Shown piece after piece: positions 1 to 64,000 of a stretch of 64,000 bases of DNA (position 1 is the first letter of the stretch; the number at the start of each line of letters is the position of its first letter). This DNA comes from Acytostelium subglobosum LB1 (taxonomy: Eukaryota > Evosea > Eumycetozoa > Acytosteliales > Acytosteliaceae): the NCBI RefSeq assembly GCF_000787575.1, contig NW_012236511.1:488521-552520 (forward strand), read 5' to 3'. The position numbers were made by a program, and so were the translations under genes. The notes under the pieces were generated by a model. It saw only the letters and a program-made list of their open reading frames with translations, did no database searches and had not been told where the DNA came from.

Positions 1-2413
1 TGATATTGTATGCACCGATGGTGTGTTCATTGACGGCCACTCCATTGTCTGTGACGAATCCTCCATTACTGGTGAGTCTAACCCAATCAAGAAGGGTCAT
101 GACAGCCAGGGCTTTGACCCACTCTTCATCTCTGGTACCATTGTCCAGGAGGGCTTTGGCAAGATGATGGTCACCGCCGTAGGTGTCAACTCAATCAATG
201 GCAAGATCCTCATGTCTCTTCGCACTGAGACCGAGGACACCCCATTGCAGGAGAAGCTTGGAGAGCTTGCCGACAGGATCGGAAAGTTTGGTCTGGGTGC
301 TGCCGTTTTGTTGCTGCTCATCGTCATCCCCAAGTATTTCCTCCAGCTTAAGGTTGACGATATCCCAATTACCACAGAGTGTCTTAGTGATATTACCAAG
401 ATCGTCGTGTCAGCCATCACCATCGTTGTGGTCGCCGTACCAGAGGGTCTGCCACTGGCCGTCACTGTCGCTCTGGCCTATGGTATGCTCAAGATGTACA
501 AGGAGAACAATCTCGTGCGTAACATGGCGTCGTGTGAGACTATGGGAGGTGCCACCACCATCTGTTCAGACAAGACTGGCACACTCACCACCAACCAGAT
601 GACTGTTGTGGCTGGACATATCTCCAAGCTCTTTGAGAACGTTGACCACAACGTCAAGCACAACATTCCAGCTCAACTTCACTCAATCATTGTTGATGGT
701 ATCTGTCTCAACTCCAACGCCTACGAGGGTGTCTCAACCACTGGCCGCACAGAGTTCATTGGTAGCAAGACAGAGTGTGCACTTTTGAAGTTTGTTCAGC
801 TCTTTGGAGCTGACTACCAAACGATCCGTAGTACTTCCAACATCAAGAAGCTCTATCCATTCACATCGACTCGCAAGCGCATGGCCGTTCTAGTCGAGTT
901 GGGCAACGGTCGCTACAGACTCTACGTCAAGGGTGCTTCTGAGATCATCCTCGGTCGTTGCTCCACCTACTTTGATGAGAATGGCAACGTTCAACAGATG
1001 GGCAACGATGCCCGTCGCATCTATGAGGACACAATCAACAGATTCGCCACTGACACTTTGAGAACCATTGGTCTGGCCTACAGCGACTTTGACCTCAGTC
1101 AGATTGACCTCGAGAGCGCTGATGAGCCAAGCCAGAACTTGTGTTTCATTGGTGTGGTCGGCATCCGTGACCCAATCAGACCAGAGGTGCCACACGCTGT
1201 TGCACAGTTCAAGAGAGCCGGTGTCATTGTTCGCATGGTCACTGGAGACAACCTCATCACTGCACAGAACATTGCCAAGAAGTGTGGTATCCTCTCCAGC
1301 AATGGTGTGTGCCTCGAGGGACCAGAGTTCCAGAGAATGACCAACGACGAGATTGACAGAGTGCTTCCTCGTCTCCAGGTGTTGGCCCGTTCCTCGCCAT
1401 TGGACAAGAGAAGATTGGTCGAGCGTTTGAAGGAGGCTGGTGAAATTGTTGCCGTCACTGGAGATGGTACCAACGATGGTCCCGCCCTCAAGATGGCACA
1501 TGTCGGATTCTCAATGGGTGTCACTGGTACCGAAGTGGCCATTGCCGCTTCTGACGTTGTCTTGCTAGATGATAACTTTGCCTCGATTGTCCGTGCCCTG
1601 CTCTGGGGCAGAAACATCTACGACTCCATCTGTAAATTCTTGCAGTTCCAGCTCACCATCAACATTGTAGCCGTGATTGTTGCACTCGTTGGTAACATCT
1701 CTGGCAATGGTGAGTCACCTCTTACTGTTATCCAGTTGCTCTGGGTCAACCTCATCATGGACACGTTGGCCGCTCTGGCACTGGCCACCGACCCACCCCA
1801 CGAGGGTCTGCTCGACCGTCCACCACGTGGAAAGGATGCACCACTCATCTCCCGTACCATGTGGCGTGACATCCTCGGTCAGGCTGCCTTCCAGCTCTGT
1901 GTTCAATTCTTCCTGTTGTACCGTGGTGCCGAGTTCTACAACAACATCCTAGGAACAGATATGCCAGATAATGGAGTAGAGCACTACACCATGATATTCA
2001 ACACCTTTGTATTCCTCCAACTCTTTAACGAGATCAACTCACGTGTACTTGGAAACTGTAAGTGGTTGCTGTTCAATTAACATACCCAGAGCATATGACT
2101 AACTTAATGACCCGCACACTACGTAGCTCTCAACATCTTCAAGCACATCTTTAACAACCCATTGTTCATCATCATTTGGTTCGTGACGATTGGCATTCAG
2201 ATTGTCTTTGTCACCTTTGGAGGAGAAGCCACTGCCACAGTAAAGTTGAGCATTGCAGAGTGGGGCATTTGTGTCCTGACTGGAGTGATGTCATTGCCAC
2301 TTGGATTCTTGTTGAGATTGATCCCAATCAAGAATGCACAAGTTGAGCGTAGTATGGACAGTGAGAGTACTCCATTGTTCAGCAAGTCCTCAACCAGATA
2401 CAGCGAGGTGTAA
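1..2413 (+). CDS. Plasma-membrane-type Ca2+-transporting P-type ATPase (type IIB), 5' partial
   Basis: Pumps Ca2+ out of the cytosol using ATP. The frame is open from base 2, so the N-terminus (first membrane helices) lies before the window. Exons: 2-2057 and 2127-2413, intron 2058-2126 (GTAAGT/TAG). In order I see the actuator TGES motif (near base 75), the helix-4 segment PEGLPLAVTVALAYG, the phosphorylation motif DKTGT (Asp near base 568), the hinge TGDNLITA and GDGTNDGPAL, then C-terminal membrane helices ending with a short Ser-rich tail. PEGLPLAV is typical of PMCA rather than SERCA pumps. Dictyostelid relatives (PAT1 class) sit on contractile vacuole and plasma membrane; that location is inferred here. 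The tail after the last helix is short, so no long C-terminal calmodulin region is visible. An AATAAA-like signal follows near 2561-2570. Family assignment is secure; the exact paralogue is not. Confidence 0.95.
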
Positions 2414-2630
2414 GATGAGAGACCTTGTCAAGAAGGACTTGGCTCCCTTTCCCCTCCCTCCCTCCTACCTCCCCACTGTGCGCTTGTGTATGTGTGGCAG
2501 CACCTCCTCCAACCAACCAGCTAGCTGTTTAAGCAGCGGTGTTTAAACAACCTCTTTTTGGAATAATAAACTAACCTGATTCGACCATGCCAGTAGGCCA
2601 TGGCTTTACTAATAATAATACTATGCTATA

Positions 2631-4278
2631 TTACAGTCTGTACGGTGAGTCCGTACTACTTGTTGTGCTGTTCGTTGGTGAGGTGTTCTCCATTGATGGT
2701 GGCAGTTCATTCCTCTCCATCACCTGCTCTGAATGTCCGTTGTTGTTCTGTGAATGTCCATTGCTGTTGTTATGTGAATGTCCATTTGTTTGTGTATGTG
2801 TCTCTGTCTGTGTCTGTGTTTGTGTCTGTGTATGTGATGTAATACTCTCTGCTGCTTGATTACATTGAGACTCTACAAAGCTTGGCTCTTGTATTGATAG
2901 AAGTATAGCTTTCCTCAGCTGCTCCTCTTCATACATCAAATCCTCCTCGTCTTCATAGAATATCCTAATAATTGATTGTTAGTCAAGGTGTTGTTAGTAT
3001 TCATCACTGCTGTTGGTGACATGGTAGTTGATTAACCTACTGTTGTTGTTGGTGTTGTGGTTGTTTGGATTGATCTACAATGTTCAGAGAGGTCAGTCAG
3101 TCTGTCGGTCAGTCAGTATTGGATTATTGATGATTACATACTATTATAGTTGACATCGATTGGATCTGGCTTGAGTGTGTTTACAAAGAATATACAGACT
3201 GATTCAAAGAAGAAATGAGGTCGCTCACTATTGTGATCACCTTCCAAAAGTAGACGATTCTTGTCTCCTTGATACTTCTCATACCTATGATTGATTGACA
3301 GACCAAGTGTCAGTGATTGAATCAATGGATGATTGAGTGATTGACTACTTCAACAACATACAGTTTCTCAGAATGATGTGGCTTGACAAAGTCATCATCC
3401 TTTCCATGTGCAAAGAGGGCAGGAATGAAGACTTGCTCAGTGGTCGGTGTGATGTCCAGGTCCTTGATATCAAAGTGAGCACGCTTCTTGATTGAACTCC
3501 TGATCATCTTGAGACCCAGCGATATCATGAGTTTGGGCATCTTTTGAACGTTGGAGTGCACCAACTCCTCGGCCACCTTGTAGAGATTGCAGAATGGACT
3601 GTCCAGTACCATGCCAGCGATGGACGGGTCCTCTTTGGCGTAGAGGATCGAGGTGACAGCACCCATCGACCGACCCCATAGGCCAATGGTTGAGATCTTG
3701 CCCGTCTCTCGCAGATGCTTGACCACAGTGGAGATGTCCTCCTTCTCATAGTAGCCAAGCGATACGTACTCACCATCGCTCAAGCCTGATCCTGTAAAGT
3801 CCAATGCCATAACTGTTATATTGATTGGAAGTAGAGTTCGAACACATTCCAATGAATCTAACCTGCATCCACTATTACCATGACAATATATAACGCATGG
3901 TAATTGTCTATTTGTTGATTGATTCATTCATAAGTATGTCAATCATTCATTCAATCGATCAATCATTCAATCAAACCAATCTTACTTTCCGTTCGTCCAA
4001 TACTCTGCAGGTTTAAAATGACTACACTTTATCGATAGACCTCTAACATTGATTAACTGTGTTGACAGCATCAGTAGTAAGGATGAGGAGCTGTGTTAGG
4101 GTTATGTCATTCTACAAGATAACAGTCCAATGCATACCTCAAAGTCATTGCGAACAAAAGACAGACCACCAATTCTGAATGACTTTGGACCCATATCATT
4201 CTCTGTATATTGACATCTTGGTGGACGTATTACCATATTGCACAAAGTGTCATAATGTGCGCTAAGATTTAATGTCAT
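2631..4278 (-). CDS. Alpha/beta hydrolase with C-terminal ubiquitin-interacting motif
   Basis: Six exons on the minus strand: 4138-4278, 3986-4056, 3362-3907, 3142-3284, 3041-3074, 2631-2964 (422 residues). The N-terminus carries VIRPPRCQY, a signature of a eukaryotic serine-hydrolase family also found in plants, followed by KQLPCVIYCHGNSGCR (oxyanion-hole HGNSG). The nucleophile elbow is GRSMG (about residue 151), an acid-bearing strand follows (LDSPF), and HGKDDDFV plus PHHSEKL supplies the likely catalytic Asp/His. The last exon begins with an acidic stretch and EEEQLRKAILLSIQ, a good match to a ubiquitin-interacting motif (acidic patch, central Ala, Ser), then a His/Gln/Thr/Asn-rich tail built on a GT-rich microsatellite (2780-2840). 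Substrate unknown. The start codon at 4278 is supported by the conserved N-terminal motif. Divergent from the gene at 6803. Confidence 0.88.
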
Positions 4279-6802
4279 CGTCGTGTTGTTGTTGTTGTGT
4301 GTTATTAATCTGTTTGTTGTTGTTAATGATGTTGATGATGTTGATGATGTTGTTGATAGTTCTTCCCTCTCTATCTCAATAAATAAATAATTGTTTGTTG
4401 TTGTACAACAATGACACTATTACAATTTGACTCTCACTCTAATCTGTTTGCTTGTTGTTGATGGGTGTCAAGGTGACAGTTAATCAAAAAAAACCCCCCC
4501 CACAATCATAATCGAACTTTCATCTTCAACAAGGATCTGATTAATGTTTGATTGGTGAGAGAATAAAGGCCATCATAATAAATACTGAGTGATTGAATGA
4601 ACTATGATCTTGTTAAAAGGTTGGAAATTTAAATAAATGACGATCATAGTATGAAACACTATTCTTAGTCTTGAGTTCCCCAGATAAAGTGGTGCATTGG
4701 TGAACTTGGGGACGGACGAAATGAATGGTTCTGATTGGGGAAGGGATGGGTGTACATCGGGCTGAGAAAGGTAACACGAAAATGTAATCGACGAAGTTTA
4801 CTACGGTGATAGCTAGTTGAAAGGTAGATGGAAGTAGTTAGAGAATAGTCACATCTAACATGATGGTAAACAATTGGGTTCGTTTGGCCGAGTCAGCCCA
4901 GGTCCATAGGACTGGAAGCAAACATAGGAATGTAAAAAGATATAATTTTTATCCAATTTATTGTTTGTGTCGGGGGTATCCTATTGATTTTTTAGTGTCT
5001 TTGCTGCCCATAATGGAGAGTTGCCAACACGCTTGCTGATATGATCATCACCACAATCACTTCAATTTATATTAAGCATCGATAATGAGTGGGAGTGTAG
5101 ACCAATCGATACACACATCACATCGCCCAAACTCATTTTGATTAGTAATTCGACTCTTCTACTGACTAAAACACTATTCGATCAACTTTTCTTTAAATGT
5201 TCCAGCCGAGTGTTGAACCAGGTGTGGGAATGTGGGGCAGGGAGGACTATTGAGTACCACGATCAATAATAATAATAATAATAATAGTAGGTGATGTTAA
5301 TAATAATATCATAGTCAATGATTGACTATTTAACACTTGACGATCAGATCACCAAATGATCATCATCATCAACTAATCAGTCAGTCAAGTCAACTTCACT
5401 TTATTGTTTACCACTCGTTGTTATACATACCTATCTATCCAACACACATATAAACACACTGGCATCACTGCTGCAATCAATCAGTAGTTTGTAAATAGAC
5501 ACATTTGCCTTATTGTTTATAGTCATCTTTGTAAATAACCTCTCACTACACCGATCCATTTCAATCTTCAATCACAACCAACCACATCATCCATCGATCC
5601 AACTCAACAACAAGGTACAAATCTTGCGTCATCCGCTTCACCAGTCTAATACCAATCTACTATTAGACTTTGATTTCCTTTCCAGTTCAAGTAAGTATGT
5701 TTGTAGTAGTGGTCCACTACTGACGTCGGCAATGGTAGTATGGCCATACTAAATCACGACTGGATGGCTGGCTGATGTTACCGACACTAACACGATCATG
5801 TGCCACAGTAACACTACAGATACACACCCATCATCTTAACACATCATCAATTAGTCACTAGTCAGTCAGTCCATTGTTGACCAAGTAAGTTCATACCCTT
5901 CTCCACACACAACCACCACCGCGAATCGATTATGGACCCATCAGGGACTTAAAACACACAAAGCTCCTCCTGCGTTCCCAATCAACCCCTTGTGATCTCA
6001 CATGACTATTTTGTTCGTTTTTATATTTATTTTATTTTTCAGCACCAAACCAACCAACATCACTCACTTTGACCCAGGTTTTCATGCCGATGGCTCGCTC
6101 TCACTCTCTCACTCACTAAAGTTAGTCATCGCCCGTTGGTGCGTGTGAACTACTCTTTCCTTTGCACTATTTGTGCGTTGTTTTGATGTTTGGTTTTAGA
6201 GAGTTGGCTTTCTTTGCCTTCGTTTAGTCGACATCAACTCATCAAGTCATTGTGTAAACAATTGGTCAACACTCTTTGTGCACATTTAACATATATATTA
6301 AAGATCTTATTAATATGTAGCAATACTAGTATGTAGTAACCATTATAATGTTTACAACGACCCTCATCATCATCATCATCCAATATGTCAATCACCATCT
6401 ATAATCTACACTCATCATATCGTTGTTACTCTTAAGATGATGCTAATGATGATCACGTACTAACATATCTCTCTTTCTCTCCATCTCTCTCCATCTCTTT
6501 CACTCTCTTTATAAAGGTTAACCTATCTCATCCAACATATTTACCCTCTACGGAAGACATACCCGCAACTTGGTTCAACACACAATCACCTCTGAGTCTT
6601 TGTGTGCATCTATTCTGATTCAAAGAGTTATCCAGCTATAGCTCTATTACACCCCCTTATACATACCTACACCTTATACATAGCAACAACAACAACAACC
6701 TTAGTACATAGCCTTATATTTATATAATATTTATATACTATTTAATTAATCAATCAATCAATCAATTATCTATCTATCTATTAATCAATCAATCAATCAA
6801 CA
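4279..6802. promoter_or_regulatory. 2.5 kb divergent intergenic region
   Basis: No convincing coding region. It separates two genes transcribed away from each other and so holds both promoters. It is AT-rich with runs of TTG/ATG trinucleotides (4290-4360), an AAAAAAACCCCCCC tract (4485-4500), AAT/TAA repeats (5265-5290), and a long pyrimidine/A-rich stretch from about 5400 that reads like an extended, possibly spliced, 5' leader for the downstream gene. TCAA repeats (6747-6800) end just before its ATG. A comparatively GC-rich patch at 4670-4800 has no recognisable gene. Confidence 0.5.
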
Positions 6803-9074
6803 ATGGGTCCAGTGGATACTAGTAATCAATCACCTACCATCAACTACTCTGGTGGAAAGTATGCACAACAACCACAACAACAACTTAATCAACAACAAAC
6901 CAACAACAACACACTTTTGAAGGATGACACTCAACAACATTCAAAGAGTGTGACAACATCCAACAAGACGTCCTACACATCCGTGTTGCCATATGCCAAC
7001 TGGAATAGTGCCAATGGATTTGGTGTTGACTCTTCCTCGCAGTTGGACCTTAAGGTATGTTTGGTCTTTATGGTGTACTCCATCCATCCATCTTATACTA
7101 ACACACACACACATACAGCAACCTGTCCAACTTCCAAACATCCCATCGCTCATCAATCCACAAGTCCATGGCAATAACAACAACTATAACCATTCGCCAT
7201 ATCATCCACAGCAGCTGCAGCAGCAACAACAACATCAGCAGCTGTCTATCTCGTGGCCTCAGTTCCAGACCTCACATGAGCTGGTCCAATTCCAAAGGAG
7301 CCAAAGTTGGGAAGATATTGCACAGCAATCCTCGTTGTCCTCTGCACCATCCTCCCCTGACTCTAACAATATCATTGTAAATACTCAACAACAACAACAA
7401 CAACAACCTATCCAACAACAACCACAACAGCAACAACAACAATTGCTTCCACATCTACCCCAGTTCAACTATAATCCAGTCCAGGCCAACCACTTCACGC
7501 CAGACTCGTCGCCATTGCTCTCTCCAACGACCTCCTACATTGCATCGTCCCAGGGATACTCCTCACAACAGTTGAGTATTGCCGATGATGTGGACCGTGA
7601 GTCCAGGAGGAAGACCTCACTCAAGGTGCCACCCTCTCCTTTGGACTATGCCCAGAGCTACCATCACACACTCCCCTATCCACAGACTACTGCTACCGCC
7701 GAATCCAAGAGGCTAAAGTTTGAGGTTGCCTGCCCCACGTTTGCCCAGCCACAATACGTCTCGAACACTGAACGCGACGCCAATGTGGCCTCCAACACCT
7801 TCACCCCGGTGTCCCCACGCATGTCCTCCTCGACCAGTGATGTGTCCTCCAGCAACAGTGCTCAAATCACACCACCATCAACTCCTGCCAGCCACTGCCA
7901 GCACCAATACCAATACGACTCATCGCCAGTGATGCGTCCACACAGCCCACAAGACAACTCATTTGTGTCTCCCCAGACGACCACCTCGTATGGCAGTGCC
8001 TCATCTCCCCATAGCCACCATCACCATCACCAACACCATCATCACATCAGTGCGCCATCCTCGCCCAACTACCATGGTGTCCAGCATCCAATCTCGTTGC
8101 CCCTTCTCCTGACGGCCAGTGCCTCGTTGCCAGCAACACCAACTCTGTCCTCGTCCCAGTACGACATACCCTCGTCACCAATGTGCAACTGCCAGGCGGG
8201 CCTACACAGAAACGTCAGCAGACCAGTTGAAACCACCAGGGTCCCAGACCAGTCGCTAGAGTGCGAGGAGTTCAACGTACCCTTGGATCACTTTGAGGAC
8301 TGGATCGATGCCGAGGGCAAGATGGTTGGTGTCTCGTACATCAAGAGTGGAGGCAAGGTCATTGGCGCTCATGCTGACCGCAAGACGCTCAACCTCAAGG
8401 CCGAGTACGAGAGACCAAGGAATGGTCTGCGCAGGACCAAGCGCGAGCTGTTGTGGACTCAAAAGTACGTGTGCTCCCGTGCTGGCTTCCCAAAGAGACG
8501 ACCCGACTCGGACGACAAGGACTCACTCAACCGCAAGAAGGTCGTGTCAAAGAAGTGTGGCTGCCAGAGCAGGATCGTCGTCTCGGTGTACGCCGATGAC
8601 AAGATGTTGGCCGTCGTACGAAAGATTGCCGACCACAGTGCTCACATGTCGCCACAGCAGATGGGTGAGTTCCAGATGATTGCCAACCAGCAGAGACACT
8701 ACTGTACGGTTCATTCCAGCGGTTCAGTCTCTACTATTACTACTACTCCACTACCAAACCAACACGTGGTCAGTGAGCAGCAGGCGCCAGAGAGTCCATC
8801 GCACATCATCCATCAACTCCAACATCATCATCATAATCATCATCATCACCAACAGCAGCAGCAATCATTCATGTTGAACAACTACTCAACTGATAGTCAG
8901 CAGCACCACCAGATCCAACAACAGCAGCAGCAACAACACCAACATATGCTGTTGTCCAACAACAACTACCATAATAACAACATGGTCAACACCAACAACA
9001 CATCGGCCACCAAGAAGGACTACGAACTACATCACTATGGCCTTCAAACACCAATGCGCTTCAACCATCACTAG
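6803..9074 (+). CDS. FAR1-like (WRKY-GCM1 fold) DNA-binding protein, Gln/His-rich
   Basis: Two exons, 6803-7054 and 7119-9074 (735 residues; intron GTATGT/CAG). The N-terminal 460 residues are Gln, Ser, Pro and His-rich low complexity, including His runs near bases 8010-8050. The only ordered part is about residues 460-600: a GLHRN segment, then a conserved block ending in WTQKYVCSRAG, a basic linker, KKCGCQSRIVV and ADHSAH. The Cys...Cys...His-x3-His arrangement and the strand pattern around CGCQSRIVV match the FAR1-type zinc-stabilised DNA-binding fold; this is by eye. The C-terminus is again Gln/His/Asn-rich. Likely a nuclear transcription regulator; no transposase domain is attached. The ATG is preceded by a TCAA repeat and is the first in frame. 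Confidence 0.75.
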
Positions 9075-10184
9075 GAGACTACCTCTCTACATCAATATAT
9101 CACATCTATGTACAAAGAATTGCAATTGCTTATCCCTTAGACACCACTCCACCAACTCCCACATTTCCATCAAACAATAAACGAACAAATAATATTATTA
9201 ATAATAAGTTTCCCTTAAATCGCTATCAAAGATGATGTAGCGCCACATCAAAGATTGCAACTGTTGCCGCCAGTACCAAACTAAGAGACATTGGGTATGA
9301 AACATCCACCAATCCACGCCCATCACCTATCCCAAATAACAATATGAATTACTACTTGAGAAAGATGAAAGTCTATAAATACATTACTCCTCGTCCCGAA
9401 TGATCCAATGTGTTGTCAACAATACCACCCTATGACCGCACTGGGAAGGGGTAGTTGGCAAACCTCTGCCGCTGGTCACCCCCACAAGAAATTAACTGTT
9501 GCTTACCACGTGAAAGTCTGTCTGACCCAATCCAATCCATTGCTCTACAAGATCAACCGTTCATTCCGATCAGCTGATTACTGTTGTGTTTATTGTTTGT
9601 GATGTAAGAGAGTGTGGTAAATGTGTGTGTTAGTTGAGGTAGGTAGGATGAAAGGTTGGTAGAGGGTGTTGTGTTGGCAACAACGACAACTAGATCTTTT
9701 TTGGTGTACCCACAAGTGGGGGGTATTAAACAAGTTTCTATGTGTTCCCCGATACAAGATGTCGGTGGTTTATGGCTCGGGAGAATGTCGAAATGGAGTG
9801 TGCGTGTGTGTTCTTGAACTAACTGTGGGCATTGGCACTACAAACACCCAATCTAAATACATGCCCAATGGTGATAGATAGGTAGGGGAGGAAGACAGAC
9901 ATTCTTTGATACATGCTCAGAAACTCACATGACCTCACAATGCATCCTCAGCCGACACGCCATGCGTCCTTGTCTGAGTGATCTCATTCCTTATCAACAA
10001 ACACAATGTCAGCAAAGCAATAACACATCATCATTCATTATTCACAATTCTTAATCAAACAAATAACAATCACGCCGACGATCCAAAGTTTGATCGATAA
10101 TATTAATTTATTAATTAAAATAAATTAGAGACAACAGATATAAAAATAGATAGATAGATAGATAGATAGATAAATCAAAACAAG
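9075..10184. other. 1.1 kb intergenic region
   Basis: Between two plus-strand genes. It holds the 3' UTR of the upstream gene (AATAAACG near 9177) and the promoter of the downstream one. Open frames at 9408-9602 and 9666-9881 show no family signal and look random. TACCCACAAG at about 9706 resembles the upstream element of dictyostelid small RNA genes, but I cannot identify an RNA behind it. A GATA tetranucleotide repeat (about 10147-10172) sits just before the next ATG. Confidence 0.45.
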
Positions 10185-11431
10185 ATGACTTACATGGCCA
10201 TCACCAATACAACGACCTCGTCGGATTCGACGTTCACTGGATCGGTGGCCACAGACAAGTTGATGTATACATTCTGGGGTATACGTATAATAATATATAT
10301 AATGTTCTTTATAATGAATTCAGTACAGACAGCGTTTGAATTAGAAGTCGTTGTCAGGAAGCGCTCCGTCAACACAAGATTCTTTACATTCCTGTCTATG
10401 ACTTTATTCTGTGCATGTAAGTTGGTTATTTATATATAACTACTCGTGATCAAACATCAAACTAACAATCAGTGTTCCTCTATAACCTTTAGGTAGAGTA
10501 ATAGGTGATTCATTAAGATATAAATATCCTTATGATTACAAGGTTGGAAGTCTTTATTACTTCTTCTTTGCATTGGGTGTTACATTCACAATGGCTGCAT
10601 GGACATTCATATGTGGATTCTGGTATGTCATCTAATCAACTTATTATTATTATTATTATTCTAACAAATGTATAATACAGGATCCAACTATTATATACAT
10701 TCTTTATTAGTGATGAAGTTAGATTTGGAGCCATGAAGCGAACATGGTTAGTAACTTATTCTTTGGTATCACTGTTTTTCTGTTGGCAAATTCCTGTTCA
10801 GATTGTATGTCTGACGCGAGACGAGACGTTGTTGGAGGCTATTGGATTCTTTTCATTCTTTGGCGCCCTGTTGGTTTGGATCCTGTTCAATGGCATCAAG
10901 TTTGTACAGGGAATGAAGACGTCGCAAAAGAAGAACAAGATGAAGCACTTTGACAGGATCATCTTCAAGACCAAAGTGTTGCTCTGGACCGCCGCCATCT
11001 CTGTAACGATAATTGTCGCACATGACATTATATTCAACTATGTGCTGGAGAAGGAGTATCGCTTCTTCCCACTCGAGACCTTTATGACAATGTTTGTGGA
11101 TGTTGGCCAAATGATCGTGGTCATGGTGATTATGGCCGATCGTAGCAGTCTGCTCAACTATATCCTATTCAGAAGGACGCGCAATGCCATCTCCACGGGT
11201 AACTCCACCGAGGAGAACTCCAATGGAATGTCAGTGGACCTGTCAAAGAAGTACGATCACTCGTCCAACATGGAAAGCTCCAGTAGCATGACGGTTGATC
11301 TCGAGACGACGACTTCATACTCTGCCCAGAACAGTCGGACGGACTCTATGAACAGTGGTGTCAATGTTGGTGCATCAGTAGAGCCAATAATATATCTCGG
11401 ATCAAACAATTCAACTGCTGACAATGTATAA
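10185..11431 (+). CDS. Seven-transmembrane protein, possibly TOM1/THH1-like
   Basis: Three exons: 10185-10416, 10493-10622, 10681-11431 (370 residues; both introns close in frame with GTAAGT/TAG and GTATGT/CAG). Seven hydrophobic segments are visible: around FWGIRIIIYIMFF, FFTFLSMTLFCAC, YYFFFALGVTFTMAAW, LVSLFFCWQIPVQIV, IGFFSFFGALLVWILF, LLWTAAISVTIIVAH and FVDVGQMIVVMVIM. The short first loop and aromatic-rich third helix resemble the THH1/TOM1/TOM3 family and related GPCR-like proteins, but no diagnostic motif is certain. The N-terminus is short and Ser/Thr-rich without a signal peptide; the last 85 residues are a hydrophilic Ser/Thr-rich tail, presumably cytosolic and open to phosphorylation. 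Ligand or partner unknown. Confidence 0.8.
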
Positions 11432-12406
11432 TAATGATAATAATACTGTAACAACATACAAACATAAACACCCAATATTGTCATAGTTGTAGATAACCAA
11501 CTGTGGCACTTCCATCCATCCATCCAATCTATCTATCTAGCACCACTACGATGCACTGAAACGCCTCCGTTGATTTGGCCTGGACTTTGATTGGTTGATC
11601 ATGGGATCGATTGATCATATGGACAGGTTGGGCTAGGCTATCCAGGACTGAGGCTATCAGCTCAGGCATGTGCTTCAACTGCCAGTGTCTTTTTTTAGGA
11701 CCACTCAGGTCCGCATCAAATAGTCCTTTGGAGAAACATCACATAATTTTTCCAAATTGAATTTAATCACTTTTGAGTGTTTTTGGGCTGTTTGTTTTTG
11801 TTGTGGGAACATCTGCGTGATCTGGTCGCGAGCCCCCATGTGTGTTTGTCGTTATGCAGTCTTAACCCCAAACATGTCTTCTCAAGGGTAGGTCCACCTT
11901 GTACCAGAGCCCTATTGTGTATTGTATTTTTGTGTTGTGGTGTGGTTTGGAATTGATTGAGTGTTGTGTGAGTGAATGATGATTGAGTGGTAGTGAGAGA
12001 GAGGGAGAGTTAGATGGATGATGGATAGAGACAGTGAGGAGCATTTTTTAATTAATTGCAATTAGGTCCTCCTCTTATTAATTGTTGTGTTATCTAACAT
12101 TGATTGTGTCTCTGTCTGTCAATCAATCAATCAATCAATTGACCCAACCAACACAACAATCAAACACACAACACCATCAATTTTCACGTCCACCACCAAT
12201 CACTTCCTCCCTATTTATTAATACATACACACTCATTCAATCACAATAGTAGTAGTAGTAATACCAACAACAATAACAATAGTTTACTTTGGCTAAGCCA
12301 CACCACCACCTTCCCTCAAATTTGTGTTGTCCACGCTTGTTAGCTGTTACCAGCTCATACCACAGCGACTCCTAAAATATAATATATATCTGCCAAGCAC
12401 ACCACA
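11432..12406. other. Intergenic region, about 1 kb
   Basis: Contains the 3' UTR of the 7-TM gene and the upstream region of the gene at 12407. No coding signal on either strand. A moderately GC-rich stretch (11550-11720) is followed by AT-rich DNA, a TCAA repeat (12118-12139) and a Thr/Asn-like leader with AGT and CAA repeats. Nothing else recognised. Confidence 0.4.
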
Positions 12407-15152
12407 ATGGACATCGGTGATCCATCAGACTCAACGTCGCCCTTCCTCAGTACCAAGCTCTACAGCATGTACGGGAGTGGTCTGGATGATGACACTAGCT
12501 TCCTGAACGACAGTCAGTCCTATGGCTCGGACCACGAGCTCACAAGCATGGTCTTCACGCCTCAACCAGGCACGTCACAGACCCTTCAACACCACCAACC
12601 TCAACAACATCATCAATTTTTACAACAGCAACAACAACCTGTCAGTGGAGGCAGCAGCGGCGGCGGCAGTCCATATTACACCACCAATGGATTCCATCCA
12701 GGAAATGTTGTGGCTGGCCACATCATGGCAAACCATATCAATGTATCATATGATGACCTACAGGCCAATCATGTAAGATTCTTTCACAATCCTTGGATCT
12801 CAATCATATTTGGGTGACCAACTAACCATACCATTCACATTAGTGTAAAGACACAAAGCCTGACCAATACTTAGGCTTCCTTAACCAACAACACCATCAC
12901 CAAAACATCAATCAACAACAACAACAACAATATATGGTTGGATTCTTTCCACCTCAATCACCTCAGTCACCAACAATGGTGACCAACAACAATAATAATA
13001 ATCAAACTGGATTGTCATCATCCACACAGTCGACACCAAACTCCACATCACACTTGTTCTATCAATCAAACACACCCTCATCTCCAGCAGCAAGCGCCAC
13101 ATCAACGCATCACTTTGTAAATATTCCAGCTGCAAACAATATGGCACCATTCGGACTGGCTTCACCCACACTGGCGTCGTCCCTTGGTGACCACCATACC
13201 AACTCGCCAATCCCACCCATCCCCAGCAGTCTATCTGCCATGTCTCCAGGAGCCAACACATTCCTGGAGGTGTTTGCTCAGTCCCAGCAATCCCCCAGTA
13301 TCTTTAGCAGTGGCAATGTGCCACCAGTATCTGGAAGCCCTCGTAAGCAAGGTAAGTAACGCAATTAAGTTATTTAATTAATTTATTTATTTAATTAATT
13401 ATTATTATATTTTAAAATATAGCCAAACCAAGAAAGAAGGCGAGCAAGAAGAATACATCAACAGAGAATGTGTTGGCGGCAGCGGCAGAGGGTGGTAGTA
13501 GCAGTCCAAACTCTTTAAAGTCCAGCAAAAAGTCCAACAGTATGCCTATATTGAAGAAACAGTGTACGGCGTTCAATAGTTCCTCGTCATTGCTCTCTGA
13601 GATATCACCTGCATCGTCAAGCTTTGTGGATCGCTCAGAGAATGGTCTCTTGCCTCAGGTGTTCAATGAGAGCACAGCCAATCCACTGGCCAGCTCCACT
13701 GACACCTCTGACAATAGTGGACTGTTCAATATTGAAGGTGTCGACAGCGAATCGACAACAACAACAACATCAACATCAACAGATCAATCCACAAACAACA
13801 CATCACCATCATCATCTTCACTAATCAAACCAACAAGATCAAAGAAGAACGTCCAGATCAAGGCATCAAAGGACGCTCAGTCACCAGCGCCCAGCCCCAA
13901 GCTTTACTCAATGTCGCGTCCTCCACATACGTTGCTCACACCCGTCCTTTCGGGACTCACGTTGGCACAGTCACCGTTGTTCCAGTCGGCCACGGCACCA
14001 TCCCCAAGCCACCTGTTCTCACCTCTCAACCAATCCACCACATCACTTTTGACCGCTGGAATGTCCAAGTTTGACCTGCAGGACTCGACCGATGGTCTGC
14101 CGCCATCGCGGGTACGTTCTCCCTCGCCAACATCCTCTTCGTCGTCGACGTCATTGTCACAGTCACAGAGCATGGCCAGTGTGCTTGCCAACCCTGACTT
14201 TGTCAAGCAACTCAAAGAGACACTCGTGCCCAATGAGGACAGTCGTCCCTCAATCGAGGACAGCATCAAGGCGCTGTTGGGTGTGATAAACAGCACGTTG
14301 AACGACAGCACCAAGAAGGAGCTGTCTCAGTCGTTTGCCGAGCTCTCCAGTGACAGCACCACCTTTTTCCGTCTGCCCGAGTACGACACAAATGTCAGTG
14401 CCGAGACCTTTAGAAAGAAGCTCATCAACTTCCATGCCTTCAAGCTACTGATGCTGGCTGACCCCAACAATGCCAGTATCCCCTTGCCTCCATGTACCAG
14501 CGTTCCACCCTCGCCCAGTCTGACGTCCTCATCAATGACTACTCCGCGATACCAACCCATCCAACCATATCCAATGCAACAGCAACAACAACAACAACAA
14601 CTCAACACATCCACTACAGATATATCACCACCAATTGGACTATCGACATCGTCTGGCGTGATGTTCTCGCCACACCTGCACTCCCCCATCCCCGCACCAC
14701 CCCAACTGCACTCAATATCCGAGTCACTCGACATTCACATGTCGCCACCCGTCCCCACCAGCTTCCTGGACGTCGATCTGGAAGAAGGTAGCCACGACCA
14801 CTTCCTCAGCGGCGTTGACAAGAGCCATCTGGCATTCACTTACGAGCACATTGGCATTGGCAGTGGCAGTGGCAGCATGGTGCCACACACCACATTATCA
14901 AGCTCACACCATCACCATCAACAACATCAGATCATCAGTCCCGAACACTCCAATGACAGTAATCAATCCACATCGCCAACATCATCAATGTCATCTCCAC
15001 TGGACGATCATCAACCAATCTCACCCAAATCCTCTACAATGTCACCCAAACGAACTATCGACGCGATGTACTACAATGATCACACCACTCACCAATCACT
15101 AACAAACATGTATAATACCACCAACATTGATCAACATCTGCAACACTGGTGA
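12407..15152 (+). CDS. Unknown low-complexity protein with basic stretch, candidate nuclear regulator
   Basis: Three exons: 12407-12772, 12844-13351, 13423-15152 (867 residues); frames join exactly. Mostly Ser, Thr, Pro, Gln and His-rich. Two ordered islands stand out: the start (MDIGDPSDSTSPFLSTKLY) and a region from about base 14160 to 14450 with LKETLVP, SIEDSIKALLGVINSTLND and ETFRKKLINFHAFKLLMLAD, predicted helical. A basic cluster PRKKASKK spans the exon 2/3 junction and could be a nuclear localisation signal or AT-hook-like contact. The middle carries many SP/TP sites (possible proline-directed kinase sites). I do not recognise the family. Exon 2 begins with CKDTKPDQYLGFL, which looks conserved. 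High confidence that it is a gene, low for any function. Confidence 0.75.
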
Positions 15153-15382
15153 CCTTCAACATCCATTCAACATACCTATCTTTATTATTATTAACAAATG
15201 TAATACCAATGGCCATACCCTGTACCTACCTACCTACCTCCCCTCCTCCCCTTCAAACCCATTCATTGATTCGCCAAGATGCGAGTGCGGACATACTCAG
15301 ATCGAACTAAATCACCTTCTACCCTCCCACTAATAAATTGAAAAGGCCTACAACTACTATTATCTATCTTTATATTTGATGG

Positions 15383-16134
15383 TCAATCTGTATGTGGCTT
15401 TGTCGTTGTAGGTTCAACCAACACCACGTCGTGTTTGTTGGTCGTCTCTCTATTGCCAATGATCGATAGATAGCCATTCCAATAGACACTGACAAAGTTT
15501 GATATCAGCAGTCTGTAGTCGATGGGTACGTACTTGAAGAGTACAAAGTTGGTCAGTGGCCATATCATCCATGCTTGTTTCAGTGATGCAAACAACTCGT
15601 TGTTCAACTTGTACTGGTAGGCCTCCATGTCAAAGTGTCCTTTGTTCTTGAAGAGGTTGACTGCGCCAAAGTTGCACGCTATGATATAAGGACAGAACAA
15701 CAGCTGGTCCAAGGCAAGCTTGGCTAGGATCCTGGGGTTTGAGGTGCCAGGTATGGTAGTGTCAAGGAACTTGAACCAACTAGTGTCAATCAGTCAGTGA
15801 TGGTAGTGTGAAATTGAATGATTGATTAATCGATCGTACAAATGTATCTGAGGAGAGATGCAGAGCATGCCAACAGTGGACATCATTAATGTCCTGTTAT
15901 GATTCCAAGTAGTTTTTCCTTCGAAGCGTTGAGCTAACCTATCACCTATACCAAAGATAACTTTGAAGACATTATCATCATTGTGATTGGTCAGCCATCA
16001 TATGTCTGTCTGTCTGTCTGTCTGTCTGTCTCATTGATGATTGACTAACCTCCACTAGTGAGACATTTAGTGGTGAGGGGCGCCGATTGCAAGCACCCCT
16101 TATACCAGCTCCAACCTGATAGTACAAAGGTCAT
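15383..16134 (-). CDS. Mpv17/PMP22 family membrane protein
   Basis: Three minus-strand exons: 16050-16134, 15840-15960, 15383-15779 (200 residues, the usual family length). Family hallmarks: APLTTKCLTSG near the start, FGIGDRLAQ, the WFKFLD segment, LALDQLLFCP, and near the end WMIWPLTNFVLFKYVP and NFVSVYWNGYLS, which match the W-x-WP and W-N-x-YLS signatures. Members are four-helix proteins of inner mitochondrial or peroxisomal membranes, thought to form or regulate small channels; which organelle cannot be told here. Intron 1 uses an AAAG acceptor, chosen because it restores the conserved VIFGIGD. A TGTC microsatellite lies in that intron. Shares a 406-base upstream region with the kinesin gene. 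Confidence 0.88.
16003..16032. repeat. TGTC tetranucleotide microsatellite
   Basis: About seven TGTC units inside the first intron of the Mpv17-family gene. Confidence 0.9.
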
Positions 16135-16540
16135 TTATCTGTATTGTTATTGTAGTTGTTGTCTGCTGTTTATAATGAAAAGGCAAACCAAACGAATGAA
16201 TTCCCTAAAAGTCCCCAAGAAGAAGAAGTCATCCATAGGATAGTGGACAATCAAAATCACTATCGATACACCAGTGTATGTCTTATTGTGATGCTGATAT
16301 CAATAAGGTTTGTAATGTCAGTGTATCTACACAATCACTAATAAATTTTTGGGTAATTAGGAATCATTCCTAAACCTAATTGATGGATAGATTGGCTGAG
16401 TGTTACAAAAAGAATTTAAAAAATGGCGCTCAATTCTAACGGAAATTTTCTGTTGATTGGATCATGTATCATTGAAACATTACATTACACATTGAGACAA
16501 CAACACAACACAACACAACAGACTTACATAAATATACAAC
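16135..16540. promoter_or_regulatory. Shared divergent promoter region, Mpv17-like/kinesin-14
   Basis: A 406-base gap between two start codons facing away from each other. AT-rich, with a short inverted repeat around ATTAGGAATCATTCCTAA (16358-16376) and a CAACA repeat just before the kinesin ATG. No coding signal. Confidence 0.5.
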
Positions 16541-18925
16541 ATGTCTATACCTAGATCACCATTCAAGGAGATAACCAACTCCATTGCCTCTGATGGCAGT
16601 CCTCTTCACTTGGCCTCCCTTCAGAACAACAACAACAAGAGGAACATTCCAAAGGTAGGTGCTCAGAGCATTATCATCAAACTATACTGATCGATCATCA
16701 TACATTACTAATACACACTATATATAGTATGCGCCAGTTAGTAGCAGTCATAATACGACGACTAGAAATACAAGCTCATCGATGGTAGACAGTCCTGTGC
16801 CATTTCAGGAAGAGGAACAGCAGGAGCTCACTGCATCACAACTCATGTCAACATCTACCTCATCATACTCGTTCAGCGACGTTGCGTTTGATACACCTGT
16901 GCTTAGTTCACATCGATTCAATGGTAGTCTTTTGAGATCATACGTACAGCCACCATCATCAGCCGCTAGCACTGCCATGTCTCATCAGCCAAAAAGTCCT
17001 GTTCCTAGTAGTACACGTAGTAACATCAACAACAACAACAACAACAACAGCACCTTGAACTGCAACAACAGTGTGACCGGAAAATCTATACTCAGCAAGT
17101 ACCCTGAGCATGATGATATCAAGGGAAGGATACAACATCTGTCCATGTTTGCTGATGGTATGAAGAAGGACCTGCGCAACCAGAACATGGTGGTCGATGA
17201 TAGACCACTAAAGTTGCCAAAGAGTATATATATGCACTTGAAGAAAGGCCAATGATTGCCATGATTGCATTTACTAACTCTTCACATCATCCCAGTAACA
17301 TTGCCCCTCCCAGACATAAAGACACAGTTGGACTATGAGGAGAAGTCCAAGGAGGTTGAGAGACTACAGGCCACTATTGAGAGACTGAACAATACGGTGG
17401 AAAACCTCAAGTCAGAGAATACTGGACTGATGCACAAGTACAATGAGAGTCTGGAAGTGCTGGACTCATTCCAACAGGAGCGTCTTTCACTCAAAGAGAA
17501 CGTGGCCAATATTGTTCGTTCGTTTGAGGATAAGGTCTGCCATCTGACCTCACTGATGGAGCAGAAGGACGCCTTTGCCGCTCAGTTTGAGGACGATGCC
17601 GCCAGTCTGAGGCAGGAGCTCATTGCCAGGGACCAGATCATTGCCGAGCTCACAAACAAGAGTATCAAAGATGAGCAATTGCGTAAGAAGTTGCACAACA
17701 CCATCCAAGAGTTGCGAGGAAACATCCGAGTGTTTTGTCGTCTTCGTCCAAGTCTTGGAGGCATGTCCGAGAGTCAGCAGCAGCAGCGTGAGGACATATT
17801 TGAAACAATTGGCGACACTACATTGAATGTAAACACACTCGTAAGTGTCGTTAGTAATGCAGTGCGGTCAATCAATCAGATCAATACTAATACCATCCAA
17901 TGAAGACACAAACTTTGACTGGCGATAGCAAAACAAAGACAAACAGTTTCTCATTCGATCGAGTGTTTGGAGCAAGAGCATGCCAAGAGGAGGTGTTTGA
18001 GGAGATCTCACAGCTCGTGCAGAGTGCCTTGGATGGGTACTCAACATGTATTTTCACCTATGGTCAGACTGGATCGGGTAAGACCTATACGATGGAGGGT
18101 GGAAACACATCGGCACAGCGTGGAATGATTCCAAGGACCGTCGAGCAAATATTCAGTACATCCGAGGCACTCAAACCAAAGGGTTGGGTCTTTGACATGG
18201 ACGTCTTCTTCTTAGAGATATACAATGAGTCTATCAATGACTTATTGACCAACAATTCACAACAACAATTGCACGAGATCAGACACGATGGCGCCAACAC
18301 AATTGTCACCAACTTGCGGGTGGTCAGAGTGCGTCAGCCAGAGGAGATACATACGCTCCTGTCAATCGCCTCTAGGAACAGGGCCGTTGCCAAGACATTG
18401 TGCAACGATCGGTCATCTCGATCACACAGCGTGTTCCAATTGCGACTGCAGGGTCACAATGCCGTGACTGGAGAAAACACATCCGGTACACTCAATCTTG
18501 TAGACCTGGCTGGATCAGAGCGAGTGTCCAAGAGTGGAGCATCGGGCGATCGTCTAAAGGAAACTATGGCCATCAACAAGTCATTGAGCTGTCTGTCCGA
18601 TGTGATCACAGCGCTGGCCAACAAGGACAAGCATGTGCCCTATCGCAACTCCAAGCTCACCTACCTTCTGCAGGGTACACTTGGTGCCGCCAGCTCCAAG
18701 ACACTTATGTTTGTGAATATATCACCAGAGGCCACAGACGTTCAGGAGACTCTTTGGTAAGTAGTAGTAGTGGTACTCTTGAGATTGGCGACGAGACAAA
18801 ACACTGACACATCTGGCAATCATGTCCACACTCAAACGAAATATAGCTCACTTCGATTCGCCACCAAGGTCAACTCTTGTGACATTGGCACTGCAAGGAA
18901 GCAATCAACCATTGATTTTAAGTAA
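16541..18925 (+). CDS. kif2: Kinesin-14 (C-terminal motor, Ncd/Kar3 type)
   Basis: Minus-end-directed microtubule motor, expected in spindle organisation. Exons: 16541-16654, 16728-17223, 17314-17840, 17906-18756, 18847-18925 (688 residues). The tail (about 1-200) is Ser/Asn-rich with basic patches; a coiled-coil stalk follows (about 205-330, heptad-rich [18 protein letters not shown]). The motor is C-terminal, starting after the kinesin-14 neck [14 protein letters not shown] (about residue 335). P-loop GQTGSGKT (about 431), switch I NDRSSRSH (about 546), switch [10 protein letters not shown] (about 576) are intact, and the last exon closes with [13 protein letters not shown]. Intron 2 donor was placed at AAAGA|GTATAT and intron 3 acceptor at ATGAAG|ACA because these keep frame; both deserve transcript checking. 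The symbol follows the single kinesin-14 known in D. discoideum and is inferred. Tail-to-tail with the next gene (49 bases apart). Confidence 0.92.
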
Positions 18926-18974
18926 ACTCTTATTTATGGTTATTATAACCTTCCGCTAACATATGATGTTGTGA

Positions 18975-21900
18975 CTACTGCTTTCCTCGCAGCTCTCTAA
19001 GTTTAATATTGACACGCATCAAGTTGATGTGGTTCTTCTTGATAATAATGATTGCAGCAACAATGATGATGGCTGCACCAACCACTGACACTACTACAAC
19101 GACTGGAATCAACCATTTCCTCTCTTTGTCACCTCCACACTCACTCTTATTGTCGTCAGTCAACAACAGAGAGGCAAAGTTTGGATCAATCACAGCACTC
19201 TCTGCGAATGATGGCACATTCACCGATGTTAGCACCGCTAGAACTTGTGAGCCGTTGCTATTCAGTCCGGCCATCGAGGGATCGTTTGGTTTGACTGTTT
19301 CTACCAGACTGTATGTCACTCGATTGTCGACTAACAGTCTATCAGAGTAGAATGCACGAAGTAGACCACTGCCTTGATAGATCTCCATCTGTCTGAGTGA
19401 GTTCTTCTCATTGATCGATGAGTCGCCAACCTTGGCATTCACCAACCGCTCACCATCACAAATGGACTGCGCACCAGCACTTGATTGGAATAGCACCTGA
19501 AGGTAGTTGTTCATGGTGACGAATGGCCACTTGGACAGAGTGATCTTGTACTTGATCGAGTTCTTTGGCACATTGAATGTGTCTCCTTCAAAGTTGACTG
19601 AGTGTTCATTGACAAACACTGCAATCTCGGTTGTGATCACAAAGCCAGAGATATTTGGCAAAGATGTGTTGTAGACATAATAGGTGTTGTTGGCACTGTC
19701 CGAGCTGGTACTGACAATGTTCCAAAGTGTGTCGCGTATGTTGACATACTTGATTATGGTGCCATTGGTGGCGTCCATCTCACGGATTCCAGCAATGGCG
19801 ACATTGAACTCTACATTATTGGAAGATGATCCAAGAACGACGGTCGTGGAGTCGGGTGATGGCAATGGTACATCGACACCATTACTAACTGCTATGGTGC
19901 AGTTGGCACCTGTGTATCCTTCCAGGCACTGGCACTCGCCACTGACACACGTTCCAAAGTTACCACAAGGTGTGGCGCATGTTCCAGAGTTGGCGCTGTA
20001 AATGAACTTGAACTCGGTAATGACATCCTGACCACCAATCGAGATGGTCACTGGCAATGAGAGGTATTTCTCAGGCACTCCCGATACTATTACGACCAGT
20101 GGCACTTTCACGTTTGAGGCAAAGTTGCAAACAATCTGAGTGTAGTCGACATTAACAACTGGATTGGTGCATGGCACGTATCCAATTGTCACGGCCAAGT
20201 TGTTGCCGGCAAAGTTTGTTCCAGAGATGGTGACATCACCAGGCTGATTGAATACGGTTGATGTTACAGATGTGATTGACGTGGACTGATAGGTAAAGTT
20301 CTTGACGGCCATCAAGTTATTGGCATGTAGTGTGGCAACACCTCGTCCCGCTGGTGCAAGACAGGTGAGGGTGTAAGGAGCGAATGATGTACCGACCATC
20401 GTCAGATTGGTACAAGCCTTGCCATCGATCGTGATATCCAATATATTGTTATTGTCGAACGATGTTGGTGAGAGGTAGTATCCAGTGATTGTTATGATGC
20501 CACCACCAGTTGGAGGCGAGGATATTGAGGATAATGAGGGTATGAGGCTGGTCGTGCTTTTGCTCTGTTGGCCACCAATCGAGATATTGAATGCACCTGA
20601 GCGAGCACTTTGGGGCAGATCCATTTTGAGGTAGAAGTAGGTGGTTTCGGGCAGCACCTGAAAAGCCAATGGCTTGTCAACGATTCCACTGATCACTGGT
20701 ACTTGAGTAGGCGCAATAGATTGGTAGAGATATTTGCCCTGAATAACAATTGTGGCAATGTCATTCAAAGTGGACGACGAGATACCCAAGAGTTGGGGTT
20801 GCGGGTACGTGTAGCGGAATGATGAGTTACCAGAGTAGACGATCAGATCAATCCTGACAGTTCCAACGAGCTGAGGAAGTTCCACAGTCAATGGATTGGA
20901 GAATGACATGTTATTGATCATTTGGCCACCGATTGACAGTGTGACAAAGTCAGCATTCTCAATCATCTGTGTTACAATCGTCATTTTGTCTGCTTCCTTT
21001 AATGTGAAATTACCAGGTGTTGTATTGAAGCTCCTGATAATGGGTTCTGTTTGATAATTATGTTATCGTGGTGATGATACCAAGGTTAGTGATTGAAGCC
21101 ATCATCATCATGGTTTAATGTATTACTTACTCCATATTACACCAATCTGTGAGACTAGGCTTGATCCAGGTGTAGTGTCTGTTAATATCAAGACACCATT
21201 GGTCATTGTTGGAGGAATTGTAAAAATACATTGTGTTCTACTGTATAATAGATTTTTCGTCTTTCCTTTGCCAACTGTAACCTCTAATGCACCAGCATAG
21301 GCATCAAAGTAATTGCCATGGATAGTGACTGTATCATTGTTTTGTTCAACAGTTGATATAGAGAATGCTATAAATTAAATGATAGAGTGAGCGAACGTGG
21401 TTAGACTAATTAATTGCTTGGAATGATTGGAATGGACTTACCTCTAAACTGTACAGCCACTTTATCATTTGGGAACTGGGTATATCCAGTTTCGGAATTG
21501 GAGACCTCGACTGAGAGACTTGCCTCGCTCTCTGGCACACCTGTAGTGCAAGAGATCTTTACACTGTCGGTAATGTACTGGACGTCCAGACAATCAATTG
21601 AGTAGGAGTCGTTCTTCAACGTGACCGTGGTACCCATTGAGCTGGCATTGCCCAAGAACGATCCGGTCAGAGTGATTTTGGTGTTACCATTCATTGACAC
21701 GACATTGGGTGTTAAAGTGTCCACAAAGATGTAGGGGTTGGTGAGTGTGAATGTGCCGTTACCACTGGCGAGTGTACCATTGACCATCATCTGGAATGTG
21801 ATTGTTGGTTGAGTGTATGGTTGCTGAAGTTCACACTCCACTCTGTTGATTGAGTTTCTGACAGGTTTGACGCAGTTCATGCCGACAAAGGTGATTACAT

Positions 21901-22235
21901 CTGGTGGGATGTTGATCTTGTCAAAGTTATCACCATCAATCAACACTGTCGTTCCATAGTAATTAGCTTGGGTTATTGCAAAGTTAATTCCTGTTTGATT
22001 GATTGATCGGGTTAACTATATGCCTTTGGAATTGTAGGATGAATGTTCCATTCCATACCATTGCATTGTGAAATAGCAATGACCAGAATGATCAACAATA
22101 ATGATAATAAACTGTATGATCTGGACATTGTATGTGTATGTATGAATTGGATAATGTTGATGAATGGTTTCATAATTGATCAAGGCCTAATACTACCTTT
22201 AGTGACGTCAGGGATATTGATGTTTGAAAAAATAT
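18975..22235 (-). CDS. IPT/TIG-EGF-ComC-type single-pass surface protein, 5' end unresolved
   Basis: Minus strand; exons traced 3' to 5': 18975-21046, 21131-21367, 21442-21990 and a short one at about 22197-22235; more exons with the signal peptide must lie upstream but I could not place them. Visible part is about 965 residues: repeated IPT/TIG-like beta-sandwich modules (for example TVEQNNDTVTIHGNYFDAY, TSTVFNQPGDVTISGTNFAG), one EGF module (CATPCGNFGTCVSGECQC), then a large domain resembling that of dictyostelid ComC proteins (VVLGSSSNNVEFNVAIAGI through the SNGSQVLAVLTSVNVPSF region), a transmembrane helix (WLIPVVVVVSVVGAAIIIVA) and a short basic tail. Many N-glycosylation sequons. Relatives in D. 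discoideum act in cell communication and adhesion during development; function here is inferred. Confidence 0.82.
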
Positions 22236-24119
22236 CTATCCAACATATCTGATGGATGTGGACGTCGCAGGACACATAAAACAAAGCTCGGATATGGAAC
22301 CACCACACGATTGTGTATTGATCCATCATGGTCTCCCTTCCGAATGGGCCGATCTTTTGTTATTTATGGCCCTACTAATGATAATGCAGAGTTATTGTTT
22401 TAATGACAATATGGGTGATCGCCCTCTTTCTGACATGTTTGTAATGTTGACACCCTCCCGATAACAGGCGTAATGTTCAGAGTATCTGTCCAGGCAAAGC
22501 TGAACTTCCAATGGAAGGACTCTCGAGGATGACCCAGCGACACTTACATCATATTCTTATGTACTTACAACTCTTTGGTGTTGATAGTGTAGATTGTTCG
22601 GTACAGACCGAGACGACAGGCGATCATTGCGATTACTTCATCTGCAGTGTATCTCTACTAAGCTACAAGATATATAATAATACATTGTCATACACTGCTG
22701 CAAGGTAGATCCGTAGATCAGAGACGATTGAACACACCACCATCATTTCTTCATCCATCCATCTTTGTCCTTCATCTTTAACCATTCTATTCAAATATCT
22801 AGGCGGCTAACGTTGCTATTGTCCACTTCTTCTCGATAACATTTGATTACAGATAAGAAAATAACATTACTGCACGTGGTATCCTGTTGATCATAAGATA
22901 CAGAGTCTTTGGATACAGTTGTCCTTTAGCCCAACAGCATTTTGAATGTTCGTAATACAAAGTTGCCATCATGAAGTTATTTGAAACGAAAGATGGGGGT
23001 AAACAATCAAACAATAATAATTCCTTGCTTCACAAAAAAAGGTCACCATTACCTGAAAGACGCCATGGATGCTATGGGTGACAATCTAGGGGGTCGTTTG
23101 CTTAGGTTTCGAGGGGTGTCAGACACAGTTGGTGCTAGGCTGATGTAAGGAATTGCCTGGGATGATGTGTGTGGCTCAATCTACAACCCTATCACATCAA
23201 TGTAAATGATAACCTAGTAGTAAATTCAATAGACAGATAACCAAAGAGACACACAACACGCAAATATATATAATTATATTATTATTTTGTACTAATAATT
23301 ATAACTGTGAATGGTAGGGATAAATAATTAAATCACAATCACAGCATCAGCAGCAGCACAAACAGATACTTAGTTCATGCAATGCATCACCTCGATTAAT
23401 TGTGTTTAATCTCTTGGCATTGTGTCTCATAATATATTGCCATTGCACCCAACTAGAAGCGATCAATCATCAACATCTGAATGAATAACTGGTTGCACAC
23501 ACACACTCATCGTCAATACAAATCAATCACATTTATTTAAATATTTACATTACATCAGCAGTGAGGCTTCAAGTAAATAACATCATCACCACCACCAACT
23601 TCAAGTTGCAATTCAAACACTGTGCTGTGTCAATCACCACCGCTCCTTCTCTCTGGGGCACAAGAGTAGGAGGCCCAACTCTCACACACCCCCAAACAAT
23701 CACACACACCCCACTCCTTCTCTATATTTATGTGTCGAAGAAGATACACACTTTAAATATTTATTACATGTAAACAAATACATACACACAATAACCACAC
23801 CCACCCAAACATTACTTTTAAGGAATGCTTTGGTTGATGGTTGTTGGTTAATGTAACACATTCTCTCTCTCTTTAAAGTGATTGATTATCATTCAATCAA
23901 ATCATCGTTCATACATTCATTCAATTCAAGTCATAACATTAATACTAACTACTACACTACTTGACCAATACCTACAACATCAATAGCAATAGAATCACTT
24001 TGTACATAGTAAACTACACATTAAGTCAATCCTACCAACCAACCAACCAACCAACTCTTACACACTTATTTATTTATATATTATATATATTTATATATAC
24101 ACACACACAATATAAACCG
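22236..24119. other. Intergenic region with unplaced 5' exons of the surface-protein gene
   Basis: Must contain the missing first exon(s) of the minus-strand ComC/IPT gene and the promoter of the cyclin Y gene (plus strand). From 22240 to 22900 composition is mixed and frames on both strands are short; I cannot pick exons. From 23200 onward it is AT-rich with TCAA-like repeats and, from 23860, a leader ending in a TATATA stretch before the cyclin ATG. Confidence 0.4.
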
Positions 24120-25601
24120 ATGGGAAATTGTTGTTCGACAAAGAAAGGAACCAACGGTGACATTGACGACATCAAAGAAAGAAGAAGACACACTTCACAT
24201 TCCACATCACAGTTAAAGTTCAAGGGCGTACGACTGTCAGGCAACAGCAGTAGTCCCAATATCAATAGTCATTCGGGCGTTGACAGTAGTAGTGACGACA
24301 GCAGTAGCGACGACAGTAGCGATAGTGGCAGTGGAAGTGCCGGTAGCAACAATAGACGAGATAGACACGACAACAGTCTGGGACTCTTCAAACGACTGTC
24401 CACCACATTTATCAATTCTTCAGAGATGAAACCTCTCACTGAGCAGAAGCGACACTCCAACTCACAAATTAGTATCTCGGCCGACGGCGACTTTACTCTC
24501 TCTGCTCAAGACTCAAACTCTGTTATGGACGATTCACATGCTATTTACTTCACCAAGCCGGCCAAACAACATCAAAGACAACTGTCTACTGAGAGGTCCG
24601 GACTCGGTCCACAATTCAAGACACCACTGGCTATCCCACAACATATGCGCATGGAGGGCTTCCAGAGGGCCAAGCATAATTCAACTTCATCCCTTTATAT
24701 CAAGAGCACTCTGTCCACTCCTGACAATGATGAGATACTCAAATGCATGGCAAACGCACTTCTATATCATATCGAGAGAGGAACTCATTCACCACAAAAG
24801 ACCTTTGAGATATTCAGTGAAGAGAAATATCCTATCACTGTATGTATTTATAATCAATCAATGGTACAATGAGATATACTAACTGTCTGACCCTGGTCAA
24901 TCATCAACAGAAAGGAAAGTTGGACTTTAAAATGCTACCAACAGTTGATACTATATATAAGTTCCTTAGAGATATATTTAAAGCTGAAAGAGTATGTTTC
25001 TTGTTGTTGATGATGATATCCAATGTCCATGATTACTAACATATAGATTTATTACTCAGTTGGACTCTGAATGTGCAATAATGTGTCTAGCATATATAGA
25101 GAGAATTATTACATTCTCAGGGACAACAATCAGCTCGACCAACTGGAGAAGGATCGTACTGTCTGCACTGATACTGGCGTCCAAAGTTTGGGAGGACCAA
25201 TCTGTATGGAACGTAGACTTCTTGCCCGTGTTTGACAATCTGACCGCCACCGACCTGAATAATTTAGAGCGTCAGTTCCTTGCACTGATTCAGTACAATG
25301 TTAGCTTAACTGCTAGTGTGTAAGTGTTGTTTAGACCGTCCTCTACTGCGGAATAATAGTACATCCAGCCAACTAACTTAACCATCATCATTACAGTTAT
25401 GCCAAGTATTACTTTGAACTACGAACCTTTTCACAGTTGGATACATCTCAATTCCCACTGAAACCTCTGGATAGAATTGGTGCCAAGCGTCTGGAAGACC
25501 ACTCATTGGCCTCTGAATACAGAGTCAAGACCTTCAAGCGCAGTGCTAGTGTGGACCAAATCAATCCTCCAGAGCCTCATACACGTGCTGTCTTGAACTG
25601 A
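24120..25601 (+). CDS. ccny: Cyclin Y
   Basis: Four exons: 24120-24839, 24911-24991, 25060-25319, 25397-25601 (421 residues). The protein starts MGNCCS, an N-myristoylation plus cysteine palmitoylation signal as in animal cyclin Y (membrane anchoring), so the ATG at 24120 is preferred over the upstream in-frame ATG at 23961. After a Ser/Asp-rich linker comes STLSTPDNDEILKCMANALLYH, then the cyclin box (about 250-375) with LDSECAIMCLAYIER, NWRRIVLSALILASKVWED and YAKYYFELR, each matching cyclin Y closely. The C-terminus has KRSASVDQ, equivalent to the phospho-serine segment of animal cyclin Y. Partner would be a PCTAIRE/PFTAIRE-type CDK (CDK14/16 class). Exon 3 acceptor at TCAG|TTGGAC was chosen to keep frame. 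Confidence 0.93.
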
Positions 25602-25797
25602 TCGATCATATATATAACACCTATCTATTTATTGATCCCCTGTACACATCAATCTTTCTTTCTCTAAATAAAGGAAGAAGTTATTATATATAATGTATAT
25701 GTATTATCTAGTAATAATCTCATTCATTCGTCATCAAATATATCACTCTCTCCACCCTTTGAATGATGATTGATAGTTATTTGTTGGTTGTAGTTGT

Positions 25798-27839
25798 TTA
25801 TTCTAAAGTCGTAGTTGGAATATCTCTCATGTCAATGTGATGACGTGTGCCTTGGCCATCGACATAGTACTTGGGTCTCTTGTTGGTTGGTGAGTCAATG
25901 ATCTCTGGACTCATGGGGAGCTTTGTGGTCGGAGTGAGGTGGTGCTTGGTCGCTGGCACGGTGTGCGATGGCGACTCGCCGAATTGGGTGTCAGAGTCGT
26001 GCACTCGGTCGTCATACTCCTTCTTGATGGTGTCGATATAGTCTCTCTTGGTGTGCTCATTGCTCGTGATGTACTCGTTGATCTTGGCACGCATCTCGTT
26101 CAGCTCCTTGTTGATGTTGTTCTTGTTGGACTCCAACTGGTCGATTCTTCTCTTCTTCTTCTCCAACATATCAGACTTTAGTCCCTAGAGTTAGATGTTA
26201 GTACTGGTTGCTTGGCTTTAGAAAAGATTATATAACATACGTTGATCTCTTCCTTGATCGATGATAGTTCCTCGGGCTCTAGCAGCTGGTTCTCAACGAT
26301 GGATAGGAGCCTGACTAGCAGTGGGTTCTGACTGCTGCTGCTGCTGCTGTTGCTGTTGGTGTCCCATAGAGGTACGGCTCCGTCGTCTTCCAATACTCTT
26401 CCACTCTTTGTGAGTTTCTTGAGGGACATCAAGGCTTCGACTGGGGATTGAGGAGGTTATATGTTAGATAACTGGACATATTATTGTGGCCGATAGGTAT
26501 GTTCCATGAATTACTTACTCTCGCCTCTTGGCTTTCTGGAACAGTTGCTGCAATGTGCGCCGAATTGCTGGCTGTTCTTGAAGGATGATTGTGGCCATGT
26601 CTTTTTACAATATTTACAAAAGTATCCCTTGTCAGAGTCAAAGGGAAGGAGTGCATTGTCGGCAAACTCAGTGAGGGTCAGAGTCCTCTTCTTGAGTGGT
26701 GCCTGCAACTCTGGTGAACGGCAGGGGACGGACAGCTCGCTTGAGCTGGAGCTGCGACTCATGGACGGCAGCTGTTGGTGGAACATCTGCTGCTGGTGCA
26801 GGTGCTGCATAGAGTGTTGCAGTTGTTGTTGCTGGAACTGCTTCTGCTCCTGATGCAGACGGTTGATTGATGGTGCACCACTTGGGTAGTACGACGATGA
26901 TGTGAAAGGTGCAGTGGGTGATGGTTTGGATGGGAAATGGGAGATGGTGCTTGAGTTGTTGTTGTTGGAGGAAAGTGAATGAAGTGGGAAGTTGAAGTTG
27001 GCTGAGGAGGATGATGATGATGAGGGTAGAATCTTTGTGGCGGACTTCATGGATGGGAATGATGACTGTTGTGAATGAATCTTCTGGCCAAGAGGATTCA
27101 CTCCCTGTTTGGCACCAAGGAGGTCTAGCTTTGGCTTCTTGACCAACGAGTCCTTTCCCTTTAGCCTCCACTTGATTCCACAGGCATTACACAGAGAGCC
27201 TTTACCAGAGGGACCTCTTCTCCATGTTGGTGTTGTATTACATTTACAAAACTCGCACACTCTTGTTGATGAGGACGAGGACACCTTCTCTGTCTTGGGG
27301 CGCTTTGGCTTGTCCAACTGGGTCTTGATGGTCTTGTCCCCGGTTGTGCTTGTAGGTGGCGGCAGACTCATGGTGGGCGCTGATGATTGGGTTGGTAGTA
27401 CCGTTGCCGAGGGAATAATCTTCACTGGTTGTGTTGTGGCATGTTGTGCTGGGGTTGTAGTGGAAATTGTTGACATTGTAGTTGAAGTTGGTGTTGTTGC
27501 AGCTGATGTCTGTCCAATTGTCTTCAAGTCAGAGAGAACGATTGGGAGTGAAGGTAGGTGCTTTGGTGATGGTGTGGGAGAAGGAAGCGTGAACTGACCA
27601 AGACTCTTGTTGCCGTTGCTGTTGATGTTGTTGATATTGCTGAGATTGAGGCTAAGGCTGGGCAGTGTTTTGGCACTTGAGCCTGTTATAGAGCTGGAAC
27701 TGATCGGCTTGGTTTCCAATGGGAATAGTTCAGATGTTGAAGATTGAGGATGAGATTTGGTGATTGATTGGAAATGGTTGTTGTGATCGGTGTGGTGCTG
27801 GAATGACATTCCAGTGTCGACTCTCTCGTCGTCGATCAT
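25798..27839 (-). CDS. GATA-type zinc finger transcription factor with second Cys4 motif
   Basis: Three minus-strand exons: 26519-27839, 26241-26440, 25798-26184 (635 residues). GATA finger at about 194-222: [19 protein letters not shown] then LCNACGIKW (C-x2-C-x18-C-x2-C), preceded by a basic patch. A second pair-of-cysteines unit ([22 protein letters not shown], about 405-435) lies at the exon 1 end and looks like another zinc-binding element. Exon 2 carries [21 protein letters not shown]; exon 3 begins with a coiled coil ([23 protein letters not shown] style heptads, about 511-545), suggesting dimerisation. N-terminus Ser/Thr/Pro-rich. Expected to bind GATA motifs in the nucleus. Which of the many dictyostelid GATA factors it matches is not clear. 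Tail-to-tail with cyclin Y. Confidence 0.9.
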
Positions 27840-30058
27840 TTTTTTTGATGATCAGCGTAAGTGTAATGTATTACAAGTTGGAGATTGAGAGCAAGTGTGT
27901 CTGTTGTTGAGGTGTGATCGACTCAATGGCGGCTGGCACTGGCACAGGAATGGGAGCAGGAATGAATTGGAATTGATTGAAATGGGTGTGGTAAGATGTG
28001 GTGCGTGGGATAATTGTTTACTGATTGATTGTCTGATTGATTGAAGAGCGATCAGTTGATTGTGGACTGTGGCCGACTGGCTGGAGCAGGGGTATCTTTG
28101 ATTCAAATGGGCTGGATATGTGTTGATTGCAGATTGATCGACTGATTGATTAATTGATTGATTTAGGAGGAAAATTAGATGACTGATGGCGTGTGTGATC
28201 ACAAAGTGATCGAGTGTGATTGGGTGGGAGGGAATTCGTGTTGTCTCGACAACAATGAAAACTCTGCAAACTGTACAAGGAGGAGAAAGAGTGTATGTGT
28301 ATGAGTGTATCTGTGTGTATATGATTATCTGTGTGTAGACAAGTAAGTGAAATAACAACTAGTTGTAGATTGTGCGTAGTGTCAATCGTATATATGATAC
28401 GTTATTTAGAATGAGGCAGTTGGAATGTATGTCCTGCCTGCTCTCGATCCTTCCATGACTGGCATGGTGATGAAGTAGACAACAGATCGAAGTGGTTGGT
28501 TATCACATGTTCTGTGGTGTGTGTGTGTGTGTGTGTGTTGAGAGTGTACAACAGAAGAAAGACAGACAGATTGGAGTGATCGTTGTGAATGGCGATGGGG
28601 TGATGTCAATGAATCAAGTAGTTGGGGGGTGTGACGCAAACTGTGGGTGGGGGTGATTCGTGTGTGGTGAATTTCATGTATTCGTTGGATGGACAGATAG
28701 ACAGGGAGAGGATGTGAAATCAATCCCCAATTATGAGATTATAGGGGTGACTGTTCTCATGGCAACCAACATTCACACAAACAAACTCATACACTTATAT
28801 GGTTTACTCTCTCTCTGTCAATGGAAGATGATGTGGAGATGAATGACTTGATATGGAGTGTGGTGGTTTAGGTCATCACTTTGGTGATTATAAAGTGAAA
28901 GAGAGAGAGAACAGGTTGAAGAGACACTATCGTTTCTTATTGTAATTGATTGGTGTTAAAGTTAAAATTGTAGTAGTAATAATATTATGATTATAAGACA
29001 ATATTTAGATATTATAATGCTTGTGATTGAATTGATATTATTATTTAACTTAATAATAATATTGTGACTTTGATTGATATGTTGGTGGTTGATTGATCAA
29101 ACTAATACTGATAGGAGTACATACATTAATTAAAGGGTTATTGATATTTAAATGTTAATAAATAAATAATTCTAATATCTGTATTAGTATAAATGAATAA
29201 AGATTGACTTAAAGAATAATGATAATGATTGGAAAAGTTTAATGGAACTTGTTGTTCTGGTTGTTGTTAATATATGTGATGATGATGATGTTGATGATGT
29301 TGGTGATGTTGATGATTAATAATATGATTAGGTGAGCGAGTGCCTTCCCACCTATATAGGTTGCTAATTGTTTAAAATTCTAATACCTGACTATTATGGT
29401 GATCACACACTATAGGCCTATCATCTTAGGTGAATCAGTGCACTGAAACGCACACCCTCATTCAGCAGATGCAATGTGCATCAACTTTGCACATCATCCA
29501 CTGGTCCAGAAGCTGCAAAGGGGGCATCACCTCCTGAACTAATCAACCTACCCCTTTGTCCGGTCCAAAATGAGACGTGGTGGTTTTCCTTAAATGGGTT
29601 GGGGGTTGGGCCAGTTCGATGTTTTCTCGTTGGGGAGGAATCGATCGACGCCTAAAAAGGAAATTGTTGCACCTTTGTCATTTGTTCATCATCCTTTTTG
29701 TTTGGGAGCTGTCCAATGACATTCAGTGCACTGTACATCAAGACAGGATGATGAGCTCAATTAGGCAATTTACCTAATTAGTATACCTTGCGCAGGTTCC
29801 TTTGTGATTGTGGATAATCATCAATCAAATTTCAAATCCATTCCGACCGGAAACCCATTTATATCCAGTTGTGGACGATCGAGGATAAGGTATACCCGAT
29901 CTAATATATGACGACCTCGTCGGTACAAACAATCGGAACGAGTTTGTGCGTTCAATCTGTGGCGACACACTCAAGGATTTTGTAGAATGAGTAGAGTAAA
30001 TAAATATATGTATATTTTAAAGAGACACTCGATACATGATCATGTCCACACAACAATC
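27840..30058. promoter_or_regulatory. 2.2 kb upstream region of the GATA gene
   Basis: No supported gene. Holds the promoter and probably a long 5' leader of the minus-strand GATA gene (27840-28900, pyrimidine-rich on the minus strand, TCAA repeats, a GT repeat at 28516-28539) and the 3' region of the RacGEF gene. AT-rich core at 28930-29240, then ATG/TTG trinucleotide repeats (29275-29320) and a moderately GC-rich stretch at 29400-29760 without coding signal. Confidence 0.45.
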
Positions 30059-33000
30059 CTATGGTGAGTGGTGATCAGTAATCTGAGTGCTGTTGCCAAC
30101 AGTGCCGCTGCTATCAAATTGAGATGCAGGCTTCTTCTTTTTGAATCGAAGTGTTGCAAACCATGATGAAACTGTTCCAGACTTCTTGTTATTGCCCATT
30201 GTGTTGGATGCCACCAACTCATCCGCTGCGGATGCAGTGTCAAGTGTTGTTGTCGATGGTAACAGTAACTCTTTGTTGTTGTTGTTGCTTCTCGAGTTGA
30301 TTACTTCCAATGAAGTGGCTGAGGATTTGGTGGATGGCGGGGTGGACTGTGAGGATGATGATGATGGTGGTGGAGTAGGATTGCTATCCAGCGGTTCAAA
30401 CAATGATCCTGTGATCTTTGTTGTCTGTTGTGATCGTCTACCAATCGTCTGCTTCCTGAGGGTCATAAAGTCACGCTCTACCTTGGGACTGGCAAAGCCG
30501 ATGGGGAGAGGAGCCGCAGTTGTTGTCTGCTGCTGGTCCACTTGTTCAACAGACTTGTTGTCCGCATCCTCCATTGACTTTTGTATGTCTGTAAGCGCCA
30601 GGTGTTTGCCACGGAATCGAAGGGTGGCGTACTGTTGACTGAGGGCAGCCTTTGCAAACCCTGCCTTTTCCTGTGATCTCTTCATTGCCTCTTCGTTGAC
30701 CAACTTCTTGTTATCCAAGTCTTCTTGAACCTTCTTGAACTCCACTAGCCATGCTTCCTTGTCTTTCAAGTTTGGACAGAGTAGCCTGAGGATACAGGCA
30801 CCAAAAGAATCAACCAGCTCGATGATCAGGTCTGGTTGCTTGGTGGTAGTATTGTCGTTCAATGGAGAGAGCTGTAGGGACTGAGCAGATTGGCCACTTG
30901 GTGACATGATGGGACTGACCTGTGATGGACTAGATGGTGATGTCATGGGGGAACGATTCGCAGACAGTGTAAGAGCCGAGTGTGATGGGCGAGGTGGTGT
31001 CAATGACTGTGCCGTTGGTTTGTTGATTTGTGATGGGGGTGGCGAGACTAAAGTTTGTGACCTCTGCTTTGGTAATGGTGGTATACCAGTGGGAGAGTTT
31101 GTTGATGTCCTGCTTCGACTTGATTGTGTGACAAGAGGTGGCTTGGATGAGGAAGAGGGTGTGGAGGGTGGAGCTGACTGTCGGGTCAATGTCTGTTGAC
31201 CATTTGATTGATTTGTCACAGTGCGCATCTTGGATGGTGGCAGAGGTTTGGTAAACACCTTGATGTGTGGGTTCTCTAGGGACACTGGTGCTGAAGACAA
31301 TGCTGAGGTACCACCCACCGCGGTGGTTGTAGAAGGTGATGATTGATGAGGAGAGATGGGTGCTGGTAGTTGGTTAAGGTGTGATCTTGGTGAAACCTTT
31401 GGAGGTGGTGGCTTGGCTGGACAAATAGGCACCTCCTTGACCATTAACTTGACAGTGACCAGATTCATTCTGATGGACTCCTTTACCTTCCTTCCATCCT
31501 TGCGCAGCAAACCACTGGTGGTAGACTTTGCTCCGACCAATACATCATTGAACAGATAGAATATTCGTTGTGACTCCTTGCCGCTGGCGGCCACTACACA
31601 CAAAGGACCCTCATGGACGAACCTTCGATGTGGCTCTGCCAGGTTCTCGAACTTTCCAACAAAGTTACTCTGTATCTCTGAGACCTTTTGGATATTCTCA
31701 GCCTCTCTCTTCTTCTCATTGATGGACATTGCAACATCCTGCATTCTCTTTAGTGATTCAGTGAGATCTTGATAGTCAGGATGGTCTGGCCATGTGTTCT
31801 TGACAAGATCCTAATAATAGATTATATGTTAGTTGGGAATAAAGGTAATCGATCAACATTCCACTTACGGCCAACAATAATGTATATCTGGGTATCCTTT
31901 GGACTGGAAGAATGAGATAATCATTGATGTGTTTGTAGTCCATGTCCTCAAGCTCGGTAATGCATTGATCAAACTTGGGATTGTTCTTGCGCATATTCTT
32001 GATTGTCTCAAAGGTTTGAGTGAACTCCTTGACGTACTGTGTATACACCTTTAGAAGGAATATCTAGTGATCCAATCCCATTATAATGTTAGTATTCTAT
32101 TACATAATTACAACATCCACCACGATCATATTAAGTACTTACGAACTGAATGAATATCTTTCCAATTGTTTTGGAGTTGGACCAGTTCTCTATGACTGGC
32201 TTGAGGTCTGCCAAGAGGGAACTGTTGTAGTTCCTGATCACTTCAATGTTGGAGAATATCTTCTTGAACTCCTCTAGCATTGTTGCCTTGATGCCGATAC
32301 GTGTGGCCTGCTCTTGAATCGGCTCAAAGTAGTGAACGATGAGACGGTCCAAATGTTTGATGTACATCTCCTCGGTGGCCAACAGCTCATCCGCTATATT
32401 ATGTCTGTATGCAGAGTTGCGAACTCGTTTGTGGAAGTCCCTCCTCGCCAAATGTCCTCGTACCAGTGCCTGTACCTTGATCCATTTCTTCTCATATGGT
32501 CTAGCCTTGAGAACTGGGAATATATAAATGTTAGAATTTCTGTCTATTGGAGGATGGACTTTGTATGACTTACGTATCTGTCCTGGTGTCAATAGTTGGG
32601 ATGCAGACTTGTTCTTGAGTATCGACTTATAAGGTGATCCACTTGGAGATGATGATGATGAGGTAGAGCTCACCAATGTTGATGACAGGTTTGGCAGTGA
32701 CTGATGAACGAGTGGAACCAACTTGGATTGGCGTTTTGGTTGGTCCTTTGTTGCTGTTGACTTGCGACAAGGCTGTCGAGCAAGACGGTTGACATTCAAA
32801 CGCTTCAGGTGTGCCTCTGCGCTGGCAATATCTTGCTCTGTGAATTGGATGGTGGCGGCCTGCTCATCGGTGAGCGGGTCAATGGTCTTCTCTGGTTGTT
32901 TGGTCAGCAATTCATTGCTGGCCATATCGGCAAACACCTCGAGTGACTCTAGCACCTTGATATAGTTCTTCCTCTCATGCAGATCGGACACTGTGAATTG

Positions 33001-33810
33001 GTAGAAACGGGACACTCCAATGTCCTCCATTGCCTGTGTAAAGAAGAGGAAGTTCTCGCGAATCTTAAAGTTCAGTGATGTGCCAGTGTGAATCTTTGGA
33101 ATAGAGTTGGCCTTTACAGACAGCATCAGGCGACACAGGATGACACCATCGCCCAGGCTTCCAAACAGCTGCGTGCCATCTGGCAACTCCAACTCCAACA
33201 ACTTCTCAATCCACCGTCTGATGGTATAGGTGCGCAGTAGGAATGATAGGCAGCTGTTGACAAAATTGCCAGTCGAGTTGAGGAATGATCCGCCACCATT
33301 GGCGGCACGTTTCACAGAACGCTTAATGGCCAACGCCACCAAGGCATTCACATCCTTCTGTTGTTGCTGCTCGGCCATCGCTGCGTCAGGAATGGCGGCC
33401 GCAGTATTGTCCAGAGTGGCGGCACTACTACTGCCACTACTGCTACGACTTCTACTCCTATTGCTGCCGATACTGCCGCGGCCACTATTGCTGCTAATGT
33501 CCGAACACTCGACTATATTCTCTATCGAAGTCGAACTAGCTATTGTTGATGTTGACATTGATGGTGATAATGAATAAATGGTGTTGTTGATGTTGTTGTT
33601 GATGTTGTTGCTGTTTGTGTTGTCGTAGTCGTTGTCTATTGCGTCGTCCACTCCTTGCGGTGGTTGTGGATCGTCACATTTATTATTGATTGCTAGGGCA
33701 ACCACACCAATGGATGTCTCTGGCGACATGTCGATCGATTGTAGGTGTTGTTGCTGTTGCTGTTGCTGTTGTTGAGGTAGTGGTAGTGGGGGTGCACTGA
33801 CAGACAACAT
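30059..33810 (-). CDS. CH-IQ-DH-PH Rho/Rac guanine nucleotide exchange factor
   Basis: Exons on the minus strand: 32574-33810, 32143-32513, 31869-32063, 30059-31810 (1184 residues). The intron 32514-32573 is 60 bases without stops, so frame runs through it, but splice sites (GTAAGT/CCCAG) and loss of conserved spacing argue for removal. Domains: low-complexity N-terminus, calponin homology about 200-297 (IRRWIEKLLELELPDGTQLF, LGDGVILCRLM), IQ motif about 422-440 (VQALVRGHLARRDF), DH about 450-625 (ELLATEEMYIKHL; DYLILPVQRIPRYTLLL, the diagnostic CR3 helix), then a PH domain starting near 659 (RIFYLFNDVLVGAK) whose last helix (KDKEAWLVEFKKVQEDL) is near 950, split by a Ser/Pro-rich insert. Activates a Rac-type GTPase; CH and IQ suggest actin and calmodulin links (inference). 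Long Ser-rich C-terminus. Confidence 0.93.
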
Positions 33811-34383
33811 GTGATTGTCCAGACAGGTTCTATCTATCTCTCTCTGTCACTCTATCTATCTATCTCACTTTAAGGTGTATATATAATAATTAAAATGGTA
33901 ATGTTATAACAGGAAGTTGGATGCAACAGTTGATCATACCACTACCACCAATCACTAACCACACACCACTACCACCTACACTGACAGGTTATCTCTCCCT
34001 ACCTCTCGCTCTCTCATTGAGCGTTCGTGGGGTGTGACAAACAGAACTCAACACGAACCAATCAAACTTTCCTCGAGGTCAACTTTGTTCATTCAAAGAA
34101 TCAAGTCTGTAGTATTTGAAAGGAAAGAGTTATGCTCAAGAGAGAGATCACGAAATGAGGACTTTGGTAGACCATAACACCAGGTCCAAGACAACAACAA
34201 CAAGAGTTCTGGGTTATCATAAGTTCACAGTAACACTAGAAGTGGAGATTGCTTTAGTATTATGGTGTTGGCGTCATTGAACCACTAGCTCACTACTTAG
34301 GTTTTATCTGATTCTCACCCTTTTTGATTGAAGACACACAATCATATTGATAGTACTAGATTCATAGATATATATAGATAAAG
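33811..34383. promoter_or_regulatory. Divergent promoter region, RacGEF/TRAPPC3
   Basis: 573 AT-rich bases between opposite start codons. Pyrimidine tracts (CTCTCT, TCTATC repeats) near the RacGEF end and a TATATATAGATA stretch just before the TRAPPC3 ATG. No coding signal. Confidence 0.5.
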
Positions 34384-35136
34384 ATGAACAAGAAATACGA
34401 CAAGCTTGGTGATGCTGCCTTCAGCAAGGTAGACAAGATTGTATGTTGGTAGTTTACATGTTAATAATGGTCGATTACACACACAAGTCAATCAAGCGTT
34501 GCTAACATACCTACTGTCACCATCTATAGAGTGCAGAGTTGTTCACTCTTACATATGGCGCATTGGTTACACAACTGATCAAGGACTATGAAGATATTGA
34601 CCAAGTCAATACCAAGCTTGAGCAAATGTATGTCGATTCAACATGTTATTCTGATCATTCATATGAGATGATGATCATACTACAATAGTACTCAATCTAT
34701 GTAGATATTAATCATATACAATCAATACAGGGGATATAATATAGGCGTTAGATTGATCGAGGAGTTCTTGGCAAAGTCGAGCATTGGACGTTGTGCAGAC
34801 TTTATCGAGACGGCAGAGGTGATTGCAAAGGTTGGTTTCAAGATGTTCTTGGGCGTCAGTGCTCAGATCAGTGACTGGGACGCCGAGAAGAAGGAGTTCC
34901 ATCTGATCATCGATGACAATCCCTTGGTGGACTTTGTCGAGCTCCCTGAGCATCTCAAGCACAAGCTTTACTACTCAAACATCTTGTGTGGCGTCATGAG
35001 AGGAGCTCTCGAAATGGTTCAGATGAAGGTCAAGTGTACCTTTGTCAAGTGCGCACTGTCTGATGAGTCACCATCAGAGATCAAGGTTGTTCTGGAAGAG
35101 GTCTTGTCTGATCTGGCGCCAGTTGGCTATGACTAA
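34384..35136 (+). CDS. trappc3: TRAPPC3/Bet3, TRAPP complex core subunit
   Basis: Three exons: 34384-34440, 34530-34627, 34731-35136 (186 residues, normal for Bet3). Conserved family segments: SAELFTLTYGALVTQLIKDY, GYNIGVRLIEEFLAKS, TAEVIAKVGFKMFLG and the C-terminal YSNILCGVMRGALEMVQM. The Cys in LYYSNILCG and the one in GRCADF correspond to the region of the palmitoylated Cys in Bet3; GRCADF fits the modified position best. It forms the core of TRAPP, which activates the Rab Ypt1/Rab1 in ER-Golgi traffic. Followed by a CT microsatellite (about 35181-35203) and an AATAAA signal (about 35246). Confidence 0.96.
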
Positions 35137-35386
35137 TCAATAGTTAGTTTAGTGTCTCTAAACAACAAAAACAATACCATCTCTCTCTCTCTCTCTCTCT
35201 CTCACTGGACTCCATTGTAATGAATGCCCTTTGATTGTGTGTACTTAATAAACGACACTAGCTAGCTAACGCTACAAATATAAATGTACTTATACTTTAT
35301 CTCTTTATTCTACAACACAATAATAATAACAGGCCATACCTGTCTTGTGCAACGCTGCTTGGAGTCCATGTCACTCTTATATCTAT

Positions 35387-36477
35387 CTACACGTTATATT
35401 CTAAATGATCAGTGTCAGTCAATCATTATGACCTGTAAGGGTTGGTATCTACAACATAGAATAACATACTTATCTCTAGATTTACAGGTTCACCTCCACA
35501 ACATATGTAGTTCTGTCCATCCATAAAGTCATCCATTGTCTTGACTTGCTTGCCATCGAATGAGAAGACCTTCCTGACTGGACCAGTCACAAGACAGACC
35601 TTGCTGGATAGGTGCTCCTTCAGCTGGTCGTAGGTCTTGAACTTGGTGGCGTGGATGGTGATGCGCTCACCACCATGGACCTTGTCAGAGTTCCTAAAGG
35701 CTCGTATCACCTTGGCCTTTTCTGTACCGATCTTAAAGGGCTGTGGCACGCCGTCCGTGTAACTGGACACAACAGGCTTCTTTGAGTTTGGGCTTGGTGT
35801 TCGTCTAGACATTGATGTTTTTGATGCGTCTGTCTCGCCAGTACTAGTTGTGCTGGTAGTTGTTGTTTCATCAGCCTTGATGCTCTCTGTAATGACAGGT
35901 GTTTTCTCTGGCTGTGCAGTGCTATCGACAGAGGGTACTGCGGTGGTTGTAGTTGTAGTCGAGGTTGTTGCTGTTGCTGTTGCTGGCTTTGAAGATCCAA
36001 CACCAAATATACCGACTAGTCCCTTTGCATCTATTATAGTTCATTGAACGAGTACCTGACATTAGTTGTTGGAACTCTTGAGTACTTAAAAACACGGGCA
36101 ACATACAGACATCTTCACTCAACTTCTCGGCACCACAGCATACATAGTTCTGTTGATCCTCAAAGTCCTCCAATGTCTTTATCTGCTTCTTGTCAGGTGC
36201 CGAGTAGATCCTCTGCACTGCACCAGTGTACAATCCGACCTTTTTGTTTAGTTCAACCTTGAGCTATATATATGATGGGTTATGGTATTAGCAAAATTGT
36301 CCATACTCATTGTTCACGAGTGATGATGATGTGATTCATGATGATACAAACTTGATCCAAGTTCTTATACTTTGTTCCATGGACAACTATTCTGACACCC
36401 TCCACCTGATACTTATCAGCATTCTTCCAACAGTAGATCACCTTTCCCTTCTCAGTTTGAACTCCAAACTTTTGCAT
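35387..36477 (-). CDS. Tandem doublecortin-domain protein
   Basis: Minus-strand exons: 36352-36477, 36107-36263, 35470-36030, and a small last exon at about 35387-35400 (285 residues). Doublecortin domain 1 is about 1-90 (KVIYCWKNADKYQVEGVRIVVHG, LEDFEDQQNYVCCG); a Thr-rich linker (SKPATATATTST) follows; doublecortin domain 2 is about 192-280 (KVIRAFRNSDKVHGGERITIHA, MDDFMDGQNYICCGGEPVNLE). Two such domains bind and stabilise microtubules in this family. The terminal exon is chosen to give a 69-base intron of usual size; shorter alternatives (acceptor at TACAG) cannot be excluded and change only a few residues. Tail-to-tail with TRAPPC3. Confidence 0.88.
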
Positions 36478-36675
36478 TATAACTTATCTATTTCTTGTTG
36501 TATCTGTGTTATTACATAAATATACATAATGAGCTATTAACACACATACCTGATGATCAATCAGCTGTTGGGGAACAACAACCCCACCGTTACAAATTCA
36601 AATTTAAATTCAAATAATTTGAATGAACAAAGAATGAATATGTTTCAATAATAATAAATAATAATACATACAAGT

Positions 36676-37401
36676 TTAATAATAGTATTTATGATTAGTT
36701 GGTTCGTCTTGGTGAGCTGATTGTGAACAACCTGGAGCATCCTTTGGCTTGGCCAAACAACAGTTCCAGTAGACACCTGAAGGTACACCTCTGTTTGTCT
36801 CGACGATCTCTCTGATGTCAGTGTGCATCGTGCACAATGCTCGAGTGTTACTGTATTGTTGATAGGTGACATTGCACCTGGTGCACACACGCTGACGATA
36901 GATGTCACAGTAGATCTTCTTCCATTTGACATCCATGATCCTATCATATCTGGACACCAACTCCTTTGGCTGTTTATCATTCTTCCAGTGTCTCATGTCT
37001 CTCTTGAATATCATCTTCCAGAGTTGATTGTCTCCACCGACCATGTACCAGAATCGACTGACTGATTGAACTGTGATGATGTCCTCCACTCGTAGGTACG
37101 ATGCAATGTGTTGTAGGAGCTCCAATGACATAAATGATATAGAGTCATCGTCATTCAGCTCGATAGAGTCCAATTCGAACGAGACTGAATTGATTAACTT
37201 TAGTAGATCATTGGGTGAAGTTGTTGTATGTCTAGTAGAACATGACACTTCGGGTGGTGTAATTATGTTTGATTGGTTCTCGGCCTCTTCTTCCAGTGGT
37301 TGAACATCCCATACATCAGTTCTTATTGGGTGTGACACTACAATCTTGGATATATAATCGTCGTCGTAGTGTGATCTTATGCAACTGATCTTTGATCCCA
37401 T
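36676..37401 (-). CDS. F-box protein with CHORD-like zinc module
   Basis: Single exon, 241 residues. N-terminus MGSKIS is a plausible N-myristoylation signal. F-box at about 90-140: SLELLQHIASYLRVEDIITVQSVSRFWY then NQLWKMIFKRD, the usual F-box close; it would bind Skp1 in an SCF ubiquitin ligase. The C-terminal third has a zinc-binding pattern CTRC-x13-C-x2-H-...-W-N-CC-x8-C-x4-H (CTRCNVTYQQYSN, LCTMH, YWNCC, PGCSQSAH) that closely resembles a CHORD module (C-x-x-C, C-x2-H, W-x-CC, GC-x4-H). This probably recruits a substrate or partner; target unknown. Divergent from the Nramp gene. Confidence 0.85.
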   Translation of the reverse strand: MGSKISCIRSHYDDDYISKIVVSHPIRTDVWDVQPLEEEAENQSNIITPPEVSCSTRHTTTSPNDLLKLINSVSFELDSIELNDDDSISFMSLELLQHIASYLRVEDIITVQSVSRFWYMVGGDNQLWKMIFKRDMRHWKNDKQPKELVSRYDRIMDVKWKKIYCDIYRQRVCTRCNVTYQQYSNTRALCTMHTDIREIVETNRGVPSGVYWNCCLAKPKDAPGCSQSAHQDEPTNHKYYY

Positions 37402-38415
37402 AATTTAAATATATATTTATATATAAAGATAGTACAAGTATTTACATCTACATTAGTTATTAATTCACTGATGGTACCATGTTATATATAATAATTCATT
37501 CAGTGCACCTTAATCCAGAGTGCTATTATTATTAGTATCTGTTTTGATTATTTATTGTTACCAAAAAAAATGTTGTTGGAATAGGATTCATCGAACCAAA
37601 ACCCCAACATTTCAACTTTAATGCACCACATCACATGTGATTGATCAAAAGTCAATAGACTTCATTTGAAGTGATAAGTAAAAATACCTCAATGATAAGA
37701 GTGAAGGAAACACAATACATAAAGTTAGTCACATTAATTACTATGAACACAACTTTGTTTTAGATTGGTCTGGTTTACCCTCCTCCGACATTAACATCAC
37801 AATGGTCAACACTTCTTCTTTCCGAATTGTTTGGCATTGACAATCCTATACTATCATCAATGGCTCCACATTGGACACGTGTGCCAAAAGATGTTAATAC
37901 AACATGGTACCGATCTTCTCTAATTGTATCTGTCTTCTCTAGCTGTGACGCCACATCAAAAGAAGGTTGAAGAACTTTGAAACCAGAGGGGGTAATCATT
38001 CTTCAAGTTCTTCGCATCGGATTTTGGACCACGAAGAACGATCAAAGTACTGTGTGTCTTTTCGTTCTCCACACAAATTTCGTACATGATCACATGGTTT
38101 GCCCCCTTTGATTAGTCAAACAGAGACGACTTTTTGATCTTGGCAGGGAAGTGTTCCCAAATGGCCGTCCGTCGAGATATTAATGACCTTAGGAGGAGTT
38201 GGGTGAAGAATATATAAATAAACCAATGACAAATATAAATATCAAAAGGGTGGTGGTATCAATGATTTGGGTCAAACACCCCCCATATCGTCTCAACAAA
38301 GTACTACTAAAGACTGGTTGACAGCTCAAACTCTTGATTTTTCATAATATTTTTCTTCCACACCTCAACAACTAATATATATATATATATATATATAAAT
38401 ATATATACATCATCA
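37402..38415. promoter_or_regulatory. Divergent promoter region, F-box/Nramp
   Basis: About 1 kb without a convincing gene. An inverted repeat at about 37569-37612 (AATGTTG ... CAACATT) could form a hairpin. A 74-codon minus-strand frame (37775-37999) has no recognisable family. A TA repeat (38374-38396) lies just upstream of the Nramp ATG. Confidence 0.45.
38374..38400. repeat. TA dinucleotide microsatellite
   Basis: About twelve TA units, ending 15 bases before the Nramp start codon; may serve as AT-rich core promoter. Confidence 0.85.
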
Positions 38416-40197
38416 ATGGTCAACGAAGATAACAAATCATCTTATGCAACCAGTGTTTCCACACCTGGCGATGATTATGGTGGCCCTATGGTAGAGGAGC
38501 TTGACGAATATGAAAAGACCAGTCATGGCAAGGTTGACTGCTCAAATGGCATTCTCGATGCTGAGGGCGTATGTGTTATGTTCTTATAGTTGATGATAGT
38601 GGTCCTCTTCTATCCTCTCGTTACCTTCACTCACTCACTCACTCGTCTTTCGTCTCTCTCGTCACTTTCCCCCCATTACTTAAACAAACAGAAATTGATA
38701 CACTTTCGAACATTGTGGGCATTCACTGGACCTGGTTTCCTGATGAGCATTGCCTATCTTGACCCTGGTAACTTGGAGTCTGATATACAAGCTGGTGCTG
38801 CTGGAGGTTACCAGTTGTTGTGGGTCGTCTGGTGGTCCACAGTCATTGGTCTGTGGCTCCAGTTGTTGGCTGCCAAACTTGGAACGGCTACAGGTCGTCA
38901 CTTGGCCGAGCATTGTCGTGACTACTATCCCAAAACCGCACGTATCCTTCTCTGGATCATGACTGAGCTCGCAATCATTGGCTCTGACATTCAAGAGGTG
39001 ATTGGCACTGCCATCGCCATCAACATCCTAAGCAATGGTCACATCCCACTTTGGGCTGGAGTGCTCATTACCGCTGCCGATACGTTCACCTTCCTCATGT
39101 TGGAGAACTACGGCATTCGTAAGCTGGAGGCATTCTTTTGCAGTCTCATCTCGATCATGGCCATCACCTTCATTGTGGAGTACATCATCAGCAAGCCCGA
39201 CCAACTGCAAGTGTTTGAAGGTGTAGTATTCCCTCTCTGTTCAAAGAAGAATGTCACAATGGCAGTGGGTATACTTGGGGCGGTAATCATGCCGCACAAC
39301 ATCTACCTACACTCTGCCTTGGTCTTGTCACGTGACATTGACCGTAAGGATAGCAGACAAGTCAAGATTGCCAACAAGTACTTTGCCATCGAGTCCGGCA
39401 TTGCCCTGTTCATCTCATTCATTATCAACCTTTTGGTCGTCTCGGTGTTTGCCGTTGGTTTCCAAGGTGTCACCGACATTGGTCTGGCGACCGCTGCCAC
39501 CTACCTCGCCGAAAAGTACGGTCAGGCAGCCAAGTACATCTGGGCTGTCGGACTATTGGCTGCAGGCCAATGCTCAACGATGACAGGTACCTATGCTGGT
39601 CAGTTCGTAATGGAGGGATTCCTCAACCTTCGCATCAAGCCATGGAAGCGTTTGATGATTACAAGATGCACTGCCATCGTTCCCGCTATTGCAGTGGCCA
39701 TTCTGTCGCAGTCCCATCTCGACAGTTTGGATGAGTGGCTCAATGTACTTCAGAGTGTTCAATTGCCATTCGCCATTCTTCCAGTGTTGTTCTTCACTTC
39801 ACGTATGTTGATCAAAATGTCTTCAAGTCATTATAACCTATGAACATCTAACTGACATCCTCTTCATCATCATCATCATACATACACATCACCATAATTT
39901 GTAGGTGAGGAGGTAATGGGTCAATTTAAGAACCATTGGTTGAACAATATCTGTGTTCAGTTCCTGTCATTGATGATCATTGGTATCAACATCTACCTGA
40001 TCATCACAGCGGCAATGGCCGTGTCCACTGCCTGGTGGATGATCCTTACTCTGTGTATCTCATTCTTCCTCTACTTTACATTTATCATCTACCTTGCACT
40101 GCCCAAGAACTACTCTGAGGCCCTATCGCTGAGAGTTAGATCACTTTTCAATCCAAGTGGCTACACCTACCTCTCCAAGGAGGACAACATTAATTAA
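38416..40197 (+). CDS. nramp1: Nramp (NRAMP/SLC11) divalent metal transporter
   Basis: Three exons: 38416-38568, 38692-39802, 39905-40197 (518 residues). Proton-coupled Fe2+/Mn2+ transporter of phagolysosomes. Hydrophilic N-terminus, then TM1 with the metal-binding DPGN ([11 protein letters not shown], about residue 74) and TM6 with MPH ([16 protein letters not shown], about residue 250), both diagnostic and intact. The family transport signature follows helix 8 ([17 protein letters not shown]). About 12 hydrophobic segments. In D. discoideum, Nramp1 depletes metal from bacteria-containing phagosomes; the same role is likely here. Symbol rests on resemblance to Nramp1 rather than the contractile-vacuole paralogue and is not certain. 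Confidence 0.93.
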
Positions 40198-40398
40198 TTG
40201 TTAACTATTTATAAACAAGTTATTATCTCAGCAACCCCTTGCATGGTTCAGAATGGCTCACCCCAAACTTCGTTGGGCAAACAGTTCTTTCAACCAAAAG
40301 GAAACTCAGATTTTTATTTTCAATCAAATCAACAATTCAAAGTCATTATCTTATTTGAATACATATATATATAAACAGGTAGACCCAAACACATCGCA

Positions 40399-43300
40399 AT
40401 GTCTACATCACCTTCAGTTCAGGTGATCCCTGTTGTTGCTAATGGTTCACTACCAACTACTGGTGGCTTGCAAACATCACCACCAGACACTACGACTATT
40501 GTAAAGAATAAGCCAGATGTTGTTGTTGAACACTCCTCAGCAGCTACACCAACACTATCATCATCATCATCATCATCTTCACCACCAGCCTCAACTACAG
40601 CCTCGTCATCATCACCTCTCTCATCAATCACACCATCCACCTCTGGATCATTCTCATCACGCATCACCACCGTATACATCGAAGAGATACAGGCCAGGAA
40701 CATCAATGAGAAGGACTTGTTTGTCAAGTTCAAGGTGGACAGGAAGAAGTTCAAAACCAGGACTCAAAAGAGAACCAGCAGTCCACTTTGGAATGAAAAG
40801 TATACATTGTAAGTATGACTGGATGATGGCTATTTTATTGTTGTTGTTGTGGTTGTTGTTGTTTCTAACCATTTCCAATGCATTTGATAAGATCAACGCC
40901 CAGTAAAGTGGATGAGATACAGTTCACCCTTTACAGCCAGAATCTACTAGGCAATAACATTAAGGTTGGCACTGTCAAGTATTCACTACATGGCAAGAAT
41001 GGTGCATCCACCACCACTACAGATATAAACAAGCAACAACAGTCAGCTGATACAACAGAGATATCATCATCAACCAGTTCCTTCACCTCAAGCAGCTCTA
41101 CTACATTTATGACAGTGTCGTCAGATACAGTATCAGAGTCAAGTACACCCATTGTGGAGAGCATCAATATCAATCATTGGTTGCCCTTGGAGCGTCGCAT
41201 TGGGCCATCACCTGCTGCACCGCCAGAACTCAAAGTGCGCATGGTGGTCAAGATCCGTGATATCTCATTGCTCAATGATACAGACACTAACAGCTCCACA
41301 TCGGTTGATGACCACCCGACACAATTGGTGCCTCCATCACGCTACCATCATCACCACAGTCGACACAACCATGACGGTTCCATCAAGGACCCCAAAGAGA
41401 TGTCTTTGATTGGCAAGGGTGGCAGCCACATCAAGAAACTGACCAAGCGCATCACATCAAAGATTGACAAGGGAGGCAACTCCAGCTCACATGCTGGTGA
41501 GCAAAGAAAGAACGACGAGCGAATGGCAATCATTGAGGAGCAAGTGGCAAAGGAGCGTGTCAAAGAGCTGGAAAAGGAGGCAATCGACAAAGAGAAGGAG
41601 AGGGCACGCGAGAAGCTTAGACAGCGAGAAGATGAGGAGCTACAGAAACAGCTGGAGAAGGAGCGCCAGGAAGAGAGGAGGAAGGCCAAAGAGGCAAAGA
41701 TGCGAAAGGAGAGAGAGAAGCGCATGCGACCAACACGACCGATCGATTACTTCTTTGTGGTTGGCTGCTCATCCAAGTTGGAGCCAATCGATCAAAGATA
41801 TGATATGTCCTCAAAGCTTACAGACCCCATGGAGATATGCTACAAGGGTGAGCTGCTCGACACATATCCTCCCAAGGATGAGGAGATACTTCCCTCACAT
41901 ATATGGATGGTATGTTTGGTCAGTGACAAAAAGAACGAATATGTCCAAACTAACGACATTCCCTTAACATCATCCTATACAGTATTGCTTCCCCAAGGGT
42001 GTATCATTATCTACTGAGGAGCTTCCTCCATCATTCTTCCCATTCGTCCTCACCAACGAAGTTGGTACAAGATTCTACGGCTCGTGCTTGATGTTCTATG
42101 AACCATTGTCTGAGGAGCTGTCAACAGAAGTGAAGAAGAGAAGACATGCCTATCAGAGTGCACAACAACAGTCCACTCCAGACAATTCATCAGACAATGA
42201 GGATGATGAAGCAACGGCGGGCAGCAATGACAGGTCCAAACGCGCGTCCACCCCATTGCCCAGTGCAGGACAACAACCATTGTCCACACCAACATCCCCA
42301 GTACAACTATCGAGCAACAACACAACCAGTCCTCAATCATCAAGTGCTGTACCCACAGGACTGGTGCCATCACAACAGCAGATGTACACCCCAAAGTGCA
42401 TATGCTTCCTGTCACACTATCCATTCTACAGCTTCTTCAGAGTCTGTCTGAATGACCTCTATCAAAAGGTGTTTTTCATGTCGGCGCCACTGCCCATTGA
42501 ACGATACATCCTCAACATGGTTCACGACGTTCCATTGCCCGTGCAAGGCGTCAGCACTGTCAACTACACTATCAACAAGACAGTAATAAGCTTGAAAAGA
42601 CCGCCCGAGTGTCTTTTACCAATGTCCGACGTACGTTTTTGGGTTCTATTCTTGTTTATGGTAGCACTCACTCACTCTATATACCTCCAACCTTATTTAG
42701 CTACCATTCTCCCTTCTATTCAAATGTCTTGACATCAAGAATGTACTGATGCTTCTCAAGTGCATACTACTTGAAGAGAAGATTGTATTCATATCGACAC
42801 ACTACTCTCTGTTGACATATGTAGCAGAGATATTCTCAGCACTTCTCCATCCATTCGTTTGGGTAAGTTACTTCAATCCTCTCTCTCACTCTCTCACTCT
42901 CATTGTACTCTCACTTACAAGCATCACTCCTAGCCCCATGTATATGTTCCAGTTCTTCCAGAACTATTATTGGAGTACGTCTATTCCCCATTCCCATTTA
43001 TCATGGGCGTCCACAAGTCAATGAGCAACTATATATTGAACGAGGAGAACCTTCTAAGCGAGATTGTCATTGCTGACTTGGACAACAACATGGTACTCAT
43101 ACCTCAGGGTCAGGACAGACTACATCAGGCCAGTCTACCAGAGCGAGAGACCGCTCAGCTCACCTATCAACTGCGAAAGGTGACCCAATTCGAATTGCAA
43201 TGTTCAGACATGCCAAACTATGACCTCAATTCAATGTCACCGATTCAGTCCTCAATCAACACTGACCTTGGTGGAGGAGGAAGCAGCAGCAGCAACAACA

Positions 43301-46069
43301 ACCGTCGATTCACAAACAACCATCACAATCAACATCATCGACATCATTACAACCCTGCGCCAACCCCTCCCGCATCCACTATAGTAGACGAGCACATACG
43401 ACTATCCTTCCTACAGTTCTTCTGTTCAATCATGGTGGACTATCGCTCGCATCTCAAATATCTGCGCGTATTCCCAAAGCCCATCACCTTGTTCAACAAA
43501 CTACAGTTCGTTAGGACACGTGCCACCTCAGCCAGTGAACTATTCTACACGTCATTTGTGGAGACACAATCGTTTAGCTACTTCCTGGATCAACATTCTT
43601 GGCCAAAGAAGAACGTCTTTGACTACCTGATCGAGACACAACGATTCAAGAGGCCTGTTGAGGAGTTGTGTGTTCTCAACAACACAGCCATCCCACAGGC
43701 ACTGGGCGTTCAAGAACCTGCCAAGTATTCTGTGGTCAATGCCCCTGCCCCCTCATCATTGCGCACAGCACCCACCACCATACGAGAGTATAGTCGATTC
43801 CCTCCATTGAAGGCTGATCTGATGGTGACCACGAGCTCTTCATCGGGTGGTCAGGATCATGTTGTCTCGACTGCATCACTAGTATCAATGGACATCTACA
43901 GCACGTCGATAGCAATGGCAGAGAGCGGTCCTGCCAATCCAAGCGATGACACACTACTTCCACTGGCCATTGTCGAGGAGCAACACAAGTCATTCGATAC
44001 CATTATTCAACAATTCCTCTCAAAGATCTCTGGTGATGTGCCACCAGAGTCATCTGACACTCAGCAGTTGCTTGAGCTGCTTAAGTTTGAGTCTGGTCGT
44101 CAACTATTTGGATACCTACTGCTCAAGCACCAGCGCAACAATGCCGATGAGAATGTCCCCAGCAAGGCTCGACTCAGCGATGCAATGTTCTATTGTTTGG
44201 GTGACATGCTCAAGGCAGCATTGCGTGAAGCCAACCTCCACTCGGACTTTGCCTCTACACGAATGTTCCTCGAGGCATCGTTCATTTATCATCGCATCCA
44301 AAAGGTGTCCAACGAGCATGTCAGTGAGCGACTGAGGAATCAAGACATCTGGCAGAACTATAAGTTCTGGGAGCAGTTCTTCTACGATTCGATCGAGCAA
44401 CGTTGTCGTATGCTCTATGGAAACATCATTCGAGAGATGCTCAAGTGGCACAGCTATGCAGGCGACAAACAGGACAAGATCAAGAACGACGAGCGTGAGA
44501 TGGAGTTCTCTCTGCTCTCCAAGCTGGCCTACTACATGATTCATTTGGGCACCCAACCAGACCTGATGAGACGATTCGTCAACAAGATGTGCTCCACCAT
44601 CAACTTTGACAATGATCGAACAGAGATCATGATGCAGGTCGTCTCCAACATCACCAGAGCACGTGAGATGTACGACATGGACAACTTGGAGAACGACAGT
44701 ACCAGTGTGACGATGGACGGCAACAAGCACGTCGACAAGGATCTCCACCAATTTACAAAGGACACATACATCTCGATCGGTGGCAGGAACTCTACAAAGG
44801 CCAACGAGGGTCGCGAGCTTCTCACTCATCTGATCGATGAGAAATCCAACAACATTGTTGCCCTCCGCAGTTTGAGTCGAATCATGAACCTGAAGAGTGC
44901 ATGGGCCGAGAAGCGATCCAAGACCAGCGCCAAGATCGACTATCGAGACATCTCAGAGAACAGAGGAGACTATGTGGTCAAGACATTCAATGGACACACT
45001 GAAGGTGTTCTCTGTTTGGCATTGACAGCACAGGGACACAGAGAGAATAACGTATTGGTCACTGGCAGTGCCGACTCCACACTACGCGTGTGGGATGTCA
45101 CCTCAACAAACTGTCTTGGCATACTGGAGGACCATGGAGGTTGGGTGAACTGCGTGGAACTTGTATCTGACTCCAAGATATTCAGTGCATCCTATGACAA
45201 GACATTGAAGCTCTGGGATCTGAACAAGTGCACCAAGGTCAAGTCATTCAGAGGTCATAAAGGGTATGTATTATGATTGAGCGATCCAAGTGATATTATG
45301 TCTTGGTTGTTAACAACTAGACCACCTTATGATACATAACCAACACAGATCTGTTAGCTGTCTCAAGAACATTGACAATCATCAAACAATATCTGGATCC
45401 TATGACAATACCTTGTTCATTTGGGATGATAGATCAACAAAGCCAGCTGGAACACTACTTGGACATCAACAGCCTATCATGAGTGTACTGAGTGATGGAT
45501 ACAGGATCATCTCTGGCAGCAGAGATACAAACATCAGAGTGTGGGACCTGCGCACAATGACCACATTTAAGATCCTCTCGGGACACACTGACTGGGTCAA
45601 GTGTCTGCAGTACGACAATGCCGACGTGCTTCTTAGTGGCTGCTGCGATGGCAAGGTCAAGGTGTGGTCGCTCGAGAGTGGTGAGTGTCTGAGGACACTT
45701 CAAGGACACAGCGGAAGCATCAACTCACTACTGCACCACAAGAAGGGTGACGTCAACAAGTTTGTCACGGCCTCGGCAGACTCTACGATTCAGGTCTGGG
45801 ACTCAAACAATGGTGTGGAGAGTGCCACGCTTACCGGTCACAATGACGAGGTGATGGGAGTAGAGAACTTCATCAACAACCTTGTAGTGTCTGGTTCATT
45901 CGACGGCACTGTAAAGTTGTGGGACGTTGACACTGGAAAGTCGCACCGAACCATCCACAATCACACCAACAGAATATCGACGCTAAAGACATATGAGTCG
46001 ATCATTGCCACTGCTAGTTGGGACAAGACAGCAAAGGCTTGCATCTTTGGTCTTGACTTTAGAATATGA
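40399..46069 (+). CDS. C2-DENN-WD40 protein (DENND3-like Rab exchange factor)
   Basis: Six exons: 40399-40808, 40892-41909, 41983-42630, 42701-42862, 42934-45263, 45349-46069 (1762 residues); every junction keeps frame. Ser-rich start, then a C2-like domain (about 90-330: ITTVYIEEIQARNI, KKFKTRTQKRTSSPLWNEKY, NINHWLPLERR), a Lys/Glu coiled coil (about 340-420), a DENN module (upstream part from about 477, KPRPIDYFF-type entry at RPTRPIDYFFVVG; core with CILLEEKIVFIS and FPFIMGVHKS; downstream part in exon 5) and about eight WD40 repeats from 1425 (GHTEGVLCLAL, SADSTLRVWD, GHSGSINSLL, TASWDKTAK). DENN plus C-terminal WD40 is the DENND3 layout, a Rab12 exchange factor in animals. Likely acts on a Rab in endosome/autophagy traffic. 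The N-terminal C2 is an addition to that layout. Confidence 0.9.
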
Positions 46070-46313
46070 TCACAGTGATTAAATATTACTTTGTATTATT
46101 TATTTGGAACACCCGGCTGTTACATACGCAAAAATCAGTTGTCAACTGAACCTGGTTCTTTGGGTGCGTTGGGGTACCTAAAAACTTCAAACTAGTTTTT
46201 TTGATCAAAACAAAGCTTTGCAGAGCGGGCAGAAGCCTCTGAAGATAATTACGATTAGTGTTCAGACACCTAAATCCAATAATACATCCATACATATATA
46301 CAAACACATACAG

Positions 46314-46739
46314 ATGAAGAACTCAAAGGATTATCTGTTGCTAAACGTCAATAAAGATGAGGACGGGGCACAGACGGCCTCAGAGAGTCTTACTCACAGA
46401 AGACATTCACACAAGGTCTCCGAAAAAGAGAAAGATGCAATGCAGGCAATAGAGAGCTTGGACTTTACAGAGATCGATAATATACTGCTGCGAAAGTTTA
46501 ACCATGACGATCAGAACAAGCGTAATAAGGTGTTCAAGTCATTGGGAAAATGGGTAATATGCTCCCTTATTGGTATCATCGTTGGTATAGTTGTTTACTG
46601 TCTCAAAGGATCTGTTGATCAGTTACAGGAGCTAAAGTTTCACTCTGTAGAGAAGTGTAAGTCCACTTTACATTTACTATTGCAATACACTTTTTTTTGA
46701 CAACATTCAACTAACCAACAATATTATTGGTTCCCTACC

Positions 46740-46800
<61 letters not shown>

Positions 46801-48967
46801 ACATAGTCATGGATAAAAGCAAATCTATACCATTCTTTATATATCTATCATTCAACCTATTGTACTCGATTATCAGTTGTGTCTTGGTGATAATAGCCGG
46901 TCCCTTGGCAAGCAGCTCTGGCCTACCAGAGGTCAAGGGCTATCTCAATGGTATCAGAATCAGGAAAGCCTTCAACCTCAAGACCTTCTTTGGCAAGCTT
47001 ACCTCTCTCATCTTTGCATTCTCCAGTATGGTGGTTGGTCCTGAAGGACCCATGTTCCACATTGGCTCATGCATTGGCTCATCCATCTCACAGTTCAAGT
47101 CCAAGACACTGGGCATCCATTTTAAGAGAGGTTTCTGGGTCTTCCAGAACGACTCGGACAAGCGCGATTTTATCAGTTGTGGTGCTGCTGCCGGTATCGC
47201 CGCAGCGTTTGGTGCCCCAATCGGTGGTGTACTCTTTGCTCTAGAGGAGGGCTCATCTTTCTGGTCTCGACAACTCACATGGAGAACATTCTTCTCGTGC
47301 CTCATCGCAACCCTAACGGCCAACTTCTTCCTGCAGGGCTTTGGCGTGCGTATTCACGACTATGGAGTGCTCACTTTTGGCTTCTCCAAGAACTTCCTCT
47401 ACACCTACTACGAGCTCGTACCCTTTTGCATCATGGGTGTCATTGGCGGTCTGCTCGGTGCACTGTTTGTACATCTCAACGTGCGCATCAACTATTATCG
47501 CAAGGTATACTTGGGCACTCGACCAGTCTATCGCCTGGTTGAGGTGATTCTGGTGGTCATCCTCACATCATGCATATTTTACTTTCCAGCACTTGTCGTT
47601 CCGTGCACCAGTGTCAATCAAGTGATGCAAGCCTCCACTGATGTATGCGATGTTCAACAGGTGATGACCAGCGTTCAGTTCTTCTGTCCAGAGAACTACT
47701 ACAATGAGTTGGCCAGTCTTACCTTTACCACATCGGAGAATGCACTCAAGCTTCTGTACAATCGTGATGTCAACATCTTCAACTCCTACATTCTCCTATT
47801 CTTTGCAATCATCTACTTCATTCTCTGTACAATAACCTCTGGTACATACGTTGCCTCTGTAAGTTAGTTAGTTACATCACATCATCACCATTCACAGACA
47901 TATAACTAACCTTCGTACAGGGCATATTCATACCAATGATGGTGATTGGAGGTGCTTGGGGAAGACTATTTGGTAAGACTCTTGACCTCATTATGAACGT
48001 GGATGCATCCCTCTATGCACTGATTGGATCGGCAGCAATGATGGGTGGCAGTCTTAGGATGACGATCTCTTTGGTCGTCATCATTGTGGAGCTCACCGAG
48101 GGCACACAATATTTACTACCAGTGATCCTTGTCGTTATGATTTCGAAATGGACTGGTGACGCTTTCAACGAATCTATCTACGAACATCTGATTGAGCTCA
48201 AGCACATACCCTATTTGCCAAGCAAACCATCGCGTCACATGAAGAACTTGACCGTCTCTGATGTCATGGCAAAGGAGGTGGTCACCCTTCCCGAAGTGGT
48301 CTCAGTCAAGACTATTCTGGAGGTCCTTAGCAACACCACTCACAATGGCTTCCCAGTAGTGCTCGTACCGAATCTACATCAAGAGTCTGAAGAGGATGAC
48401 AACAACAACAACAACAACAACAATGGCAGCAGCAGTAGCAATATCAATATCAACGTTGGCAATGGATTGCTAAACTCATCTATTAATTCCGATAGTAGCG
48501 ATCAATTCGGAACACATAGACTTCAACAGCCAAACCGTCTGAGTGAAGTGTTGTTCAAACGTGATGAAAAGGACGACAAGATCCTGTGTGGATTGATACT
48601 GCGCAACCAACTTCTGGTACTCATCAAGAACAAGGTCTTTTCAGACCCGAACCATCTCGACAGCATCAATCTTTGCTCACGTGATGGTCAATATCCTCTG
48701 CCCATAGACCACCGCACATTCGTCACAGAGCTCGCCAGTAGCAAGTTCCCGACAGTGAGCGAGGTAGCACACACTGTACCGACACAGGATATGGACAAGC
48801 TTATCGATCTGCGTCCCTACATGAACTTTGCAGTTGTCAGCATCAAGAACTACAGCTCCTTGTCTGAGGCCTACCAACTGTTCCGTTTAGTAGGACTACG
48901 TCACGTCGTCGTTGTCAATGTATTCAACCAAATCGTAGGAATCCTAACTAGAAAGGATTTATTATAA
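46314..48967 (+). CDS. CLC chloride/proton exchanger (ClC-7/6-like)
   Basis: Three exons: 46314-46656, 46807-47858, 47921-48967 (813 residues). Cytosolic N-terminus, CLC membrane core, then two CBS domains. Selectivity motifs: [13 protein letters not shown] (variant of GSGIPE), [12 protein letters not shown] with the gating Glu (GPEGP instead of GKEGP), and [21 protein letters not shown] retains the proton Glu found in vesicular exchangers, so this should be a 2Cl-/H+ exchanger rather than a channel. CBS1 includes [14 protein letters not shown] and is interrupted by an Asn/Ser-rich insert (about 48390-48500); CBS2 ends [19 protein letters not shown]. Expected in endolysosome or contractile vacuole membranes. 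Exon 1 codes an acidic/His-rich N-terminus with the first helix ([18 protein letters not shown]). Confidence 0.93.
46740..46799. repeat. AAC trinucleotide microsatellite, about 20 units
   Basis: Perfect CAA/AAC run inside the first intron of the CLC gene, ending a few bases before the 3' splice site (ACATAG at 46801-46806). If retained, it would not stay silent in translation, so splicing matters. Confidence 0.95.
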
Positions 48968-49184
48968 ATTAGCCATTGAGGACAGGTTGTCCCCAAGGCG
49001 TTCCCTCCAAATATGAGCAAATTGCGTACAAGCCTACCCCATTGGTTATTGACACCTATCCACTAAGTCCCAATCTATGTTTAGAACCTAACCAACATAT
49101 GGATATAAATGAAAGATCACATCTTGACCATTCATTTACTTGGGTATGTGTATGTTAAAGACATCACGAAACAGCTGTTTCGTT

Positions 49185-50908
49185 TCAGCGCTCATCATCG
49201 ATCAGTGATGATACTGTCATCGATTGAAGACCTTGAAGTTGTGTCGTTGGTTCATTGGCGTTGGCAGGAGAAGGGTTGTTGGCAGAGGCACCGCCATTGC
49301 TTAGCTTCAACTCCTTCTTGATGTTTTTGCTGTAGTGAATACCACATGCGTTACAAAGCCTAAGTAGTAGAGCCATGGCATTAGTGATCGATTGGGTATA
49401 ATTATGGTATTACAATATACATACGTCTTATGTCCGCCTGGACCCTTCCTCCACTCTGGTGTCTCCAAGGTGCCACAGAAGGCACAGTACAGTCCCTTGC
49501 TCTTGGGTGTGGACACATAGGTTCTCTTGATACCAAGAAGTTCCTTGTGATACTTCTCGGCCTTGGTTGACCTCTTCTTCCTTGACCTTGTCTGAGGTGG
49601 AATACTATAATAGATATATATTAGTAATCTATCATTGATTGTTCAACACAACAAATCTGTTACTTACAGCTTATAGACATTGTTGGCAATTTCAATCTCC
49701 TTTACAGTGTTGGTGAGATCCTCAAGCTTGGACTTGAGAGATGCGATGCCATTACCAAAGTCACGTGACTTGAAAGTGTCAAATATGAAGTGATTGAACT
49801 CGTTGGTGTAGTACTCTAGCTTCTTCCATTGAACCTCGGCACGCTTGAGATACTCCTCGTCCACTATGCTCTCACTAGAGGAAGAGTGAGTGAGTCGGGG
49901 TGTCGATCCAGGTGTAGTACTTGTGGACGTAGAGGAGGAGGTCGGAGACGATGGGCAGCGCTGTGAATCAGCACCTCGAGCAGAGTTTGGAAGTGAGTAG
50001 CTGGAAGCGCCATCCCGATGAGTGCACGGTGTTGATGGGAGGCTGGACGGGGAGGAAAAGTATGTGTTGCCAGCACTGGGAGTATGCGGTGACACTGACG
50101 GCACAAGCGTGGGTTCTGGGATAGGAATACACTTCTTGAGGTTGAGCAGGGGGATGGAAACGCGATCCTGCGAATGTGACGTCATGTCGCTCAGGTGAGG
50201 AGGCGATGACGACGAGCTGATATCTGTACAATGTGGTGCATAGCTTCCACCACCGCCGGTATGCTTTGAGTTGATCATTGATGAAGTCAATGCTGGTAGT
50301 ATCTGTGGTTTACCCAAAGTCGTTCTAGGGCTCTGAGTTATAGAGTATACCTCAAGGCTGCGTGGAGAAGTGATAGGGTACAGTGGTGGCGACGATGACG
50401 ATCCATTAGGGGAGCAGAATGTTGGTGGAGAGTCCGGACTGCTACTATGCATTGAAGAAGATGATGATGATGATGATGATGATGAGGCGGTTGATGGTGG
50501 TGGTAGTTGTGCATTAGAGTAGGATGATCCATGGTGGTGATGATGATGATGGTAATGGTGTTGCTGATTGGTCATGTTGATTGGATATGACTTTGGCGGG
50601 TAGAAGTGACTGGCGTTGTCATCATTCATTAGGTATGAGCCGGGTGGATGATGCTGGCCATGTCCATATGAGAGTATGTCCTCTATGTAGGGATGCTTTC
50701 GCTTGAGACTGTGGGTACTACCATTGGCAGAGCTGTGTAGGTACATGGGCGAAGGCTGATGTGGCACAATGAACATGGAATTCATTTGCTCATTTGGGTT
50801 CAAAAAAGAGTTGGCCATTGCCAAGGAGGAGGAGGAGGAGGTGGTGTTGGAGGTTGAAGTGGAGGTGGATGATGATGAGGAGGAGGTTGGTGACTGGTAG
50901 TTGGACAT
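49185..50908 (-). CDS. GATA-type zinc finger transcription factor, C-terminal finger
   Basis: Three minus-strand exons: 49668-50908, 49425-49604, 49185-49359 (531 residues). Start placed at MSNYQS (50908) rather than the in-frame ATG 24 bases upstream; either is possible. N-terminal 330 residues are Ser/Pro/His low complexity with SP sites. A helical block follows (about 370-412: EYLKRAEVQWKKLEYYTNEF, LEDLTNTVKEIEIANNVYKL), then a basic region RSRKKRSTKAEKYHKELLG and the GATA finger (about 454-484): YCAFCGTLETPEWRKGPGG, LCNACGIHYSK, C-x2-C-x18-C-x2-C split by intron 2. Architecture (C-terminal finger preceded by helical and basic regions) differs from the GATA factor at 25.8-27.8 kb. Target genes unknown. 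Confidence 0.9.
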
Positions 50909-52151
50909 GTTATAAATAAAAACAACAAACACAATAGGGTTTGGAGGTAAAGGATTGGTGAATAAATAAATAGGTTAAGCTATAATAATAATAAATAGAA
51001 GTAGGGTAGTAGGTAGATAGGATGGATGGATGTATGTTGTTGCAGTGTGGAGCTATTTACAACAGTGATAAAGCAGTCTTTTGACGATAGTATTTCAACA
51101 ATATGGGCGAGGATGACTCTTATTAGCAATTGATGTCATGCCCTGCAGTATAATAAATGGTGTGGCTGGGTGAGAGCCTGTTGTTTGATTTGTGATCAAA
51201 GACAATGAACTAGTCCAGTCAATATATATATATATATATATGTATTTGTATCTGTTCAAGATTATAATTAGATAGATAATAGAGAAGTAGTAAGGGAGTG
51301 GGAAATAAACTACCAATCAAATCAACAGCAGAAGTAGCTTTGATGTTAAGCTTTGGACTTGAGGCACAAATGTTCACAATGCACGTGATTTAGGTCGCCC
51401 AACAATGGCAAGTTGCTCTCGTCTTTGCTTAATAGATCGCACACAGATTTAAGCCATGATGGCTTTTGATAATAGGCCAACTAGATCCTGATGGTGGTTT
51501 TTTATGATTTTGTCCTTTTTTTCCTGATCACCTTTATAATAAAGGAGTATTCCAAGGAAGGTGCAAGACCAAGGATACCATTCGAATAATGAAGTTTTGG
51601 ACAAACACACACATACAAGTTTGTTCTTGTCTGACATCTGTTCCTATGAATCATAAAGTTTACAATAACCTTTTTCGCGGAGGTACTTGCTACGGTGACG
51701 TCTGCCCTTTGGACAACAACCTCTTAACTATAAGGTCAATCCATGTTCTCATTAGTCCTAACCTTCAATTTAATAACAATGACATGACCGATCACGTTAC
51801 CGAGAGTAATCAAAGTCGATCCCCTAGAATGTCCACTTAGCGCACTCATGAGTATAAAGTATTTGAATGAACATAATGATCAAAGCAATTAACAAATATT
51901 GATTGGAGATGGGGGTAGTGTTGTTGACAACGCTATATAACTGTGAGAAGAGAGAAAAAAAGAGATAGGTGTGAGTGTGTTTATGTATATCATTGAGCAA
52001 CGCTTCCCTCCTCTCCAACCCCTTGCTACGATGTACTCTATCCGTCTTTCTCTATCCTCCACCCCTTCCACTCCCCTTCCACCATCTCTCCCACTCCCTT
52101 ATTCCATCTCCCTCAATATCAACTACAACAACAACAACAACAACAACATCA

Positions 52152-52182
<31 letters not shown>

Positions 52183-52343
52183 ACATTAGTATCAACAACA
52201 TCAGCAGCAGCAACATTATCAACTATAACAACTTAAGTTATAAATATATATATTTATATTCACATTATTCATCATTTAACATTCAGTTTATTAGTTTGAG
52301 GAATAGCTTGGCGATTCCAGGATAGATAGTACATAGTACAAAG
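50909..52343. promoter_or_regulatory. 1.4 kb divergent intergenic region
   Basis: Separates the minus-strand GATA gene from the plus-strand gene at 52344. Contains a TA repeat (51222-51241), short random frames, a pyrimidine tract (52040-52110) and CAA/CAG repeats (52125-52215) that look like a 5' leader. No gene recognised. Confidence 0.45.
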
Positions 52344-53825
52344 ATGATGAAAGAGAAACTGCATCCAACTGTAGTGATTCCAACAGTGAATCTCACCAAC
52401 ATCACCAACAAACCTCCTTCATCATCCTCCCCACCAACACCAAAGACTCCACACTATGAGTACGATGGTTGTATGTTGTGCGTCAATGGCACGCCCTGTT
52501 GTCTTCAGAAGCGTCGTGCCACATGGACGCTTAAACTGCGGGTGGCGCTCTACTGTCTCAGCCTGTTGCATCCAGAAAAGAAGTACTTTAATCTCAAGAA
52601 AGACATCTATACATATGTCGATAACCACTGGGATCTTCTCTCGATCAACACTGCCAAATCGGATCGATGGAGGAAACAGGTGCAGGATTCGCTCAGCCAC
52701 TGTCGCCACTTTGAGTCTGGTTGGGATGCCATGGGCTGTAATGGTCATTGGCGTTTGATTCAACCACTCAACCCATGGAGCTTCCCACCAGAGCGTGATT
52801 CTATCCTTGACGATGACGATAGCTACAGCTATACACCAGAGCAGAGTCCTCGCCCACTCAAGAGCCCGCGTGAGGACCCTCTCTATAGAAACCATCCCAA
52901 GACAGTACAAAGAACAACTCGGGGCACGATGGCTGATGAGGAGCTGGATCACAGAAAGCGCAAGGTTGGAGATGCAGAGATTTATACACATCCAGTCAGT
53001 CTGGAGGGCGATGACCTGTTGGTTCTCAAGTACTCACCTATGATATATGCAGAGACTCCCTCACCAAAGTGTCGAACTCCACGCACCAATAGCTCACAGA
53101 CCACTAGCCCATCCATTATATCCGGTAGCAGTCCAATGCTGTCTGCATCATCAGGTGCTTACTTCTCATTGTCAAACTTTAGCAATAACCTTTCGCTCAA
53201 CAACAACACGACAACAAATAATCATGTACCACATCACCATCACCTATCATCACCAATGCATCATTCACAGGTTGACATTGACCAGCATCACCATTCTCCA
53301 CGCTCACAGTCCACCAGCCCCATCGTTCCACTTTCCTTTGGTAGTGCATGCAACAACGAAAAGGTTCACTCACCTGCACCGATTCCCTCGGTTCCATTTA
53401 ATTGGAGAGGAGCTACGTCCTCTGTTGGTCACCCGCCAAACAAGGGTATAAACCATCTCTCCACTGGCACCTCTCCACTCATCAGCATCAATGGCGATTC
53501 AAAGACACTTCCAAATCCTTTCTCCAGTCTATCAACGGGACAATCGTCACCAAAGTTCTCCACACCATCACCCAACTTCTTTGCCCATGGATCGAATCTA
53601 AAGGTTCCGACCGAGATGCTCCATCAACAGGGAACGTCAGTGGGCAGCATCAACAGCATCAGCCCCTCAGCATTGGATAAACCTTTTCCAACTTCCCCAA
53701 CCAATAGCAGCATCAACACCAGTAACATCAACACTTCCACTACAACAACCACGAGCACACCAAATACCAATCCAAACCTTTCAAAGCTGCAGCAGCAGAA
53801 CTTGATTTTGAACTGCACTTATTAG
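52344..53825 (+). CDS. Winged-helix-like domain protein with Cys-rich lead-in
   Basis: Single exon, 493 residues. The ordered part is about residues 38-155: a Cys cluster (DGCMLCVNGTPCC), then RATWTLKLRVALYCLSLLHP, YFNLKKDIYTYVDNHWDLLS, SDRWRKQVQDSLSHCRHFESG and GHWRLIQPLNPWSFP. The helix-helix-helix-wing spacing, with conserved Trp in HW, RW and HWRL, suggests a winged-helix DNA- or chromatin-binding domain like those in fungal and amoebal regulators; I cannot give a family name with confidence. The rest is Ser/Pro/Thr/His low complexity with many SP sites. An in-frame ATG pair at 52344/52347 starts it. Probably nuclear; inference only. Confidence 0.78.
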   Translation: MMKEKLHPTVVIPTVNLTNITNKPPSSSSPPTPKTPHYEYDGCMLCVNGTPCCLQKRRATWTLKLRVALYCLSLLHPEKKYFNLKKDIYTYVDNHWDLLSINTAKSDRWRKQVQDSLSHCRHFESGWDAMGCNGHWRLIQPLNPWSFPPERDSILDDDDSYSYTPEQSPRPLKSPREDPLYRNHPKTVQRTTRGTMADEELDHRKRKVGDAEIYTHPVSLEGDDLLVLKYSPMIYAETPSPKCRTPRTNSSQTTSPSIISGSSPMLSASSGAYFSLSNFSNNLSLNNNTTTNNHVPHHHHLSSPMHHSQVDIDQHHHSPRSQSTSPIVPLSFGSACNNEKVHSPAPIPSVPFNWRGATSSVGHPPNKGINHLSTGTSPLISINGDSKTLPNPFSSLSTGQSSPKFSTPSPNFFAHGSNLKVPTEMLHQQGTSVGSINSISPSALDKPFPTSPTNSSINTSNINTSTTTTTSTPNTNPNLSKLQQQNLILNCTY

Positions 53826-53914
53826 TTGATTTAATAAAATAATATAATAGTAATAATATTATTATTCATCCTTGCATCAAATCAGTACTGAGTTATTGCA
53901 AGATGGTGGTCTGG

Positions 53915-54170
53915 TTGGAGACATAGATTCTGGGCTGTTGTCACTCAGGGCAGCGTGGCGGACGTCTGTAGCAGCGCGGCTGCACTGCTGTCTAGATCGA
54001 GGCCAGAGGTCTGGGAAATGGTCGATTGGAGACAAAGGTTCTGGGCAACATAACATCAAGGTGGCAGTCTGTCAAGTTGGATACATGGGATATGGTCGCA
54101 CGGGCATCATGGAGTCTCTGTTCAGTTGGAGAGAGAGGTTCTGGGCTATCGTAAGAGCCGCTTGGAGCGA
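53915..54170. repeat. Degenerate tandem repeat, three copies of about 105 bases
   Basis: The segment TTGGAGA..A..TTCTGGGC recurs near 53915, 54026 and 54126, spaced about 111 and 100 bases, each followed by a GC-rich run (CTCAGGGCAGCG, CATCAAGGTGGCAG, GTAAGAGCCGCTTGG). Both strands have short open frames (plus 53872-54222) but no recognised protein. It lies between the intact block and the disturbed 54-64 kb block. Confidence 0.55.
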
Positions 54171-54204
54171 TCATTCTCCTTACCGCTACGTTAAAGGTAC
54201 ACCA

Positions 54205-54967
54205 TCACCCCTCGATCAATAGTATATTCTGGACGTTCGTTGACTTTAGCGATTTGAGATAATAGAGGTCGAGAGGATATGGTCGCATTGGATTTTCATA
54301 TATTGAGGGTTTGAGGGCGCCAAATAGAGAGGTCAGAAAGACCATCTCTTTGTCCAATAGGATTTGACCAGAGCAAGAGGGAGAAAAGAAGTTGAAGTGG
54401 GCCTCCTTGTAATCACCAAGGTTAGGATTGACAGCACTAGCGGGCTTGTTTGATTGACCATTACCAGTCTCATGGAACCAGTTCTGGTTGACTACATTAC
54501 AATCTTTCAACTTTTGTTTGAGTGTAGCCTCATTGCTGCGATAATTGATATTATCGTAGAAGGCCCGATTGGCATCAAAAGCTTTGTTGATGTGTCTATC
54601 AATCAGATCCTTGAAGAATGTTTTCTTCACACCACCGTCCTCATCATGAAAGCCTGGATGGACAACATATAATTAATCTCCATCTCAATTGAAATATTAT
54701 GCAGGGGCAACTAACTTACGAATGTATTCTTCACAACTTGGTTATCATTGTGCTGTCAAGGTAGATGCCGCTAGTGTAGGTACCTTCGGAAGTGCCTTGG
54801 CCATCTGTTAGCACAACCCACCAAGCAACGTTCGCTCCTGTAGGACTGAGACAACTGACTGGGTTTGCAGTTGTCGAGGCGCAATCAATTGGAGCAGCAT
54901 TGATCGAAGAAAGAACCAGTAGTGTAAGAAATAATAGTGAACGAAATAATAATATCTTTGGAGACAT
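54205..54967 (-). pseudogene. Secreted DNase II-like protein, probably fragment or frameshifted
   Basis: Minus strand. The first part (about 54731-54967) starts MSPKILLFRSLLFLTLLVLSS, a clear signal peptide, then SCLSPTGANVAWWVVLTDGQG, which resembles the N-terminus of DNase II (SCL..G..VDWWV). The frame then stops after YLDSTMITKL. A second segment (54205 to about 54652) continues FHDEDGGVKKTFFKDLIDRH and ends about 140 residues later. A GTAAGT donor (near 54719) and CCAG acceptor (near 54652) exist, but the phases of the two parts do not match, so either a base is missing or an exon is unseen. Total length is well below the usual 350 residues and the catalytic second half is not evident. 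Acid lysosomal/secreted nuclease by family; this copy is likely non-functional. Confidence 0.45.
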
Positions 54968-55115
54968 AATTGACTTGAGGATGAATAATACCGTATGGTG
55001 TCTAAGGATGTCTTACCCAATCGAGCGAGCTGGCTACCCCCGATCCGGTGCTTTGACAGGATATCAAATTTCAAAGAGAATCAAACATAAAGATAATAAT
55101 AATAATAATTTGAGG

Positions 55116-57228
55116 ATGAATAATAATCAACTACAAGAACACTCACGACAACTCACTGGACATGCTCACGTGATTGGCCGCATCATAGGATATGTATGGA
55201 GTGATCCAACGCAATCGATACGATCAAAGCTCGAGTTGGCGTTGGTCTGTCGACAGTTCTTCTCGATCATCTCGAGTCGATACACCAACTCGATCAATCT
55301 GCACTTCGACTTTAAGGAGATAAACAACCCATTCAATGAGCCTGTCAACACCACCAGTGCCACTGACATCGTGTCGCACATCAACTCACCCTACTGCCTG
55401 CTAAAGACAGTTCGGCGCGTGACTATCCACGAAGCCTACGACGAGGAGTACGTCAACAAGACCAACTTGGACGTGCTCTCAACGCACAGTAATCTCATCT
55501 TTGGCCACGTCGAGGAGTTGGTCTTCGAGAAGAGCACACCGACGCACATCGTCAGAGAACACTTTGACAACGATCACAACACTGCTCTGACATCGATACG
55601 CTGCAACATCCTCAACTGGCCAGCAGACGATGTCCTAAGATTTCTTGGCGCAATGCCTCGACCACTCAGCAGGCTACAGTCACTGACTCTGTGTCTAGCA
55701 AAGACAGAGAGTGACGCCAGTCCGATTGCGCATCAACTTCTTCCCCAGCTCAATCATCTCATTGTCAGGGGTGCATCGTGGCCCAGTCTTGCGTGCGATG
55801 GTGCTCTGCTCAAGGGCCTGGAGACGCTCGTGCTTGGAAGCAATAGGCAATACTACGAGGAGGTCTGCTATCGCATGGCGAGTCCAGCCACGTTCTTTGA
55901 GGCGCTCAAGCAGAACACTCGACTCCGTGTGTTGGAGCTGTGGCTAAGCAACAGCACTCAAGACAACGACTACAAGCCCGCATTCATCGACTATCTCATC
56001 AGCAATGGAGCCTCACTTCAGTCGTTGACCGTTGGATTCATACGTGATCGAGCACAGGTAGAGGTGATCGCCTCCAAGCTGCCCCAACTGCAACACCTCC
56101 AGCTCGAGACGAACGAGTCAGACATTGTGTTTGCACCAGCCACACTCAGGTCGCTGATACTCTCATCTCGCAGCGATCGCAACATCTACTATAGCGTGCG
56201 TTCCATTCGCGATCATGTGCTGCAGGCACCGCTGGCCTACCCCCTGACATCACTACACCTCCGCTTCTACCAATTCTACCACACGTCCTCCTATGTAACC
56301 ATCCGGATGCTCCCGACTCTGCTCAGCGGTGTGGCCTCGCTGCAACACCTGACCATCGATCTGTGCGGCGGCTTGGTAGAAGAGGAACTGGTACCGGCCA
56401 TGTGTGCGTGGCAGGCCTATCTGGCCGAGGGCCATCTCGAGACACTGGACGATCAAATTGGACGTGCCCTACAACTCCAGTCCCTCGATCGTCGAGAAGG
56501 TGCTCAAGGTGCTCGAGGATGGCTTCCAGCTCGACACTGAATGCTTATCGTATGATGAGTTCAAAAAGGCGGTCAAGATCAATCAGCAGCACCAACAGGT
56601 ACCTGCCACAGGTGGCTGCGTGCAATCCTGTGCGAGCTATCCCATCATTATCTTTGAGTGGCAAAGGCCCGGCAATATTATCCACTCAATGCGGGACACA
56701 GTGACACCGGGAGCACTCAAGCACTTTAAGTTGATCAATCAGACCGCCTCCCTGTCGCAAGTGGAGCACTATGGTACGGTGGTGTTCTGCTACCAACTAC
56801 AAGTGACACGACCCAACACGGTGTGCTCGTGTATCTCGCAGAAAGACTTGGACATGGACGATGCACTTGACAGATTCATGGCTGGTTTCATCAGCAGTGA
56901 CAGCTTTGAGTACACCTGCCAGTACGGCGACGACTTTCAACAAATGGAGACCTATGGCTTCGAGGGCGGCATGTCCTACGAACGAGTCGAGAATGTGCGC
57001 GCTCTCTACAAATCAAGGGATACCAACAATATAAGGTGGAAGACATATTAGTCAACTTCACTTCCATACGTGCAGCACTAGGCGCACACAAACATTGTCA
57101 TCGAGTTGGTTGGCGCGAGCGATAAGAGAAACAAATATTTCCAGACATATCTTGAGTGCTTGGTCCAGCTGCCCCACGATGAGGCTACCAGGGTCGACTG
57201 GCGGCTAGATAACAACAACCATTCCTGA
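55116..57228 (+). pseudogene. F-box/LRR-like protein gene interrupted by frame changes
   Basis: Intronless, GC-richer than genes before 54 kb. From MNNNQLQ (55116) the frame reads an F-box-like start (HVIGRIIGYVWSDPTQSIRSKLELALVCRQFF) and leucine-rich repeats (LQSLTLCLA, LNHLIVRGA, LETLVLGS, LRVLELWLSN, LQHLQLETN, LTSLHLRFY, LQHLTIDLCG). Near 56447 one extra G appears: before it the frame reads EGHLETL, after shifting one base it continues TIKLDVPYNSSPS and on to 57051. Two further shifts near 57020 and 57090 would add KVEDILVNFTSIRAALGAH and NIVIELVGASDKRNKYF. The frame open upstream of 55116 overlaps the antisense signal-peptide gene and is not used. Such proteins are SCF substrate adaptors in amoebae. 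Either a pseudogene or indel errors in the assembly. Confidence 0.6.
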
Positions 57229-57399
57229 CATTACTGCCACAGATATGAAAGTGTTGCATCGACGTACACTCTGGGCCAATCTTTGGCCTCCGGGATATCC
57301 AGGTGTGTACTCAGGCTCCTTGCCAATCTGTCTCAACTATTCCTTCATTACTCTGTGCTTTGTGAATGTGCGGGAATAAATTGAATTTGGTTTGTTCCC

Positions 57400-57705
57400 T
57401 CACATCAAATCAGGAACATATTGGCTCATCTCGCTCATCTCAAAGGCATCTCTGAAGATTGGTGGATACATGAAGGCCTCGAACTTGTTGGCACGGGCTT
57501 TGTGTTGCTTTGTGCTCATCAACTCTGTCAATCCAAGCAGCTTGGTCGTCTCCCAAATGTGATCAATTGTTCTTGGCTCGAACTGTGCATCTTTGTCCAC
57601 ATTGGTCAGGTTGCTACTGTCAGTGAATAAAGGGTATCTCTCCAGGGTCCATTTGGTTACAAACGAGCGATGAACATCAACTTGGGCTTGACAATCTGCG
57701 CTCAT
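57400..57705 (-). CDS. Hypothetical protein, possibly a fragment
   Basis: 101 codons from ATG; the frame is open further upstream to about 57726 (KCIYLIELG), so the true start may be earlier. Contains TKWTLERYPLFTDSSN, IDHIWETTKLLGLTELMS and FEAFMYPPIFRDAFE, which look like a folded helical protein rather than noise. No family recognised. It lies in the disturbed region and may be one exon of a broken gene. Confidence 0.4.
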   Translation of the reverse strand: MSADCQAQVDVHRSFVTKWTLERYPLFTDSSNLTNVDKDAQFEPRTIDHIWETTKLLGLTELMSTKQHKARANKFEAFMYPPIFRDAFEMSEMSQYVPDLM

Positions 57706-57780
57706 ACCAAGCTCGATGAGATATATGCACTTAGCAGACGATCACGCCAAAGTATCCCATGTAGGATTGGTTCAGAATAG

Positions 57781-58191
57781 GTGGACAACCACACAGAGAG
57801 GGGGTATATTTATTTTCAAATATCCAGCAGCAACAGCAACAGTAATAGCATTGGCAGCAGCAGCTGGGGCGGTGGCAACAGAGGCAGTAATGGTTTTGGC
57901 AACATTGATTTGTCAACAGTTGATATCCTCACTTCTCTCAAACGTCAAAGAACATCACCTCCATCAACATCAATATTAACATCAACATCATCAACATCAT
58001 CTACATCATCATCATCATCATCGTCGTCAACATCATCAACTTCACCAGTTTCATCATCTTCAACATCAACGTCGACAACATCAATAACACCGACACGTAC
58101 ATTAGGGATTGGCAATCTTCTAGGGAGGAAAGGAAATAACAGTCAGGTCGTCGTACAGCATAGTAGGTATGCATGTGCTCGCACTGTTTAA
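57781..58191 (+). CDS. Ser/Thr-rich low-complexity frame, doubtful
   Basis: 136 codons dominated by Ser and Thr runs from TCA/ACA repeats (57960-58090). The flanks ISSSNSNSNSIGSSSWGG, DLSTVDILTSLKRQRTSP and TLGIGNLLGRKGN have a protein-like look seen in dictyostelid genes. It overlaps the 3' end of the minus-strand acidic gene by about 70 bases, so both cannot be fully right. Weak. Confidence 0.25.
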   Translation: MDNHTERGYIYFQISSSNSNSNSIGSSSWGGGNRGSNGFGNIDLSTVDILTSLKRQRTSPPSTSILTSTSSTSSTSSSSSSSSTSSTSPVSSSSTSTSTTSITPTRTLGIGNLLGRKGNNSQVVVQHSRYACARTV

Positions 58192-59370
58192 CTCCTCCTT
58201 AGGTATGTCACGATCTCCTGGACCAAGGTATATGTTCTTCTTGATGTGACTGTCCTTGGTCTTGTGCTTCTTGTTCCTGTTGTTCTTGGCATCAATCACG
58301 TGACGTAGATCCTTCTTGGATAAAGTGCTTGGGTCCGGTCTAGTCTCCTCGCCCTTGGCTGCCTCGTTCTTGTTGTTCTCCATCAACTCGGTTGCCTTGA
58401 CCTTGATCTTGGCCTCCAACTCATGCCATTCCAGTTTGGATTCTCCCTTCTTGTCCAGTGGTATCGCCCCTTTTGCCCGGTCTTCCATGAATTCCTTCAG
58501 TCCAATTGCCAACTTGGTCGTCCACTGTCTGATCTTCCGCTTCTGTTCCTTTGAATTAAGGTTGCTCCAGAACGACTCCAACTGGGGATTCATGTTGTCC
58601 GTATTGTAGTAGTCGTAGTAATCTCTCAGTCTTGTTCCACTTGCGGCCTCGGCTAGTGTGATTTTCGACTTCCTGAGCTTCTTGGCCAACTCTTCTTTGC
58701 GTTCGATGCTGGATTGCACCACTTGTTTCGGCCAATACGACTCAATCACCTGCTTGTCTCCAAGTGTGATTCTTCTTCTCCTTCTCTCTATCCTGGTAGT
58801 AGATGGTGAAGGCTTCCAGTTCCCTCTCCGGCATGCACCTCAACATGATGATTATTCCTGCTCTTCCTGTATCTGGTGCATTGTAGTTGTTGAAGGCTGA
58901 CCCCAATTGCTGGATATAATCCTCCACCTTCTTCATCTTGTCTAAGTCCGTGACTCTCCTTCTGAAGTACTCGCTGTCAATGTCGAACTCGTCCTTGCCC
59001 TTGGCTTGATCATCTTTCTTCTTGGACTTCTTTTCTTCCTTCTTCGGCTTTGTGCCTTTGTTCTCGTTTGATCCTTGATCTTTCTTATCTGTTGATTCCT
59101 CTTTCTTCTTTTCCTCATCTGATGTTGATGCTTCTTTCTCTTCCTCATCTGATGTTGATTCTTCCTCCTCTTCATCTGATGTTGATTCTTCTTCTCTCTC
59201 CTTGCGTTTGAGTGTCTCCTTCACCATCTTCTTCAGTTCCTCAAAATTCTTCTCTCTCTTTATCCTTCTTCTTCATCTCTTCCAACTCCTTCATCATCCT
59301 TTCCTTCTCTTTCTCCAGCTCTTCAAACTTCTTCTGTAGTTGAACCGTCAATCTGTCTTTTCTAATTATT
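58120..59370 (-). pseudogene. Acidic Lys/Glu-rich coiled-coil coding region with two frame breaks
   Basis: Read 5' to 3' on the minus strand: a coiled coil (RKDRLTVQLQKKFEELEKEKE, about 59370-59265), frame change in a GA-rich tract near 59255, then NFEELKKMVKETLKRKE and a repetitive acidic stretch (TSDEEEEES repeats, KKEEKKSKKKDD) to about 58990, then an ordered block DIDSEYFRRRVTDLDKMKKVEDYIQQL, GRAGIIIMLRCMPERELEAF, a second one-base break near 58775 (EKKITLGDKQ restored), and VIESYWPKQVV down to the stop at 58120. The ordered block has a helical, capsid-like rhythm (VEDYIQQLGSAF), a weak hint of a gag-type retroelement protein. No definite family. A start codon upstream is not identified. 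Confidence 0.45.
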
Positions 59371-59776
59371 CTATCCTTCACTACTATTATTACTATTATT
59401 ATTATATACAAAGGTCCGAAAGGTCGACCTATTCTATCAATGGATCAGCCATACTCAACCAGAACCTATGAATAGTAAACCTCAACTTGTAATTGACCTG
59501 TATCCACCATCTCAATTACATTACGAATCATAACTTGAGTAACAATTAAGAGTTAATCGGTTTGAATAAAGGTTGTGAGGGATTTATTGATTGATTGATT
59601 TCCAATGTTTCCATGGTCTTGGATTGATTATTGTAGGTTCCTTATTGCCAGTACTTGATGGGGAACTAAAATACATCATCAAGTTTGAGTTGGAGGAAAG
59701 ATCGGGTCATTGAGCAACTCCATAAAAAAGTTGACTTAAGAGTTAATTTTCAAAACTTGTTACAGACTTTGCGAGG
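59371..59776. other. Intergenic, 0.4 kb
   Basis: AT-rich, with an ATT repeat (59385-59402). Upstream DNA of both the minus-strand acidic region and the plus-strand FNIP-like gene; nothing else visible. Confidence 0.4.
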
Positions 59777-61688
59777 ATGGAGAGTCTTGATGACAGAGTG
59801 TTGCTGATGATCATCGAGCTGCTCGACAACCTGGTGGATGGCGTGTGTCTCGTGTTGGTGTCCAAGCGCCTCTTCACATTGGCATCCAAGATCAGGCACT
59901 GGGGCCACACATTCCCCGAACACGATTCTGACGAATGCCGCCTCTCACTCCGATCGTTCAAAGCTTCTTGCGACCTCACGCACAGTGACTTCTATCGAGA
60001 ATACATCGTGACCGAGCTGCCCGCACCCGCCTCGCCCAACGCGGGGCTCGTCGCCTGTCTCGACAATGACAGCTGCCAGCCCACGCCACACTCGATCCCA
60101 AGATGGGCCAAGACTCTGTGGCTGTGCCACAACAAGCCAACGATTGCACAGGGCATCATCCCAGACACCGTGACCGCAATCACATGTGTCTGTGCAGGTG
60201 TCATCGAGCAGTTCCCCACCGGACTGCAGTCGATCTCACTGCGCGACACCCCACTGGTCGCCCGCCTCCCAGACTCTGTGACGGAGATGTCGTTGTTCAG
60301 AGAAAGCGACTGGTCCAGGCAATACACAACACAACTTCCCGACACTCCCCTGGTGTTGGCGTCACTCCCATCATCGTTGGTCTCACTCACCATTAGCAAT
60401 AACAACTCTGACCGCACTAGCCGGGTGACAATTCCGCTGCGCGCGCTGCCCAGCACGATTCGCACTCTGACCATCAAAGGCTATGTGAATATTGAAGACC
60501 AGGACATACTCCTTCAACTGCCTCTCGAGAGCATTCACGCCAACGTTCGTTATTTGCCGTCCGGCATCAAGAGGGCCAACTTGGAGCAAGCGTCGCTCAG
60601 CCAATACAACATGTATCCTCGTCTCGAGTCACTCACAATTGACGAGTGGATGGTAACACAATATCCGGACGGCTATCCAGACACGCCACACGAGGGGTTC
60701 CCTCCCATCTTCGAGCCCCCCTCAGTCTACGAACCTGCGCTCTTCCCATCGCTCACGGAGCTCAACATTGGAAAGACACACCGCCTTGTCCCCGGCAACA
60801 TCCCGCCATCGGTTACCAAGCTCTCGGTGGGCCGAGTGGATGGCAGACTGGACTGCGGCAGCATCCCGTCGTCGGTGGTCGATCTCCAGCTCGGCCGAAT
60901 AGGACTGCGCGACAACGCTGGTGTGATCCCTCCCAGCGTGACCAGACTCAGCATTCAAGACTTTGGCGGGCTCGCCGACAACGAGCGTCTCATACTTCCG
61001 GCCAGTCTCACCGACTTCACACACTTTGGTTACGAGCGACCGTGCTCGTTCGACCTGCCACCGACGGCCACGCGTCTTCACCTCAGCGCCATCAACGGCA
61101 CGGTGATTCCGGCGAGTGTCACGCATCTTACACTGGGCACCACGCTTGTCGATGTATCTGCTCTGCCACCAGGCCTGGTGACGTTCCACTACGCCGCCAG
61201 AGATATCTTTTACTACAAAGGCGCCCATGCACATGATGTGTACAACCTGCCCGAGCCCACAGCATCGCCACTGTTGCCGCATGGCGTACCAAATATTAGA
61301 GTGGACCGACCGATACACAGCAAGATACATCCTCTCCGCCTCCCATTGTCTCTCTTTACCAGTGTGCCAGCACTCCACCTTGTGATGGCCGAGAATGATG
61401 AAGACACTTGTCTGCTCGAGTTGAGCTCTCGCCATCTTGGAAACGGTCATATATTGTTGCTGGAGAACATATCACTGCGTGGCGGCATCATTCCAATCGG
61501 ACACCTCCCACCTGACTATGACATGATGCAGATCATCTCCAAGCTAGATTGTGTCCTCTGGAACGACCATCTGTACGATTGACGAATTCGAGCATCTCTG
61601 CGGCTGTGCACCAGCGCGCGTGTCGCAGTCCTCCAACGAGTTCCTCAAGGCTATGAGCGAGGGCATAAAAAAGGTGCTGCAAGAGTAA
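59777..61688 (+). CDS. FNIP/F-box-like repeat protein, C-terminus frameshifted
   Basis: Intronless. From ATG 59777 the main frame gives 601 residues to a TGA at 61580: F-box-like start (MESLDDRVLLMIIELLDNL, CLVLVSKRLFTLA), then repeats of the FNIP type in which IPPSVTKLSVG, IPSSVVDLQLG, IPPSVTRLSIQ, IPASVTHLTLG recur about every 22 residues. Shifting one base near 61573 (within CTGTACGAT) continues TIDEFEHLCGCAPARVSQS through EGIKKVLQE to TAA at 61686, which looks like the genuine C-terminus. FNIP/F-box proteins are hugely expanded in dictyostelids and thought to be SCF adaptors. GC-rich third positions contrast with genes before 54 kb. Confidence 0.75.
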
Positions 61689-61723
61689 ACACACGCGTGC
61701 GCGCGAGTATGTATTGATCGCGA

Positions 61724-61852
61724 TCATAATCGGTAGCGCTTGGACAGACTGAATTCGACGTAGCTGATCTTGAGCTGGGTGCGGTCGTAACGAACGGCGA
61801 ACTCGTCGTGGCGGAACGGCGTGGGCCGCGCCGGCGTCAACATATGTTCACC
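61724..61852 (-). CDS. Short GC-rich coding-like segment, PARP C-terminus-like
   Basis: About 42 codons, possibly a last exon after a TTTAG acceptor at 61853: GEHMLTPARPTPFRHDEF, then AVRYDRTQLKISYVEFSL ending RYRL and TGA. The pattern E-F-x-V-x-Y-D-x-x-Q-x-K-x-x-Y resembles the last beta strands of poly(ADP-ribose) polymerase catalytic domains (EYIVYD..Q...Y). The rest of such a domain is not visible upstream; an AT-rich frame (61848-62030) does not supply it. Could be a remnant exon. Confidence 0.3.
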   Translation of the reverse strand, partial: GEHMLTPARPTPFRHDEFAVRYDRTQLKISYVEFSLSKRYRL

Positions 61853-62288
61853 CTAAAGCAAACGTCTTTGTACTTTGCCATACACACTCCACCAGACAGT
61901 TGAACACCTCCACCCAATGCTCCTCATAGTTGACTACGAGAGGATCGTCATTAGGTTGACGTATCTTGACGGGTATTAAAATTAGAGCTATGAAGATACC
62001 CTTGTAAGGTAAAGTAGTTGGTGATAGCATGGCATGATGTTCCCAATATGGTAATAGAAGTCGAATATTTGGTCTAACAGATAAATGACCTAATAATCAA
62101 GATTTTGACGATGAGGAGTATTGCCCCCACCTTCACAGATCGGACTCTCTGTGGGTGAAGAGGTGTGTGGGTGGGTCAGTAACACATTCTTTACAGATAA
62201 TCATTCATACAGATAATCATGCGTTCATACAGATAAACACAGACGAATATGTTACAGGTGAAATTTAATGAATATACATTCAACGTAT
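61853..62288. other. Spacer between PARP-like segment and Ulp1-like gene
   Basis: 436 bases, AT-rich, with a direct repeat (GATAATCAT..TCATACAGATAA) at about 62196-62237. No gene recognised. Confidence 0.35.
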
Positions 62289-64000
62289 CTACTTGGTTGA
62301 TCGATAGCTTCTGGTGTACATTTGAATGATTTGTTCCACATTGTCAAAGTCTTCAGCATCTCTGCACTTCAGCTTTGTCATCGATTGGAGGTATTGGCTC
62401 AAATGATCCTCACCAATGCTATCTGTTGATGCGATCATGCTGAGGAAGGACCTTACGAACTTGTACACATAGAGTCCACATCGCCAATTACATGTCTGCA
62501 CCTTATTCTGTAGGGTCTTGATGGGGATGGCTTCATACTTCTTCTTCTTGTCAACATTCTTGTAATCATCATAGAAGTTGTTTGCGTAGTCTTTGTGCGA
62601 CCAAACAACAGAGAATCCAGATGCAAAAGATAGGCACGATCGTTGACAGTGATGGTGAACATGACAGAGTGATGGCTTTGGATGGAGACGGTGACTGCTT
62701 CCTCAATCAATCAATCAATCAATCAATCATACAATCAAAGTGGAAACGATTGGTGAATTGATTACAAAAACTACGTTACCCATCACATTTATTGGATTAC
62801 AAATATGTTTGACTTGTCATCGCACCAATGCCACCAATACGTATCCTCTTTACCGTTTCTGTACGATGGTGTCTTGTACTTGACGACTTGAGCTTCCAAC
62901 TCATTGAGGGAAGTGTTATACTTGGCCTTGTCTTCGCTGGAGATCGTGATGCCAGAACGTCCCAGACCATATATCCTCTCTTGGATGTTGTTGTACTCAT
63001 TGTGCAATCTCTCAAGTACTCCATCTCTGCCGATGGGTGGCATTTCAAGTTGAAAGGTCTTCTTGCGTCGATGAGTCTTGAGCTCGACAACCTTTCCTCT
63101 GTAGAATCGCCCAGACTTTCCATTGTAATTGAAGACAAGTACATCGACTTCTTTGATCGTACTTTCATTCTGTTGAGTGAAGGCATTGGCACTGCACACG
63201 TTCTCTTGTGTAGTTAACTGATATTCCTTTCCTTGTTCAAATTGCACATTATACGTCATTGTCTCGTTGTCCTGATCGTATGTGGAGGACTTGACTGTGG
63301 CAGGCCACCATGTTCCAGCGTCCACCTCAACTGACATCGCATAGACTTTCTCGCCATCTTTGTAATATTGAGTATTCATCAGTGTGTCTTCCTGCACCGG
63401 TGCCACGTTCTCCATCGGTGATACATCTTCCATCGTAACAACATGCGATTCATTGGTACCAGTATGTGTTTGCTCGCCGTCACTATTGTTCATACCACCA
63501 CCGGAATCGATGTTGCACTCGTCCTGCACATTTGATTGATCATCATCCATCTCCACGTTGTCCTCATTTACCTCGTGTCCATCCTCGTCATCACTCGGTC
63601 CCTCTTGTGCAACTTGTCCATATGCATACGTGTCATCGTCCTCGTCCTCGCCCACCTCCTCCTCGTCGCCAATGTCGCATGTGTGAGCATGGTGGGAATT
63701 GACGGTGTTTGCGGTCATGCCATGTGTTGTTCTGTACTTGTCAAATACATTTGGATGTCTGACGTTCATAGTCTCTTTGTATGTGACGTTGCGAGTGTTT
63801 GTGCCATTAAGGAGATCCTTGTATTGGTTGGACTGATAGGACACATGTGTGATGATGTTGCCACGTTTGAGTTGTACTCGACACAACTCAGCCACGCCAT
63901 ATATAGATGGTGCCGTTTGTATTGCGATCCAAGACCAACTTATTGGCGTAGTGTCGTCCCTCTGGTGCCATGTTGATAAGGCGGGCAAGCGATCCCAACA
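62289..64000 (-). mobile_element. Transposon-like gene: transposase-like tail, Tudor-like pair, Ulp1/C48 protease
   Basis: Minus strand, entering from the right edge (N-terminus outside). Exon 62801-64000+ then a 99-base intron (62702-62800, GTAATC/GAG) and exon 62289-62701. Order: a segment ending VRHPNVFDKYRTTHGM and VNSHH, reminiscent of the P...DxY...D..N C-terminal tail of DDE (PiggyBac-like) transposases; an acidic linker (DEEEVGEDEDDD); two Tudor/chromo-like segments (EKVYAMSVEVDAGTWWPATV; VDVLVFNYNGKSGRFYRGKV); then a C48-type protease: HHSVMFTITV (His), YLLHLDSLLFG (Asp), and NWRCGLYVYKFV (Cys). A one-base break near 62595 separates the Asp and Cys parts. Ulp1-type proteases cut SUMO-like tags and are carried by several plant and oomycete DNA transposons. 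Family calls for the first two parts are tentative; the protease triad is the firmest. Confidence 0.5.
62701..62730. repeat. TCAA tetranucleotide microsatellite in intron
   Basis: Six to seven TCAA units at the 3' end of the intron of the Ulp1-like gene (ATTGATTG on the coding strand, directly before the acceptor). Same motif as in leaders at 6747 and 12118. Confidence 0.85.

Follow-up and report, generated by a model that had tools for sequence, protein, structure and literature searches.

The locus described here is best compared with the Ulp1/SENP SUMO proteases, which we take to be family C48 of MEROPS, and with the mobile elements which carry such enzymes. Proteases of this group, represented in Pfam by PF02902, are reported to be fused to the transposase in Ginger1 and to be encoded in Mutator elements (PMC2836005), and C48 peptidases are carried by some Cryptons (PMC3212892). 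The authors of the Ginger study propose that Ulp1 has a role in transposition or in post-transposition repair (PMC2836005). Ginger1, which combines a Gypsy-integrase-like transposase with a C-terminal Ulp1 or OTU domain, resembles our locus in that the protease occupies the C-terminus of a larger protein, and some of its members have introns, which may be compared with the probable intron found here (PMC2836005). It differs in possessing an integrase-like transposase, none being seen in the visible part of our gene, and the word 'tudor' does not occur in the main text of PMC2836005. The Dictyostelium elements Tdd-4 and Tdd-5 belong to Ginger2, and no Ulp1 is named for either of them in the available sections of PMC2836005. 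The Ulp1-bearing Mutators and the C48-bearing Cryptons are likewise mobile elements which carry a C48 protease (PMC2836005, PMC3212892), whereas the visible part of our gene gave no match to a Mutator transposase or a tyrosine recombinase. Fungal transposons with a TET/JBP dioxygenase offer an analogy only, as elements which carry an enzyme that might undo host silencing (PMC12730594); their enzyme and the mark it acts upon differ from those considered here, and the mobility of our locus stays putative. SUMO-dependent repression of repeated DNA has been studied in other systems (PMC7676866). Among the matches listed from the open-licence literature, no title or beginning of an abstract described a transposon with both Tudor and Ulp1 domains.

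In the window, by which we mean the whole 64-kb stretch of DNA analysed, the gene lies on the minus strand and extends from the window end at 64000, where the edge cuts it, to a stop codon at 62289-62291. The first-pass annotation had described an acidic linker and the motifs WWPATV, FYRGKV, HHSVMF, LHLDSLL and NWRCGLYV in one reading frame. We recovered the linker and every one of these motifs on the minus strand; the single reading frame had to be given up, since ORF reading and codon scores divided the gene into four stretches over two frames (Table 1). The main body begins with a part to which no domain could be assigned, passes through the acidic linker (about 63670-63500), the Tudor-like segments and a helical region, and ends in ..SNIF. 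The residues HHSVMF..LHLDSLL are in the frame of the body, but past in-frame stops, in an apparent exon 2 which follows the gap 62800-62702, while NWRCGLYV is again in the frame of the tail, after a second frame break.

Table 1. Features of the minus-strand gene and its 3' side, with window coordinates and codon log-odds by frame
Feature	Position	Strand	Observations
Tail piece	63905..63998	-	Frame differs from that of the body; codon log-odds +13.3 in own frame vs -1.3 and -22.8; joined to the body start, it gave no Pfam match
Main body	62801..63900	-	Open frame; codon log-odds +83.5 over 366 codons in own frame vs -62.9 and -227.9
First Tudor/Agenet-like segment (WWPATV)	63190..63379	-	Sub-gathering Pfam Agenet and Tudor_3; low-confidence beta models
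Second Tudor-like segment (FYRGKV)	63029..63165	-	Three strands in low-confidence models; no Pfam match alone
Probable intron	62702..62800	-	99 nt, GT..AG, 31% GC; codon log-odds negative in all three frames (-53.5, -37.5, -19.3, partly from stop codons at -8)
Exon 2 start (His strand HHSVMF, Asp in LHLDSLL)	62612..62701	-	Codon log-odds +7.7, barely above the +6.6 of another frame; weak alone
Stretch after second break (Gln/Cys motif QTCNWRCGLYV and C-terminal tail)	62292..62600	-	Codon log-odds +26.4 in the frame of the tail vs -31.8 and -88.7; stop 62289-62291
Three 16-nt direct repeats	62188..62239	.	Immediately 3' of the stop codon; repeat search, with 81% and 94% to the reference copy

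The codon model was trained on 6,288 codons from 13 other ORFs of the window, which were of our own choosing, and each stretch was scored in three frames with stop codons set to -8. The 3' flank scored negatively in all three frames. From the log-odds by frame (Table 1), the minus-strand stretches are a genuine protein-coding gene, coding well above the chance level. The gap 62800-62702 starts with GTAATC, ends with AG and is AT-rich, the coding flanks having 45% and 43% GC. As its excision puts the flanks in phase, an intron is the simplest reading of the gap, and probably the correct one. A TCAA/TTGA tetranucleotide run lies within it at 62703-62734.

The two frame changes look like small frame shifts. 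The first falls in a TA-rich run near 63905-63900. The second, near 62612-62600, had to be placed by eye, since either frame is open from about 62702 to 62453. It had been suggested earlier that one frame change splits the protease and that the copy may therefore be dead; a break between the Asp and Cys parts is indeed there, while the case for death is weakened by the gap being better read as an intron and by a similar break in a host gene of the same window. In the region of this DENN/WD40 gene (40869-46069, plus strand), the conserved uDENN domain is divided by a frame change at 41990-42000 and its parts fall in two ORFs which overlap: positions 2-25 of the Pfam model match one frame (E 0.008, below the cut-off) and positions 19-57 match the next (E 1.6e-12). 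This points to an indel in the sequence, or else to damage in the host gene. Since a host gene is broken in this manner, the breaks in our gene do not prove a dead copy, and indels in the sequence or the assembly are plausible as a fair alternative to decay. That the locus is the remnant of a decayed gene or element, in which the breaks are real mutations and the protein is not made, would fit two frame breaks in about 1.7 kb; against this, codon usage is intact on either side of the breaks, though exon 2 scored weakly, and the DENN gene with its comparable break across uDENN makes sequence or assembly indels plausible. We therefore regard decay as possible, though the less probable outcome.

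Other genes of the window may be mentioned here. The neighbouring gene at 59747-61582 encodes FNIP repeats (E 2.5e-12), and such repeats fit a dictyostelid. An LRR-like ORF at 54780-56540 on the plus strand (LRR_14, E 8e-5, below the cut-off) seems by eye to run on in another frame at 56380-57051 (plus strand), a part which had no Pfam match, and this is perhaps a further indel. Two Lys/Glu-rich ORFs overlap in different frames at 58120-59272 on the minus strand, and neither had a Pfam match above the cut-off.

We then come to the Tudor-like segments, two of which had been claimed. Over the first segment, Pfam Agenet matched with E-values of 0.0041 when the whole frame was the query, 5.3e-4 with the tandem region and 0.013 with the segment alone, all of them below the gathering threshold (best score 20.9 bits vs gathering 27), and Tudor_3 matched at 0.19, 0.018 and 0.049 for the same three query lengths. 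AlphaFold, run without an alignment on two pieces of the Tudor region, returned mostly beta models of low confidence (mean pLDDT 46.1 and 48.7), in which strands cover both segments and the longer piece adds two helices after them. When the low-confidence barrel model was searched with Foldseek, none of the 672 matches at E<=10 reached E<=0.001; the tandem Tudor of UHRF1 stood at rank 18 of these 672 with E 0.39, behind 17 chains of pyruvate carboxylase. Taken together, the Pfam, model and Foldseek results are suggestive and not proof. They make a Tudor/Agenet-like barrel plausible in the first segment, for which the earlier call is upheld in part by the sub-threshold Agenet match; for the second segment, which has its strands in low-confidence models, the call found no support in Pfam. 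Our gene accordingly resembles Agenet/Tudor domain proteins in the weak Agenet match over its first barrel, and differs from them in that this match is below the family cut-off and that the second barrel has none.

The C-terminal part had been assigned to C48 from the order His, Asp, Cys. The motifs do occur in this order and with Ulp1-like spacing: Ulp1 (1euv) and SENP1 have H-x16-DS followed by Q-x5-CG-x-[YF], and our gene has H-x17-DS followed by an identical Cys half, so that H..DS and then Q-x5-CG-x-[YF] are shared with the Ulp1/SENP SUMO proteases in the same order and at nearly the same spacing. In Ulp1 and SENP1, however, a Trp follows the catalytic His, while here there is none (HHSV). 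When these 178 residues were shuffled 200,000 times, the pattern H-x(15-20)-D[ST]-x(35-90)-Q-x5-CG-x-[YF] arose in 4 shuffles, and in 185 once the [ST] and x-[YF] conditions were dropped; the test depends on our own joining of the frames and on a pattern written after inspection of the sequence. Among the window's 357 open segments of 60 aa or more, the half Q-x5-CG-x-[YF] matched once, in our gene, against an expectation of 0.16. Matches to the His half are common (60 in the open segments of the window), and the full His-Asp-Gln-Cys pattern had no match in the unjoined open segments of the window, the arrangement appearing in our gene only if it is read across the second frame break.

Searches with models and profiles did not extend the assignment. 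Neither the separate pieces nor the read-through gave a C48 family match in Pfam, NCBIfam, PHROGs or the PDB sequences; the best Pfam match of the read-through was Interleukin 7 (E 0.018), which is surely due to chance. In hhalign against Ulp1 and SENP1 the score of 16.3, obtained over 14 columns around the Cys, was attained by 17 of 200 shuffles, and the one piece aligned was the Cys motif in its correct register. On an ungapped two-block score against Ulp1/SENP1, 1,440 of 20,000 shuffles did as well as our gene, as did 2 of 76 other ORFs; the first block fell off the His because the His-Asp spacing is one residue longer here than in Ulp1/SENP1. Inspection by eye showed no WLND-type N-terminal part of C48, and the gene differs from the Ulp1/SENP family in this unrecognised N-terminal part and in having no family-model match. 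The earlier C48 assignment thus stands for the order and spacing of the motifs and is qualified by their split over two frames and by the want of model or profile support. If the resemblance were due to chance and the C-terminal part were some other domain, the failure of every model and profile test to support C48 would be explained; the rarity of the tetrad pattern (4 in 200,000, through the frame join and with a post hoc pattern) argues the other way, and we consider this explanation somewhat unlikely. A C48-style catalytic tetrad in the C-terminal part is, judging from its motifs, plausible.

The tail had been described as transposase-like. This description found no support in Pfam, where the tail and the start of the body, the visible part, matched no transposase or recombinase family. 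A local alignment placed piggyBac as the source of the tail at the chance level (976 of 2,000 shuffles were as good), and a tyrosine recombinase was weighed as a reading of the tail by visual inspection only. A transposase in the missing 5' part of the gene is a possibility to which we give appreciable weight, although its absence there is the likelier case. A tblastn search of the 64-kb window revealed neither a second copy nor a related fragment of significance; apart from the gene itself, the best match had E 0.093. Viral contigs, prokaryote genomes and plasmids (the last with one query) yielded no confirmed relative; these collections were not built for dictyostelids, and absence from them says little, as a eukaryotic element would not be expected there. 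There was likewise no match to PADLOC models. A hairpin downstream of the stop codon was also rejected, since its fold z-score was -0.50 and 58 of 200 shuffles folded as well. Just past our gene, at 61720-62000 on the minus strand, there is by eye an apparent 3' end of a gene without a visible upstream part; as the sequence spliced by eye from about 62000-61720 (minus strand) matched nothing in Pfam or the PDB, we make no claim of an insertion into a disrupted host gene.

These results bear on whether the gene is the C-terminal end of a DNA transposon protein, composed of transposase, Tudor and Ulp1 parts, whose own deSUMOylase would let it escape or exploit silenced chromatin. The precedents of Ulp1 in Ginger1 and Mutator (PMC2836005) and of C48 in some Cryptons (PMC3212892) are in its favour, as are the three short direct repeats just past the stop; it is opposed by the missing transposase match, with the piggyBac comparison at chance, by the lack of a second copy or significant fragment in the window and, for the little it says, by the lack of relatives in the viral, prokaryote and plasmid collections. 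We hold it to be a tentative reading, which is more probably wrong than right. Still bolder, and in our estimate improbable, is a dictyostelid mobile element with a recombinase joined in one protein to a tandem Tudor/Agenet reader and a SUMO protease, by which it would read and strip the silencing marks of its host.

Our best reading is that of a deSUMOylase-like nuclear gene, which is possibly transposon-borne. In its particulars we give it an even chance: a dictyostelid-like gene whose product has one or two Tudor/Agenet-like barrels and a helical stretch besides the acidic linker, and whose cysteine protease is of the C48 (Ulp1-like) type but highly diverged. In such a nuclear protein the barrel would dock on a chromatin protein which carries methylation or some other mark, and the protease may remove SUMO or a related modifier from nearby proteins; were a transposase encoded upstream, such activities could help an element to transpose where chromatin is silenced. 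What we have at present is an incomplete gene for which two domain calls are plausible. Should orthologues bear out both domains together with a transposase, the locus would be a mobile element equipped with a chromatin reader plus a deSUMOylase, and such an element, if true, would provide a direct test case for escape from SUMO-dependent silencing.
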